NCBI GenBank assembly: GCA_016765685.1
Contig: JAESPR010000027.1
Location: forward strand, 1-46,004
Source of the DNA: Colwellia sp.
GTDB taxonomy: Bacteria; Pseudomonadota; Gammaproteobacteria; Enterobacterales; Alteromonadaceae
Reading direction: 5' to 3'
DNA: 46,004 nt
The notes under the pieces were generated by a model. That model was not told the origin of the DNA and searched no databases. It saw only the letters and a list, made by a program, of their open reading frames with translations. Below, in pieces: positions 1 through 46,004 of the stretch (position 1 is the first letter of the stretch; each line of letters opens with the position of its first letter). Made by a program: the position numbers and the translations under genes.

Positions 1-114
1 ATATCTTTAAACCTACTAAAATCAGAAACAGCGCATAAAGTAGGCATTAAAATTAAGCGGCAAATGGCAGGATGGGATAGCGATTACCTACTAAAAATAT
101 TACAAATATTTTAA
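1..114 (+). CDS. ISAs1-family transposase, C-terminal 37 residues (partial)
   Basis: Frame 1 is open from the first base to TAA at 112-114 and reads as the last 37 residues of a transposase. The segments LNLLKSETAHKVGIKIKR and AGWDSDYLLKIL match the conserved C-terminal tail of ISAs1/H-repeat transposases (pattern ALNLL-K---GIK-KR--AGWDN-YL-K-L). This is the part after the DDE catalytic core, so no catalytic residue is visible. The N-terminal portion lies outside the window, and whether the gene is intact is unknown. The family call rests on recall of the motif, not on a search. Confidence 0.6.
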   Translation: MSLNLLKSETAHKVGIKIKRQMAGWDSDYLLKILQIF

Positions 115-127
115 TGCGATTGCCCTA
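1..127 (+). mobile_element. Right end of an ISAs1-family insertion sequence (truncated by window edge)
   Basis: The first 114 bases are the 3' end of a transposase gene. They are followed at once by ATGCGATTGCCCT (114-126), which resembles the right terminal inverted repeat I recall for ISAs1/H-repeat elements (ATGCG-TTGCCCTG). The element must extend upstream of the window, so its left end, length and intactness cannot be judged. Target-site duplications cannot be checked. The insertion lies 3' of the outer-membrane fragment that ends at 174. Confidence 0.55.
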
Positions 128-173
128 CTTGTATTTACTTATTGGCGTAAAAACACCATGGAGTCTTTAGCCT

Positions 174-418
174 TTAGAAGTGTACAATCACGCCAACAAA
201 AGCACCTTTAATGTCAAGATCGGTATATAAATTTGCTAAATCTGAAAATTCCATTTTCACGGCTCTATATCCTAAGGTTAGATTAAAATCCACCATTCTG
301 TTATCAACTAGGTTGTAACTTAAGCTAACTTGATAGTCATAAAGTGAATGGTCATCTATCAATGAAAAATCAGCTTGGGCAAAGACACTTAAGTTAGTTA
401 ACGGCAAGCTAATGTTGG
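174..418 (-). pseudogene. C-terminal fragment of a TIGR04219-type outer-membrane beta-barrel protein
   Basis: About 80 residues read as the last strands of an outer-membrane barrel: alternating beta-strand segments (YDYQVSLSYNLVDN, FNLTLGYRAVKMEF), a loop LYTDLDIKG, and a terminal GVIVHF ending in the Phe recognised by the BAM machinery. The ending LGYR..E..D...L.TDL...G...G...HF matches what I recall of TIGR04219 outer-membrane proteins of Shewanella and Colwellia, which are roughly 220-250 residues. The N-terminal two thirds and the signal peptide are absent. Upstream sequence on the same strand is an unrelated lipoprotein remnant in another frame. An ATG at 405-407 exists, but a 77-residue product could not form or export a barrel, so I call it a remnant. 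Confidence 0.5.
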
Positions 419-765
419 TAGCAATACAACGGCTCCACGAAAAGTTGTAGATAACTCTTTTTTTGTTATTTTTAAATTGATATTTTCTATTTTGTTACCT
501 ACATCAATGGCAACATCGTAGCGCAAAAAGTTTTTGTTGATAAGGGGTTTTGCTTCAAGGTAACTAATACAAATAAAATTTATCTCAGAGCAATATTGCG
601 ACTTTACATATCCTTGAAGAAACAGATTTTCATCGCTGTTGATATTTTCATAATCAAAGCTTTGCTGACTTGATATGTATTTTGATATAACACTTGAACA
701 ACCACTATAATAAGTAATATCAAGGTTAACAATGAATACTTAAAAATATTTATACGTGAATTAAT
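398..765 (-). pseudogene. Decayed small lipoprotein gene (start codon lost, frameshift at the lipobox)
   Basis: On the minus strand a GGAGG Shine-Dalgarno (778-774) sits 8 nt before ATT at 765, where an ATG would be expected. From there the frame reads a lipoprotein-like signal (NSRINIFKYSLLTLILLII), but it then diverges. The adjacent frame continues as SGCSSVISKYISSQQSFDYE and stays open to TAA at 398-400. Adding one base near 'ttattata' would join the halves into an L-I-x-S-G-C lipobox followed by about 100 residues of mature protein. The two lesions, a lost ATG and a one-base deletion, argue for a pseudogene. The 3' end overlaps the barrel fragment, so the true C-terminus may also be lost. 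I do not recognise the family. Confidence 0.45.
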
Positions 766-838
766 TACCTAAACCTCCAGAGAAAGCTAACGGATAACCC
801 TCAGTAATACCTGATCCATAACCATAATTTAATTCACA
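761..838 (-). pseudogene. Short C-terminal coding remnant rich in Gly/Tyr
   Basis: Minus-strand frame ending at TAA 761-763 encodes NYGYGSGITEGYPLAFSGGLGN. It is preceded by a stop after only about 25 codons. The glycine/tyrosine composition and its position directly in front of the Shine-Dalgarno of the lipoprotein remnant suggest the tail of an upstream gene in the same former operon. Too short to identify, and it could be chance. Confidence 0.2.
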
Positions 839-1015
839 TTAATATCACACAATATCAAAAAATAGAAATAAAAAAATTGATTTTACGTAATTATCTGGAT
901 GACGATTCCGAGATATCTCCATGGTAAATTGTACTCTTACCTTTCATCTTTACATTTTATTAAAAGTAAAGATATGGTATTCTTTACTAAAATGGATAAA
1001 GTAAAGGAAGTGGTT

Positions 1016-1234
1016 ATGAAAGTTAGTTCTAAAAGACAGATTACACTGCCAATAGATCAATGTGTTGTTGCTCATATTAATAAAGGTGATGAAGTTGAGA
1101 GCTTTGTCGATAGACAGGGTATTATTTCTATCGTTAAAAAATCAACGGGGGCAGCTAGTGGTATGTTAAGTGGCATAGCAATTAATGCTGATATCACTGA
1201 AGAAGAGTCATTACAAAGTTCTATAAGTTTATGA
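1016..1234 (+). CDS. AbrB/MazE-type antitoxin of a toxin-antitoxin pair
   Basis: A 72-residue protein beginning MKVSSKRQITLPID, the swapped-hairpin SpoVT/AbrB DNA-binding fold used by MazE- and VapB-type antitoxins. The C-terminal part is likely the disordered toxin-neutralising tail. I place the start at ATG 1016 because AAGGAAG (1004-1010) is well spaced before it and the family consensus starts here. An ATG at 899 in the same frame would add 39 unlikely residues. The stop overlaps the toxin start as ATGA (1231-1234), a typical coupled arrangement. Such antitoxins usually bind their own promoter as a dimer. The AT-rich stretch before it is the probable promoter region, but I see no clear operator. 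Confidence 0.8.
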   Translation: MKVSSKRQITLPIDQCVVAHINKGDEVESFVDRQGIISIVKKSTGAASGMLSGIAINADITEEESLQSSISL

Positions 1235-1665
1235 TTGCTGTAGATACTAACGTTTTACTTCGTTATTTAATCAAAGATGACCAAGTACAAGCAGAAAAAT
1301 CACAAAAGCTTATTAATGGTAGCCAAAAAGTATTGATCACCGATGTAGTGATCACCGAAACTATATGGGTCTTAACAGGAAAGCGCTATCAGCTACCTAA
1401 AGATAAAATTATTGATGTTATTCATGCCTTGTTCGCAGAGAAAAACATTCAGTTTGAAGATCCTCAGGCTGTTTGGTGTGCCTTAAAAGATTATGTTAAT
1501 GCACCATCAATAAAAGTGAAAGGTAAAACCAAGCAAGCCGATTTTTCTGATGCGTTAATTGTCAATAAAGCAAAGCGTTATGGTCAAGTAAACAATATAA
1601 AGGTGCATCCTATTTATACCTTTGATAAAGCCGCACAAGCAATAGAAGGAACTGCAGAGCCTTGA
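1231..1665 (+). CDS. PIN-domain ribonuclease toxin (VapC-like)
   Basis: A 144-residue single PIN domain. The acidic metal ligands expected of a PIN nuclease are visible: Asp5 in MIAVDTNVLLRYL, Glu43 in ITETIWVL, Asp104 and Asp107 in ADFSDALI, and Asp132 in YTFDKAA. Related VapC toxins are Mg-dependent RNases that cut tRNA or rRNA; the target here cannot be read from sequence. The gene starts inside the antitoxin stop codon, so the two are translated together. All catalytic residues and normal length are present, so the pair is probably functional although its surroundings are decayed. It is a candidate stabiliser of the accessory patch. Confidence 0.85.
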   Translation: MIAVDTNVLLRYLIKDDQVQAEKSQKLINGSQKVLITDVVITETIWVLTGKRYQLPKDKIIDVIHALFAEKNIQFEDPQAVWCALKDYVNAPSIKVKGKTKQADFSDALIVNKAKRYGQVNNIKVHPIYTFDKAAQAIEGTAEP

Positions 1666-1728
1666 GTTTTATCTCACTCTGGGGGCGTTAGCGCCATAGA
1701 AGTTAAACGCTTTTCATAATACTGATTT

Positions 1729-2316
1729 TCACTCTTCATCTTCACTAATGCGACTAGCAACGGCACCTTTTTGATCTTTATATTTAGCATCACTACGTTT
1801 ATTGTATGGGCGTGCAGCGCTTGATGACATGGTTTCAAAATTCAATGCCGCTATTTTCATTTTAGGGCGCAGTGCCAACGGCAGTTTACCCGAATTATAA
1901 AACTCTAGAACAATTTGGCCTGACCAGCCGGGATCAATTCTGTGCGCAGTTACATGCACCATTAAACCTAACCGTGCTAAAGAAGAACGCCCATCTAACC
2001 AACCAACGATATTATCTGGCAAAGTTACCGATTCATAGGTAACTGCCAATGCTAATTCACCGGGATGTAAAAAGAAAGCATCGCCATCGGCAATAACAAT
2101 TTCATCACTCATCACTGCATTCATTGCTTGTTGCATTTCAGCTTTAGGGCCACTTAAATCAATAAAAGGCGCGGTATGATCTTGAAAAACACGAAACTCA
2201 TTGCCTAATCGAATGTCAACACTGACCCCTGAAATCATCGATCTATCTGGCTTTGGCGAGATAATTATTTTATCTTCATCAAGGTGTTGTTCAATGTCTT
2301 TATCACTTAATCTCAT
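1729..2316 (-). CDS. dcd: dCTP deaminase
   Basis: 195 residues, close to the 193 of E. coli Dcd, with which it is collinear. Dcd deaminates dCTP to dUTP, feeding dUMP and then dTMP synthesis in the cytosol. The signature block [20 protein letters not shown], followed by [23 protein letters not shown], contains the catalytic Glu of VLEFYNSG and the nucleotide-binding residues of the trimeric dUTPase/DCD fold. The C-terminus is highly charged and flexible, as expected of the lid. It lies 51 bp downstream of mrp on the same strand and is probably cotranscribed with it, an arrangement seen in related gammaproteobacteria. Confidence 0.95.
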
Positions 2317-2367
2317 AATCTGGAGCTTATTCTTTTGAAGTTGATGTTGAAGTTGTTTTTAAAATAA

Positions 2368-3549
2368 CTACTGGGTTATTTCAACAGTGGGTGTAATTGG
2401 ACTAGCATTATCAAGTTGTAAGTATAATTGCCCAGCTATGTTACGCGCTATTCTACGGTACAAACACGCTATATCGCCAGTGCTATTTCCAATAATATCT
2501 GATTCACCAAAGTCAGCATCTTGGCGAATGTTAATATTCAATGGCAACTGACCCAATAACTGAGTCTGCTTAGTGTCAGCCATTTTTACCCCTCCGGACT
2601 CACCAAAAATATGGCTTTTATGACCACAGTTTTCACATAAGTGATAACTCATGTTTTCAATGATACCTAGCACGGGTACTTTGACTTTATCGAACATAGC
2701 AACGCCTTTGGCGGCATCAATTAAGGCAATATCTTGTGGCGTAGTGACAATAACCGCAGCCGCTACAGGTACTTTTTGCGCCAATGTTAATTGAATATCC
2801 CCTGTTCCCGGCGGCATATCAATTAATAAATAATCCAGATCTGGCCAATCGGTTTCATTCAGTAATTGATTAAAGGCTCCACTAGCCATTGGGCCACGCC
2901 AAACTGTGGCGTCATTTTCATCAACCAGAAAACCTATCGACATAGCGCTTAAGCCATGAGCCTTTAATGGTGTCATCAACTTACCGTCATGTGAACTCGG
3001 TTTGGCATTTTTCAAACCAAGCAGTGTCGGAATTGAAGGGCCGTAAATGTCGGCATCTAAAATGCCAACACGAGCACCTTCAGCAATCAAAGCGTAGGCA
3101 AGGTTGACGGCTGTGGTTGATTTGCCAACACCACCTTTGCCAGAGGCGATGGCAATAATATTTTTTATTTTATTGTCACTGCCATTAAGCGAAAATGAGC
3201 GTACCGCGTTAATTTTCAGTTCAATGTTGAAACTAACACTTTGCTTTAATGATTCTATTAACGTTTGGGCTATAACCTCTAGTTCACCTTGGCAAGGAAA
3301 AGGCATGGTCAGATTAACTAAGAGATCAGCTTCTTGACCGCCATCAAGATTAAAATTCAAACAAACCGCAAGCACACCTTGTGGAAAATTAACCGAACGA
3401 TAAGCGCTTAACGCTTCTTCGATAACTTGCGTTTTTTCTGTTATAGATAAATCAGTTACCGTTGATGAATTAATTTCAGAGTGAGAAGCTGTTTGCTCCG
3501 TGTTTTGTGTTTTCTGAGAATTGCTCTTAGCGAAAAGTTTACCGAACAT
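2368..3549 (-). CDS. mrp: Mrp/ApbC iron-sulfur cluster carrier P-loop ATPase
   Basis: 393-residue cytosolic protein that delivers Fe-S clusters to apo-proteins. The N-terminal third carries a MIP18/DUF59-like domain (about residues 40-120, including LVNLTMPFPCQGELEVIA). The ParA/MinD-type ATPase core then starts with the deviant Walker A SGKGGVGKS at 136-144. LLIDMPPGTGD (241-251) is the Walker B/switch region. C305 and C308 in SYHLCENCGH form the CxxC that bridges the Fe-S cluster in the dimer. A charged tail of about 20 residues follows the core. Transcribed divergently from metG, as in E. coli, with about 80 bp of shared promoter region, and followed by dcd. Confidence 0.95.
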   Translation of the reverse strand: MFGKLFAKSNSQKTQNTEQTASHSEINSSTVTDLSITEKTQVIEEALSAYRSVNFPQGVLAVCLNFNLDGGQEADLLVNLTMPFPCQGELEVIAQTLIESLKQSVSFNIELKINAVRSFSLNGSDNKIKNIIAIASGKGGVGKSTTAVNLAYALIAEGARVGILDADIYGPSIPTLLGLKNAKPSSHDGKLMTPLKAHGLSAMSIGFLVDENDATVWRGPMASGAFNQLLNETDWPDLDYLLIDMPPGTGDIQLTLAQKVPVAAAVIVTTPQDIALIDAAKGVAMFDKVKVPVLGIIENMSYHLCENCGHKSHIFGESGGVKMADTKQTQLLGQLPLNINIRQDADFGESDIIGNSTGDIACLYRRIARNIAGQLYLQLDNASPITPTVEITQ

Positions 3550-3632
3550 AATGTGACATTAATCATTTGAGTATAAACGTTAAATTCTGTACTATTGCAG
3601 CCATTATTACCATCAAAAAACTCGATTAATTC

Positions 3633-5762
3633 ATGTCTACAGCAATCTCTTCACAAACACCATCGCCGACATCAGCCAAAAAACGCAAAATATTAGTGAC
3701 TTGCGCCTTACCTTATGCCAATGGCTCAATTCATTTAGGCCATTTACTTGAGCACATTCAAACAGATATTTGGGTAAGGTTTCAACGAATGCGTGGTCAT
3801 GAAACTTATTTTGTTTGTGCTGATGATGCTCATGGCACGCCGATAATGCTTAAAGCACAAGAGTTAGGCATTAGCCCTGAAGAAATGATCAATGCCGTGC
3901 GTGAAGAGCACATGGCTGATTTTAGCGATTTTTATATCAGTTTTGATAATTATCATTCAACTCACAGTGATGAAAACAAAGCCTTCGCCACAGAAATTTA
4001 TAATCGTTTGCATGCTAATGGCCATATAAAAACCCGTATTATTTCACAGTTGTATGATCCCGAAAAAGGCATGTTTTTACCCGATCGTTTTGTTAAAGGT
4101 ACTTGTCCTAAGTGTAAAGCGGAAGATCAAAATGGTGATAACTGTGATGACTGTGGGGCAACATATTCGCCTACAGAAGTATTAAACCCCCGTTCGGTAG
4201 TATCAGGCGCAACACCGATATTAAAAGATTCAGAGCATTACTTCTTTGACTTACCTGCATTTGAAGAAATGTTAAAAAACTGGACTCGCAGTGGCGCTTT
4301 GCAAGAAGAAATGGCTAATAAACTAGCAGAGTGGTTCGATCAAGGTTTAAGGCAATGGGATATAAGCCGTGATGCGCCCTACTTTGGTTTTGAAATTCCT
4401 AATGCGCCGGGTAAATTTTTCTATGTTTGGTTAGACGCACCCATTGGCTACATGGGCAGCTTTAAAAACTTGTGTGATAAAAACCCTGCTATTGATTTTG
4501 ATAGTTTTTGGAACGAAAACTCAACCGCAGAGCTTTATCACTTTATTGGTAAAGATATTATCTATTTCCACAGCTTGTTTTGGCCGGCAATGTTAGAAGG
4601 CGCAGGATACCGTAAGCCTACCTCTGTATTTGCCCATGGCTTTGTAACTGTTAATGGCGCAAAAATGTCTAAATCTAAAGGCACGTTTATTAAAGGACGT
4701 ACTTATTTAGAACATTTAAACCCCGAATATCTACGTTATTATTACGCAGCTAAATTAACTAACCGTATTGATGATTTAGATCTTAATCTTGAAGATTTTG
4801 CTCAGCGGGTTAACTCTGACCTAGTAGGCAAAGTGGTTAATATCGCTTCTCGTTGTGCAAGTTTTATCACTAAACGCTTTGATGGCATGTTATCCGCTAA
4901 TATTGACGATCAAGCACTTGCTGATGACGTGATGAACGCCGGTGATAGCATTGCCGCGCATTATGAAAGTCGCGATTTTGGCCGTGGCATGCGAGAAATT
5001 ATGGCACTTGCCGATAAAGTGAATGAATATATCGCGATAAAAGAGCCGTGGCAGTTAATTAAAGACGAAAGCAAGCAAGCCGAAGTACACGACATTTGCT
5101 CGCTAGGCATTAATATGTTCCGCACTTTGATGATTTATTTAAAACCTGTTTTACCTGTACTAGCAGACAGCACAGCAGCATTTTTAAATGATGAACTGGT
5201 TTGGGAAGGTCATAAAACGCTGTTAACAGATCACAAAATAAATAAATTTAAAGCCTTATTACAACGTGTAGACATGGACAAAGTTAACGCGATGACAGAA
5301 GCATCAAAAGATAGTTTAGTTGGCGCGGTGACCACTGAAGATAAAAAAATCAAGAATAAGAAAAAGGTAAAAGCTGTCGATAATTCTGCCGCGCTTGCAA
5401 ACCCATTGGCAGCCGATCCTATTAGTGAAGAAATACAGTTTGATGATTTTGCAAAAATTGATTTACGTATTGTCAAAATAATTAACGCCGAACATGTTGA
5501 AAAAGCTGATAAACTGCTTAAATTAACACTCGCACTTGATAACAACGGTGTTGAGACTCGCCAAGTATTCGCTGGCATAAAGTCGGCTTACCAACCCGAA
5601 GATCTAATAGGCAAACATACCGTGATGGTTGCTAACTTAGCGCCACGTAAAATGCGTTTTGGCATGTCAGAAGGTATGGTGCTGGCTGCAGGCCCTGGAG
5701 GTCAAGACTTGTGGGTATTAAACCCTGATGATGGTGCAAAAGCTGGCATGCGCGTAAAGTAA
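3633..5762 (+). CDS. metG: Methionyl-tRNA synthetase
   Basis: 709 residues (E. coli 677), class I synthetase charging tRNA-Met and initiator tRNA. The HIGH-type motif is HLGH at 34-37 after [11 protein letters not shown] zinc knuckle CPKC...CDDC lies near residue 160. KMSKS is at 344-348. The last 110 residues (from [13 protein letters not shown]) form the EMAP/Trbp111-like tRNA-binding domain used for dimerisation. A lysine-rich linker ([11 protein letters not shown]) separates it from the anticodon-binding helices and accounts for much of the extra length. ATG 3633 is the only reasonable start. Divergent from mrp; a strong terminator follows at 5821. Confidence 0.97.
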
Positions 5763-5820
5763 ATAGAACTTTATGTTTATACTTAGCTTAAGTTTTAAGT
5801 AAGAACGGCTCATAACGAAT

Positions 5821-5861
5821 AAAAGGTATACGCCTTCACTGTAACGCGATACCTTTTTTTT
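5821..5861 (+). terminator. Rho-independent terminator of metG
   Basis: AAAAGGTAT (5821-5829) pairs with ATACCTTTT (5849-5857) and runs into a stretch of eight T. It sits about 60 bp after the metG stop and before the rcsF ribosome-binding region. Confidence 0.75.
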
Positions 5862-5879
5862 GATTAAAACAGGTGCAAA

Positions 5880-6317
5880 ATGCTAACCAAAAAATTTTTA
5901 TTACTTTTCCTTATGGTAGTTATACTAGTAATCATAACTGCTTGTAGCAATAATTATGTCTCAACCAATCTAGATAAGGTAAATTTCAATCAGTACTTTT
6001 CAGCCTCAAAAGTTAAGATTTATCACAGCGAAAAAGACATTAATGCTCGTTATCAGTTCATTAGTGGTGTTGAAGGGCAAGATTGTCAAATAAAACCTCA
6101 CCACGCAGCTCCCAATGAAATTAATGCCCGAACACAAGCTCGGCGACAAGCATTTGATCAGCATGCTAATGGGGTGGTATTTTCCGGCTGTGCTGTGCTT
6201 GCTCAAGAACAATTAGCACAACAGAGCAATAGTAACGATGCCCAACAATGCCATGCTATCGTTATTTGTTATGCCAAAGCATACGCCATTGAAACTAAAT
6301 CATCTGCAAATGACTGA
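5880..6317 (+). CDS. rcsF: RcsF-like outer-membrane lipoprotein
   Basis: 145 residues with a lipoprotein signal: a hydrophobic stretch then IITAC with lipidated Cys22. Four further cysteines (69 in GVEGQDCQ, 104 in VFSGC, 124 and 130 in QQCHAIVIC) have the spacing of the four RcsF cysteines that form two disulfides in E. coli. In enterobacteria RcsF senses envelope damage and signals through IgaA to the Rcs phosphorelay. Whether a full Rcs pathway exists here is unknown, since no other Rcs gene is in the window. The gene overlaps trmO by 8 nt. rcsF next to trmO is also the E. coli order, which supports the call. Confidence 0.85.
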   Translation: MLTKKFLLLFLMVVILVIITACSNNYVSTNLDKVNFNQYFSASKVKIYHSEKDINARYQFISGVEGQDCQIKPHHAAPNEINARTQARRQAFDQHANGVVFSGCAVLAQEQLAQQSNSNDAQQCHAIVICYAKAYAIETKSSAND

Positions 6318-7044
6318 GGTCATAAGCGAACTGACATTAAGCCCTATAGGCGTAGTTAACTCGCCTTATAAAGAAAAGTTTGCCATCCCTCGTCAACCGG
6401 GTTTAGTAAACTCAGCCAAAGGCACCATAAAACTTTTAGGTGATGTCAATAATATTGAATCGGTTCGAGGCTTAACGCAGTTTAGCCATATTTGGCTGTT
6501 ATTTGTTTTTCATGGCAGCCAAGAACACGGCTGGAAGCCCTTAGTTAAACCACCTAGATTAGGCGGCAATAAAAAGATAGGTGTATTAGCAACACGATCA
6601 ACCTTTAGACCCAACCCCATAGGCATGTCGGTGGTGAAACTTGATAAAGTGCAAGTGATTAAACAAGAGGTTATTTTACATATTTCAGGACTGGATTTAT
6701 TAGATAAAACCCCAATCATTGATATAAAACCCTATGTTCCCTATTCAGATTCAGTGCCTAACGCTAATGCTGGGTTTGCGCAAACAGAGCCACAATTAAA
6801 TTTAACGGTAGAATTTTCTAAACAAGCACAGTCAACATTGCTGACGTTGAAACAAGAGTTACCCGAATTAGCTTTATTTATTAAACAAGTGTTGTCGCAA
6901 GATCCCCGCCCTGCTTATAAACAAAATAAAACGGATAAGAAAATTTATGGCATGATTTTGTATAACCTGAATATTCAATGGCAAATGTTAGCGGCTACCA
7001 ATATAGAAGTTATACAAATCAACCGCATTGAAGGGTCTTGTTAA
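6310..7044 (+). CDS. trmO: tRNA (N6-threonylcarbamoyladenosine37-N6)-methyltransferase TrmO
   Basis: 244 residues (E. coli TrmO/YaeB 235). TrmO methylates t6A37 to m6t6A37 in tRNA-Thr using S-adenosylmethionine. The N-terminal TsaA-type barrel is clear: SPIGVVNSPYKEKFAIPRQPGL, then HGSQE, then RLGGNKKIGVLATRSTFRPN and PIGMSVVKL, then LDLLDKTPIIDIKPYVPYSD. The C-terminal domain has DPRPAYKQ. I start it at ATG 6310, which overlaps the rcsF stop as ATGACTGA, because the family begins just before the SPIGVV strand. An in-frame ATG at 6238 inside rcsF would add 24 residues unlike the family. Cotranscribed with rcsF. Abuts a convergent gene with no spacer. Confidence 0.93.
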   Translation: MTEVISELTLSPIGVVNSPYKEKFAIPRQPGLVNSAKGTIKLLGDVNNIESVRGLTQFSHIWLLFVFHGSQEHGWKPLVKPPRLGGNKKIGVLATRSTFRPNPIGMSVVKLDKVQVIKQEVILHISGLDLLDKTPIIDIKPYVPYSDSVPNANAGFAQTEPQLNLTVEFSKQAQSTLLTLKQELPELALFIKQVLSQDPRPAYKQNKTDKKIYGMILYNLNIQWQMLAATNIEVIQINRIEGSC

Positions 7045-8487
7045 TTATTGTTTAACCGACAATGTATGTCTTGCTATCGGTTGACCATTCAAAATAATTG
7101 TATCGATACTATCCCATGCTTCAATAGAACTTAACGGGTTCTTTTTTAATAGTAATAGATTAGCAATTTTTCCAACCTCTACGGTGCCATAATCATCCTG
7201 AATTTTGAATTGTTTAGCATTATTAATCGTTGCCGCCGCCAATACTTCGTTAAGGGTTAATCCTGCATCAACCATGGCTTTCATTTCTTGGTAAGTAGTC
7301 AGTCCCGGTTGGTTAGCGAAACTAGGGCTTCCTGGAAAATCAGAGGCTAACAAGATGGGATGTTTCGATTTATTGAGGTAATTAATGACTTTATTACCTT
7401 TCCCTATTCGACCATACAGAAACACACCAGCAATTGATTTATCAGGCATACCATCAAAACCAATTCGAAGTTCTTCTTTAAACCACTGTGCTTCAGGCGT
7501 TTTATACCAATTCAACAGTGGTTTTGGCGTGATAAGTGAAAATTCAGGTGAATCACCTATGTTGGGCAGCATGACTTCACCTAAACCGGCAATAACTCTT
7601 TGTGTTGGCATGTAACCTATTTTATTAACAATAATATTCTCTAAAACGTTAGAAATTTGTGCCGGTATATCCTTTGCATGGCTATGCTCACCCCAGTTCC
7701 ACATTCCATGAACTATAACATCAACCCTTGCGGAAAGCGCTAGTTGCTGCATATCTAAGGCATTAGCATGAGCCAAAATGGGTAATTTAACTTTTTTAGC
7801 AGATACTTTAATTCTATCAAGTGTTTTAGGAGAAAACGTTGGCCATTGACTAGCATTACCATATCCGTCTTCAAAGTAGATCTTTATGCATGACGCTCCA
7901 GAATTAGCAATTTTTTGTACGATATCTTCTGCCGAATTTGCCCCATTTCTTGGTGCCTTTTCATCAATCAAATAAGTAAACATTGATCTAGATTTATCGT
8001 CCTGCTTCTCTACATAAGGAAAAGTGTGTGTTGAGGTAATAACTTCACATCGAAAATAATCAGGATGGTTTTCAGCCGATGTAAAGTGATGCCAATTGAG
8101 ACCAGGGTTAGGGTCAAGAACTTGAGTTACGCCATAATACAAAAAGCTTCGAGGCTGCTGCTTGAAGTATGATTTGGTGAGCTTTGGATGTTTAACAGAC
8201 ATAGGATCGACACCAAATCCCATGCCAGGAATTGATGAAACATGAGCATGGCTATCCATAATACCTGGGGTTAAAAATTTTCCTGAACCATTTATTTTCA
8301 AACCATACGAGGTGACTTTATTTCTCGTTATGTTCACTATTCGACCATTATCAATCAATACATTCATATGCTGTTGTGGTTCGTGATGGTGAGATGAAAT
8401 AATGGTGACATCTTCAATTAATACGCTATCTTTTGCCAACAATGCAAAAGGAAATAGCAAAACAGAAAACAATAATACTTTAAACAT
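7045..8487 (-). CDS. Secreted metal-dependent amidohydrolase family protein
   Basis: 480 residues with a Sec signal peptide (MFKVLLFSVLLFPFALLAKD, cleavage near residue 19), hence periplasmic. The fold is an amidohydrolase TIM barrel with a full set of binuclear metal ligands: His80 and His82 in DSHAH, Lys202 in CIKIYF (candidate carboxylated lysine), His240 in LAHAN, His260 in VIVHGMW and Asp383 in ASDFPGSP. The flanking beta-sandwich is intact (N-terminal strands; C-terminal GTVEVGKIANLLLLKKNPL). It resembles imidazolonepropionase- or prolidase-like secreted hydrolases, but the substrate is not readable. It stands alone between trmO and the tRNA-Ser region, with no pathway neighbours, so it may be accessory. 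Confidence 0.85.
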   Translation of the reverse strand: MFKVLLFSVLLFPFALLAKDSVLIEDVTIISSHHHEPQQHMNVLIDNGRIVNITRNKVTSYGLKINGSGKFLTPGIMDSHAHVSSIPGMGFGVDPMSVKHPKLTKSYFKQQPRSFLYYGVTQVLDPNPGLNWHHFTSAENHPDYFRCEVITSTHTFPYVEKQDDKSRSMFTYLIDEKAPRNGANSAEDIVQKIANSGASCIKIYFEDGYGNASQWPTFSPKTLDRIKVSAKKVKLPILAHANALDMQQLALSARVDVIVHGMWNWGEHSHAKDIPAQISNVLENIIVNKIGYMPTQRVIAGLGEVMLPNIGDSPEFSLITPKPLLNWYKTPEAQWFKEELRIGFDGMPDKSIAGVFLYGRIGKGNKVINYLNKSKHPILLASDFPGSPSFANQPGLTTYQEMKAMVDAGLTLNEVLAAATINNAKQFKIQDDYGTVEVGKIANLLLLKKNPLSSIEAWDSIDTIILNGQPIARHTLSVKQ

Positions 8488-8644
8488 AAAACTCTTCTAT
8501 GGGCTTAATGAAATAGCCCATAACGGGCTAAACATGGCTCACTAAGATAAGTAAAAAAATGAGTAAGAGCAACCGTTTTTCGTAATGTAGCAGTGTGGTG
8601 AAATGTGAACCCTACTCGAAGGTATTGCGCTAGCTTGTAAACGT

Positions 8645-8674
8645 AAAAAGGCTAGCATTGCTGCTAGCCTTTTT
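8645..8674. terminator. Bidirectional hairpin terminator
   Basis: AAAAAGGCTAGC (8645-8656) and GCTAGCCTTTTT (8663-8674) form a perfect 12-bp stem with a 6-nt loop. The T-tract is on both strands. It lies about 10 bp before the duplicated tRNA-Ser 3' end and upstream of the amidohydrolase gene, so it may insulate that gene from leftward readthrough. Confidence 0.7.
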
Positions 8675-8682
8675 ACTAAATG

Positions 8683-8706
8683 TGGCGGTGAGATAGAGAT
8701 TTGAAC
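8683..8706. repeat. Duplicate of the tRNA-Ser 3' end (att-like direct repeat)
   Basis: 24 bases identical to 9273-9296, in the same orientation. They correspond exactly to the last 24 nt of tRNA-Ser(UGA), from the T-loop GTTC to the encoded CCA. Beyond the repeat the sequences diverge and no other part of a tRNA is present. A copy of a tRNA 3' end ending precisely at CCA is the usual footprint of tyrosine-recombinase integration at a tRNA gene. The 566 bp between the copies contain no ORF of note and no integrase. Confidence 0.65.
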
Positions 8707-8728
8707 CCTGTTTTTGGATAAATCAAAT

Positions 8729-8830
8729 AACCGATATAAACCTTAAATAACCGGTAAAATATTGTTTTACATATATTTAATAAAGCACAAAAATATCATT
8801 AAAGGTTATTCAAAGGTATTAAAAGGTTAC
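8729..8830. repeat. Helically phased short repeats next to the att-like site
   Basis: AACC occurs at 8729, 8739 and 8749 (exact 10-bp period); two of the copies lie within AAATAACCG. About 50 bp further, AAAGGT, related to the reverse complement, occurs at 8801, 8812 and 8822 (periods 11 and 10). Inverted groups of short sites in phase with the DNA helix resemble arm-type integrase or excisionase binding sites. This is a pattern only; no protein is known to bind here. Confidence 0.4.
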
Positions 8831-9169
8831 TTAAATGATCCAAGGGATCATGTTAAACGATGTTTATATTTAGTGTCATTTCCGAGAGAGAGCAAAAACT
8901 TATTATTCAGTTAGCTTCTTCTTTATAGATCAACTTGTATTTTTCAATAACAAAGTTTTTTACTGTAATTAAAAGTGTCACTTTTTTCTTGATATATTTT
9001 GAAATTATAAAAATAATTTTTTGCTAAATTTCGGAATAGTCGTTTAAAATATTGTGCGATATTTATAAATAATAAATGATCAAGAATGGCGATCGTATCA
9101 AGTATAAAAATCAGTAGGTTTTAAAATTAATAAGCAGGTCAAAAAATATTTTTTTTAATTATCAAAAAC

Positions 9170-9195
9170 AAAAAAAGTCACTTAAATAAGTGACT
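9170..9195 (-). terminator. Probable terminator of tRNA-Ser
   Basis: AGTCACTTA (9176-9184), AA, TAAGTGACT (9187-9195) form a 9-bp perfect stem, followed on the minus strand by seven T. It lies about 80 bp downstream of the leftward tRNA-Ser, with no other gene between. Confidence 0.65.
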
Positions 9196-9272
9196 GTTTG
9201 AGTTTTTCTAACGCCGAGATGTAGCAAAAATGATCCTAATATGATCCCGATTGGCTACAGCCCTTTAAAATA

Positions 9273-9363
9273 TGGCGGTGAGATAGAGATTTGAACTCTA
9301 GAAGGGCTACAAACCCTTGCCGGTTTTCAAGACCGGTGCTTTCGACCACTCAGCCATCTCACC
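9273..9363 (-). tRNA. serT: tRNA-Ser (anticodon UGA)
   Basis: The minus strand folds as a 91-nt class II tRNA with CCA encoded. Acceptor GGTGAGA pairs with TCTCACC. The D arm is GCTGAGTGGTCGAAAGC. The anticodon stem CCGGT/ACCGG closes the loop CTTGAAA, giving anticodon TGA. The long variable arm is CAAGGGTTTGTAGCCCTTC. The T arm is TAGAG-TTCAAAT-CTCTA. In E. coli serT (UGA) also lies beside yccA, which is present here at 10290. The gene's 3' 24 nt are duplicated at 8683-8706. Confidence 0.97.
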
Positions 9364-9531
9364 TGAAGTTAACAATAAGCTCATAAAACAATGCTTGCTT
9401 GAGAACGAGGCGAATATTAAAGTCTCCCTTAGCTGTTGTAAAGTACTATTTTAGTATTTATGTTAGTTTTAACTTTAATTGCTAAAAAATTAATCAGCCT
9501 GCCTTTATTTTACACAAAAAGAAGCGTTAAT

Positions 9532-10140
9532 ATGAAAGAAAGCTTAAACAATACTGAGTTATGTCGCTGCCCGTGGTTAGATACCTCAAAACCTGATTAC
9601 GTTAAATATCATGATGAAGAATGGGGCATCCCTGTTTATGATGATCAAAAACTGTTTGAGTTTTTAACACTTGAATCAGCTCAAGCTGGCTTAAGTTGGT
9701 ACACAATATTAAAACGCAGACAAGGTTACCGTGATGCTTTTTCAAATTTTGATGTTGAAATTATTGCTAAATACAGTCAAGACAAAGTTGAAGCGTTGAT
9801 GCTAAATTCAGCTATTATTAGAAACCGTGGCAAAATTAATGCTACGATTAATAACGCGCAATTATTTATTGAAACTCAGCAAGAATTCGGTAGCTTCAGT
9901 AATTATATGTGGGGCTTTGTTAACAACAAAACCATCGTTAATAAATACCATAAATTAAGTGACTATCCTGCTACTAGCGCCGAATCAGATGCGTGGAGTA
10001 AAGATTTAAAAAAACGCGGTTTTAAGTTTGTCGGCTCAACTATCTGTTACGCCTATATGCAAGCCTGTGGTATGGTTAATGACCATAGTATGCAATGTTA
10101 CAAACGGAAACAAATTATAGATAACTATCAACAGAGCTAA
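9532..10140 (+). CDS. tag: DNA-3-methyladenine glycosylase I
   Basis: 202 residues (E. coli Tag 187). Tag removes 3-methyladenine from alkylated DNA, the first step of base excision repair. Matches along the whole length include CPWLDTSKPDYVKYHDEEWG, SAQAGLSWYTILKRR, IIRNRGKINATINNA and KKRGFKFVGSTICYAYMQAC. The zinc ligands of the family are present: Cys in RCPW, His in KYHDEEW, His in VNDHS and Cys in MQCY. I choose ATG 9532, preceded by AGAAGCG, because the family begins just before the CxW motif. An upstream ATG at 9460 adds 24 unrelated hydrophobic residues. Single-gene unit. Confidence 0.95.
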   Translation: MKESLNNTELCRCPWLDTSKPDYVKYHDEEWGIPVYDDQKLFEFLTLESAQAGLSWYTILKRRQGYRDAFSNFDVEIIAKYSQDKVEALMLNSAIIRNRGKINATINNAQLFIETQQEFGSFSNYMWGFVNNKTIVNKYHKLSDYPATSAESDAWSKDLKKRGFKFVGSTICYAYMQACGMVNDHSMQCYKRKQIIDNYQQS

Positions 10141-10289
10141 GCTAGCTTTTTAAAAAACAGCATGTCATAATATGTCAAAAGGTCATTAAACAAGGTCAAA
10201 AACAACTTGAACTTTACGAAAATGCCCTCATCTTAGTTATAACATGTAGTAAGTAAAAGTAATTATAATTAAACCTTAAAGGAAGTTTT

Positions 10290-10958
10290 ATGCAATCTAA
10301 TATGAATGTTCAAACGGCGAGTCAAAGCTCTGCTATTGAAATTAATAAAGTATTAAAAAATACTTACATGCTTTTATCAATGACGCTAGCCTTTAGTGCG
10401 GTAACAGCAAGCATTTCAATGGCGATGAACTTGCCACACATGGCAGCACTGGTAATGATGTTAGTTGCCTTTGGTTTAATGTTTGTGGTTAATAAAAAAG
10501 CAGACTCTGCTAGCGGTATTTACTGGATTTTTGCCTTTACCGGTTTAATGGGCGCATCTTTAGGGCCAATGTTGAGTGCTTATGCTGCCATGCCAGGTGG
10601 TCCATCAATGATTATGCAAGCCTTTGGTGGTACAGCATTAATATTTTTTGCTTTATCCGGTTACGCGTTAACCAGTAAAAAAGACTTCTCCTTTTTGGGC
10701 GGTTTTTTAATGACAGGTTTAATTGTCATGTTGGTTGCGATGGTTGCCAACTTCTTCTTCCAAATTCCGGCACTTTCGTTAGCCATTAGTGCGGGTGTTA
10801 TAATGATTATGTCTGGTTTGATTTTGTTTGATACTAGCCGCATTATCAATGGCGGTGAGCGTAACTACATTAGAGCAACCGTTTCATTATATTTAAGCAT
10901 TTATAATATCTTCGTACACCTACTTCACCTTTTAGGTGTTTTCGGCAGCGACGATTAG
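10290..10958 (+). CDS. yccA: Bax inhibitor-1/YccA family membrane protein
   Basis: 222 residues with seven predicted membrane helices: an N-terminal cytosolic segment of about 25 residues, then helices from about residue 27 to 215. It ends LYLSIYNIFVHLLHLLGVFG, the BI-1 family ending in which a conserved acidic residue regulates a Ca/H leak. The motif SGLILFDTSRIINGGERNYI before the last helix is typical of YccA. In E. coli YccA is a substrate and modulator of the FtsH-HflKC protease. ATG 10290 follows AAAGGAAG at good spacing. A terminator follows at 11035. Confidence 0.93.
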   Translation: MQSNMNVQTASQSSAIEINKVLKNTYMLLSMTLAFSAVTASISMAMNLPHMAALVMMLVAFGLMFVVNKKADSASGIYWIFAFTGLMGASLGPMLSAYAAMPGGPSMIMQAFGGTALIFFALSGYALTSKKDFSFLGGFLMTGLIVMLVAMVANFFFQIPALSLAISAGVIMIMSGLILFDTSRIINGGERNYIRATVSLYLSIYNIFVHLLHLLGVFGSDD

Positions 10959-11034
10959 TTTGCAAATTAATTAGTTTTTAGTCGTTATTTTTTGTTTCTA
11001 CTTTTTGTTTCTATATAAAAAACGCTATAATATT

Positions 11035-11060
11035 AAGCCTCGCATTTGCGGGGCTTTTTT
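11035..11060 (+). terminator. Rho-independent terminator of yccA
   Basis: AAGCCTCGC pairs with GCGGGGCTT (one G-T wobble) around an ATTT loop, followed by TTTTTT. It lies directly before the tandem repeat that precedes tusD. Confidence 0.75.
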
Positions 11061-11191
11061 ATGTACAGGATGTACGGTATTTCGCGATGACAGGATGTCA
11101 AAAAGCGATTATGTACAGGATGTACGGTATTTCGCGATCACATGGATGTGAAAGAGCGATTATGTACAATTTTTCATGTACGATATTTCGG
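11061..11191 (+). repeat. 2.5-copy tandem repeat (about 50-bp unit) with two mini-hairpins per unit
   Basis: Unit 1 is 11061-11110, unit 2 is 11111-11161, and partial unit 3 is 11162-11191. Each full unit starts ATGTACAGGATGTACGGTAT and contains a second palindrome, GACAGGATGTC in unit 1 and CACATGGATGTG in unit 2. The stem sequence of this second hairpin changes between units while pairing is kept on both sides. The array separates the yccA terminator from the tusD start, so it lies in the probable tusDCBE leader. It has no spacers of CRISPR type. Confidence 0.8.
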
Positions 11192-11200
11192 AATAAAACC

Positions 11201-11563
11201 GTGAATAAACTTGCTGTAATGATCACCACACCACCTTATAGTAATTTAAGTGTTACCGCGCTTGATTACATTGAGACCGCGCTTAAAAACGGCGTTGAGC
11301 TTATCGGGGTGTTTTTTTATCAAGACGGGGTATTACATGCCGATGCACATGTGCAAATTGCCAGTGATGAATTTCAAGCGATTTCACACTGGCGCAAATT
11401 ACATCAAGCCTATAAGTTACCGTTGTACTTGTGCATAACCGCCGCAGAAAAACGTGGCATTAGCGATGAACAAACACAAAACATTAGTCCTATATTTACG
11501 ATATCTGGTTTAGGGGAGCTCGTTGAACTTTCAACAATGGCCGATCGGTTGGTACAATTTTAA
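11201..11563 (+). CDS. tusD: Sulfurtransferase complex subunit TusD
   Basis: 120 residues, DsrE/TusD fold. TusD is the subunit of the TusBCD heterohexamer that accepts persulfide from TusA and passes it to TusE for 2-thiolation of U34 in tRNA. The acceptor Cys is in LPLYLCITAAEKRGI, aligning with Cys78 of E. coli TusD; the ending FTISGLGELVELSTMADRLVQF is characteristic. I set the start at GTG 11201, giving (M)NKLAVMITTPPYS, because E. coli TusD starts at the equivalent residue. Longer in-frame starts would translate the tandem repeat. Overlaps tusC by one base (TAATG). Confidence 0.92.
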   Translation: MNKLAVMITTPPYSNLSVTALDYIETALKNGVELIGVFFYQDGVLHADAHVQIASDEFQAISHWRKLHQAYKLPLYLCITAAEKRGISDEQTQNISPIFTISGLGELVELSTMADRLVQF

Positions 11564-11934
11564 TGGCTGATACGTTAATAAAATCATTAGCACTGCTTAA
11601 TACAAAAGCGCCTTATTCAAATACAGCAGGAAAAGATGCGTTAGACATCGCGTTGATCTTTGGCTCTTTTGAGCAAAAAGTATCTTTGTTTTTTCAAGGT
11701 GACGGTGTATGGCAATTAATGGCAGGACAAAATGGCTCTATAATTTCAGTAAAAGATTACCTTAAAACCTTTGCCGCTTTTGAATTTTACGATATTGACA
11801 CTATTTATGTGTGCCAAACTTCCCTCACACAGCGCAACTTACCGGCTAACTTTCATATTGAACAAGTACAAGTATTAAACCAACAAGCCTTTGCCCAGCA
11901 ATTAACATTACACCAAACAATTTTACGATTTTAG
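11563..11934 (+). CDS. tusC: Sulfurtransferase complex subunit TusC
   Basis: 123 residues (E. coli 119), DsrF-like. It shows the KAPYSNTAGKDALDIALIFGSFEQKVSLFFQGDGVW segment that marks TusC, with LPL/YVC-type strands later (DIDTIYVCQTSL). TusC has a structural role in the TusBCD hexamer. The start overlaps the tusD stop by one base, so translation is coupled. tusB follows after 18 bp. Confidence 0.92.
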   Translation: MADTLIKSLALLNTKAPYSNTAGKDALDIALIFGSFEQKVSLFFQGDGVWQLMAGQNGSIISVKDYLKTFAAFEFYDIDTIYVCQTSLTQRNLPANFHIEQVQVLNQQAFAQQLTLHQTILRF

Positions 11935-11952
11935 CACTAAGGCACCATAAAA

Positions 11953-12246
11953 ATGGCTACATTACACATTGTTCGTCAAAGCGCTTATAACACCGATGAC
12001 TTTGCTCAGTGCTTGCAAGTACTCAATACTAACGATGTGATCGTCTTTATTGACGACGGTTGTTATAATTTACAGCACAGCTTGCTCAATACTATTGAGA
12101 GCAGTAAAAATATTCAATTACAAGTAATAACACAGCATGCAAGCGCCAGAGCCGTAAGCATTAATGACGCTATTTTCACTAAAATCACTATGGATGATTT
12201 AGTTTCCCTCACTTTTGAAAATGATCGAGTAATCACGTGGCAATGA
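11953..12246 (+). CDS. tusB: Sulfurtransferase complex subunit TusB
   Basis: 97 residues, DsrH fold (E. coli TusB 95). [12 protein letters not shown] and [16 protein letters not shown] match the family start and the loop carrying the DsrH cysteine; the C-terminus [20 protein letters not shown] is typical. It forms the hexamer with TusC and TusD. It is third in the tusDCBE operon, 16 bp before tusE, with AAGG-like ribosome-binding sites at the junctions. Confidence 0.9.
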
Positions 12247-12262
12247 TTTTCAAGGTAAGAAA

Positions 12263-12595
12263 ATGGCAATAGATTTTAATGGTGAGCAAATTGCCACTGA
12301 CAAACAAGGCTATTTATTAGATTACCACCAATGGCATGAAGACTTAGCCACGATAATGGCTAACAATGATGCCTTTGAGTTAACAGCGGCTCATTGGGAG
12401 GTGGTCAACTTTGTTCGTCAGTTTTACTTAAGCTACAACACATCACCGGCTATTAGGGCATTAACCAAAGCGATGAAAGCAGAATTTGGCGAAGAAAAAG
12501 CCAGTAGCCGTTATCTGTTTCGCTTATTTCCTGATGGCCCAGCCAAGCAAGCGACCAAATATGCAGGTTTACCTAAACCTAAACGCTGTTTATAA
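12263..12595 (+). CDS. tusE: TusE/DsrC-family sulfur carrier protein
   Basis: 110 residues. TusE takes the persulfide from TusD and hands it to MnmA bound to tRNA. The DsrC fold is clear: [41 protein letters not shown] and [27 protein letters not shown]. The penultimate Cys of the C-terminal arm is the sulfur-carrying residue and is present. The second Cys of dissimilatory DsrC, ten residues upstream, is absent (Ala/Thr region), which favours the tRNA-modification role over sulfite reduction. Last gene of the operon; it faces the DUF6768 gene with a 6-bp gap and no terminator that I can see. Confidence 0.94.
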
Positions 12596-12601
12596 CTGTC
12601 T

Positions 12602-12970
12602 TTAAAAACGAGCTGATAATTTAGCGACTTCAAGCTCAATTCGCTTAACTTCACGCATAATAGAACTTCGGCCCATTTCCATCCACACCCACTGTTTCAT
12701 CGATACTTGTGCAAATACAGATAACAATAAACAAATTCCCCAAAAAGTGTGACCTTCTAAATTATCAGTGGTAAAAAATTGATAACCCAGCCATACCATG
12801 ACAGCACTAACAATAAGAATAACCACATTGATAGCGACCATCCAGCGTCCTAGCCCACCTTGGTAAGAGCCTTTAACTAAATCAAACAAGCCCTCATTAT
12901 CGACTAAAATTTTGTCTAGCTTTTCTGTTTCCTTTTCTAATTCTGTTTTGATTTCTTTATCAATGTTCAT
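12602..12970 (-). CDS. DUF6768-type small membrane protein, partner of the ECF sigma factor
   Basis: 122 residues. An acidic, helical N-terminus of about 40 residues is followed by GGLGRWMVAINVVILIVSAV, a second membrane helix (GHTFWGICLLLSVFAQVSM) and a C-terminal amphipathic segment MKQWVWMEMGRSSIMREVKRIELEVAKL. The pattern RW...W.EM...SIMRE.KR.ELQ.A.L matches my recall of the DUF6768 family. Such proteins are commonly encoded directly after an ECF sigma factor, as here (31 bp downstream). It could act as an atypical anti-sigma factor, but it has no zinc or RseA-type motif, so that role is only inferred. Confidence 0.7.
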   Translation of the reverse strand: MNIDKEIKTELEKETEKLDKILVDNEGLFDLVKGSYQGGLGRWMVAINVVILIVSAVMVWLGYQFFTTDNLEGHTFWGICLLLSVFAQVSMKQWVWMEMGRSSIMREVKRIELEVAKLSARF

Positions 12971-13001
12971 TATATTTCTCCATTAAAATTCATAATTAAA
13001 A

Positions 13002-13544
13002 TCATGCTAAAGCAAGTTTTTGCTTTAATAACTTTCTTGCTCGGTTAAGCCTTGATTTCACTGTTCCTACTGGTATTGCTAAAACAATAGCAACTTCTGC
13101 TAAACTCATTTCATCTAAATAAAAAAGGTGAATTATTTGTTTTTCTATTGTTGGCAATTGTCTAATTACCTTCGTTAGCTTTCCTACCCCATCTTCATAT
13201 TGATTATCTTTATTTACTTCATTGTAAGGCGACAATTGTTCATCAAACTCATTGGTAATCCTCATTTGATGTTTAACTTTTATTCTTATTAAATCGGTAA
13301 CTCGCCATTTAACTAGACGGTATAACCAACTTTTAAAAGCCCTAGGATCATTTAATTGATGTAAGTTTTTAGTTGATTTAATCCAACAATCTTGTACCGC
13401 ATCATGCGCCATTTCAGCATCATTACTTAATTGGTAAGCAAATCGTAACAAGCTTTTTTGATACTTCAAAACAAGTACATTAAAGGCTTTATGATTACCA
13501 CTTTGCGCAGCGATTACCAATAAGTCTTCTTCGGCTTGTAACAT
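13002..13544 (-). CDS. ECF (group 4) sigma-70 family RNA polymerase sigma factor
   Basis: 180 residues with only regions 2 and 4. Region 2 spans about 12-85 (AFNVLVLKYQKSLLRFAYQLS; AHDAVQDCWIKSTKNL; FKSWLYRLVKWRVTDLIR). Region 4 spans about 120-175 (LPTIEKQIIHLFYLDEMSLAEVA, then PVGTVKSRLNRARKLLKQKL with its helix-turn-helix). No C-terminal extension. ECF factors direct RNA polymerase to stress promoters and usually activate their own operon. The stimulus here is unknown. The downstream gene encodes a DUF6768 membrane protein, the likely regulator or output. About 230 bp of upstream DNA is shared with divergent ttcA; I could not identify an ECF promoter with confidence. Confidence 0.9.
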   Translation of the reverse strand: MLQAEEDLLVIAAQSGNHKAFNVLVLKYQKSLLRFAYQLSNDAEMAHDAVQDCWIKSTKNLHQLNDPRAFKSWLYRLVKWRVTDLIRIKVKHQMRITNEFDEQLSPYNEVNKDNQYEDGVGKLTKVIRQLPTIEKQIIHLFYLDEMSLAEVAIVLAIPVGTVKSRLNRARKLLKQKLALA

Positions 13545-13776
13545 CGACAGTTTCCTCTATTGTTAGTGTTTTATTTTTGTTTATAGTATAAAGACGTTAG
13601 GCACAATGAAAAGGTTCATTTATTCGCGATACTTATTAAAAACAATAATATTATGAAGTTATAAGGCGGTAAGCCCTTTATAGCCATAAAACTTTATAGC
13701 CTAAATTTTTTGAAAGCCCTATAATACGCAACAAAACCAAGCTCCTTAAACTCACCACCTTAAGAAACACTGAAAC

Positions 13777-14688
13777 ATGAACACTGCCACGCTAACTTCA
13801 ATACAACAAACCCAATTATCTAAACTAGAAAAACGTCTCAGACGACATGTTGGTCAAGCCATTGCTGAGTACAATATGATTGAAGATGGCGATAAAATAA
13901 TGGTGTGTTTATCCGGTGGTAAAGATAGTTATGCCCTGCTCAGTATTTTGATGAAATTAAAAAAGTCTGCCCCCATCAACTTCGAATTGATTGCGGTAAA
14001 TTTAGATCAAAAGCAACCCGGATTTCCTGAGCATATTTTGCCAGAATATTTAGACAACTTAGGTATCGAGTACCACATCATCGAAGAAGATACCTACGCG
14101 ATTGTCAAAGATGTAATCCCCGAAGGAAAAACCACTTGTAGTTTATGTTCACGACTGCGCCGCGCCGTGCTTTACAAAACCGCTAAAAAGCTAGGGGTTA
14201 CTAAAATTGCTTTAGGCCATCATCGCGATGACATGATAGAAACGTTAATGCTTAATATGTTTTATGGTGGCAAGATGAAAGCAATGCCAGCAAAGCTCGT
14301 TTCAGACAATGGCGAGCATGTGGTTATTCGTCCTTTAGCCTTTTGTAAAGAAAGTGAATTAATTCAATACGCTGAATTTAAGCAGTTCCCTATTATTCCG
14401 TGTAATTTATGTGGCTCTCAGCCCAATTTACAACGTCAAAACATTAAACGTATGTTGAATGAGTGGCATCAACAATCTCCCGGTAGAATAGAGTCAATGT
14501 TTACCGCCATGCGTAACATTGTGCCTTCGCACCTTTGTGATAACAATTTATTTGATTTCAAAAATATTAATAGTACTTCAGGAATCATTAATGGTGGTGA
14601 TTTAGCGTTTGACGAGTTTGAAATAAACCATGAGGCTATCGGAAAAAACAAGGTCAACAATGAGTTGAATGTAGTTGAAATAAAATAA
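13777..14688 (+). CDS. ttcA: tRNA 2-thiocytidine(32) synthetase TtcA
   Basis: 303 residues (E. coli 311). TtcA thiolates cytidine 32 in several tRNAs using ATP and a [4Fe-4S] cluster. It has the PP-loop SGGKDS (in [15 protein letters not shown]), the CSLCSRLRR CxxC and the second [12 protein letters not shown] CxxC that together hold the cluster, and [11 protein letters not shown] of the ATP-PPase fold. The final 40 residues are low-complexity. A second tRNA-thiolation gene near tusDCBE, but in a separate transcript and a different pathway. Confidence 0.95.
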
Positions 14689-14775
14689 CAGATAGTAAGT
14701 TGAGAGTAATAAATTACGATAATACTTAGTTCGCTACAATTAACTCAAAGCTCGTCACTCGCTATTCAGAGCAGT

Positions 14776-15651
14776 TCAATCGCCAACAGTCATTTTACTC
14801 ACTGTTTTTTCAACTAAATATTGCTTGTTATGCCTAAGCATTGCAGTAATATCAATAACATAATCAGCACCTCGTTCGGAATAAGGTAATAAACCGGTGG
14901 CTAATATTTGTGGGTTTAAAGGCTGATTTTGAGCACGCAATTCAAAACGTATCGTTCTAAAAACTCGATAAGCATTATGAGAATTAATATTATAAAAATA
15001 GCGTTCTACGGCTTCATCTAAACTGGCAAAAGCAGCAACTTCATGTTTTGCTCCTGTATCTCTACCATTAGGTACCATGCCACAACCTTGTCGATAACAC
15101 CAAATACCAAAAAAATTCAAACCAATACGAGAAAAACGTGAAGTGCCCCAAGCTGACTCATTAGCCGCTTGAACCAGCACAAGTGGCATTGGCACAATAT
15201 CAACACGCAATAACAGCTCGTTTAATTGTGCTAACGTAGAAGCGTCCTTATTAACACGATATTTTTTGACTAGGAGCGTTAACTCTTGATGCTCTTGTAT
15301 CGATAAAGGCAATTCAAGTGAGATATGTTCAAGCCAAGCGTTAAGTTTTGTTCTTGTCGTTAAGAGTAAATTATTTTGTTTAATAACGGCCGGTTTCATA
15401 AAATCAAAAAACAGCTGTTTTTTCTCACTTATATTTCGTATTGCGGCAAAATCTGGCAAAATCACTGAATGTAATGGTTGTTCAATCACCTGCGGCACAA
15501 CTGCTTTTTCATCACTTTTTTCCACTGGGATTTTTGATGATTGAGCAAATTTTTCCATTGTAACCGGTGGTTTCAAAAAGGTAAAAGGTGCTAGTAAAAA
15601 CACCACCAAAATTAACAATAATTTAATTTTAATCAATGTTGAGCTTTTCAT
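14776..15651 (-). CDS. bax: Bax-like glucosaminidase-domain protein
   Basis: 291 residues. One N-terminal membrane anchor or uncleaved signal (KIKLLLILVVFLLAPFTFL, about residues 8-26) leads to a low-complexity linker, then a mannosyl-glycoprotein endo-beta-N-acetylglucosaminidase (GH73-type) domain. The catalytic region reads VLVQAANESAWGTSRFSRIGLNFFGIWCY with the expected Glu; later blocks AFASLDEAVERYFYNINSH and YSERGADYVIDITAMLR match E. coli Bax. The product probably acts on peptidoglycan from the periplasmic face of the inner membrane. It lies 24 bp downstream of a membrane-protein gene, which is its usual neighbour. Confidence 0.85.
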   Translation of the reverse strand: MKSSTLIKIKLLLILVVFLLAPFTFLKPPVTMEKFAQSSKIPVEKSDEKAVVPQVIEQPLHSVILPDFAAIRNISEKKQLFFDFMKPAVIKQNNLLLTTRTKLNAWLEHISLELPLSIQEHQELTLLVKKYRVNKDASTLAQLNELLLRVDIVPMPLVLVQAANESAWGTSRFSRIGLNFFGIWCYRQGCGMVPNGRDTGAKHEVAAFASLDEAVERYFYNINSHNAYRVFRTIRFELRAQNQPLNPQILATGLLPYSERGADYVIDITAMLRHNKQYLVEKTVSKMTVGD

Positions 15652-15675
15652 AAAGAGTCCAAAACTTTATCAAAC

Positions 15676-16536
15676 TTAAGCTGAAAAAGTATCATCTGAA
15701 TCAGAATTAAGCTTTTCAGTGTTTGCTGCTGTTAAGCTTAAAGGAATATCAGCTGGGTTATTAGTTGCTAAATTCACACCAAAAATTTCTCGATACAAAA
15801 TGCCTTTTACATTGTAAAACATTGGTGTGAGAAAGGTCATACCGAATAAAAAAATCATAACACCCAAAGGGGCAAAGTTTGATTCAAGCAACAAAGCAAT
15901 CGGGATAAATAAAATAACCAGTGATAGAAATAAAATAAAATACAAAAAAAATAAAGATAAAAATTTAAAACGTAAAGCTTTAATTGATAAAATAATAGCT
16001 TTCATGGGTGTCATCTTCTTCTCAATAACCAACGGTATAGTCAAAGACAAGGTTACCGCAAGAAAAACACCCGGTAATACTAACAACTGGAAGCCTAAAC
16101 TAATTAACACCGAAGTAAACAAAGCACACAATACCACCCAGCTTGCTCGTTGCAAAAAAGCAAACGTCATTTTAACATCAGTTTTCATGCCAACGGCGTG
16201 CAGCACCCCCATCATTTCAACACCACCAACAAAAGGCCATACTGCAATGGTAACAATAACATTGAGTAACATGCTCGCTTCTGGGTCGGCTAATACAACT
16301 TCAATGCCACCAAGGTAATGACTCACTAAAAAAGAAACCAATACGCCAAGTACTAGTGCAAATAGCAATCCTAAATTAATTGCCAACCTAGATTTTAGTG
16401 TTTGTTGCCAAGATTCAGATAAAATAGCTTTAACATCAATTTGATAGTCACCTTTCAGCGCGCTTTCAATATTCCCACCAACTTGTACAACAGTTATTTT
16501 TTCCGGCAAAGCAATGACCCTTTTATATTTAATCAA
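15676..16536 (-). CDS. Polytopic membrane protein linked to bax (YciC/DUF975-like)
   Basis: 286 residues. A cytosolic N-terminus of about 45 residues is followed by around six membrane segments (AINLGLLFALVLGVLVSFLV near 53, then further helices at about 95, 130, 155, 195, 225) and a polar tail. Some subsystem annotations call genes in this position 'proline and glycine rich transmembrane protein gene in bax'. The overall plan also recalls YciC/DUF975 integral membrane proteins. No catalytic motif is visible and the function is unknown. Cotranscribed with and upstream of bax, which suggests a role in localising or assisting the hydrolase. Confidence 0.65.
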   Translation of the reverse strand: MIKYKRVIALPEKITVVQVGGNIESALKGDYQIDVKAILSESWQQTLKSRLAINLGLLFALVLGVLVSFLVSHYLGGIEVVLADPEASMLLNVIVTIAVWPFVGGVEMMGVLHAVGMKTDVKMTFAFLQRASWVVLCALFTSVLISLGFQLLVLPGVFLAVTLSLTIPLVIEKKMTPMKAIILSIKALRFKFLSLFFLYFILFLSLVILFIPIALLLESNFAPLGVMIFLFGMTFLTPMFYNVKGILYREIFGVNLATNNPADIPLSLTAANTEKLNSDSDDTFSA

Positions 16537-16606
16537 AAAGTAAAGATTGAAATAGAGCGGATATTATACCCGAAAAAAAAGAAGAATGTTTAATGCGCAA
16601 CAAAAG

Positions 16607-17257
16607 CTAATTAAAATCACTTAACACTAATTGCACCGCTAATAACAATAAAACGCCGCCCATTATTCTATCGAGCAGGTAACCTTTTATTTGCAAAAAA
16701 ACGCTCACTTTATGATGGGTTAATAAATACGATAAGGAAACAAACCAAACAGCCGTAGCTAAGATCATGTATAAGCCATAACTTAACTTAATAACAAAAG
16801 GCGTTTCAGGGGCAATAATCACCGAAAACAAACTAACAAAAAACAAGGTTGCTTTGACATTTAAACCGTTGATCAGAAAACCCGTAAAAAATGCTTTTTT
16901 AACTGAAGGCACATTATCATATTTTTGTTCACTATTTGAGAGTAGTAACTCGTTACTATATTGTTCTGGTTTTTTCGCTCGCAAACCATGCCAAGCAATA
17001 TAACAAAAGTAGCTGGCGGCAATATACTTCAACCCGGTAAATAAACGTTCATCACTAGCAATGATCAACCCTACTCCCACTAAAGAATAGGTTACATGCA
17101 GTAAAATACCCGTTGCGATACCAAAACTGGTAAAAACCGCAGTTCGGCGGTCATAACGAATACTTTGTTTTAAAATAATAGCAAAGTCAGGGCCTGGGCT
17201 TGCAACCGCTAATAGATGCACCGCCGCAATAAGAAAAAACTGTTCTAAATAAGACAT
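16607..17257 (-). CDS. LysE/RhtB-family amino-acid exporter
   Basis: 216 residues with about six membrane helices. The N-terminal signature AVASPGPDFAIILKQSIRY and TSFGIATGILLHVTYSLVGV places it in the RhtB branch, which exports homoserine, threonine, leucine or related amino acids across the inner membrane. FFTGFLINGLNVKATLFFVSLFSV is the second conserved block, with Val at the position often occupied by Pro in NPK. Substrate unknown. Directly downstream of the DUF1415 gene with a 4-bp gap, likely one transcript with it and the ABC exporter. Confidence 0.88.
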   Translation of the reverse strand: MSYLEQFFLIAAVHLLAVASPGPDFAIILKQSIRYDRRTAVFTSFGIATGILLHVTYSLVGVGLIIASDERLFTGLKYIAASYFCYIAWHGLRAKKPEQYSNELLLSNSEQKYDNVPSVKKAFFTGFLINGLNVKATLFFVSLFSVIIAPETPFVIKLSYGLYMILATAVWFVSLSYLLTHHKVSVFLQIKGYLLDRIMGGVLLLLAVQLVLSDFN

Positions 17258-17261
17258 TAAA

Positions 17262-17855
17262 TTATTCTACGTCCTTTTCTTGTGAAGGTGTGGGAAAATG
17301 TTGCTGGTGAATACGCGTTAAGGTTTGTTGAAAAAAATCAGCACCTTTTACCTGAGCTAAAACAATATTATGGTCAGGAATTTTTTCCGGTTCATTATAC
17401 ACAGACAAAACCCTTGCCATACTCGCTTCACGAATAATATGAATAATGGGATAAGGTGAGCGATTAGTGAAATTACTAGCATCGTCAAAGTCAGCCCCCT
17501 CAAAACAATACTCTGGATGCATAGTAGCAAGTTGAAAAACGCCTTCAAAGTCTGAATCAACCAACAAATCATCAGCATAATCAACTAAGTCTAGATAACG
17601 GTCAAAACCTCGAAAGCCATCGTTATAAATAATGAGTGTGGTTTCTAACTCAGGATGTGCTTGTAAATAACGACACTGTTCAATCAATTCATGTAATGCA
17701 CTTTTCACTTGGTTTTGCGCAGATTCGTAGTAATAAATAGTATTATTAACAAATTCTTTTTTTGCAAAAGGACAAAAATTGAGACCAATAACTATTTCAT
17801 GCAACCATTGTTTGGTTGCCTCAACAACGGCAGGCGTAGGTTTATTGGAATTCAT
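17262..17855 (-). CDS. DUF1415 family protein
   Basis: 197 residues, soluble, no signal peptide. The family hallmarks WLHEIVIGLNFCPFAKKEF, TTLIIYNDGFRGFDRYLDLVDYADDLL and LATMHPEYCFEGADFDDASNFTNRSPYPIIHIIRE are all present, including the FCPFA cysteine and the HPxYxFxG block, which resemble a metal or redox site. No function is established to my knowledge. It sits between an Atm1-type exporter (4 bp upstream) and a RhtB exporter. The exporter link, plus the conserved Cys and His, makes a sulfur or thiol-related role conceivable but unproven. Confidence 0.88.
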   Translation of the reverse strand: MNSNKPTPAVVEATKQWLHEIVIGLNFCPFAKKEFVNNTIYYYESAQNQVKSALHELIEQCRYLQAHPELETTLIIYNDGFRGFDRYLDLVDYADDLLVDSDFEGVFQLATMHPEYCFEGADFDDASNFTNRSPYPIIHIIREASMARVLSVYNEPEKIPDHNIVLAQVKGADFFQQTLTRIHQQHFPTPSQEKDVE

Positions 17856-17859
17856 GGTT

Positions 17860-19671
17860 TTATGTGCTTTTTATTATCGTATCTAAGGTTTTTGATTGTT
17901 GTAATTGCCACATTTTACTGTACTTCCCTTGCAGCGCTAACAATTGCTGGTGATTACCCTGCTCAACAATTTCACCTTCACTCATAACAATAATATTATC
18001 ACTATCAACAATAGTTGAAAGTCGGTGCGCTATTACTAAACTAGTACGGTTTTTTGCCACTTGGTTAATAGCACTTAAAATGGCTTGTTCAGAGTGACTA
18101 TCAAGAGATGATGTTGCTTCATCAAATACCAATATTTGTGGGTTTTTTAAAATAGTGCGTGCAATAGCAACCCGCTGCTTTTCGCCACCAGAGAGTTTTA
18201 ACCCCCGCTCTCCCACCATAGTATTAATACCGTCAGGCAAACTTTCAACAAACGTGGTTAAGTGTGCCATCGTTATTGCTTGCATTACTTGCTCGATACT
18301 AGCATCAGGGTTACCATAATTAACATTGGCAAATAAAGTATCGTTAAATAACACTGTATCTTGCGGCACTATGCCAATGTGTAATCGAAGCGAATGTTGG
18401 GTGATCTGATTAATATTTTGTCCATTAATGGTTATATTACCTGAATTAACATCATAAAAACGAAACAATAACTTCACTAACGTAGACTTCCCCGAGCCAC
18501 TGGTGCCAACCACTGCTACTTTTTTACCACTGTGAATCTTAAAAGAAATGCCTTTAATGATTGGCCTTTTTTTATCATAAGCAAAATGCACATTGTCAAA
18601 AGTGATATCGGCTTTTGATAAGTTTAATTCACTCGCATTATCGGCATCTTGCACTTTCGGGCGTTTTTTTAACAAAGCAAATAAATTTTCAATATTAGCT
18701 AATGAGCCTTTTATTTCACGGTAAACAAAACCTAAAAAGTTAAGCGGCATAAAAAGTTGCATCATAAAAGCATTAATCAACACAAAATCACCTAACGTCA
18801 TATTACCATTGCTAACTTCAATTGCTGCTAGTGCCAACATAGCGGTCATTGCTATTGCAATAATAAATGCTTGGCCGCCATTTAAAGCAAATAATGAAAG
18901 TCTATTTTTAATTTTCGCCTGCTCCCAAGTACTTAGCTGTTGATCATAAGCTTGTGCTTCATACTCTTCATTAGTGAAATATTTGACCGTTTCATAGTTA
19001 AGCAAACTATCAATAGCACGAGTATTACTAGAAGAGTCTGCTTGGTTTGCTGCACGTACATAACGTGTTCTTAACTCGGTTGCATAAACTGAATACGCAA
19101 TATAAAACGAAATAGAGCCTAAAGTGATTAATGCAAACCAAACACCGTAATTAACAAATAAAATAGTGACTACCATCACAATTTCAAGCAAAGTCGGCAC
19201 AATATTAAAAATCATAAAACGCATTAAAAAACTGATACCGGAAGTACCTCGGTCAATATCGCGCGACAAGCCACCGGTTTGCCGATTCAAATGAAAATCT
19301 AAATCAAGCTGGTGCAAATGACGAAAAACGTTTAAGCCAATGCGGCGAATAGCACGTTCAGTAACACGGCCAAATAAGGTATCTCGAATTTCAGCCAAAA
19401 CAACAATAGACAAGCGCACCAGGCCATAGGCAGCCACTAAGCCCAAAGGCACAACTAAAGGCTTTAAATTATCTGCAGTGTTTGCATCTAAAGTATCAAC
19501 AATATCTTTTAGAATGAAAGGTAGGTAAACACTCGCGACTTTAGTAAAAACCAAACACAACATGGCAAAAGCAATACGCTTTTTATACTCAAATAAATAA
19601 GGCAAAATAAGCTTAAAAGCTTGCCAATTAATGCTGGTAACTTCTTGTTCTGGGTAACTTGAACGACGCAT
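17860..19671 (-). CDS. Atm1/ABCB7-type ABC exporter (fused permease and ATPase)
   Basis: 603 residues. A six-helix exporter domain spans about residues 15-330 and contains the Atm1-type segment DFHLNRQTGGLSRDIDRGTSGISFLMRF and ATELRTRYVRAANQADSSSNTRAIDSLLNYETVKYF. The ATPase follows: Walker A VVGTSGSGKST, Q-loop VPQDTVLFNDTL, signature LSGGEKQRVAIAR, Walker B ILVFDEATSSLD, switch IAHRLST. The first block matches the mitochondrial Atm1 and Novosphingobium Atm1 group, exporters of glutathione-linked sulfur species or metal conjugates, rather than MsbA. It works as a homodimer in the inner membrane. Heads a probable three-gene operon with DUF1415 and RhtB. Confidence 0.88.
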   Translation of the reverse strand: MRRSSYPEQEVTSINWQAFKLILPYLFEYKKRIAFAMLCLVFTKVASVYLPFILKDIVDTLDANTADNLKPLVVPLGLVAAYGLVRLSIVVLAEIRDTLFGRVTERAIRRIGLNVFRHLHQLDLDFHLNRQTGGLSRDIDRGTSGISFLMRFMIFNIVPTLLEIVMVVTILFVNYGVWFALITLGSISFYIAYSVYATELRTRYVRAANQADSSSNTRAIDSLLNYETVKYFTNEEYEAQAYDQQLSTWEQAKIKNRLSLFALNGGQAFIIAIAMTAMLALAAIEVSNGNMTLGDFVLINAFMMQLFMPLNFLGFVYREIKGSLANIENLFALLKKRPKVQDADNASELNLSKADITFDNVHFAYDKKRPIIKGISFKIHSGKKVAVVGTSGSGKSTLVKLLFRFYDVNSGNITINGQNINQITQHSLRLHIGIVPQDTVLFNDTLFANVNYGNPDASIEQVMQAITMAHLTTFVESLPDGINTMVGERGLKLSGGEKQRVAIARTILKNPQILVFDEATSSLDSHSEQAILSAINQVAKNRTSLVIAHRLSTIVDSDNIIVMSEGEIVEQGNHQQLLALQGKYSKMWQLQQSKTLDTIIKST

Positions 19672-19740
19672 AAATAATTTCAGAAATATGTTGATGAAAA
19701 ACTAGCACAAACAGTTAAATCTGTGTAATTTTGAACATAA

Positions 19741-19773
19741 AAAACACATTAACGCGTTGCGATAATGTGTTTT
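19741..19773 (-). terminator. Terminator of the pheS-pheT-ihfA operon
   Basis: AAAACACATTA (19741-19751) and TAATGTGTTTT (19763-19773) form an 11-bp perfect stem. On the minus strand the stem ends in a run of T. It lies about 90 bp after the ihfA stop and before the ABC exporter gene. Confidence 0.75.
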
Positions 19774-19858
19774 ATAAAAGGTTAACTATAACCTGTTCGA
19801 CTGGCCAAAGCCTAACCAGAGGTCAAAGTTTTATCAAATCGGAACTAATATCCGTCAA

Positions 19859-20152
19859 CTAGTCGCTATTACCATCTTCAACACGACTCTTTAATTTTTG
19901 ACCCGGTCTAAAAGTAACAACTTTTCGGGCTGAAATTGGAATATCTTCGCCCGTTTTAGGGTTGCGACCCGGACGTTCGCTCTTTTGACGTAAATCGAAA
20001 TTACCAAAACCAGAAAGCTTAACTTGTTCGCCACTTTCAAGGGTTTCGCGAATTTCTTCAAAAAATATTTCAACCATATCTTTTGCGTCGCGCTTGCTCA
20101 GCCCAACTTTTTCAAATAAATGTTCTGCTACTTCTGCTTTGGTAAGCGCCAT
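19859..20152 (-). CDS. ihfA: Integration host factor subunit alpha
   Basis: 97 residues (E. coli 99). HU/IHF fold: [28 protein letters not shown] helices, then [24 protein letters not shown], the beta-arm with the intercalating Pro in GRNPKTGE, then [20 protein letters not shown]. Start MALTKAE and the C-terminus match the alpha rather than the beta subunit. The IHF heterodimer bends DNA in recombination, replication and sigma-54 transcription. It lies 3 bp after pheT; pheST-ihfA (himA) is the classic gammaproteobacterial operon. Confidence 0.97.
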
Positions 20153-20155
20153 TGC

Positions 20156-22597
20156 TTAGTCCCTCAGTGATGCATTCAACTCTGTTTGTAAGGAATCAAC
20201 TACTCGATCAATAACATCGGTGATGTCTTTTTCTTCAAGCGTTTTGTTTGTATCTTGTAATACTAAGGAGATGGCAAGGCTTTTAAAACCCTCTTCAATA
20301 CCCTGACCTTGGTATACATCAAACAAGTTTAGATCAATTAAATAATTTCCGCCAACCTTTTCAATAAGTTGTAACACTTTTTTTGCATCAATATCTTCTT
20401 TTACCACTACTGCAAGGTCTCTTCTATTTGCAGGAAAGCGAGATATCTCGCGGGCTTCAGGGATTTTTTGATCTAAAACTTCTGTTAACAATAGCTCAAA
20501 AATTAAAGTTCGACCATTTAATCCTAATTTTCTTGTTAATTCAGGATGTAAGGCGCCAACAAAACCCACTAACTGATCATTTTTAGTGATTTTAGCGGTT
20601 TGTCCTGGGTGTAATGCCGCTATTTCAGCGGTTGAAAATTCATAACCATTTACATCACAGGTCAAAGATAACAAGGCTTCAACATCACCTTTAACATCAT
20701 AAAAGTCTGTTGCCGCTTTTTCCATATCCCAATGCTCATCAACACGGTTACCGCCAATAACACCGGCAATCATATTTTGTTGACGAACACCATTTTCTGC
20801 TGTTTGGTCCGGCACAAAACGTAACCCGCTTTCAAATAAGCGTACGCGAGTTTGTTGACGGTTTTGATTGTATACCACTGATTGCAACAAACCTGTCCAT
20901 AAACTTAAGCGCATTACTGACATTTCAGAAGAAATTGGATGAGGTAATATCATCACTTCTTCTTCAGGATGAATTAATGACTGTACTTTCGGGTCAACAA
21001 AGCTATAGGTAATTGCTTCTTGATAGTCACGGTTAACCAAGGTTTGTTTAAGTTTAGTTAACGAAATAGCGACTTCTTTTTGCGCTACCATGTTCAAACT
21101 GGCTTTTGGCGATATATTCGGAATATTGTTATAACCAAAAATACGCGCAACTTCTTCAATTAAATCGACTTCAATTTTAATATCAAAACGATAAGCAGGC
21201 ACCACCACTTGCCAAACTTTATCTTTACTGTGACCCTGTTCTTTTACCTCAAAACCAAGGCGAGTTAATATTTCAGTGACTTTTGCATCAATAATATGAT
21301 GCCCTATGCGACCGTCTAACTTTTCACGGCGCAAGCTAACGGCTTTAGTTTGCGGAATGTTTTCATCTGACTTTGCTTCAACGATAGGACCGGCTTGACC
21401 TCCCACAATATCTAACAACAATTGCGTAGCACGTTCCATAGCTTCACGTTGTAATGTTGGGTCAATACCGCGCTCATAACGATGCGAAGAATCGGTGTGT
21501 AAACCGTATTGACGTGCTTTGCCTAAAATAGCTAACGGAGAAAAAAAGGCACTTTCTAAAAAAATATTTGTTGTTTCGCTGGTTACACCTGAGTGTAAAC
21601 CACCAAAGATACCTGCCATGGCTAACACTTTCCCTTGACCGTTTGTAGGGGCATCGGCAATGACTAAAGTTTTATCTTTTAAGGTCACTTCATTGCCATC
21701 GAGAAGTGTTAATTTTTCTTCTTTATTAGCAAAACGAATATTAATGCCGCCATCAATTTTAGCTAAATCAAAAGCATGCATTGGATGACCTAACTCTAAT
21801 AAAAGATAGTTAGTGACATCAACCACAGGGTCTATAGCACGTGTGCCACAGCGACGAAGCTTTTCAATCATCCAAAGTGGCGTTTGTGCTTTTGGATTAA
21901 TGCCTTTAATAACACGGCCTAAATAACGCGGACAAGCTTCACCCGCTTCGACAGTGATATCACGAACATCATCAATGCTTGGTGCAACGGCAATAATGGC
22001 GACTTCATTAACAGTTTGTGAATTAAGCACACCAACTTCGCGCGCTAAACCTTTAATACCTAAACAGTCACCACGGTTAGCCGTTAAATCAACATCAATA
22101 GTGACATCGTTTAAGTCTAAGTATTCACGCAAGCAAGTGCCAACGGGAGCGTCTTGCGCTAGATCCATGATACCAGCAGACGACTCATCCGCTAGCCCTA
22201 TTTCTGACTCACTACACAACATGCCATTTGAAACCACACCACGTAGTTTAGCTTTTTTAATGCTAAAGTTACCCGGTAATACCGCGCCTACCGTTGCTAC
22301 TGCTACTTTTAAACCTAAACGACAATTTTTAGCGCCACAAACAATATCAACCAACTCACCTTGCTCGATATATTCTGAGCTGTAATCACCTAAGCTAATT
22401 TTTGTTACTTGTAACTTATCCGCATCAGGATGAGGGCCACATTCAACCACTTCGCCTACAATAACACCGGTAAATTCGCCCGCAACAGGCTCTACGCCGT
22501 CTACTTCAAGACCAGCCATAGTAATTTGATGCGCTAATTCTTCAGATGAAAGTGCAGGATTTACCCACTCACGTAACCAAGATTCACTAAATTTCAT
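20156..22597 (-). CDS. pheT: Phenylalanyl-tRNA synthetase beta subunit
   Basis: 813 residues (E. coli 795). Domains in order: EMAP-like tRNA-binding domain (about 40-150, [24 protein letters not shown]), B3/B4 editing domain, B5 domain ([11 protein letters not shown]...[29 protein letters not shown]), a catalytic-like class II module, and the C-terminal ferredoxin-fold anticodon-binding domain ([29 protein letters not shown]). With PheS it forms the alpha2-beta2 enzyme. A 10-bp gap follows pheS. Confidence 0.97.
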
Positions 22598-22607
22598 TTG
22601 GGGTGTC

Positions 22608-23693
<1,086 letters not shown>

Positions 23694-23769
23694 TCAATGT
23701 TTATGTCGGGTAAATACAGTTTAAATAATAAAATCAAATACTGCTCATATATTGCCATGTCACCACCCA

Positions 23770-26700
23770 TTATTCACTTATAGTAGTAACGGCTGCAAGT
23801 AGTGCCGTTGCTGGGTGTACGGCATTAAGTTCAGTTAAGCGCTTTACTTGCGAACGGCATGAAAAACCGGTGGCTAATATTTGCTCTTGCGCTAAGCCAA
23901 CCAATTTTGGTTGCCAGCTTAAGTCAAACAAACCTTTCGAGTTGGCTAAATTAGATTTTTCATGACCATAAGTACCCGCCATACCGCAGCAACCAACACT
24001 GACTTTGTCTAGCGCTAAACCAAAATGATTAAAAATGATCAGCCATTCATTTTCGCTATTCACCAAAGCAGTTTTTTCAGTACAATGAGCAAAGAGTTTA
24101 AACACTTTTTCATTATTAACGGTTGCTGCTTTAAAGTAATTATCACTTTTAATAAATGACATTAGCCACTCATGGGCTAATAACACGGTAAAATCACCGC
24201 GTTTTTCGCCTAAGGTTTTCACGTATTCATCACGATAACAAAGCACCATAGAGGCATCCAACCCTAACATCGGTATAGTTAATTTTGCTAACTGATTTAA
24301 AAAATCACTGGCTGATTTTGCTGTTTTAGCAAAACGGCTTAAAAAACCTTTCACATGTTGCGCTTTACCATTGGGTTTAAAGGGCAACAAAATAGGCTCT
24401 TTGCCTAATACCTTTATTAACGCCATCATGCTTTGCACGGTATTGGCATCATAAAATGAAGTGAATGGGTCTTGTACAATCAACACATAACCTTTGCACT
24501 GTTCCGCAGTTAAACCTTGCAATTTAGCTAAATCAAAACCTGAATAGCCGGTTTTTTTTATTTGTTTTTTCAAAGTAGGTACACTAAGCAATGGTGTATT
24601 GACATAACCGATAGTTTTTTCTGATAATTTATCATATGCCTTCAAACTGAGAATGCTATTGACTAGTTTTGGCGCTTTCGCCATTAATGGCGCTAAGATC
24701 TCAACGTTAGCAACAAGGTGATCTTTAAGTGGCCTAGGGTAGCGTGAATGATACAAATTAATAAAACGGCTTCTAAAGTCGGGCACATCTACTTTTATCG
24801 GACATTGGCTCGCACACGCTTTACACGCTAAACAACCCTGCATAGCTTCCATTACTTCATGAGAGAAATCAGCTTTGTTTTCTTCTTTTGTTAAGAAGGT
24901 AATTTTAAACTTTGAGATACTGCTATCCAACAATTTTTTCACCGACCAATTGTTAATATCTTGCTCAAGCGCTAATACATCAACACCTTGTTTTTCTAAT
25001 AATCGTAGCCATTCTCGCATCAAACCGGCTCGACCTTTAGGCGAATGGCGTCGATCAGAGGTGATTTTGCTCGACGGGCACATCGGGCTATTGGCATCAT
25101 AATTGAAACACAAACCGTTACCGTTACAATCCATTGCAGCAGTAAAAGACTCTTTTACTTGTACTGGAATTTGACGGTCATAAAAGCCACGTTTGGTATC
25201 ATCAACGCTAACTAATAACTCGGTTGAATTAATAGGTGTACATATTTTTCCGGGATTCATTTTATTCAAAGGGTCAAATACCGTCTTTATTTTTCTAAGC
25301 TCGGTAAATAACACCTCACCAAAAAATTCAGGCCCGTATTCTGAGCGGTAACCTCGTCCATGCTCACCCCACATTAAACCGCGATATTTAGCGGTAAGTT
25401 TGACTACTTTATCTGATAAGGTGCGTAATAGTTTTTCTTGTTCAGGATCACACATATCAAGTGCTGGACGAACATGTAACACCCCTGCGTCAACATGACC
25501 AAACATGCCATAATGTAAGTTATAACCATCAAGCAAAGCACGAAACTCAACAATAAAATCAGCTAAATTTTCCGGCGGTACTGCAGTATCTTCAGCAAAA
25601 GCTAACGGTTTAGGATTGCCCTTTTTTTCACCTGCAAAACCGGCGCCTAATAAACCAACTGCTTTTTTACGCATCGCATAAAGTTTATTAATACTGCTTA
25701 AATCTGAGGTGACTTGATAGCCAATGACGCCACTTTGCTCGTTGGCAATGGTTTCATTTAAGCCTTTAGTTAATACCGCTACTTGCTCAGCCAAGGCTTC
25801 AATGCTTTCACCATTAAATTCAACAATATTAATGCCGTCCATCACTTTATCTGGCACATCAGTAATTAAATCACTAACGCTATGCCAAACGGTATCTTGC
25901 TTGGCTAAATTTAATACTTTGCTGTCGATAGTTTCTACTGAGGTCGCTTTTGCTGCCACTAAAAAAGGCGAATGGCGCAAGGCAGAATCAAAACTGTCAT
26001 ATTTAATATTGATTAAAGTTTTAGCTGGACTAATTGGGGTAATGTTTAATTTGGCTGCGCAAACAAAAGCTAACGAGCCTTCAGAGCCGGTAATTATCCT
26101 TGATAAATCAAAAGTATCTAAATTGTGCTCACTATCGCCTTGTAGTACATTTTCTAAGTCATAACCGGTTAGAAAACGATTCAAGCGTGGAAATTTAGTT
26201 AGTATTAGCTCTCGGTTGTCTAAACAAGACGCTAACACTTGTGCGATAATGTTGCCATAGTTGGTATCTTCTTTCGCTAAACCTTGCGCTTGAGCAATGG
26301 TCATCGGCTCAGTATTTAATACCTCACCGTTAGCGAGTACCGAGGTCAGCGCTAAAACATGATTGGAAGTTTTACCATAAATCAATGAGCCCTGCCCTGA
26401 TGCATCAGTACTGACCATGCCGCCAATGGTAGCGCGATTACTAGTTGATAAGTCCGGCGCAAAGAAAAAACCGTGGGGCCGTAAAAAGTCATTTAATTGA
26501 TCTTTAATTACACCCGCTTCCACTTTAACCCATTTTTCTTCAACATTAATGGCTAAGACCTTATTCATGTACTTAGACAAATCAACAATAATACCTGGCG
26601 TTAAACTTTGGCCATTAGTTCCCGTACCACCACCACGAGCACTAAATTTAATCTCTTTAAAAGCCTCTTCACTTGAGGTTTGACTTAATAAAACAATGTC

Positions 26701-26886
26701 TTGCTGGGTACGCGGATGAAGCACCAATTGTGGCAACTGTTGATAAATACTGTTATCGGTGGCTACCGCTAAACGAGCGCTGTAGCTAGCATCAATATCG
26801 CCAGTAAAACCTTTAGCGTTTAGTGCGTTAGAGAAATTTTCAAAAATAGCAGGCAAGTGTGCTTGGTGATCAATACGGGGTAACAT
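23770..26886 (-). CDS. ydiJ: YdiJ-type FAD/4Fe-4S D-2-hydroxyglutarate dehydrogenase
   Basis: 1038 residues (E. coli YdiJ 1018), collinear with YdiJ. An N-terminal PCMH-type FAD-binding domain (about 40-280: FSARGGGTGTNGQSLTPGIIVDLS, TIGGMVSTDASGQGS, IITGSEGSLAFV) leads to the FAD-oxidase C domain (GHVDAGVLHVRP; LMWGEHGRGYRSEYGPEFFG). The C-terminal Fe-S half contains CLACKACASQCPIKVDVPDFRSRF and a cysteine-rich CCG module (VGCCGMAGTYGHEKSN). YdiJ of E. coli has been shown to oxidise D-2-hydroxyglutarate; the substrate here is inferred from that. Electrons probably go to quinone. No signal peptide. Single-gene unit. Confidence 0.85.
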   Translation of the reverse strand: MLPRIDHQAHLPAIFENFSNALNAKGFTGDIDASYSARLAVATDNSIYQQLPQLVLHPRTQQDIVLLSQTSSEEAFKEIKFSARGGGTGTNGQSLTPGIIVDLSKYMNKVLAINVEEKWVKVEAGVIKDQLNDFLRPHGFFFAPDLSTSNRATIGGMVSTDASGQGSLIYGKTSNHVLALTSVLANGEVLNTEPMTIAQAQGLAKEDTNYGNIIAQVLASCLDNRELILTKFPRLNRFLTGYDLENVLQGDSEHNLDTFDLSRIITGSEGSLAFVCAAKLNITPISPAKTLINIKYDSFDSALRHSPFLVAAKATSVETIDSKVLNLAKQDTVWHSVSDLITDVPDKVMDGINIVEFNGESIEALAEQVAVLTKGLNETIANEQSGVIGYQVTSDLSSINKLYAMRKKAVGLLGAGFAGEKKGNPKPLAFAEDTAVPPENLADFIVEFRALLDGYNLHYGMFGHVDAGVLHVRPALDMCDPEQEKLLRTLSDKVVKLTAKYRGLMWGEHGRGYRSEYGPEFFGEVLFTELRKIKTVFDPLNKMNPGKICTPINSTELLVSVDDTKRGFYDRQIPVQVKESFTAAMDCNGNGLCFNYDANSPMCPSSKITSDRRHSPKGRAGLMREWLRLLEKQGVDVLALEQDINNWSVKKLLDSSISKFKITFLTKEENKADFSHEVMEAMQGCLACKACASQCPIKVDVPDFRSRFINLYHSRYPRPLKDHLVANVEILAPLMAKAPKLVNSILSLKAYDKLSEKTIGYVNTPLLSVPTLKKQIKKTGYSGFDLAKLQGLTAEQCKGYVLIVQDPFTSFYDANTVQSMMALIKVLGKEPILLPFKPNGKAQHVKGFLSRFAKTAKSASDFLNQLAKLTIPMLGLDASMVLCYRDEYVKTLGEKRGDFTVLLAHEWLMSFIKSDNYFKAATVNNEKVFKLFAHCTEKTALVNSENEWLIIFNHFGLALDKVSVGCCGMAGTYGHEKSNLANSKGLFDLSWQPKLVGLAQEQILATGFSCRSQVKRLTELNAVHPATALLAAVTTISE

Positions 26887-26958
26887 AAAGCAGTGACACT
26901 ATAAATAAAATAGAGATCGAGTATATCATGACAACTTTGATGTTTGCTCGGCAAATTA

Positions 26959-27000
26959 AGCTTAGTAATAAAAAACTTAAGAACATTTTATTACTAAGCT
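26959..27000 (-). terminator. Long hairpin between the cytochrome c' gene and ydiJ
   Basis: AGCTTAGTAATAAAA (26959-26973) pairs perfectly over 15 bp with 26986-27000 around a 12-nt loop. It lies 18 bp after the cytochrome stop on the minus strand. The tail (TAATTTG) is only weakly T-rich, so it may be an mRNA-stabilising or processing hairpin rather than a strong terminator. Confidence 0.5.
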
Positions 27001-27017
27001 GTTCACTACAAGAATAA

Positions 27018-27473
27018 CTATTTTAAAATAACAGAAACTTTACTTTTAAACTCACTATGACAAGCAATGCAACCGCCGATCATTTTTTGAAAGTCATCTG
27101 TGATTAATTTAATATTTTGTTGTTGTGCATTTTTGACCATATTTACAGCCGCATGGTGAACAACATCATCGTTAGCTTTAAATTTAGTCATGTCCGCTGC
27201 CATCGCTTTCATTAACTTCATTCTGGTTGCCATACTGGGTTTTGGGTGATCGGCAATATTTTTAGCTGCTTTCTCAATCATAACAAAATCTTCAGTTAAC
27301 ACGGCGGCTGTTAACGCTTGAGTGGCTGTTAATAAACCTTGCATTACTGATTTTAAACTACCCTGCTCAGCTTTATTTACTTGTATAGTATTATCACTAG
27401 CCTGCAGCTGAGCTGACAAACCAATGAGTAATAACAATAAAAAGGCTAAGACATTATTGTTGACTGTAAACAT
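27018..27473 (-). CDS. Cytochrome c'-like periplasmic protein
   Basis: 151 residues. A signal peptide (LAFLLLLLIGLSAQLQA, cleavage near residue 25) is followed by a four-helix-type domain and a single heme motif CIACH at 135-139, close to the C-terminus, with the usual order of cytochrome c' and cytochrome b562-like c-types (heme on the last helix). The proximal ligand is His139; a distal Met is possible in the first helix but not certain. Cytochromes c' bind NO or store electrons; the role here is unknown. Followed by a hairpin, so probably a single-gene transcript. Confidence 0.8.
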   Translation of the reverse strand: MFTVNNNVLAFLLLLLIGLSAQLQASDNTIQVNKAEQGSLKSVMQGLLTATQALTAAVLTEDFVMIEKAAKNIADHPKPSMATRMKLMKAMAADMTKFKANDDVVHHAAVNMVKNAQQQNIKLITDDFQKMIGGCIACHSEFKSKVSVILK

Positions 27474-27814
27474 TTTTTCTCCAATTATATTTTGAGATAT
27501 TGCATTATTGCATTATTAGATTTTACTTAGGGCATTATTTTTATGGGTTTCTCTTTTTATTGTAAATTAAATTTTCAAGGGTAAATAACAAAGTGTTTTT
27601 TGACAATATTTAGCCGCGTTCTGTTAAAACATTGTTAATAGCGGCATAAAAATGTAAAGTAAATTCGTATTTTAAACAGACTCAGAAATATTTGGGTGAA
27701 AACATTGAGTTTGTATGGCAGTAAGAAAGTCAAGGATATATTTGTGCAAAATTTATATGAGATACGTCCGCAATAGTTAATATTAAAGAACCAAATGAAA
27801 AAGGAGATTTGTAC
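27474..27814. other. Intergenic region with a possible promoter for the small membrane protein
   Basis: About 340 bp, AT-rich, no coding potential seen on either strand. TTGACA at 27600-27605 could be a -35 box, but the matching -10 (TTAAAA about 18 bp on) is poor. A loose inverted pair GCCGC/GCGGC brackets 27613-27645. TTGCATTA is repeated in tandem at 27500-27518. The right end is a strong Shine-Dalgarno AAGGAG for the gene at 27815. Confidence 0.3.
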
Positions 27815-28027
27815 ATGAATATAAATGCAACACTATTTGGTCAACTGGTTTTTTTATCAATGTTTATCGTTGGTGGTCTTAGTTATTATCTAGCCAAACG
27901 TAAAACAACAAACCCTAAAATAGCAACCCTAATAGGTGTGGTTTTATGTATTACACCACCACTAAATATTGTTTATTTAATTATTTTACTTTTAAAAAAT
28001 AATATTACCGCTAGTAAATCAACTTAA
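27815..28027 (+). CDS. Small two-helix membrane protein of unknown function
   Basis: 70 residues from ATG 27815, which has AAGGAG eight bases before it; a TTG six bases upstream in frame is less likely. Two membrane segments (TLFGQLVFLSMFIVGGLSYYLA and TLIGVVLCITPPLNIVYLIILLL) are separated by a basic KRKTTNPK loop, predicting both ends outside the cytosol by the positive-inside rule. The GVVLCITPPLNIVYLIILLL segment resembles small membrane proteins of marine gammaproteobacteria, but I cannot assign a family. A perfect 14-bp palindrome ACCCATATATGGGT (28054-28067) follows the stop. Confidence 0.6.
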   Translation: MNINATLFGQLVFLSMFIVGGLSYYLAKRKTTNPKIATLIGVVLCITPPLNIVYLIILLLKNNITASKST

Positions 28028-28134
28028 AACTAACGGTAATGAATATACCTTATACCCATATATGGGTTATGCCAATCTAAACAATGACCTACCTATTATT
28101 GGGGTTTGGCATTTAATTAATACTGGATAATGTT

Positions 28135-28731
28135 TTGGGCAACGAGTGGGATGAATATGCTGAGAGCTGGAATACAGACCCCTCAGTAATGAAATATGCA
28201 AACAATGCCTTTAAATCACTTACCGCAGAAGTCGATTTGAATAGCTTGTCTGTTTTTGACTTTGGTAGCGGCACAGGCGCACTTACTGAAATGATTAGCT
28301 CAAAAGTTAAACAAGTCGTAGCACTAGACGCATCTACAAAAATGATTGATTTATTAAATGCTAAAAACTTGAGCAATGTTTTGACCATTACTGATTATTT
28401 AACTACAGAGCTTATTAATAAAAATCAAGCGTTAAGCCAAAAATTTGATCTTATTATCGCATCATCTATTTGTTCATTTTTACCCGACTATGCTTCAACG
28501 CTAAATTTATTAAAAGGCATGCTTAAATCTAGTGGTATCTATATACAATGGGATTGGCTAACAAATAGCGATAATGCAGAGATAGGTTTAACTGAAGAAA
28601 CCATTAAAAAAGCGTTATTACAAAGTGAGTTCAGTGATATTAAAATAAAGTTTCCCTTTGTAATGCAAAGCTCAAAGAGCAGTATGCCCGTAATAATGGC
28701 GATATGTAAAAATACCAAACAAAAAATTTAA
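28135..28731 (+). CDS. Class I SAM-dependent methyltransferase
   Basis: 198 residues. The Rossmann-type motif I VFDFGSGTGALTEMIS is followed by VVALDAST (acidic end of strand 2), then FDLIIASSICSFLPDY and the motif-III region LLKGMLKSSGIYIQWDW. No N-terminal ATG fits; TTG 28135 gives MGNEWDEYAESWNTDP, the usual start of this group, and the frame is blocked by TAA at 28114. The closest type I recognise is the Methyltransf_11/25 group of small-molecule methyltransferases; the substrate is unknown. It stands alone, with palindromic DNA before it and a convergent gene after. Confidence 0.8.
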   Translation: MGNEWDEYAESWNTDPSVMKYANNAFKSLTAEVDLNSLSVFDFGSGTGALTEMISSKVKQVVALDASTKMIDLLNAKNLSNVLTITDYLTTELINKNQALSQKFDLIIASSICSFLPDYASTLNLLKGMLKSSGIYIQWDWLTNSDNAEIGLTEETIKKALLQSEFSDIKIKFPFVMQSSKSSMPVIMAICKNTKQKI

Positions 28732-28799
28732 ACGTACGCTAAATAACCTTTCTCAATGCTAGCTATTGGTTACACAATGTTTCCTGACTGTGCACACCA

Positions 28800-31277
28800 T
28801 TAAGGTTTATTATCTAAAACCGCTTCATAAACAAGAGAAATAACACTGCCATATTTACCTGTTTCAAATTCTTTACCTTTAAATTGATAGTTTTTGTCAT
28901 CACCTTCAATTTCACTGTGACGAGCATTGGTTAATAAAATAATGGCTAAATCATGCTCAGGATCAATAACAGTAACAGTGCCCGTCCAACCGGTGTGTCC
29001 GAACGCGCTTGCACTTGCATAAGGGCCGAAGTGCCATTTTCTATCACCGTTATTAGCTCGACGCCAGCCTAAGCCATAGGTGCCATTGCCATCATCTGGT
29101 TTAATGAATTGGTCAATTACTTTACCTGAAAACATTTCCTTATCCCCATAGCCACCTCGATTTAATAGGGTTTGTGCTAATACTGCCAGTTCTTGTGCTG
29201 TAGAAAACAAACCCGCATGACCGGCTATACCCGCAAACGAATGATAGGCTTTTTCATCGTGCACCTCTCCTTGCAACACGTAAGTACGTACATTATCAAA
29301 AATAACTCGATTGCCACGAGTAGTGCCGTGTATTTCGGTAGCGGCAAATTGATTTGTCCTAAAACCTTTTTGCAATGGATTAAATACCGTATTATTTAAT
29401 CCTAACGGGTGATAAATATCATATTCAACATACTTATCGAGCGACATGTCGCTAATGTTTTCAATAATCATACCTAACAACATGTAATCAGTATCACTGT
29501 ACATGCGTTTGGTTGATCGCCCTACGGCAAAAGGGATTTTAGTTAAAATTAGTTCTTTAGTACGCTCAACATTTTGTGAGAAAAAAGCAGCGCCTAAATG
29601 ATTGTCTCGAGTAAAAAACTTAACCTGTGGTGAGTAACCTGCATTATGGGTAAGAATATCTTTTACCGTGCGCAAATCACGCCCGGCACCACGATAAGTG
29701 GGTAAATAATGATTAATTGGCAAGCTTACATCTAATTTCCCCTCACTCACTAATTTCATCAGGGCAAAATTAGTGGCAAACATTTTGGTGTTAGAAGCAA
29801 GATCAAAAATGGTTTCTGTGGTCATTTTTACCGGAGTAGTCAGCAGTTCTCCGCCATCAGCAAATTTTCTAGCATAACCATAAGCACTATTTTTAATTAT
29901 TTTTCCGTCTTTAACCACCACCAAAACAGCGCCGGGGAAGCCGTTTTCAACGTCACCTTTAATTAAGGCATCAACCTTGGTGAACAACTTTTTATGCTTT
30001 TGGCTGTTATCTTCAAGGGTAGGATAAGGAATAGTAACGCTTAAGTTTGCCCCCAATGGTAATATATTTTCAATTTTAAAAGTATTATCTCCATTTTTGG
30101 TGCGTTTTCGTAAACTGTAGCGATAACTATTATAAGCTTGCAATGGTTGGGCAATATTGAGCTTCTCACCATTAACATAAATATCTGCAGATTCTGCATC
30201 TTGATTATCAATGATTATTTCACCTCGTCCTTGGTAACTTTTAAAAGTAGCCCGATCGTTAACTAGTTTGCGATCACTACGCGTTTTTTGAGGGTAAACA
30301 TCATCTATTTGACCTTTTTTACTAAGTACCATTGGCGCTTGCTTTAGTGGTAATAATTCATTTCGATAACGAACTAGCAGTGTTTTTGTTACTACGGGTC
30401 TATACTTTTCCAACAGTGCAAATAATGTTGCTATGGTTTGCTCGTCTGCTCTATCGGTAACTTTCCATGGCATAAAGTGCGTTTGAAAAGCATGCAAAAC
30501 TGCTTGTGTTTGGCTATCTAACTCACCCGTTTCTTTAAGATCATAGCCATAATAATTAAGTGCTCGCTGCACTAAGCCAATATTTGGCAGCTGGCCATTA
30601 AATAATTGCCAATATTTAAGTACCGTATTTTGTTCATACCAAGCGCCAATACCTGCCTGATAGAGTTGATACCAAGGAAATTGCGGCCCGGGATCGCTTT
30701 TTCGTAACGGAGCTATATCGCTATGCCCAATAATATTTGTTGGTGATATACCAGGGTTACTCTTTAAAATGTCTTTAGACAGTTTGATCAATAGTGCTAT
30801 TTGTTTGGGATCATAATCAGGAAAAAAGCACATTTGACTTGAACTGATGTCTTGATCCGCCAATAACTTAGTTTTTTGCTGTGGCAACTCCCAACACCGT
30901 GGCACATTAACAAGTTCAATGCCGATAGACTGATCGTTTATCGCCTTTCGTCCTTGCCAATAACTACTGCCGGCATGCCAAGCACGTTCATTTTCATTAA
31001 CCAGTTTTAATACTTTAAGCTCATCATCAAGGTAGCTTTTGTCGTGACTTTCAGGCAATAAATAATGCGCGCTAACACCACTTTTATCGACTAATTTACG
31101 CACTGAGCCCTGATAATTTTCCGCAGTATAGTGCATCACTAAAAACTTGATGCGATGACCATAGTTTTTTGAATACATTTTTTCAACAGGCAAGTTACCT
31201 GACGTGCAACTGGTTAACATTAAGAAAACAGTTAAAAAAAGTATTGCTTTTAGTGTATTTGTCAGCGATTGGCTCAT
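28800..31277 (-). CDS. Lipoprotein fusion: AmiD-type amidase, peptidoglycan-binding domain and PBP4B/AmiE-type serine hydrolase
   Basis: 825 residues. Lipobox LMLTSC puts lipid on Cys24. An Amidase_2 (N-acetylmuramoyl-L-alanine amidase) domain follows (about 40-200) with zinc ligands His49, His185 and Asp195 and Glu121 in IGIEL. A PG_binding_1-like helical domain spans about 228-290 (VQRALNYYGYDLKETGELDSQTQAVLHAFQ). A beta-rich segment (about 350-420) precedes the class C beta-lactamase-like domain (about 430-820) with SxxK Ser495-Lys498 (SNTK), YSD 593-595 and HTG. The C-terminal half matches YfeW/PBP4B and, as I recall, B. subtilis AmiE (YbbE), which removes peptides from MurNAc. Two candidate peptide-stripping active sites thus share one chain. 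It lies 81 bp downstream of the D-lactate dehydrogenase gene. Confidence 0.85.
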   Translation of the reverse strand: MSQSLTNTLKAILFLTVFLMLTSCTSGNLPVEKMYSKNYGHRIKFLVMHYTAENYQGSVRKLVDKSGVSAHYLLPESHDKSYLDDELKVLKLVNENERAWHAGSSYWQGRKAINDQSIGIELVNVPRCWELPQQKTKLLADQDISSSQMCFFPDYDPKQIALLIKLSKDILKSNPGISPTNIIGHSDIAPLRKSDPGPQFPWYQLYQAGIGAWYEQNTVLKYWQLFNGQLPNIGLVQRALNYYGYDLKETGELDSQTQAVLHAFQTHFMPWKVTDRADEQTIATLFALLEKYRPVVTKTLLVRYRNELLPLKQAPMVLSKKGQIDDVYPQKTRSDRKLVNDRATFKSYQGRGEIIIDNQDAESADIYVNGEKLNIAQPLQAYNSYRYSLRKRTKNGDNTFKIENILPLGANLSVTIPYPTLEDNSQKHKKLFTKVDALIKGDVENGFPGAVLVVVKDGKIIKNSAYGYARKFADGGELLTTPVKMTTETIFDLASNTKMFATNFALMKLVSEGKLDVSLPINHYLPTYRGAGRDLRTVKDILTHNAGYSPQVKFFTRDNHLGAAFFSQNVERTKELILTKIPFAVGRSTKRMYSDTDYMLLGMIIENISDMSLDKYVEYDIYHPLGLNNTVFNPLQKGFRTNQFAATEIHGTTRGNRVIFDNVRTYVLQGEVHDEKAYHSFAGIAGHAGLFSTAQELAVLAQTLLNRGGYGDKEMFSGKVIDQFIKPDDGNGTYGLGWRRANNGDRKWHFGPYASASAFGHTGWTGTVTVIDPEHDLAIILLTNARHSEIEGDDKNYQFKGKEFETGKYGSVISLVYEAVLDNKP

Positions 31278-31358
31278 ATCATTTTCATTTTAAATTAATC
31301 GTCAATTAATAGTTTACACAGTTACTTATAAGAAGTTGTGCAAATAAATCGCAATTTT

Positions 31359-34268
31359 TTATTTCAACTTTTTATGGCTACATTGATCGAGTAAATATAA
31401 GACTGATTGATAAGAAATACCTGAATGCTCTGATAAGCCAATTTCACAGGTTCGACTATTACTTAAACCCCGATGGCAATTATTTGGTACTTGCGCTTTT
31501 AACGGCGCTAAGGCGGCTTTATTTAATTCCGGGTGATAAAAACCTTTGTCACCCGCAAAACCGCAACAATAAATATGGTTAGGGATGATAATATTGTCAC
31601 TGCAAGCGTAAGCAATAGCTTGTAAATATTGACCTTCATCCATTTTTTTGCTGCTGCAAGTTGTATGGAGCATAAAGGTTTCATTGGCTTTTTTTATGGT
31701 TAACTTATTTAACACGTATTTAGCAATAAACTGAGTCACTTCTAACATGTTAACTTTTTCATTAATATCAATCGTGCTTTGTCCAATATTAGGTTGTAAA
31801 TCATTGCTTGTTAACGTTAGCGCACAAGGACTAGCATCGGTTATTACTGGCCACTGACCTTGTTTTGAATATTGCTCAATAGTAGTGAACAACTCTTGCT
31901 TTTTTGCCTTAGCGGTATCATTCAAACCTTTAGATAACCACGGCATTCCACAACAAAGCTTATTCGCTTGCGAAGGAATAATAACTTCAATATCAGCCTT
32001 ATTTAACAGTGAAATAACGACGTCTTGAATAGCCCGTTGATCTTGTGCTTTATTATCGGCGGCAAAAATTCGATTACCACAGGCGGGAATATAAACCACT
32101 TTATTAATAAACTTTTTACTGTAATGAGTCACCGCTATTGGTTTAGCGCCTGCTGGCCAAGTTTGACGCCATTTAGGAGTTAAATTACCTGAGACTTTAT
32201 TAAGTGCTGAAAAAGTATGCTGCATCACTTTATCACCAACAACTTTGTTCACTAATTGCATAGCGTTCAAACTAAATCTAGCAATGCGACTAAGGTTAGC
32301 GAAGTTTTTAGCTAAATGTTGACTTATACGTCCATCGGTATTTGCCTTTGCTCGTAAGTTTTTAATAAATAATCCAGTATCAATACCTACCGGACATTGC
32401 TGACCACATAAGCCGGTTGCCGCACAACTATCAACACCAAAATATTGGTAATCTTGTTCTAGGTTATCTAATTCTTGTTGTTGCTCTTTAGTAATAGTGC
32501 CCTCTTGACGTTTTTGCTGTAACAAGGAGATTTGTCGCCACACCGCAATGCGTTGTCTTGGCGAAAGCGTTAATGTTAATGATGGACAAACTGACTCACA
32601 AAAACCACATTCAATGCACTTATCAATGATTGAACTGGAAGATCTATCATCGGTTTTTGTCATTATTTTTAAATGTTTAAGATGGGCTTTCTGGTCTTCA
32701 TTGATGATCACCCCAGGATTTAAAATACCTTGTGGGTCAAACAATTTTTTCAGCTTTTTCATCACCAAATAAAGTTCACTACCCCACTCTAGTTCAACAA
32801 AAGGCGCTATGTTTCGCCCAGTACCGTGCTCGGCTTTTAATGAACCTTGATAATCAACAGCAATCAGGTGTGCAACCGCGACCATAAAAGCATGATAACG
32901 GTCTATTTCAATTTGAGTATCAAAGCCTTGAGTAAACACAAAATGCAAGTTACCCGCAAGTGCATGACCAAAAATAATAGCTTCATCGTAACCAAATTGG
33001 CTGAACAACAAGTGTAATTGCGTAACCGCTTGGGCTAGTTGAGCTACAGGTACCGCCACATCTTCAATCACCACAGTGGTGCCACTAGCGCGCACTGCAC
33101 CTACGGCAGGAAACATACCTTTGCGCATTTTCCACAAATTAGCGATAACGTGCTCATTCGTGCTAAAAGCCTGCTGTGCAATAAGTTTATCTTCAAGTTT
33201 AACGATATGGCAATTTAACTGTTGCTCGAGCTGAGACAATTGCTGTTGACTGTTTGCGCTAAATTCAATTAACAAAGCGGTACTGCCTTTAGGTAAAATA
33301 TTGGGTATGCTAACTAGCGCCTTAATTTGCTCAACGACCGAGTTAAGCGCTCTAACATCCATTATTTCTACCGCATCTACGCTCTCATTTGCTAATTCAC
33401 CCACTAATTTACACGCTGTTTGCATGGTATCAAAAATAAAAAAACCGGCCATTTTAAATGGCAAAATGGCTACGGTGTTATAGGTAATATCACTAATAAA
33501 AGCTAAGGTTCCCTCAGAGCCAATCATTAAATGACTAATAATATCAATGGGGTTTTGATAATCCACTAACGCGTTAATACCGTAACCCGTGGTATTTTTT
33601 AATCGATATTTATGCTGAATTTTTTTAACTAAACTAGGCTGTGTTTTAATATCGGCAACAATTTTCATTAACGAGGCAACAAAGTCACCATGATTTGACA
33701 AGAATTGCTGACATGAGTTTTTATCACCCGTATTTAATTGACTGCCATCAGCAAAAACCAAATTGATACTCGCCAACGTATGATAACTGTTGTTTTTAAC
33801 CCCGCAACACATACCTGAGGCATTATTCGCCGCGATGCCGCCAATTTTACAGCTATTAATGGATGCTGGATCAGGACCAATTTTGTGTGCATAAGGGGCT
33901 AACGCGTGATTAGCATGCCCGCCAATCACACCCGACTGCAAAGTGATTTGCTTGCCATGATTATGAATGGTTATATCATTCCAGTGAGGTGAAAGAATAA
34001 TAAGCACTGAATCTGTGATCGCTTGACCAGACAAACTGGTGCCCGCAGCACGAAAAGTTACCGGTATTTTACATTGTGATGCTAACCTCAATATTTGCAC
34101 TAACTCTTGTTCGTTTTCAACGCTAATAACCATTTTAGGTACTAAGCGATAAAAACTAGCATCCCCTCCATAGGCAAAACGCTGAATATAGCGCGTAATT
34201 ATATTTTCTGGTGCCAGAATATGGTGAATACTATGGCTAAATTGAGTAATGTCAGTAACAGTATTCAT
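31359..34268 (-). CDS. FAD- and Fe-S-containing D-lactate dehydrogenase (Dld-II type)
   Basis: 969 residues. FAD-binding PCMH domain (about 40-260: TFRAAGTSLSGQAITDSVLIIL, GGIAANNASGMCCG, IGSEGTLAFISDI), FAD-oxidase C domain (IFGHALAGNLHFVF, LKAEHGTGRNIAPFVELEWG), two 4Fe-4S motifs (CIECGFCESVCPS and CAATGLCGQQCPVG) and paired CCG modules (KLCCGMPW, YCCGFAGDKGF). The layout matches the quinone-linked D-lactate dehydrogenase Dld-II of Shewanella rather than YdiJ. Position next to MurR, NamZ and MurQ is telling, because MurQ releases D-lactate from MurNAc-6-phosphate. Divergent from murR across 199 bp and probably cotranscribed with the downstream amidase fusion. Confidence 0.87.
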   Translation of the reverse strand: MNTVTDITQFSHSIHHILAPENIITRYIQRFAYGGDASFYRLVPKMVISVENEQELVQILRLASQCKIPVTFRAAGTSLSGQAITDSVLIILSPHWNDITIHNHGKQITLQSGVIGGHANHALAPYAHKIGPDPASINSCKIGGIAANNASGMCCGVKNNSYHTLASINLVFADGSQLNTGDKNSCQQFLSNHGDFVASLMKIVADIKTQPSLVKKIQHKYRLKNTTGYGINALVDYQNPIDIISHLMIGSEGTLAFISDITYNTVAILPFKMAGFFIFDTMQTACKLVGELANESVDAVEIMDVRALNSVVEQIKALVSIPNILPKGSTALLIEFSANSQQQLSQLEQQLNCHIVKLEDKLIAQQAFSTNEHVIANLWKMRKGMFPAVGAVRASGTTVVIEDVAVPVAQLAQAVTQLHLLFSQFGYDEAIIFGHALAGNLHFVFTQGFDTQIEIDRYHAFMVAVAHLIAVDYQGSLKAEHGTGRNIAPFVELEWGSELYLVMKKLKKLFDPQGILNPGVIINEDQKAHLKHLKIMTKTDDRSSSSIIDKCIECGFCESVCPSLTLTLSPRQRIAVWRQISLLQQKRQEGTITKEQQQELDNLEQDYQYFGVDSCAATGLCGQQCPVGIDTGLFIKNLRAKANTDGRISQHLAKNFANLSRIARFSLNAMQLVNKVVGDKVMQHTFSALNKVSGNLTPKWRQTWPAGAKPIAVTHYSKKFINKVVYIPACGNRIFAADNKAQDQRAIQDVVISLLNKADIEVIIPSQANKLCCGMPWLSKGLNDTAKAKKQELFTTIEQYSKQGQWPVITDASPCALTLTSNDLQPNIGQSTIDINEKVNMLEVTQFIAKYVLNKLTIKKANETFMLHTTCSSKKMDEGQYLQAIAYACSDNIIIPNHIYCCGFAGDKGFYHPELNKAALAPLKAQVPNNCHRGLSNSRTCEIGLSEHSGISYQSVLYLLDQCSHKKLK

Positions 34269-34467
34269 AAAGTGGTTAACATCCTAGGTTATTCCTTGGT
34301 TCAAAGCACAGTAAATTTTTTATTACAGTATCACTATTGATTGATAAATATTTAAACAAAAATTTCATGGTAAATATGGGTTAATACTAGATTAAGCTAA
34401 TAAATTAATGATATAAACTAGCGAATAAAAATAAATTATTAATATCAACTTAATAGCACAGGTTTTT

Positions 34468-35337
34468 ATGTCTACATTTACTAAAATTAAAGCAATCAAA
34501 GATTCCCTGTCACACAGTGAAGGTAAGTTAGCTGATTTTATTCTTAATTCATCCAACGCTATTCGAGAACTGTCTTCTCAAGAATTAGCCAATGTCGCAG
34601 GAGTAAGCCAATCTAGCGTGGTTAAATTTACGCAAAAACTAGGTTACAAAGGTTACCCTACTTTTAAACTTGCCGTTATGGATGCCCTTAATAGTGAGGC
34701 TATAAATAACGAACAAAATAATGACCACTTACATGGCAAAATTACGTTAACTGATTCTTTAGAACAATTAGCTACTAAGTTACTGAGTAGTAAGATTTCT
34801 GTACTGAATGAAACTAAAAGTCTTAACGAAGTAAAATCCATTGAAGGTGCGGTAAATTTAATAAAATCAGCTAAGCGCATTCTTATTTGCGGCCTAGGTG
34901 GTTCAGCTCTGGTCGGTTATGACTTCTCGTATAAGTTACAAAAAATTGGTTATAGCGCCATCGCTAATTCAGACGCTCATGCACAACTTGCTTTAGCGGC
35001 AACTTTTACTAAAGACGACCTTGTTTTTGCTATCAGCGAGTCTGGTCAAACGTTTGAAGTTATCGAAATTTGCCAGCAAGCCAAACAATGTGGTGCTGGT
35101 ATTATTTCATTAACCAAATACGGTAAAACTCAAGTATCAAGTTATGCTGAGATAAAACTTTACTCCATTGCTGAAGCTGATTCATTACGCTTGTCGTCTA
35201 TTCTTGCCCGCACCGCGCAAGAATATATTATAGATATTTTATTTATTGCTATCACCCAGTCGTCGAGACAAAGTAGAAAACTGCTTGAAAAAACTAATAC
35301 CGTTATTGCAAACTTTAGAAATTCAACCGAGCGATAA
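34468..35337 (+). CDS. murR: MurR/RpiR-family transcriptional regulator
   Basis: 289 residues. An N-terminal RpiR helix-turn-helix (about 1-77: LADFILNSSNAIRELSSQELANVAGVSQSSVVKFTQKLGYKGYPTFK) is followed by a SIS sugar-phosphate-binding domain (about 125-260: ILICGLGGSALVGYDFSYKLQKIG, FAISESGQTFEVIEICQQAK). E. coli MurR is a repressor released by MurNAc-6-phosphate. Location between the D-lactate dehydrogenase/amidase pair and namZ-murQ supports that ligand here. The call to MurR rather than another RpiR member rests on context. It probably represses the divergent dehydrogenase operon and perhaps murQ-namZ. Confidence 0.8.
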   Translation: MSTFTKIKAIKDSLSHSEGKLADFILNSSNAIRELSSQELANVAGVSQSSVVKFTQKLGYKGYPTFKLAVMDALNSEAINNEQNNDHLHGKITLTDSLEQLATKLLSSKISVLNETKSLNEVKSIEGAVNLIKSAKRILICGLGGSALVGYDFSYKLQKIGYSAIANSDAHAQLALAATFTKDDLVFAISESGQTFEVIEICQQAKQCGAGIISLTKYGKTQVSSYAEIKLYSIAEADSLRLSSILARTAQEYIIDILFIAITQSSRQSRKLLEKTNTVIANFRNSTER

Positions 35338-35382
35338 ATCAACCACCACATTTTTTAATAGCGATTTCTTAATAGATATTTC

Positions 35383-36624
35383 TTAATAGAGTAAGTAGGG
35401 TTTTCTCCTTGTTTTAAATTTTATTAAATTTTGCTGCCAACTTAGCTTTATTTGTTGCGCTGATTTACCGGCAATAATTGCTTTTCTTAACTTGTCTGTG
35501 CCGCTGAGTTTGTCCATAAAACTAGCACGAGTGAAAAATACTTCATTTTGCGCGATAAAGGCGTTGTGCCAATTTATAATAAAATGCAAATCTAAGCCAC
35601 GAACCTTACTGTTACGTAAATCTTGTCCTAATAAGTTTTCATTCATCAACTTAGGTTTGAATGCAGCGCCGGGAGTTGATACTGGCATAAAAGCAAACTC
35701 ACCTAACGAAATTTTATCATGACCGATCACCTGAAAAGGAAAACTAGTGCCGCGGCCAATGCTAATGGGAGTTGCTTCAAAAAAACCCAGTGATGGATAT
35801 AAACTAATAGCGGTATCATTAGGTAAATTAGGGCTTGGTTTTACCGGCAATGAATAAAATAGAGTACGTTGATAGTTTTTCATGCTGATCACGGTCAACT
35901 TCAATGGTTTTTCGATTTCAAGCCACTTTTCACCGGTAAACATCAAAGCCAATTCAGCAACTGTCATACCATGAAGCAAAGGTATTTCGTGCAAGCCAAC
36001 AAAAGAAGTGAATTCAGGCTCTAATATTGGCCCATCAACAAACCCACCATTAGGGTTTGGCCTATCAAAAACAATAAAAGTCACACCCGCATCAGCTGAG
36101 GCCTCCATCATATAATGCATTGAACTGATATAGGTATAAAAGCGCACACCGACATCTTGAATATCAAAAATAATCACATCAAGTTTTGCCATAATATCAG
36201 CGGATGGTTTACGGTTTTTTCCATAAATAGAAACCAGAGGCAAGCCCGTTTTCTTATCTATGCTTGAGTTAAATTTTTCACCGGCATCATGCAAGCCACG
36301 AAAGCCATGCTCTGGTGCGAAAATAGCCTGAACATTAATGTTATTCGCAATAAGCACGTCAACTAAGTGCTTGTTACCCACCATTGAAGTTTGATTAACC
36401 ACCAAACCGACCCGTTTATTTTGCAACAAAGGCAAATAATGCGGTGCTTGCTCAGCCGCAACGATTATTCTATTGGTCGATAAAGGTTTGGGGATTACTG
36501 GTACAGGGTGCTGTCCAGCTGACGGTATTTTTTCGCCCAGTGTCGGTGTGCAAGAAAGCAGAGGTAAGCTCACTAACATAAGTACCACACTGCTCGTTAA
36601 TAATTTTTTTAAACATGAAACCAT
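35383..36624 (-). CDS. namZ: NamZ-type exo-beta-N-acetylmuramidase (DUF1343), lipoprotein
   Basis: 413 residues. The lipoprotein signal ends LVSLPLLSC with lipidated Cys25, so it is predicted to be envelope-anchored. The DUF1343 domain fills about 60-410: LLQNKRVGLVVNQTSMV, NINVQAIFAPEHGFRGLHDAGEKF, GLPLVSIYGKNRKPS, IIFDIQDVGVRFYTYISSMHYMMEA, FIVFDRPNPNGG and SPNLPNDTAISLYPSLGFFEATPISIGRGT. B. subtilis NamZ (YbbC) cleaves non-reducing-end MurNAc from peptide-free glycan. It lies 13 bp after murQ on the same strand. The murQ-namZ pairing mirrors the B. subtilis murQ-murR-murP-amiE-nagZ-namZ cluster. Confidence 0.9.
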   Translation of the reverse strand: MVSCLKKLLTSSVVLMLVSLPLLSCTPTLGEKIPSAGQHPVPVIPKPLSTNRIIVAAEQAPHYLPLLQNKRVGLVVNQTSMVGNKHLVDVLIANNINVQAIFAPEHGFRGLHDAGEKFNSSIDKKTGLPLVSIYGKNRKPSADIMAKLDVIIFDIQDVGVRFYTYISSMHYMMEASADAGVTFIVFDRPNPNGGFVDGPILEPEFTSFVGLHEIPLLHGMTVAELALMFTGEKWLEIEKPLKLTVISMKNYQRTLFYSLPVKPSPNLPNDTAISLYPSLGFFEATPISIGRGTSFPFQVIGHDKISLGEFAFMPVSTPGAAFKPKLMNENLLGQDLRNSKVRGLDLHFIINWHNAFIAQNEVFFTRASFMDKLSGTDKLRKAIIAGKSAQQIKLSWQQNLIKFKTRRKPYLLY

Positions 36625-36637
36625 AATAAAGTCTTTT

Positions 36638-37579
36638 TTAATTTTCAGCTTGCTGAACCGCTTGTCGTAAAAACCCCTTGTTCTTCACTAAACAAACTCT
36701 AGCTTGCTCAATATTTAAACCCGTTAATATCATTAAAGTCGCGTGTTTGGCATTGTTTTTGGCATGTTCTAAAGCTTGTTTCGCACAATCGTAGTTACAA
36801 TCGGTAGCTTGCATTACAATTCTCACAGCACGAGCATGTAGTTTTTCATTGCTAGCACTGACATCTATCATTAAGTTTTTATAACTTTTACCGATGCGGA
36901 TCATGCTAGCAGTACTGAGCATGTTCAAAATTAATTTCTGCGCAGTGCCAGATTTCATTCGAGTAGAGCCCGTTAACACTTCTGCGCCAACAACCGCGCA
37001 AAGATTTATATCATTAGCTTGTTTAAATGTTTCATTATAACTACAGCTAATACCAATCACCGTTGCACCAATAGATTTTCCGTACTTCATTGCTGAAATT
37101 ACATAAGGAGTACGGCCACTAGCAGCAATACCAACTAAGACATCGTTCGCTGATAACTCAGTGTTTTTAAGATCATCAATAGCAAATAATTCGTTATCTT
37201 CTGCACCTTCTACTGCTTTATAAATAGCCTTATCACCTCCGGCAATAATACCGATGACTTGTTTATCACCAACACTAAACGTTGGCGGGCACTCAACCGC
37301 ATCTAAAATGCCTAAACGACCACTAGTACCGGCACCGATGTAAATTAACCGTCCTCCCTTTGCAAAAGCGGCAACAATTTTATCAACCGCTTGAGCAATT
37401 TCTGGAATGATCCCTTTTACTACACCCGCTACTTTTTGATCCTCACTATTAATTTTCTCTAAAACGCCTTGCGCGTCGAGTAGATCTATATCTAAGGTTT
37501 CTGTATTTTGATCTTCCGTAGAAATTTTATCTAACTCATCAACGAGTTGGAACTGTTTATTCATCAACGATGTCTTCAT
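36638..37579 (-). CDS. murQ: N-acetylmuramic acid 6-phosphate etherase
   Basis: 313 residues (E. coli 298). MurQ cleaves the lactyl ether of MurNAc-6-phosphate to GlcNAc-6-phosphate and D-lactate in the cytosol. The SIS-fold signatures are GGRLIYIGAGTSGRLGILDA then VECPPTFSV, IIAGGDKAIYKAVEGAEDNE (catalytic Glu region), GIAASGRTPYVISAM, and LTGSTRMKSGTAQKLILNMLST. The C-terminal helical hairpin is complete. First gene of murQ-namZ; the promoter region is shared with divergent alr, where a 12-bp sequence is directly repeated (37651-37676). Confidence 0.96.
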   Translation of the reverse strand: MKTSLMNKQFQLVDELDKISTEDQNTETLDIDLLDAQGVLEKINSEDQKVAGVVKGIIPEIAQAVDKIVAAFAKGGRLIYIGAGTSGRLGILDAVECPPTFSVGDKQVIGIIAGGDKAIYKAVEGAEDNELFAIDDLKNTELSANDVLVGIAASGRTPYVISAMKYGKSIGATVIGISCSYNETFKQANDINLCAVVGAEVLTGSTRMKSGTAQKLILNMLSTASMIRIGKSYKNLMIDVSASNEKLHARAVRIVMQATDCNYDCAKQALEHAKNNAKHATLMILTGLNIEQARVCLVKNKGFLRQAVQQAEN

Positions 37580-37650
37580 AGTTAACCTTTAAATTTGCTA
37601 TTACATCTGAATAATAGCCTAATGTGTACTAGTCCTAAAAATGCAATTTC

Positions 37651-37676
37651 AAACACACAGTTCTAAACACACAGTT
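37651..37676. repeat. 12-bp direct repeat in the murQ-alr intergenic region (candidate operator)
   Basis: AAACACACAGTT occurs at 37651-37662 and again at 37665-37676, a 14-bp period. ACACAGTTA from the second copy recurs at 31316-31324, in front of the amidase fusion gene, and a weaker GCACAGTAAA occurs at 34306-34315, in front of the D-lactate dehydrogenase. This could be a MurR-family site, but the match is short and unsupported by experiment. Confidence 0.3.
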
Positions 37677-37806
37677 AAGAATATATTATTCCAAAAGTCA
37701 TGTAAACAAGGAATTCAAGTAAGTTAGACTTCAAAAAACTCTATCACTAAAGAAACATGGTACACTGGAAAGAAGTGTTAGGCTTCTCGCCAGTAAATTA
37801 TCGATA

Positions 37807-38889
37807 ATGAATTATATCTCAAGAAAAACCCTCGCCATTATCAACCTACCCGCTTTAATAAGTAATTATCATTGTCTCGCTAATTTAGCACCGCAAAGTG
37901 AAACCATCGCAGTTATTAAAGCCAATGCTTATGGCCATGGCGCAATAACAGTAGCAAAACATTTAGATAATATGGTGCCCGCTTTAGCCGTTGCTTTTAT
38001 TGATGAAGCGCTAGTATTACGTGAAGCGGGCATTACTTCTCCTATTTTAATTTTAGAGGGGCCATTGTCTGAACAGGACTTTGTGATCGCATCAAAGCAT
38101 AATTTTTGGTTAATGCTCCATAACGGGGCGCAAATTGATTGGTTAATCAAACAAACACCCATTTATAGTGGCAAACTCTGGCTTAAAGTGGATACGGGTA
38201 TGAACCGTTTAGGTTTAATGCCCAGTCAAGTAAGCAATATTTTAGCTACATTGCCAAGTCAGCAATTAAAAAAGTTAGTACTTTGTACACACTTTTCTAA
38301 TGCTGAAGAATTAGATAACCCAAAAACCTTGTTACAAATAAAACGACTAACACAAGTTAATCAAATACATGGCTGCAAAAAAAGTTTAGCTAACTCGGCA
38401 GGCATAATTAACTGGCGCGAAAGCCATGGTGATTATAATCGCCTTGGCATTGCTTTATACGGCGCAACACCGTTATTAGCTAAAAAATTGCCGATTAAAT
38501 TAATACCCGTGATGACCTTACAATCAACGGTTATTAGTATCAGAAAGTTAAATATTGGGGAGTCGGTTGGATATGGTGAAACTTGGCAAGCAAAACGCCC
38601 TTCAATTATAGCGACTATTGCTATTGGTTATGCCGATGGTTACCCAAGAAGCGCCAAAGTTGGCACACCAGTGTGGTTTAAAAGTCAGCTGGCTCCATTA
38701 GTTGGGCGTGTTTCTATGGATATGATCACCGTTGACATTACCGATATTGACAAGGTTGAACTAGGTGATTTAGTCGAATTATGGGGAGAAAGTTTGGCCA
38801 TTGAAACGGTGGCAGAGTATAGCAATACTATTAATTATGAGTTACTAACTCGAGTTTCAGCACGAGTTCCTAAAAAGTATACCTTGTAA
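37807..38889 (+). CDS. alr: Alanine racemase
   Basis: 360 residues (E. coli Alr 359). Fold-type III PLP enzyme interconverting L- and D-alanine. The cofactor lysine is Lys38 in AVIKANAYGHG. LKVDTGMNRLGL, NSAGIINW, DYNRLGIALYG, IGYADGYPRSA (catalytic Tyr) and VGRVSMDMITVDIT are all in place. It provides D-Ala for peptidoglycan or, in salvage, converts D-Ala from stem peptides to L-Ala. Position divergent from murQ supports a cell-wall recycling link, but the gene may simply be the housekeeping racemase. Convergent with queE. Confidence 0.95.
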   Translation: MNYISRKTLAIINLPALISNYHCLANLAPQSETIAVIKANAYGHGAITVAKHLDNMVPALAVAFIDEALVLREAGITSPILILEGPLSEQDFVIASKHNFWLMLHNGAQIDWLIKQTPIYSGKLWLKVDTGMNRLGLMPSQVSNILATLPSQQLKKLVLCTHFSNAEELDNPKTLLQIKRLTQVNQIHGCKKSLANSAGIINWRESHGDYNRLGIALYGATPLLAKKLPIKLIPVMTLQSTVISIRKLNIGESVGYGETWQAKRPSIIATIAIGYADGYPRSAKVGTPVWFKSQLAPLVGRVSMDMITVDITDIDKVELGDLVELWGESLAIETVAEYSNTINYELLTRVSARVPKKYTL

Positions 38890-38922
38890 ATACCCAGAGT
38901 AGAGTTTAAATTTAAACGAACC

Positions 38923-39594
38923 TTACTCAATACCAAGGTACTTATGCACTTGCACAGATAAGCGCCAATTATTAGCAATACAGGTTTCAATAGCTAATTC
39001 AGTCGCTCGTGCTTTTTGACTAATGGGTTGTAAATAAATAGGGGTATTCTTAATCTCATGCTCAACTAACAGCGCTTTAAGATCGTCCACATGTTGCTGG
39101 GTGGCAATAGGGTGTTTAATTTCATTCGCACGCAGCATCGCCGAATGGATAATAGGATATCCACCGCGCATATTTACTTTAGGCGAAACCGTCACCCAGC
39201 ACTTGGTAGATACCTGGATTGAAAAAGTACCGGAAGTTTCAACTTGAGTGCTATAACCTAAATCCTCAAAAGCGCTGCACAGCGGCATTAAGTCAACCAT
39301 ACAAGGCTCTCCTCCCGTAATAACGATATGCTTGGCTTGGTAACCTCGCTCTGAAACTAAAGCGAGTATTTCCTCAATTGAGAAGTTAGCCCATTGCGAA
39401 GTTTCTTGTGATTTAGCAAGTACCTCCTCCGGTGTTACTTCATCACCTAACTCTATTTCCCACGTGTGTTTAGTATCACACCACGAACAAGCGACTGGGC
39501 AACCTTGCAAACGAATAAATATTGACGGTTGACCGGTAAATGAGCCTTCACCTTGAATAGTTTCAAAGAGTTCATTAATTTTGTATTGAATCAT
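38923..39594 (-). CDS. queE: 7-carboxy-7-deazaguanine synthase
   Basis: 223 residues (E. coli 223). Radical SAM enzyme converting CPH4 to 7-carboxy-7-deazaguanine in queuosine biosynthesis. The cluster motif CPVACSWCD (Cys32, Cys36, Cys39) is the CxxxCxxC form. The N-terminal NELFETIQGEGSFTGQPSIFIRLQG and VITGGEPC are typical. Divergent from queC with an 85-bp spacer, so the two pathway steps probably share a control region. I see no preQ1 riboswitch in the spacer. Confidence 0.95.
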   Translation of the reverse strand: MIQYKINELFETIQGEGSFTGQPSIFIRLQGCPVACSWCDTKHTWEIELGDEVTPEEVLAKSQETSQWANFSIEEILALVSERGYQAKHIVITGGEPCMVDLMPLCSAFEDLGYSTQVETSGTFSIQVSTKCWVTVSPKVNMRGGYPIIHSAMLRANEIKHPIATQQHVDDLKALLVEHEIKNTPIYLQPISQKARATELAIETCIANNWRLSVQVHKYLGIE

Positions 39595-39679
39595 TTTAAT
39601 TTGTGCTTTTGCCTGCTAGGTTAATCAAGTAAAATATACCTTATGGATTATACCCTATTTATTTTTAAGAGACCTTACA

Positions 39680-40381
39680 ATGACAGAAAAACTATCCACT
39701 GAAAAAGTCCTTGCTGATAAAAGAGCGGCTGAAAAAGTTGTTGTTATTTATTCAGGTGGCATGGATTCATTTACCGTTCTTAACCGTGCTTTAAAAGATG
39801 GTAAAGAAGTGTATGCACTTTCATTCAATTATGGTCAGCGCCATGTCAAAGAGTTGGAGTGTGCCAGCAGTGTTTGTATTTCGTTAAACATAAGACATAA
39901 AGTTATTGATATTTCAGCTATTAATCAATTATTAGCAGGTTCTTCACTGACTGATGATATAGATATTCCTGAAGGTCATTACGAAAGTGAAAATATGAAA
40001 TCAACTATAGTGCCCAACCGTAATATGATTTTATTATCATTAGCGGTAGGTTATGCCGTTTCAGTTGGCGCCGAGCAGGTTTATTATGGTGCTCATAGTG
40101 GCGATCACGCAATTTATCCTGATTGTCGTCCAGAATTCGTGCAAAAGATGAATGATGTTTGCCATATTGCGAATTATGAAAGTGTTGAAATATTCAGCCC
40201 CTATTTAATGGTAAACAAAACCGCTATTCTAACAGATGGACTTAGCATGGGTTTAGATTATAGCAATACTTGGACTTGTTATAATGGTAGAGAAAAAGCT
40301 TGTGGTAAATGTGGCTCTTGCCAAGAGCGCCTTGAAGCCTTTGCTGAAAATAAACTTACTGATCCAATTGCATACGAATAA
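39680..40381 (+). CDS. queC: 7-cyano-7-deazaguanine synthase
   Basis: 233 residues (E. coli 231). ATP-dependent conversion of 7-carboxy-7-deazaguanine to preQ0, the step after QueE. The PP-loop is SGGMDS at 25-30, preceded by an N-terminal extension of about 15 residues rich in Lys and Ala. [35 protein letters not shown] and the zinc ligands [18 protein letters not shown] are intact. The ion-channel gene follows after 37 bp on the same strand, functionally unrelated. Confidence 0.96.
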
Positions 40382-40418
40382 TAACCGACAACAATGACCT
40401 AAAATAATAAGTGATATT

Positions 40419-41255
40419 ATGTCTAAGCAATCGTTAAAAACAAATAAAATAGACGAATTACGCGGTAAAACTTACCTGTTATTGGAAAGTAAGACGCATA
40501 CAAGCATTACCGCAAAAATTATCACTTGGTTATTAATTTTACTTATTATTAGCAATGTTATTGCGGTAATAATTGCTTCAGAGCAAGACTATTTCCTGTA
40601 CTATAAACAAGCATTTATTACCTTTGAAGTGATTTCAATCGCCATATTTTGTGTTGAATATTTACTTAGGGTTTGGTGTTGTGTAGAGGCTAAGGAGTAT
40701 CAAAGTAGCACTAAGTTTAATGCCCGAGTAAAATACTTTTTCACGCCAATCGCTATAATTGATTTATTAGCCTTTTTGCCTTTCTTAATCGCACTATTTT
40801 TTACAATAGACTTGCGAACATTACGGTTGATCAGAGTATTAAGGCTGTTAAAACTAACCCATTACTTTAAAGGCTTTAATATTTTTATTACCGTTATTGC
40901 CAAAGAATTAAAAAGTATAACCGCAGCCATGATGGTAATGGTGTTTTTAATTATTATTGCCGCAAGTTTAATGCACTCTGTTGAAGGAACCATACAACCA
41001 CAAGCTTTTGGCAGTATTATGCATTCCTTTTGGTGGGCCGTTGTTACCATGACAACGGTTGGTTATGGTGATGTTGTTCCGGTAACTGCCTTAGGAAAAG
41101 TAATATCAACTTTTATCATGCTTATTGGTGTTGGTTTAGTGGCACTACCGGCAGGTATGTTAGCTGCTCGTTTTGGTGAAGAATTAAGAGAGCGTAAAAA
41201 AAAACCTCAATGCCCATATAAAAGATGCGTTATCAAATGGTTTCATAGATACTGA
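40419..41255 (+). CDS. Voltage-gated-type potassium/ion channel, C-terminus altered by a frameshift
   Basis: 278 residues as read. Helices S1 and S2 (about 35-55, 70-90), S3 (about 108-130), a charged S4 RTLRLIRVLRLLKLTHYF, S5 near 170, pore loop with selectivity filter TTVGYGD, and S6 ISTFIMLIGVGLVALPAGMLAA form a six-helix KvAP/Kch-like channel subunit of tetrameric type. After LRERKKK the frame passes A9 (41196-41204) and ends in an implausible PQCPYKRCVIKWFHRY. Skipping one base there opens a frame of 58 more codons to 41379 that reads like a genuine helical, zinc-knuckle C-terminal domain. Either a real mutation, a sequencing error in the homopolymer, or slippage. Confidence 0.85.
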   Translation: MSKQSLKTNKIDELRGKTYLLLESKTHTSITAKIITWLLILLIISNVIAVIIASEQDYFLYYKQAFITFEVISIAIFCVEYLLRVWCCVEAKEYQSSTKFNARVKYFFTPIAIIDLLAFLPFLIALFFTIDLRTLRLIRVLRLLKLTHYFKGFNIFITVIAKELKSITAAMMVMVFLIIIAASLMHSVEGTIQPQAFGSIMHSFWWAVVTMTTVGYGDVVPVTALGKVISTFIMLIGVGLVALPAGMLAARFGEELRERKKKPQCPYKRCVIKWFHRY

Positions 41256-41379
41256 GCAACACCAAGCATTAGAAGAACTTGCCAACAAACTTGAAATAGA
41301 GCCAAATGATTTACAACGAAGCATCACCCTATTAAAACAAGGTCATCACAAAGAAAAGTGCCCTCATTGCGGTAAATAA
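41203..41379 (+). other. Out-of-frame C-terminal extension of the ion channel
   Basis: Frame starting AAC at 41203 encodes NLNAHIKDALSNGFIDTEQH, then QALEELANKLEIEPNDLQRS and ITLLKQGHHKEKCPHCGK, ending TAA at 41377-41379. It is acidic/helical with a terminal CPHC pair. It has no start of its own and continues the channel directly after the KKK run if one A of nine is omitted (+1 shift). Its protein-like composition over 58 codons indicates recent or ongoing coding use. Confidence 0.65.
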
Positions 41380-41420
41380 AAAAAATATCCCTATTAAAAG
41401 TATTTATCATAAAGAATACT

Positions 41421-41468
41421 ATCTTGAATAATACCTTGAATAATACCTTGAATAATATATTGAATGTT
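41421..41468. repeat. 12-bp tandem repeat, about four copies
   Basis: Units at 41421, 41433, 41445 and 41457 are variants of ACCTTGAATAAT; the middle two are identical and the outer two differ at a few bases. The array lies in the gap between the channel gene and the small hypothetical gene. Slipped-strand expansion of a short AT-rich unit is the simplest explanation. Confidence 0.7.
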
Positions 41469-41592
41469 AATCTCTTTTAGTACTATAGAATATTATCTTC
41501 CTTTGATTTTCTTTTAAGACAAAATTTATATAACCCTTATTTCACGGTAGTCTAGACTTAATAAGTGTCCACAAAGATATTAAGGATATTTT

Positions 41593-41805
41593 ATGAGTGC
41601 AATGTTCAGATGCCAAGCACGACGTTTAAACACAATGATTGACGCCAACAATGAAACACAAGCGCATATTTACCTGGAGCAATTATTACTTTTTCCTGTT
41701 GATATACAAGATAAAATAATTGAAGAAATAAGTCATTTAAGCAATTGTAGTAGTGATGCCGTTGCTCATATTATTGGTCATTACTCAATTATGGATCTCC
41801 AATGA
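41593..41805 (+). CDS. Hypothetical 70-residue protein
   Basis: Starts at ATG 41593 with TTAAGGATATTTT in front (AAGGA, spacing about 8). The sequence has a basic N-terminus (FRCQARRLNTMID), an acidic helical middle and no signal peptide, membrane helix or recognised motif. I do not know the family. The 3' end overlaps a short tandem duplication of GGATCTCCAATGAC (at 41793 and 41808), which includes the stop codon. Ribosome-binding site and codon use look natural. Confidence 0.5.
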   Translation: MSAMFRCQARRLNTMIDANNETQAHIYLEQLLLFPVDIQDKIIEEISHLSNCSSDAVAHIIGHYSIMDLQ

Positions 41806-41852
41806 CGGATCTCCAATGACGGTTCTCAAATAGTTGATTTATATATAAATGG

Positions 41853-43895
41853 TTAAGTGCTTAATTGCTGAGTTCTTAATTTAGCAATATCATCGCGAAT
41901 TGAAGCAGCTTGTTCAAACTCTAAGTTTTGTGCATGGCTATACATAGTTTTTTCAAGTTGCTCAATTTTATTATCTATTTCTTTTGTGGTTAATGTTTGA
42001 TAATTAGCATGCTGTTCAGCCACCCTATCTAATTCTTTTGACTGGCTAAAACCGCCAACATCCATTACATCGGTGATTTTTCTAACCACACCTTTGGGCG
42101 TAATATTATTATCAATATTATACTGATGTTGCATTTTTCTTCGGCGCTGCGTTTCATCAATGGCTTTGCGCATAGATTTTGTGATTTTATTTCCATAAAG
42201 AATAGCTCTACCATTAATATTACGAGCTGCCCGACCAATAGTTTGAATTAACGAACGCTCTGAACGTAAGAAGCCTTCTTTATCCGCATCTAAAATGGCA
42301 ACAAGTGATACTTCTGGCATATCTAACCCTTCACGTAATAAGTTAATGCCCACTAAAACATCAAATTTTCCTAAACGAAAATCGCGAATAATCTCGACAC
42401 GTTCAACCGTATCAACATCAGAGTGTAAATAACGAGCTTTAATACCATGTTCATCTAAATAATCCGTTAAATCTTCCGCCATGCGTTTGGTTAATGTGGT
42501 CGCTAACACACGCTCATTTAACGGCAGACGTTTGTTAATTTCAGATAACAAATCATCAACTTGTGTTTCAACACCGCGCACTTCAATTTGCGGATCTAAC
42601 AAACCGGTAGGCCTAACCACTTGCTGTGCAATATCCCCAGCTGATTTTTCAATTTCATAATTGCTTGGCGTTGCTGACACATAAATGGTCTGTGGTGACA
42701 GTGCTTCAAATTCATCAAACTTCATTGGTCGGTTATCAAGGGCTGATGGCAAACGAAAACCATATTGCACCAAGTTTTCTTTACGAGATCTATCACCTTT
42801 ATACATGGCGCCAATTTGCGGAACGGTGACATGCGATTCATCAATAATGAGCAAACCATCGTCAGGTAAATAATCGAACAGAGTTGGCGGTGCCTCTCCC
42901 TGCTTACGACCTGATAAATACCGCGAGTAATTTTCGATACCTGAGCAATAACCCAATTCAGTCATCATTTCAATATCAAATTGAGTACGCTGCATAATTC
43001 GCTGCTCTTCAACTAAACGATTATTATCTTTAAGATATTGAGATCGCTCCTTTAGCTCTATTTTAACTTTATCTACTGCGGCTAAAATTTTCTCTCGCGG
43101 TGTGGCGTAGTGAGTTTTAGGATAAACAGTAACCCGCGCTAAAGTACGCTCAACTTGCCCGGTTAAGGGATCAAATTGACTAATACGTTCAATTTCCTCA
43201 TCAAATAATTCAATACGTAAAGCCAATCGGTCAGACTCAGCGGGAAAAACATCAATCACATCACCTCGTACTCGATACGTAGCCCGGGCAAAAGCGACAT
43301 CATTGCGAGTATATTGTAGCTCAGCTAAACGACGCAAAACATCACGCTGATTAATAATATCGCCAACACTGATGTGCAACATCATTTTCAAATAAGAGTC
43401 TGGATCACCCAAACCATAAATAGCGGACACAGAGGCGATAATAATAACATCGCGGCGCTCTAATAATGCTTTAGTGGCCGACAGGCGCATTTGTTCAATA
43501 TGCTCATTGACCGAAGCATCCTTTTCAATAAAAGTGTCTGTGGTTGGTACATAAGCTTCAGGTTGGTAATAATCGTAATACGAGACGAAATACTCAACGG
43601 CATTATTAGGGAAAAACTCCTTCATTTCACCATAAAGCTGCGCGGCTAAGGTTTTATTTGGCGCCAACATCATGGTCGGGCGATTCAACTTTTCAATAAC
43701 ATTGGCAACCGTGAACGTTTTACCTGACCCCGTGACCCCCAATAATGTTTGGTGAGCTAAACCTGACTCTATGCCATCTAATAGTTGCTTAATAGCTGTT
43801 GGTTGATCACCACTTGGAATGTAATCTGATTTCAGTATAAAAGGTTTAACCGATATTTCTTTCAGGGTGTTTGCTTTCAAATTTTTTATGTTCAA
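41853..43895 (-). CDS. uvrB: Excinuclease ABC subunit B
   Basis: 680 residues (E. coli 673). UvrB is the damage-verifying helicase-like subunit of nucleotide excision repair. Walker A GVTGSGKT at 53-60, the beta-hairpin region [26 protein letters not shown], the helicase motifs [15 protein letters not shown] and QTIGRAARN, and a C-terminal UVR domain ([28 protein letters not shown]) that binds UvrC. No ATG is available. The frame starts TTG 43895, with AAGGAA upstream, overlapping the MATE stop as TTGA; another TTG lies five codons on. That implies translational coupling to the exporter. Confidence 0.96.
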
Positions 43896-45280
43896 GATAA
43901 CGGTTCCTTAACAATAAACTCACTTTTACTAAACTGATTAGAGAAAAGTCGATAAGAAATAGCAGCCATAATAAGATTACCTATTAAAGCGCCGATAAAA
44001 AAACCATGTAAACCATAATAATAGCTACCCAAATAAGCTAAGGGCACATAACAAATAAATAACCTCACCACACTTAATACCAAAGCAATCATAGGTTTGT
44101 GTAAAGCGTTAAATGAGGAGTTAGTTAAAATGATAACCCCTTGCAAACCATAACCTAAGGGTAAAATCCAAATAAAGAGTACGATGATATCCGCCACTTT
44201 TTGTTCCGTAGCGAAAGCAGATGCAATCCAAGGTGCTGCGATAATAAGAACGACATAAATAAAAACCTGCCAGAGTAAGACAAACTTAATAGACCTTTTA
44301 TAGGCTTGTTTAACACGGTGCATATGGCCGGCGCCGAAGTTTTGGCTGATAAAAGGCGGCAGACTCATTGACATAGCTAAAACCACCAGACAGGCTATGG
44401 ACTCTATTCGAGAGCCAACACCAAAAGCCGCAACCACAGATTCGCCATACCCTGCAGCAATAGCCGTCATAATAGCTGCAGCTATTGGCGTTAACATATT
44501 TGCGCCGGCTGCGGGTAAGCCTATCTTTAATATTCCCCGACACGAAGCAAGTAATTGCTTAATGGGTAATAAATGAGTGTGAATTAAGTTTTTTTGTTTT
44601 GTTAAAATAATCAATACAAAAATAAAACCAAAAAACCAAGAAATGAGCGTGGCTATTGCTGCGCCTTGTAATCCCATCGCAGGAACAGGGCCAAAGCCGA
44701 AAATAAAAACAGGATCAAGTATCGCATTAATCAATCCGGCACTCCCCATCACGATACTGGGTGTTTTAGTATCACCTGACGCACGAAGTATCGCATTACC
44801 TATCATAGGGCCAATTAAACAGACACTGCCAATATACCAAATATCCATATACTGATGAATTAACGGTAATAAAGAAGCTTCAGCACCAAGTAAAGTGAAG
44901 AGTTCATCGGTAAATAAATAACCTACAAAAGATAAACTAATGACAACTATCGCGGCTAAATATAAAGCGGCAGTGGCAGAGTCTTTGGCAGACTGGTGGT
45001 CGTTATGACCAAGAAATTTCGCAATAACAGCGGATGTACCTATCCCCAAGCCTATCATTAGGCTGATCACAGTAAAAGTAACCGGAAAGGTAAAACTAAT
45101 CGCAGCCAATGGTTGTGTGCCCAATAGACTAACGAAAAATGTATCAACCAAATTAAACGTCATCAACAAAATCATGCCGTAAATCATCGGAATGGTCATT
45201 CGTTTTAAGGTGCTGGTAACGGGATCTTCGAGCAAATTAACCGGTTGTTTTTTATTTTTAGCTATTGTATCTGACGTCAT
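43892..45280 (-). CDS. MATE-family multidrug/Na+ efflux transporter
   Basis: 462 residues with about twelve membrane helices in two MatE halves (about 20-230 and 245-450). Conserved features include the N-terminal [50 protein letters not shown] and [22 protein letters not shown]. Sequence style is closest to the NorM/DinF/VmrA-type exporters of gammaproteobacteria. Substrate unknown; exchange with Na+ or H+ is typical. The stop overlaps the uvrB start, so the two genes share a transcript. Confidence 0.9.
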
Positions 45281-45818
45281 TAATAAACTTCATAAAGGTG
45301 GTAGTTAAAGGCTTACAATTAAACATCCTTTTTTAAGGAGGTTTATGGACGCAGGTTATTAGATAACGCAAGATCATATCGTCCTAAGCAAGCATTAATA
45401 AAAAATATGCGCCCTGAAATGCATAGCTCGAGTTCATTTGAGTATACAGCATCTATTGTAATCAAAACCAAAAGAAATTCACAGTAAATGTGACTAAAGC
45501 CTTTTGTGATTAAAAATTAAACCAAACAGTCAATAAAACAGCAAAACAAACCTAACCCCTTATTTTAACAGGTTATTTTAAAATACTCACTTAACTATTG
45601 ACTTACCTACAAGCTAAGTAAAACGAGATTGTAACGAGTTATTACAAATTAGCTAACATAGTTATCCACAGCTTTGGTGGATAACTGGATTTTTCATCAT
45701 ATTTTAGAAAAAAACACTCAATCATGTAGATAAACTACTCAGAAGTGTCGATAAACTAACTTTAGCGAACGCAATTTAAGCAAACAAACTAATAAATGAT
45801 TTTTTTCTTATTTTTGTG
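45281..45818. other. Non-coding region upstream of the MATE-uvrB operon and before tRNA-Asn
   Basis: About 540 bp without a credible gene. AAGGAG at 45335-45340 precedes ATG 45345, but that frame stops after five codons (MDAGY). GAGTATACAG at 45440-45449 contains half a LexA-like site only. An inverted repeat with two DnaA-box-like sequences lies at 45661-45685. The rest is AT-rich with no clear structure. Confidence 0.4.
45661..45685. promoter_or_regulatory. Inverted pair of DnaA-box-like sequences
   Basis: GTTATCCAC (45661-45669) and GTGGATAAC (45677-45685) are perfect inverted copies around a 7-nt spacer. Read outward they give TTATCCACA, a perfect DnaA consensus box, and TTATCCACC in the opposite orientation. 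The same arms could form a hairpin. Whether DnaA binds is unknown. No origin genes (dnaA, dnaN, gidA) are nearby. Confidence 0.45.
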
Positions 45819-45847
45819 TTGACACTTTGGCAACAGGTCTTTAATAT
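45819..45847 (+). promoter_or_regulatory. Sigma-70 promoter of tRNA-Asn
   Basis: TTGACA (45819-45824), a 17-bp spacer and TATAAT-like TAATAT (45842-45847). GCCCC follows at 45851-45855, a GC-rich discriminator typical of stringently controlled stable-RNA promoters. The tRNA starts 35 bp downstream of the -10. Confidence 0.85.
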
Positions 45848-45881
45848 TCCGCCCCGTTAGCCAAGTTGCTTGGTAAACGAT

Positions 45882-45957
45882 TCCCCAATAGCTCAGTTGG
45901 TAGAGCGATGGACTGTTAATCCATGTGTCACTGGTTCGAGCCCAGTTTGGGGAGCCA
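45882..45957 (+). tRNA. tRNA-Asn (anticodon GUU)
   Basis: 76 nt with CCA encoded. Acceptor TCCCCAA pairs with TTGGGGA; D arm GCTCAGTTGGTAGAGC; anticodon stem ATGGA/TCCAT with loop CTGTTAA, anticodon GTT; T arm CTGG-TTCGAGC-CCAG (C at the last loop position). Driven by the promoter at 45819. A tRNA-like stretch follows at the window edge. Confidence 0.97.
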
Positions 45958-45984
45958 CATTTTATGTTAGCGACAAATGAAGAG

Positions 45985-46004
45985 CGGTAGAGCGATGGGC
46001 TGTA
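45985..46004 (+). other. tRNA-like fragment at the window edge
   Basis: GGTAGAGCGATGGGCTGT near 45986-46003 matches the D-arm to anticodon-stem part of the tRNA-Asn just upstream at all but one position. The bases before it do not form the matching acceptor arm. It is either a degenerate tRNA-Asn copy or the start of another tRNA cut off by the window end. Confidence 0.4.

Follow-up and report, generated by a model that had tools for sequence, protein, structure and literature searches.

We propose that the genes around murQ and namZ in a Colwellia-like bacterium probably form a reduced, MurR-controlled module for peptidoglycan salvage and that its MurNAc 6-phosphate (MurNAc-6P) most likely comes from AmpG-AnmK recycling. 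The window, the whole stretch of 46,004 nucleotides that was analyzed, belongs to a MAG that is 77% complete (G000). Its locus looks like a trimmed version of the fuller cluster of related sea bacteria, as other Alteromonadales carry the same core together with a sodium symporter and a BadF-type kinase. A MurNAc catabolic operon with an importer, either a MurP-type PTS or a MurT-type symporter with a MurK-type kinase, was not found. No publication on this cluster in Alteromonadales was found among titles and the beginnings of abstracts, a search in which most subscription journals lay outside coverage.

Genes and protein families of the locus

An earlier annotation made without database searches (the sequence-only reading) had placed and classed the genes correctly: all six ORFs were present, each with Pfam matches above curated cutoffs (Table 1). 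Its MurNAc-6P theme was likewise supported, as MurQ exceeded the TIGR00274 cutoff (392 versus 302 bits; best solved relatives, HI0754 and MurQ structures) and NamZ carried both of its domains above their cutoffs (PF07075, 260 bits; PF20732, 92 bits), with E105 and H106 of the PEHG motif invariant in a seven-row alignment. The two genes are separated by 13 bp and likely form one operon. The regulator fell below the cutoffs of two MurR-type equivalog models (PRK15482, 177 versus 408 bits; PRK11557, 232 versus 355 bits). Alr exceeded TIGR00492 (341 versus 168 bits), and alr has at most a possible functional link to the MurNAc genes. The same reading had called the locus complete-looking, a description that did not hold, as neither a MurNAc importer nor a MurNAc-type kinase turned up in the 77%-complete MAG; the locus itself lacks both, and NagZ as well. 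Elsewhere in the window, positions 899 to 1234 gave no AbrB match.

Table 1. Features of the locus, in window coordinates
Feature	Position	Strand	Domains or basis
Lipoprotein-like fusion	28800..31277	-	AmiD/AmpDh-type amidase at about residues 38-200, PG_binding_1 at 231-285, linker, PBP4B-type serine hydrolase at 417-820
FAD/Fe-S dehydrogenase, GlcD/YdiJ superfamily, putative D-lactate dehydrogenase	31359..34268	-	Pfam domains
MurR/RpiR-family regulator	34468..35337	+	Pfam HTH_6 and SIS
NamZ-family exo-beta-N-acetylmuramidase, lipobox-like LLSC (Cys25)	35383..36624	-	Pfam NamZ_N and NamZ_C
MurQ, MurNAc 6-phosphate etherase	36638..37579	-	SIS-type domains, TIGR00274
Predicted MurR operator TTAAGAATATATTATTCCAAA, motif about TGGAATANNNTATTCCA	37675..37695	.	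Best-scoring site of the whole window
Alanine racemase Alr, divergent from murQ	37807..38889	+	Ala_racemase_N and Ala_racemase_C, TIGR00492

What had been read as an amidase/AmiE-like lipoprotein is indeed an amidase with a lipobox-like motif but is better described as one fused protein, in which an AmiD/AmpDh-type amidase is joined to a PBP4B-type domain. Its Pfam domains, all above curated cutoffs, are Amidase_2, PG_binding_1, and Beta-lactamase. The best solved relatives of the amidase part are AmpDh3 (E value of 1.8e-54 over residues 38 to 292), AmpDh2, and AmiD (1.3e-44 over residues 41 to 292), and the C-terminal half, residues 417 to 820, exceeded the equivalog model NF002968 for PBP4B, the product of yfeW in E. 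coli (481 versus 385 bits). In an alignment of 14 rows, comprising the window's protein and 13 of the 17 long homologs listed, one being truncated at its end, the invariant residues were C24 of the lipobox-like LTSC, H49, E121, H185, D195, S495, K498, Y593, D595, and H761-T762-G763, which, C24 aside, we take to be metal-site and SxxK/YxD/HTG residues. A crude lipobox pattern matched just 46 of 81 NamZ proteins, and lipoprotein status was therefore judged by eye for the window's own proteins; the fusion and NamZ are putatively lipid anchored. An AlphaFold model of the fusion was set aside (mean pLDDT of 60.1).

The dehydrogenase gene lies 81 bp before the fusion gene on the same strand. Its product has the FAD_binding_4, FAD-oxidase_C, and Fer4 domains, and so the superfamily part of its earlier assignment as D-lactate dehydrogenase stood; the protein was below the cutoff of every NCBIfam equivalog model listed, and hence D-lactate is a candidate substrate.

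Together, these families suggest the following route. The AmiD-type half of the fusion would remove stem peptides from murein glycans while the PBP4B-type half would hydrolyze a further bond, and NamZ would cut MurNAc from glycan ends already freed of peptide. MurQ, in the cytoplasm, would convert MurNAc-6P, most likely supplied by ordinary AmpG-AnmK recycling, to GlcNAc-6P and D-lactate, the products given for MurQ in the part of PMC5061867 available. The FAD/Fe-S enzyme would probably oxidize the D-lactate so formed, and a palindrome upstream of murQ would be the site from which MurR controls murQ-namZ, probably by repression.

Conservation of the core and a predicted MurR operator

To compare neighborhoods across Alteromonadales had been a proposal of the sequence-only reading, and co-conservation was found. 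We kept 80 NamZ loci of 124 relatives found and added 35 stretches from genus genomes. Among the 50 well-flanked loci (gammaproteobacterial loci, window included, with 8 kb on either side of namZ; MurQ and kinase counted by BLAST), 46 had MurQ close to namZ, and thus the pairing exceeds chance. The symporter was present in 38 and the kinase in 33 of the 50, the kinase never without the symporter. The amidase family was counted in 30 loci, a figure that takes in three loci (L064, L069, and L071) in which the ORF is just 185 residues long. In a NamZ tree of 102 rows, 31 symporter-free rows, from Colwellia and one Litorilituus and with the window among them, formed one group (SH-aLRT of 92), and a second symporter-free group of 12 rows lay in Pseudoalteromonas. 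Absence of symporter and kinase from the window's group would most simply be loss, a direction that depends on a quick, midpoint-rooted tree with weak deep branches.

How the module might be controlled is suggested by the palindrome. The seed was drawn from 383 upstream regions, including the window's own, and matched exactly in seven Pseudoalteromonas loci. The 16 training sites were chosen from intergenic positions for their resemblance to the seed, and not just next to pathway genes, and they leave out the window, L001 to L011, and L013, such that the model was learned outside the window's clade. The window's best site, upstream of murQ, scored 20.2, a value reached in 2 of 300 Markov simulations; the next site in the whole window scored 13.5 and lies in the kch/uvrB gap. 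We scored 32 alr-murQ gaps. The four with murR in the locus gave 15.2 to 20.2, each site being the best of its locus, and one of them, L048, is outside the held-out set with a site that is not a training site. The 28 gaps without murR gave at most 12.8; four of these gaps are marked as repeats, and one site is common to L011 and L148.

Several sites depart from or soften this pattern. In the murR-less locus L005 (the same as L165), the top-scoring site (12.8) precedes murQ; in L003, a stretch without murR, the uvrB-queC gap contains a strong palindrome (18.6); and genome G051 has murR at another locus, yet no site at its window-type locus (L145). A murR homolog (E value of ≤1e-60) occurs in 7 of the 39 genus genomes, the window's own included. 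We conclude that the palindrome is probably the MurR operator for murQ-namZ. The sequence-only reading had named a lack of coregulation as grounds for its refutation; coregulation is probable for murQ-namZ and is not supported for all five genes, as the dehydrogenase-amidase unit had no strong operator match in the window.

Supply of MurNAc-6P

Profile searches of the 77%-complete MAG found no PTS EIIC and no strong match to a MurT-like symporter or a MurNAc-type kinase. Weak matches reached 107 bits for the kinase and 38 bits for the symporter, versus at least 307 and at least 889 bits in the carriers (5 of the 16 genomes searched). The one protein that the kinase profile did match is a NagK-type enzyme whose gene adjoins nagA, a pair that covers use of GlcNAc-6P. 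NamZ occurs in 37 of 39 genus genomes and a BadF-type MurNAc kinase (E value of ≤1e-60) in only 9, all with NamZ and equal to 9 of the 35 genomes of good quality. Growth on external murein, as proposed by the sequence-only reading, is thus not supported. The symporter and kinase may sit in the unassembled part of the MAG, and the organism might use external MurNAc or murein through such genes elsewhere in its genome, as some relatives could, a reading we consider improbable. In its favor, three Colwellia of the same clade (G004, G006, and G009) combine a window-type alr|murQ-namZ-amidase locus with an epimerase-symporter-kinase unit located on a separate contig. Moreover, Pseudoalteromonas prydzensis DSM 14232, presumably the same strain as the ACAM 620 of published mutant work, carries a full cluster (L054). 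In the available passages on ACAM 620, which do not include the growth itself, two transporter mutants are said to grow like the wild type on MurNAc among other sugars (PMC9537276). Against it stand the rarity of the kinase in the genus and three genomes near the window in the NamZ tree (G001, G002, and G008), which gave similarly weak matches (kinase, 108 to 120 bits; symporter, 39 to 168 bits).

As the symporter and MurNAc-type kinase were not found in G000, we favor AmpG-AnmK as the source of MurNAc-6P. Neither AnmK nor AmpG was found in the MAG itself, and the argument that recycling probably feeds MurQ is made from relatives: all 18 same-genus relatives searched have AnmK, and all 15 relatives searched for AmpG, not all of the same genus, have AmpG. 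In G021, which by NamZ score is the closest of the genus genomes, anmK is found together with genes for TyrS, an M23 peptidase, and a GH3 enzyme, and these four were confirmed in one stretch of L166; the 10-kb anmK stretch of G021, tyrS included, matched G000 at just a short repeat, which fits an assembly gap. A point against the proposed route is that the product of NamZ would be MurNAc, which is not a known substrate of AnmK, leaving a product for which the route does not account.

The same distribution of AnmK and AmpG would suit recycling of the cell's own murein only, with NamZ and the fusion as turnover hydrolases and alr and the dehydrogenase as accidental neighbors. Indeed, the alr-murQ order is conserved in the Colwellia clade but alr also keeps its order with queE, queC, and uvrB, and the dehydrogenase family is present in 31 of 39 genus genomes while adjoining namZ, by coordinates, in just 10 of them. 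We regard this reading as unlikely, however, as the dehydrogenase was near namZ in 16 of the 50 well-flanked loci, across several genera, and the murR-operator pattern points to use under control, not to constant use. A further reading, to which we give little credence, is that another, unrecognized importer and kinase serve MurQ in those Colwellia without symporter and kinase, the candidate importer being an NhaC-type permease linked to anmK and namZ. Of the 37 NamZ-bearing genus genomes, 28 are without a dedicated kinase (E value of ≤1e-60), the permease encoded close to anmK in L097 shares 65% identity over 289 residues with that beside the amidase fusion in L046, and in 11 of the 12 reduced Pseudoalteromonas loci a member of the family comes after the PBP4B-type gene. 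AnmK alone can supply MurNAc-6P, however, and no sugar kinase or sugar importer was seen among ten ORFs that flank the locus in 4 of the 35 genus stretches, one of the ten having a urea-transporter domain.

More broadly, we speculate, tentatively and with the balance somewhat against it, that marine Alteromonadales have a hitherto undescribed peptidoglycan-utilization regulon with a MurR palindrome of about TTGGAATANNNTATTCCAA. Most Colwellia would have shed its import half and kept murQ-namZ, and MurNAc released by NamZ would pass to another importer and kinase, for which the NhaC-type permease is a candidate, or become a shared good. Proposed members are an outer-membrane barrel, GH3, NlpC/P60, an L-Ala-D/L-Glu epimerase-like enzyme, the murTK-type symporter and kinase, MurQ, NamZ, the AmiD-PBP4B fusion, and the lactate dehydrogenase. 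If the reading of the locus as a reduced module is right, murQ and namZ together would be no proof of murein eating, as the core would persist within a genus in which the import and kinase step comes and goes. In that case, the fuller sister clusters would be a peptidoglycan-utilization locus of common marine bacteria, with culturable Pseudoalteromonas suited to testing it.

Comparison with known systems

The recycling of anhydro-muropeptides by AmpG, AnmK, and MurQ is the likely source of MurNAc-6P for the window's module. Neither NamZ nor the fusion is known to belong to that classical route. In B. subtilis, ybbC is namZ, and AmiE has a beta-lactamase-like fold. The "ong" cluster for GlcNAc1A in Pseudoalteromonas was set aside: it shares a MurR/RpiR regulator and an SSS transporter, but it relies on the enzymes OngA-D and KdgK, and "etherase" is a word absent from the available part of the text (PMC9537276). 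A parallel with the B. subtilis cluster murQ-murR-murP-amiE-nagZ-ybbC had been drawn earlier, and MurQ and a MurR-type regulator are indeed shared with the cluster, which also holds the AmiE gene and ybbC in the part of PMC5061867 available. The window's locus differs, however, in having neither MurP nor NagZ and in its several transcription units, amidase fusion, and dehydrogenase. Like murR|murQ-murP-PBP4B gene of E. coli, as described in the same source, the window joins MurQ, a MurR-type regulator, and a PBP4B-family gene; unlike it, the window has no MurP PTS importer and adds NamZ, an amidase joined to its PBP4B domain, and the FAD/Fe-S dehydrogenase. In Tannerella forsythia, MurT belongs to the sodium symporter superfamily and MurK to PF01869, according to the part of PMC5790795 available, and the fuller Alteromonadales loci follow murTKQ in their order of SSF symporter, PF01869 kinase, and MurQ, whereas the window's locus holds MurQ alone of the three. 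Thus, as these sources describe them in part, the E. coli locus, and murTKQ of T. forsythia for the fuller sister loci, are closer parallels than the B. subtilis cluster.

Layout of the murQ-namZ locus

The window carries six intact ORFs where the sequence-only reading had placed them (see table), with families assigned by Pfam and NCBIfam matches and by comparison with solved structures. That reading proposed a route in which an amidase removes peptides, NamZ releases MurNAc, MurQ cleaves the ether, and a dehydrogenase disposes of D-lactate, and its enzyme logic is sound. The component families were already known, and what is new is their combination and reduced state. The locus is not complete as had been proposed, as neither an SSF symporter nor a BadF-type kinase is encoded there and the 77%-complete genome, a MAG, contained no strong match to either. 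Moreover, the locus does not demonstrate use of external murein.

Genes of the murQ-namZ locus in the window
Gene	Position	Strand	Spacing or orientation
amidase fusion	28800-31277	-	81 bp after dehydrogenase gene
FAD/Fe-S dehydrogenase	31359-34268	-	81 bp before amidase fusion
murR	34468-35337	+	divergent from dehydrogenase gene, convergent with namZ
namZ	35383-36624	-	13 bp from murQ
murQ	36638-37579	-	13 bp from namZ
alr			divergent from murQ

What had been read as an amidase/AmiE-like lipoprotein is a single 825-residue fusion protein, in which an amidase domain of the AmiD/AmpDh type is joined to a peptidoglycan-binding domain and a serine hydrolase domain of the PBP4B type. Across a 14-row alignment (13 long homologues plus the window), both active sites retain their expected residues. 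The fusion is not universal: 10 of the 12 reduced Pseudoalteromonas loci, which lack the symporter, encode a 546-554-residue protein instead, one (L030) has the protein in two pieces, and one (L059) encodes 830 residues.

Near the locus, positions 23770-26886 encode a second FAD/Fe-S member of the dehydrogenase's superfamily, a YdiJ-type D-2-hydroxyglutarate dehydrogenase (1589 bits; cut-off, 1350). Elsewhere, two small ORFs overlap by 4 bases (899-1665), the first AbrB-type antitoxin-like by eye with no Pfam match and the second with a PIN domain; they are possibly a toxin-antitoxin pair.

Gene content around namZ

A NamZ scan of genome contigs yielded 124 relatives, and the best 80 loci were retained, 10 of them from Bacteroidota; the other 70 plus the window yielded 50 loci with at least 8 kb on each side of namZ. 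Among these 50, drawn from the best 80 of 124 and with accessory genes identified by their domains, MurQ was found near namZ in 46, the symporter in 38, MurR in 34, the kinase in 33, the amidase/PBP4B family in 30, GH3 in 29, the dehydrogenase and an NhaC-type permease in 16 each, NlpC/P60 in 15, an epimerase in 12, and Alr in 11. Five had the symporter without the kinase and none the reverse. All 16 dehydrogenase loci contain MurQ, which carries little weight alone because MurQ is nearly always present anyway.

The NhaC-type permease follows the PBP4B-type gene in 11 of 12 reduced Pseudoalteromonas loci and, in two stretches from relatives, L097 (3284-4150) and L099 (2-946), its gene is found downstream of anmK. 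The L097 permease and that of L046 (19288-20664), the latter adjoining the fusion gene, share 65% identity over 289 residues. The permease is a candidate importer; as a guess, its cargo may be lactate or a fragment of murein.

Loci of the Colwellia clade run uvrB, queC/queE, alr, murQ-namZ; genes for MurR, the dehydrogenase, and the amidase fusion are variably present, and no symporter or kinase adjoined murQ-namZ in the loci compared. Among 39 genus genomes, counting the window's own, NamZ occurs in 37, a close MurR in 7, the kinase (E<=1e-60) in 9, all with NamZ, and the dehydrogenase family in 31 (E<=1e-100), adjoining namZ by coordinates in 10 of those. Of 102 NamZ proteins placed on a tree, 57 had no symporter in their stretch (some stretches being short). 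On this tree the symporter label required 7 changes versus a mean of 33.6 in shuffles, and 31 symporter-less rows, including the window, fall together. Loss of the symporter in the window's group is the simplest, if unproven, reading.

A putative MurR operator

In Pseudoalteromonas, a palindrome precedes the symporter gene, and a weight matrix for it was built from 16 sites, all from outside the window's clade. With this matrix, the top match of the entire window was upstream of murQ, and its score was attained anywhere in 2 of 300 simulated windows. Moreover, alr-murQ gaps scored 15.2-20.2 in the 4 loci with murR and at most 12.8 in the 28 without. However, a site scoring 18.6 separates uvrB from queC in L003, a stretch without murR, the window's murR/dehydrogenase gap holds only a weak site (7.1), and G051, a genus genome with murR at another locus, lacks any site at L145, its window-type locus. 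Thus, the putative operator holds for murQ-namZ alone. AT-rich palindromes similar to the MurR word also occur in the convergent kch/uvrB gap (41446-41504), and in that gap of several relatives without murR.

Source of MurNAc-6P

In the 77%-complete genome, AnmK, AmpG, and PTS EIIC were not found, and a NagK-type kinase adjoins nagA. All 18 same-genus relatives searched for AnmK have it, as do all 15 relatives searched for AmpG. In the genus genome G021, anmK shares a 10-kb stretch with tyrS and with genes for a GH3 enzyme and an M23 peptidase, and a DNA-level search of the window's genome with this stretch matched nothing beyond a short dispersed repeat. Almost all genomes should carry tyrS, which was also unmatched, so the search points, though not finally, to an assembly gap. 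The repeat, about 55 bases near tyrS (1408-1466 of L166, from G021), had 20 matches among those listed in the window's genome.

In two Thalassotalea, the BadF-type kinase and MurQ are fused in one ORF of about 620 residues (L014, 8107-9975; L040, 8026-9891). The murTKQ cluster of T. forsythia has the gene order symporter, PF01869 kinase, and MurQ, an order also found in the fuller namZ loci (PMC5790795).
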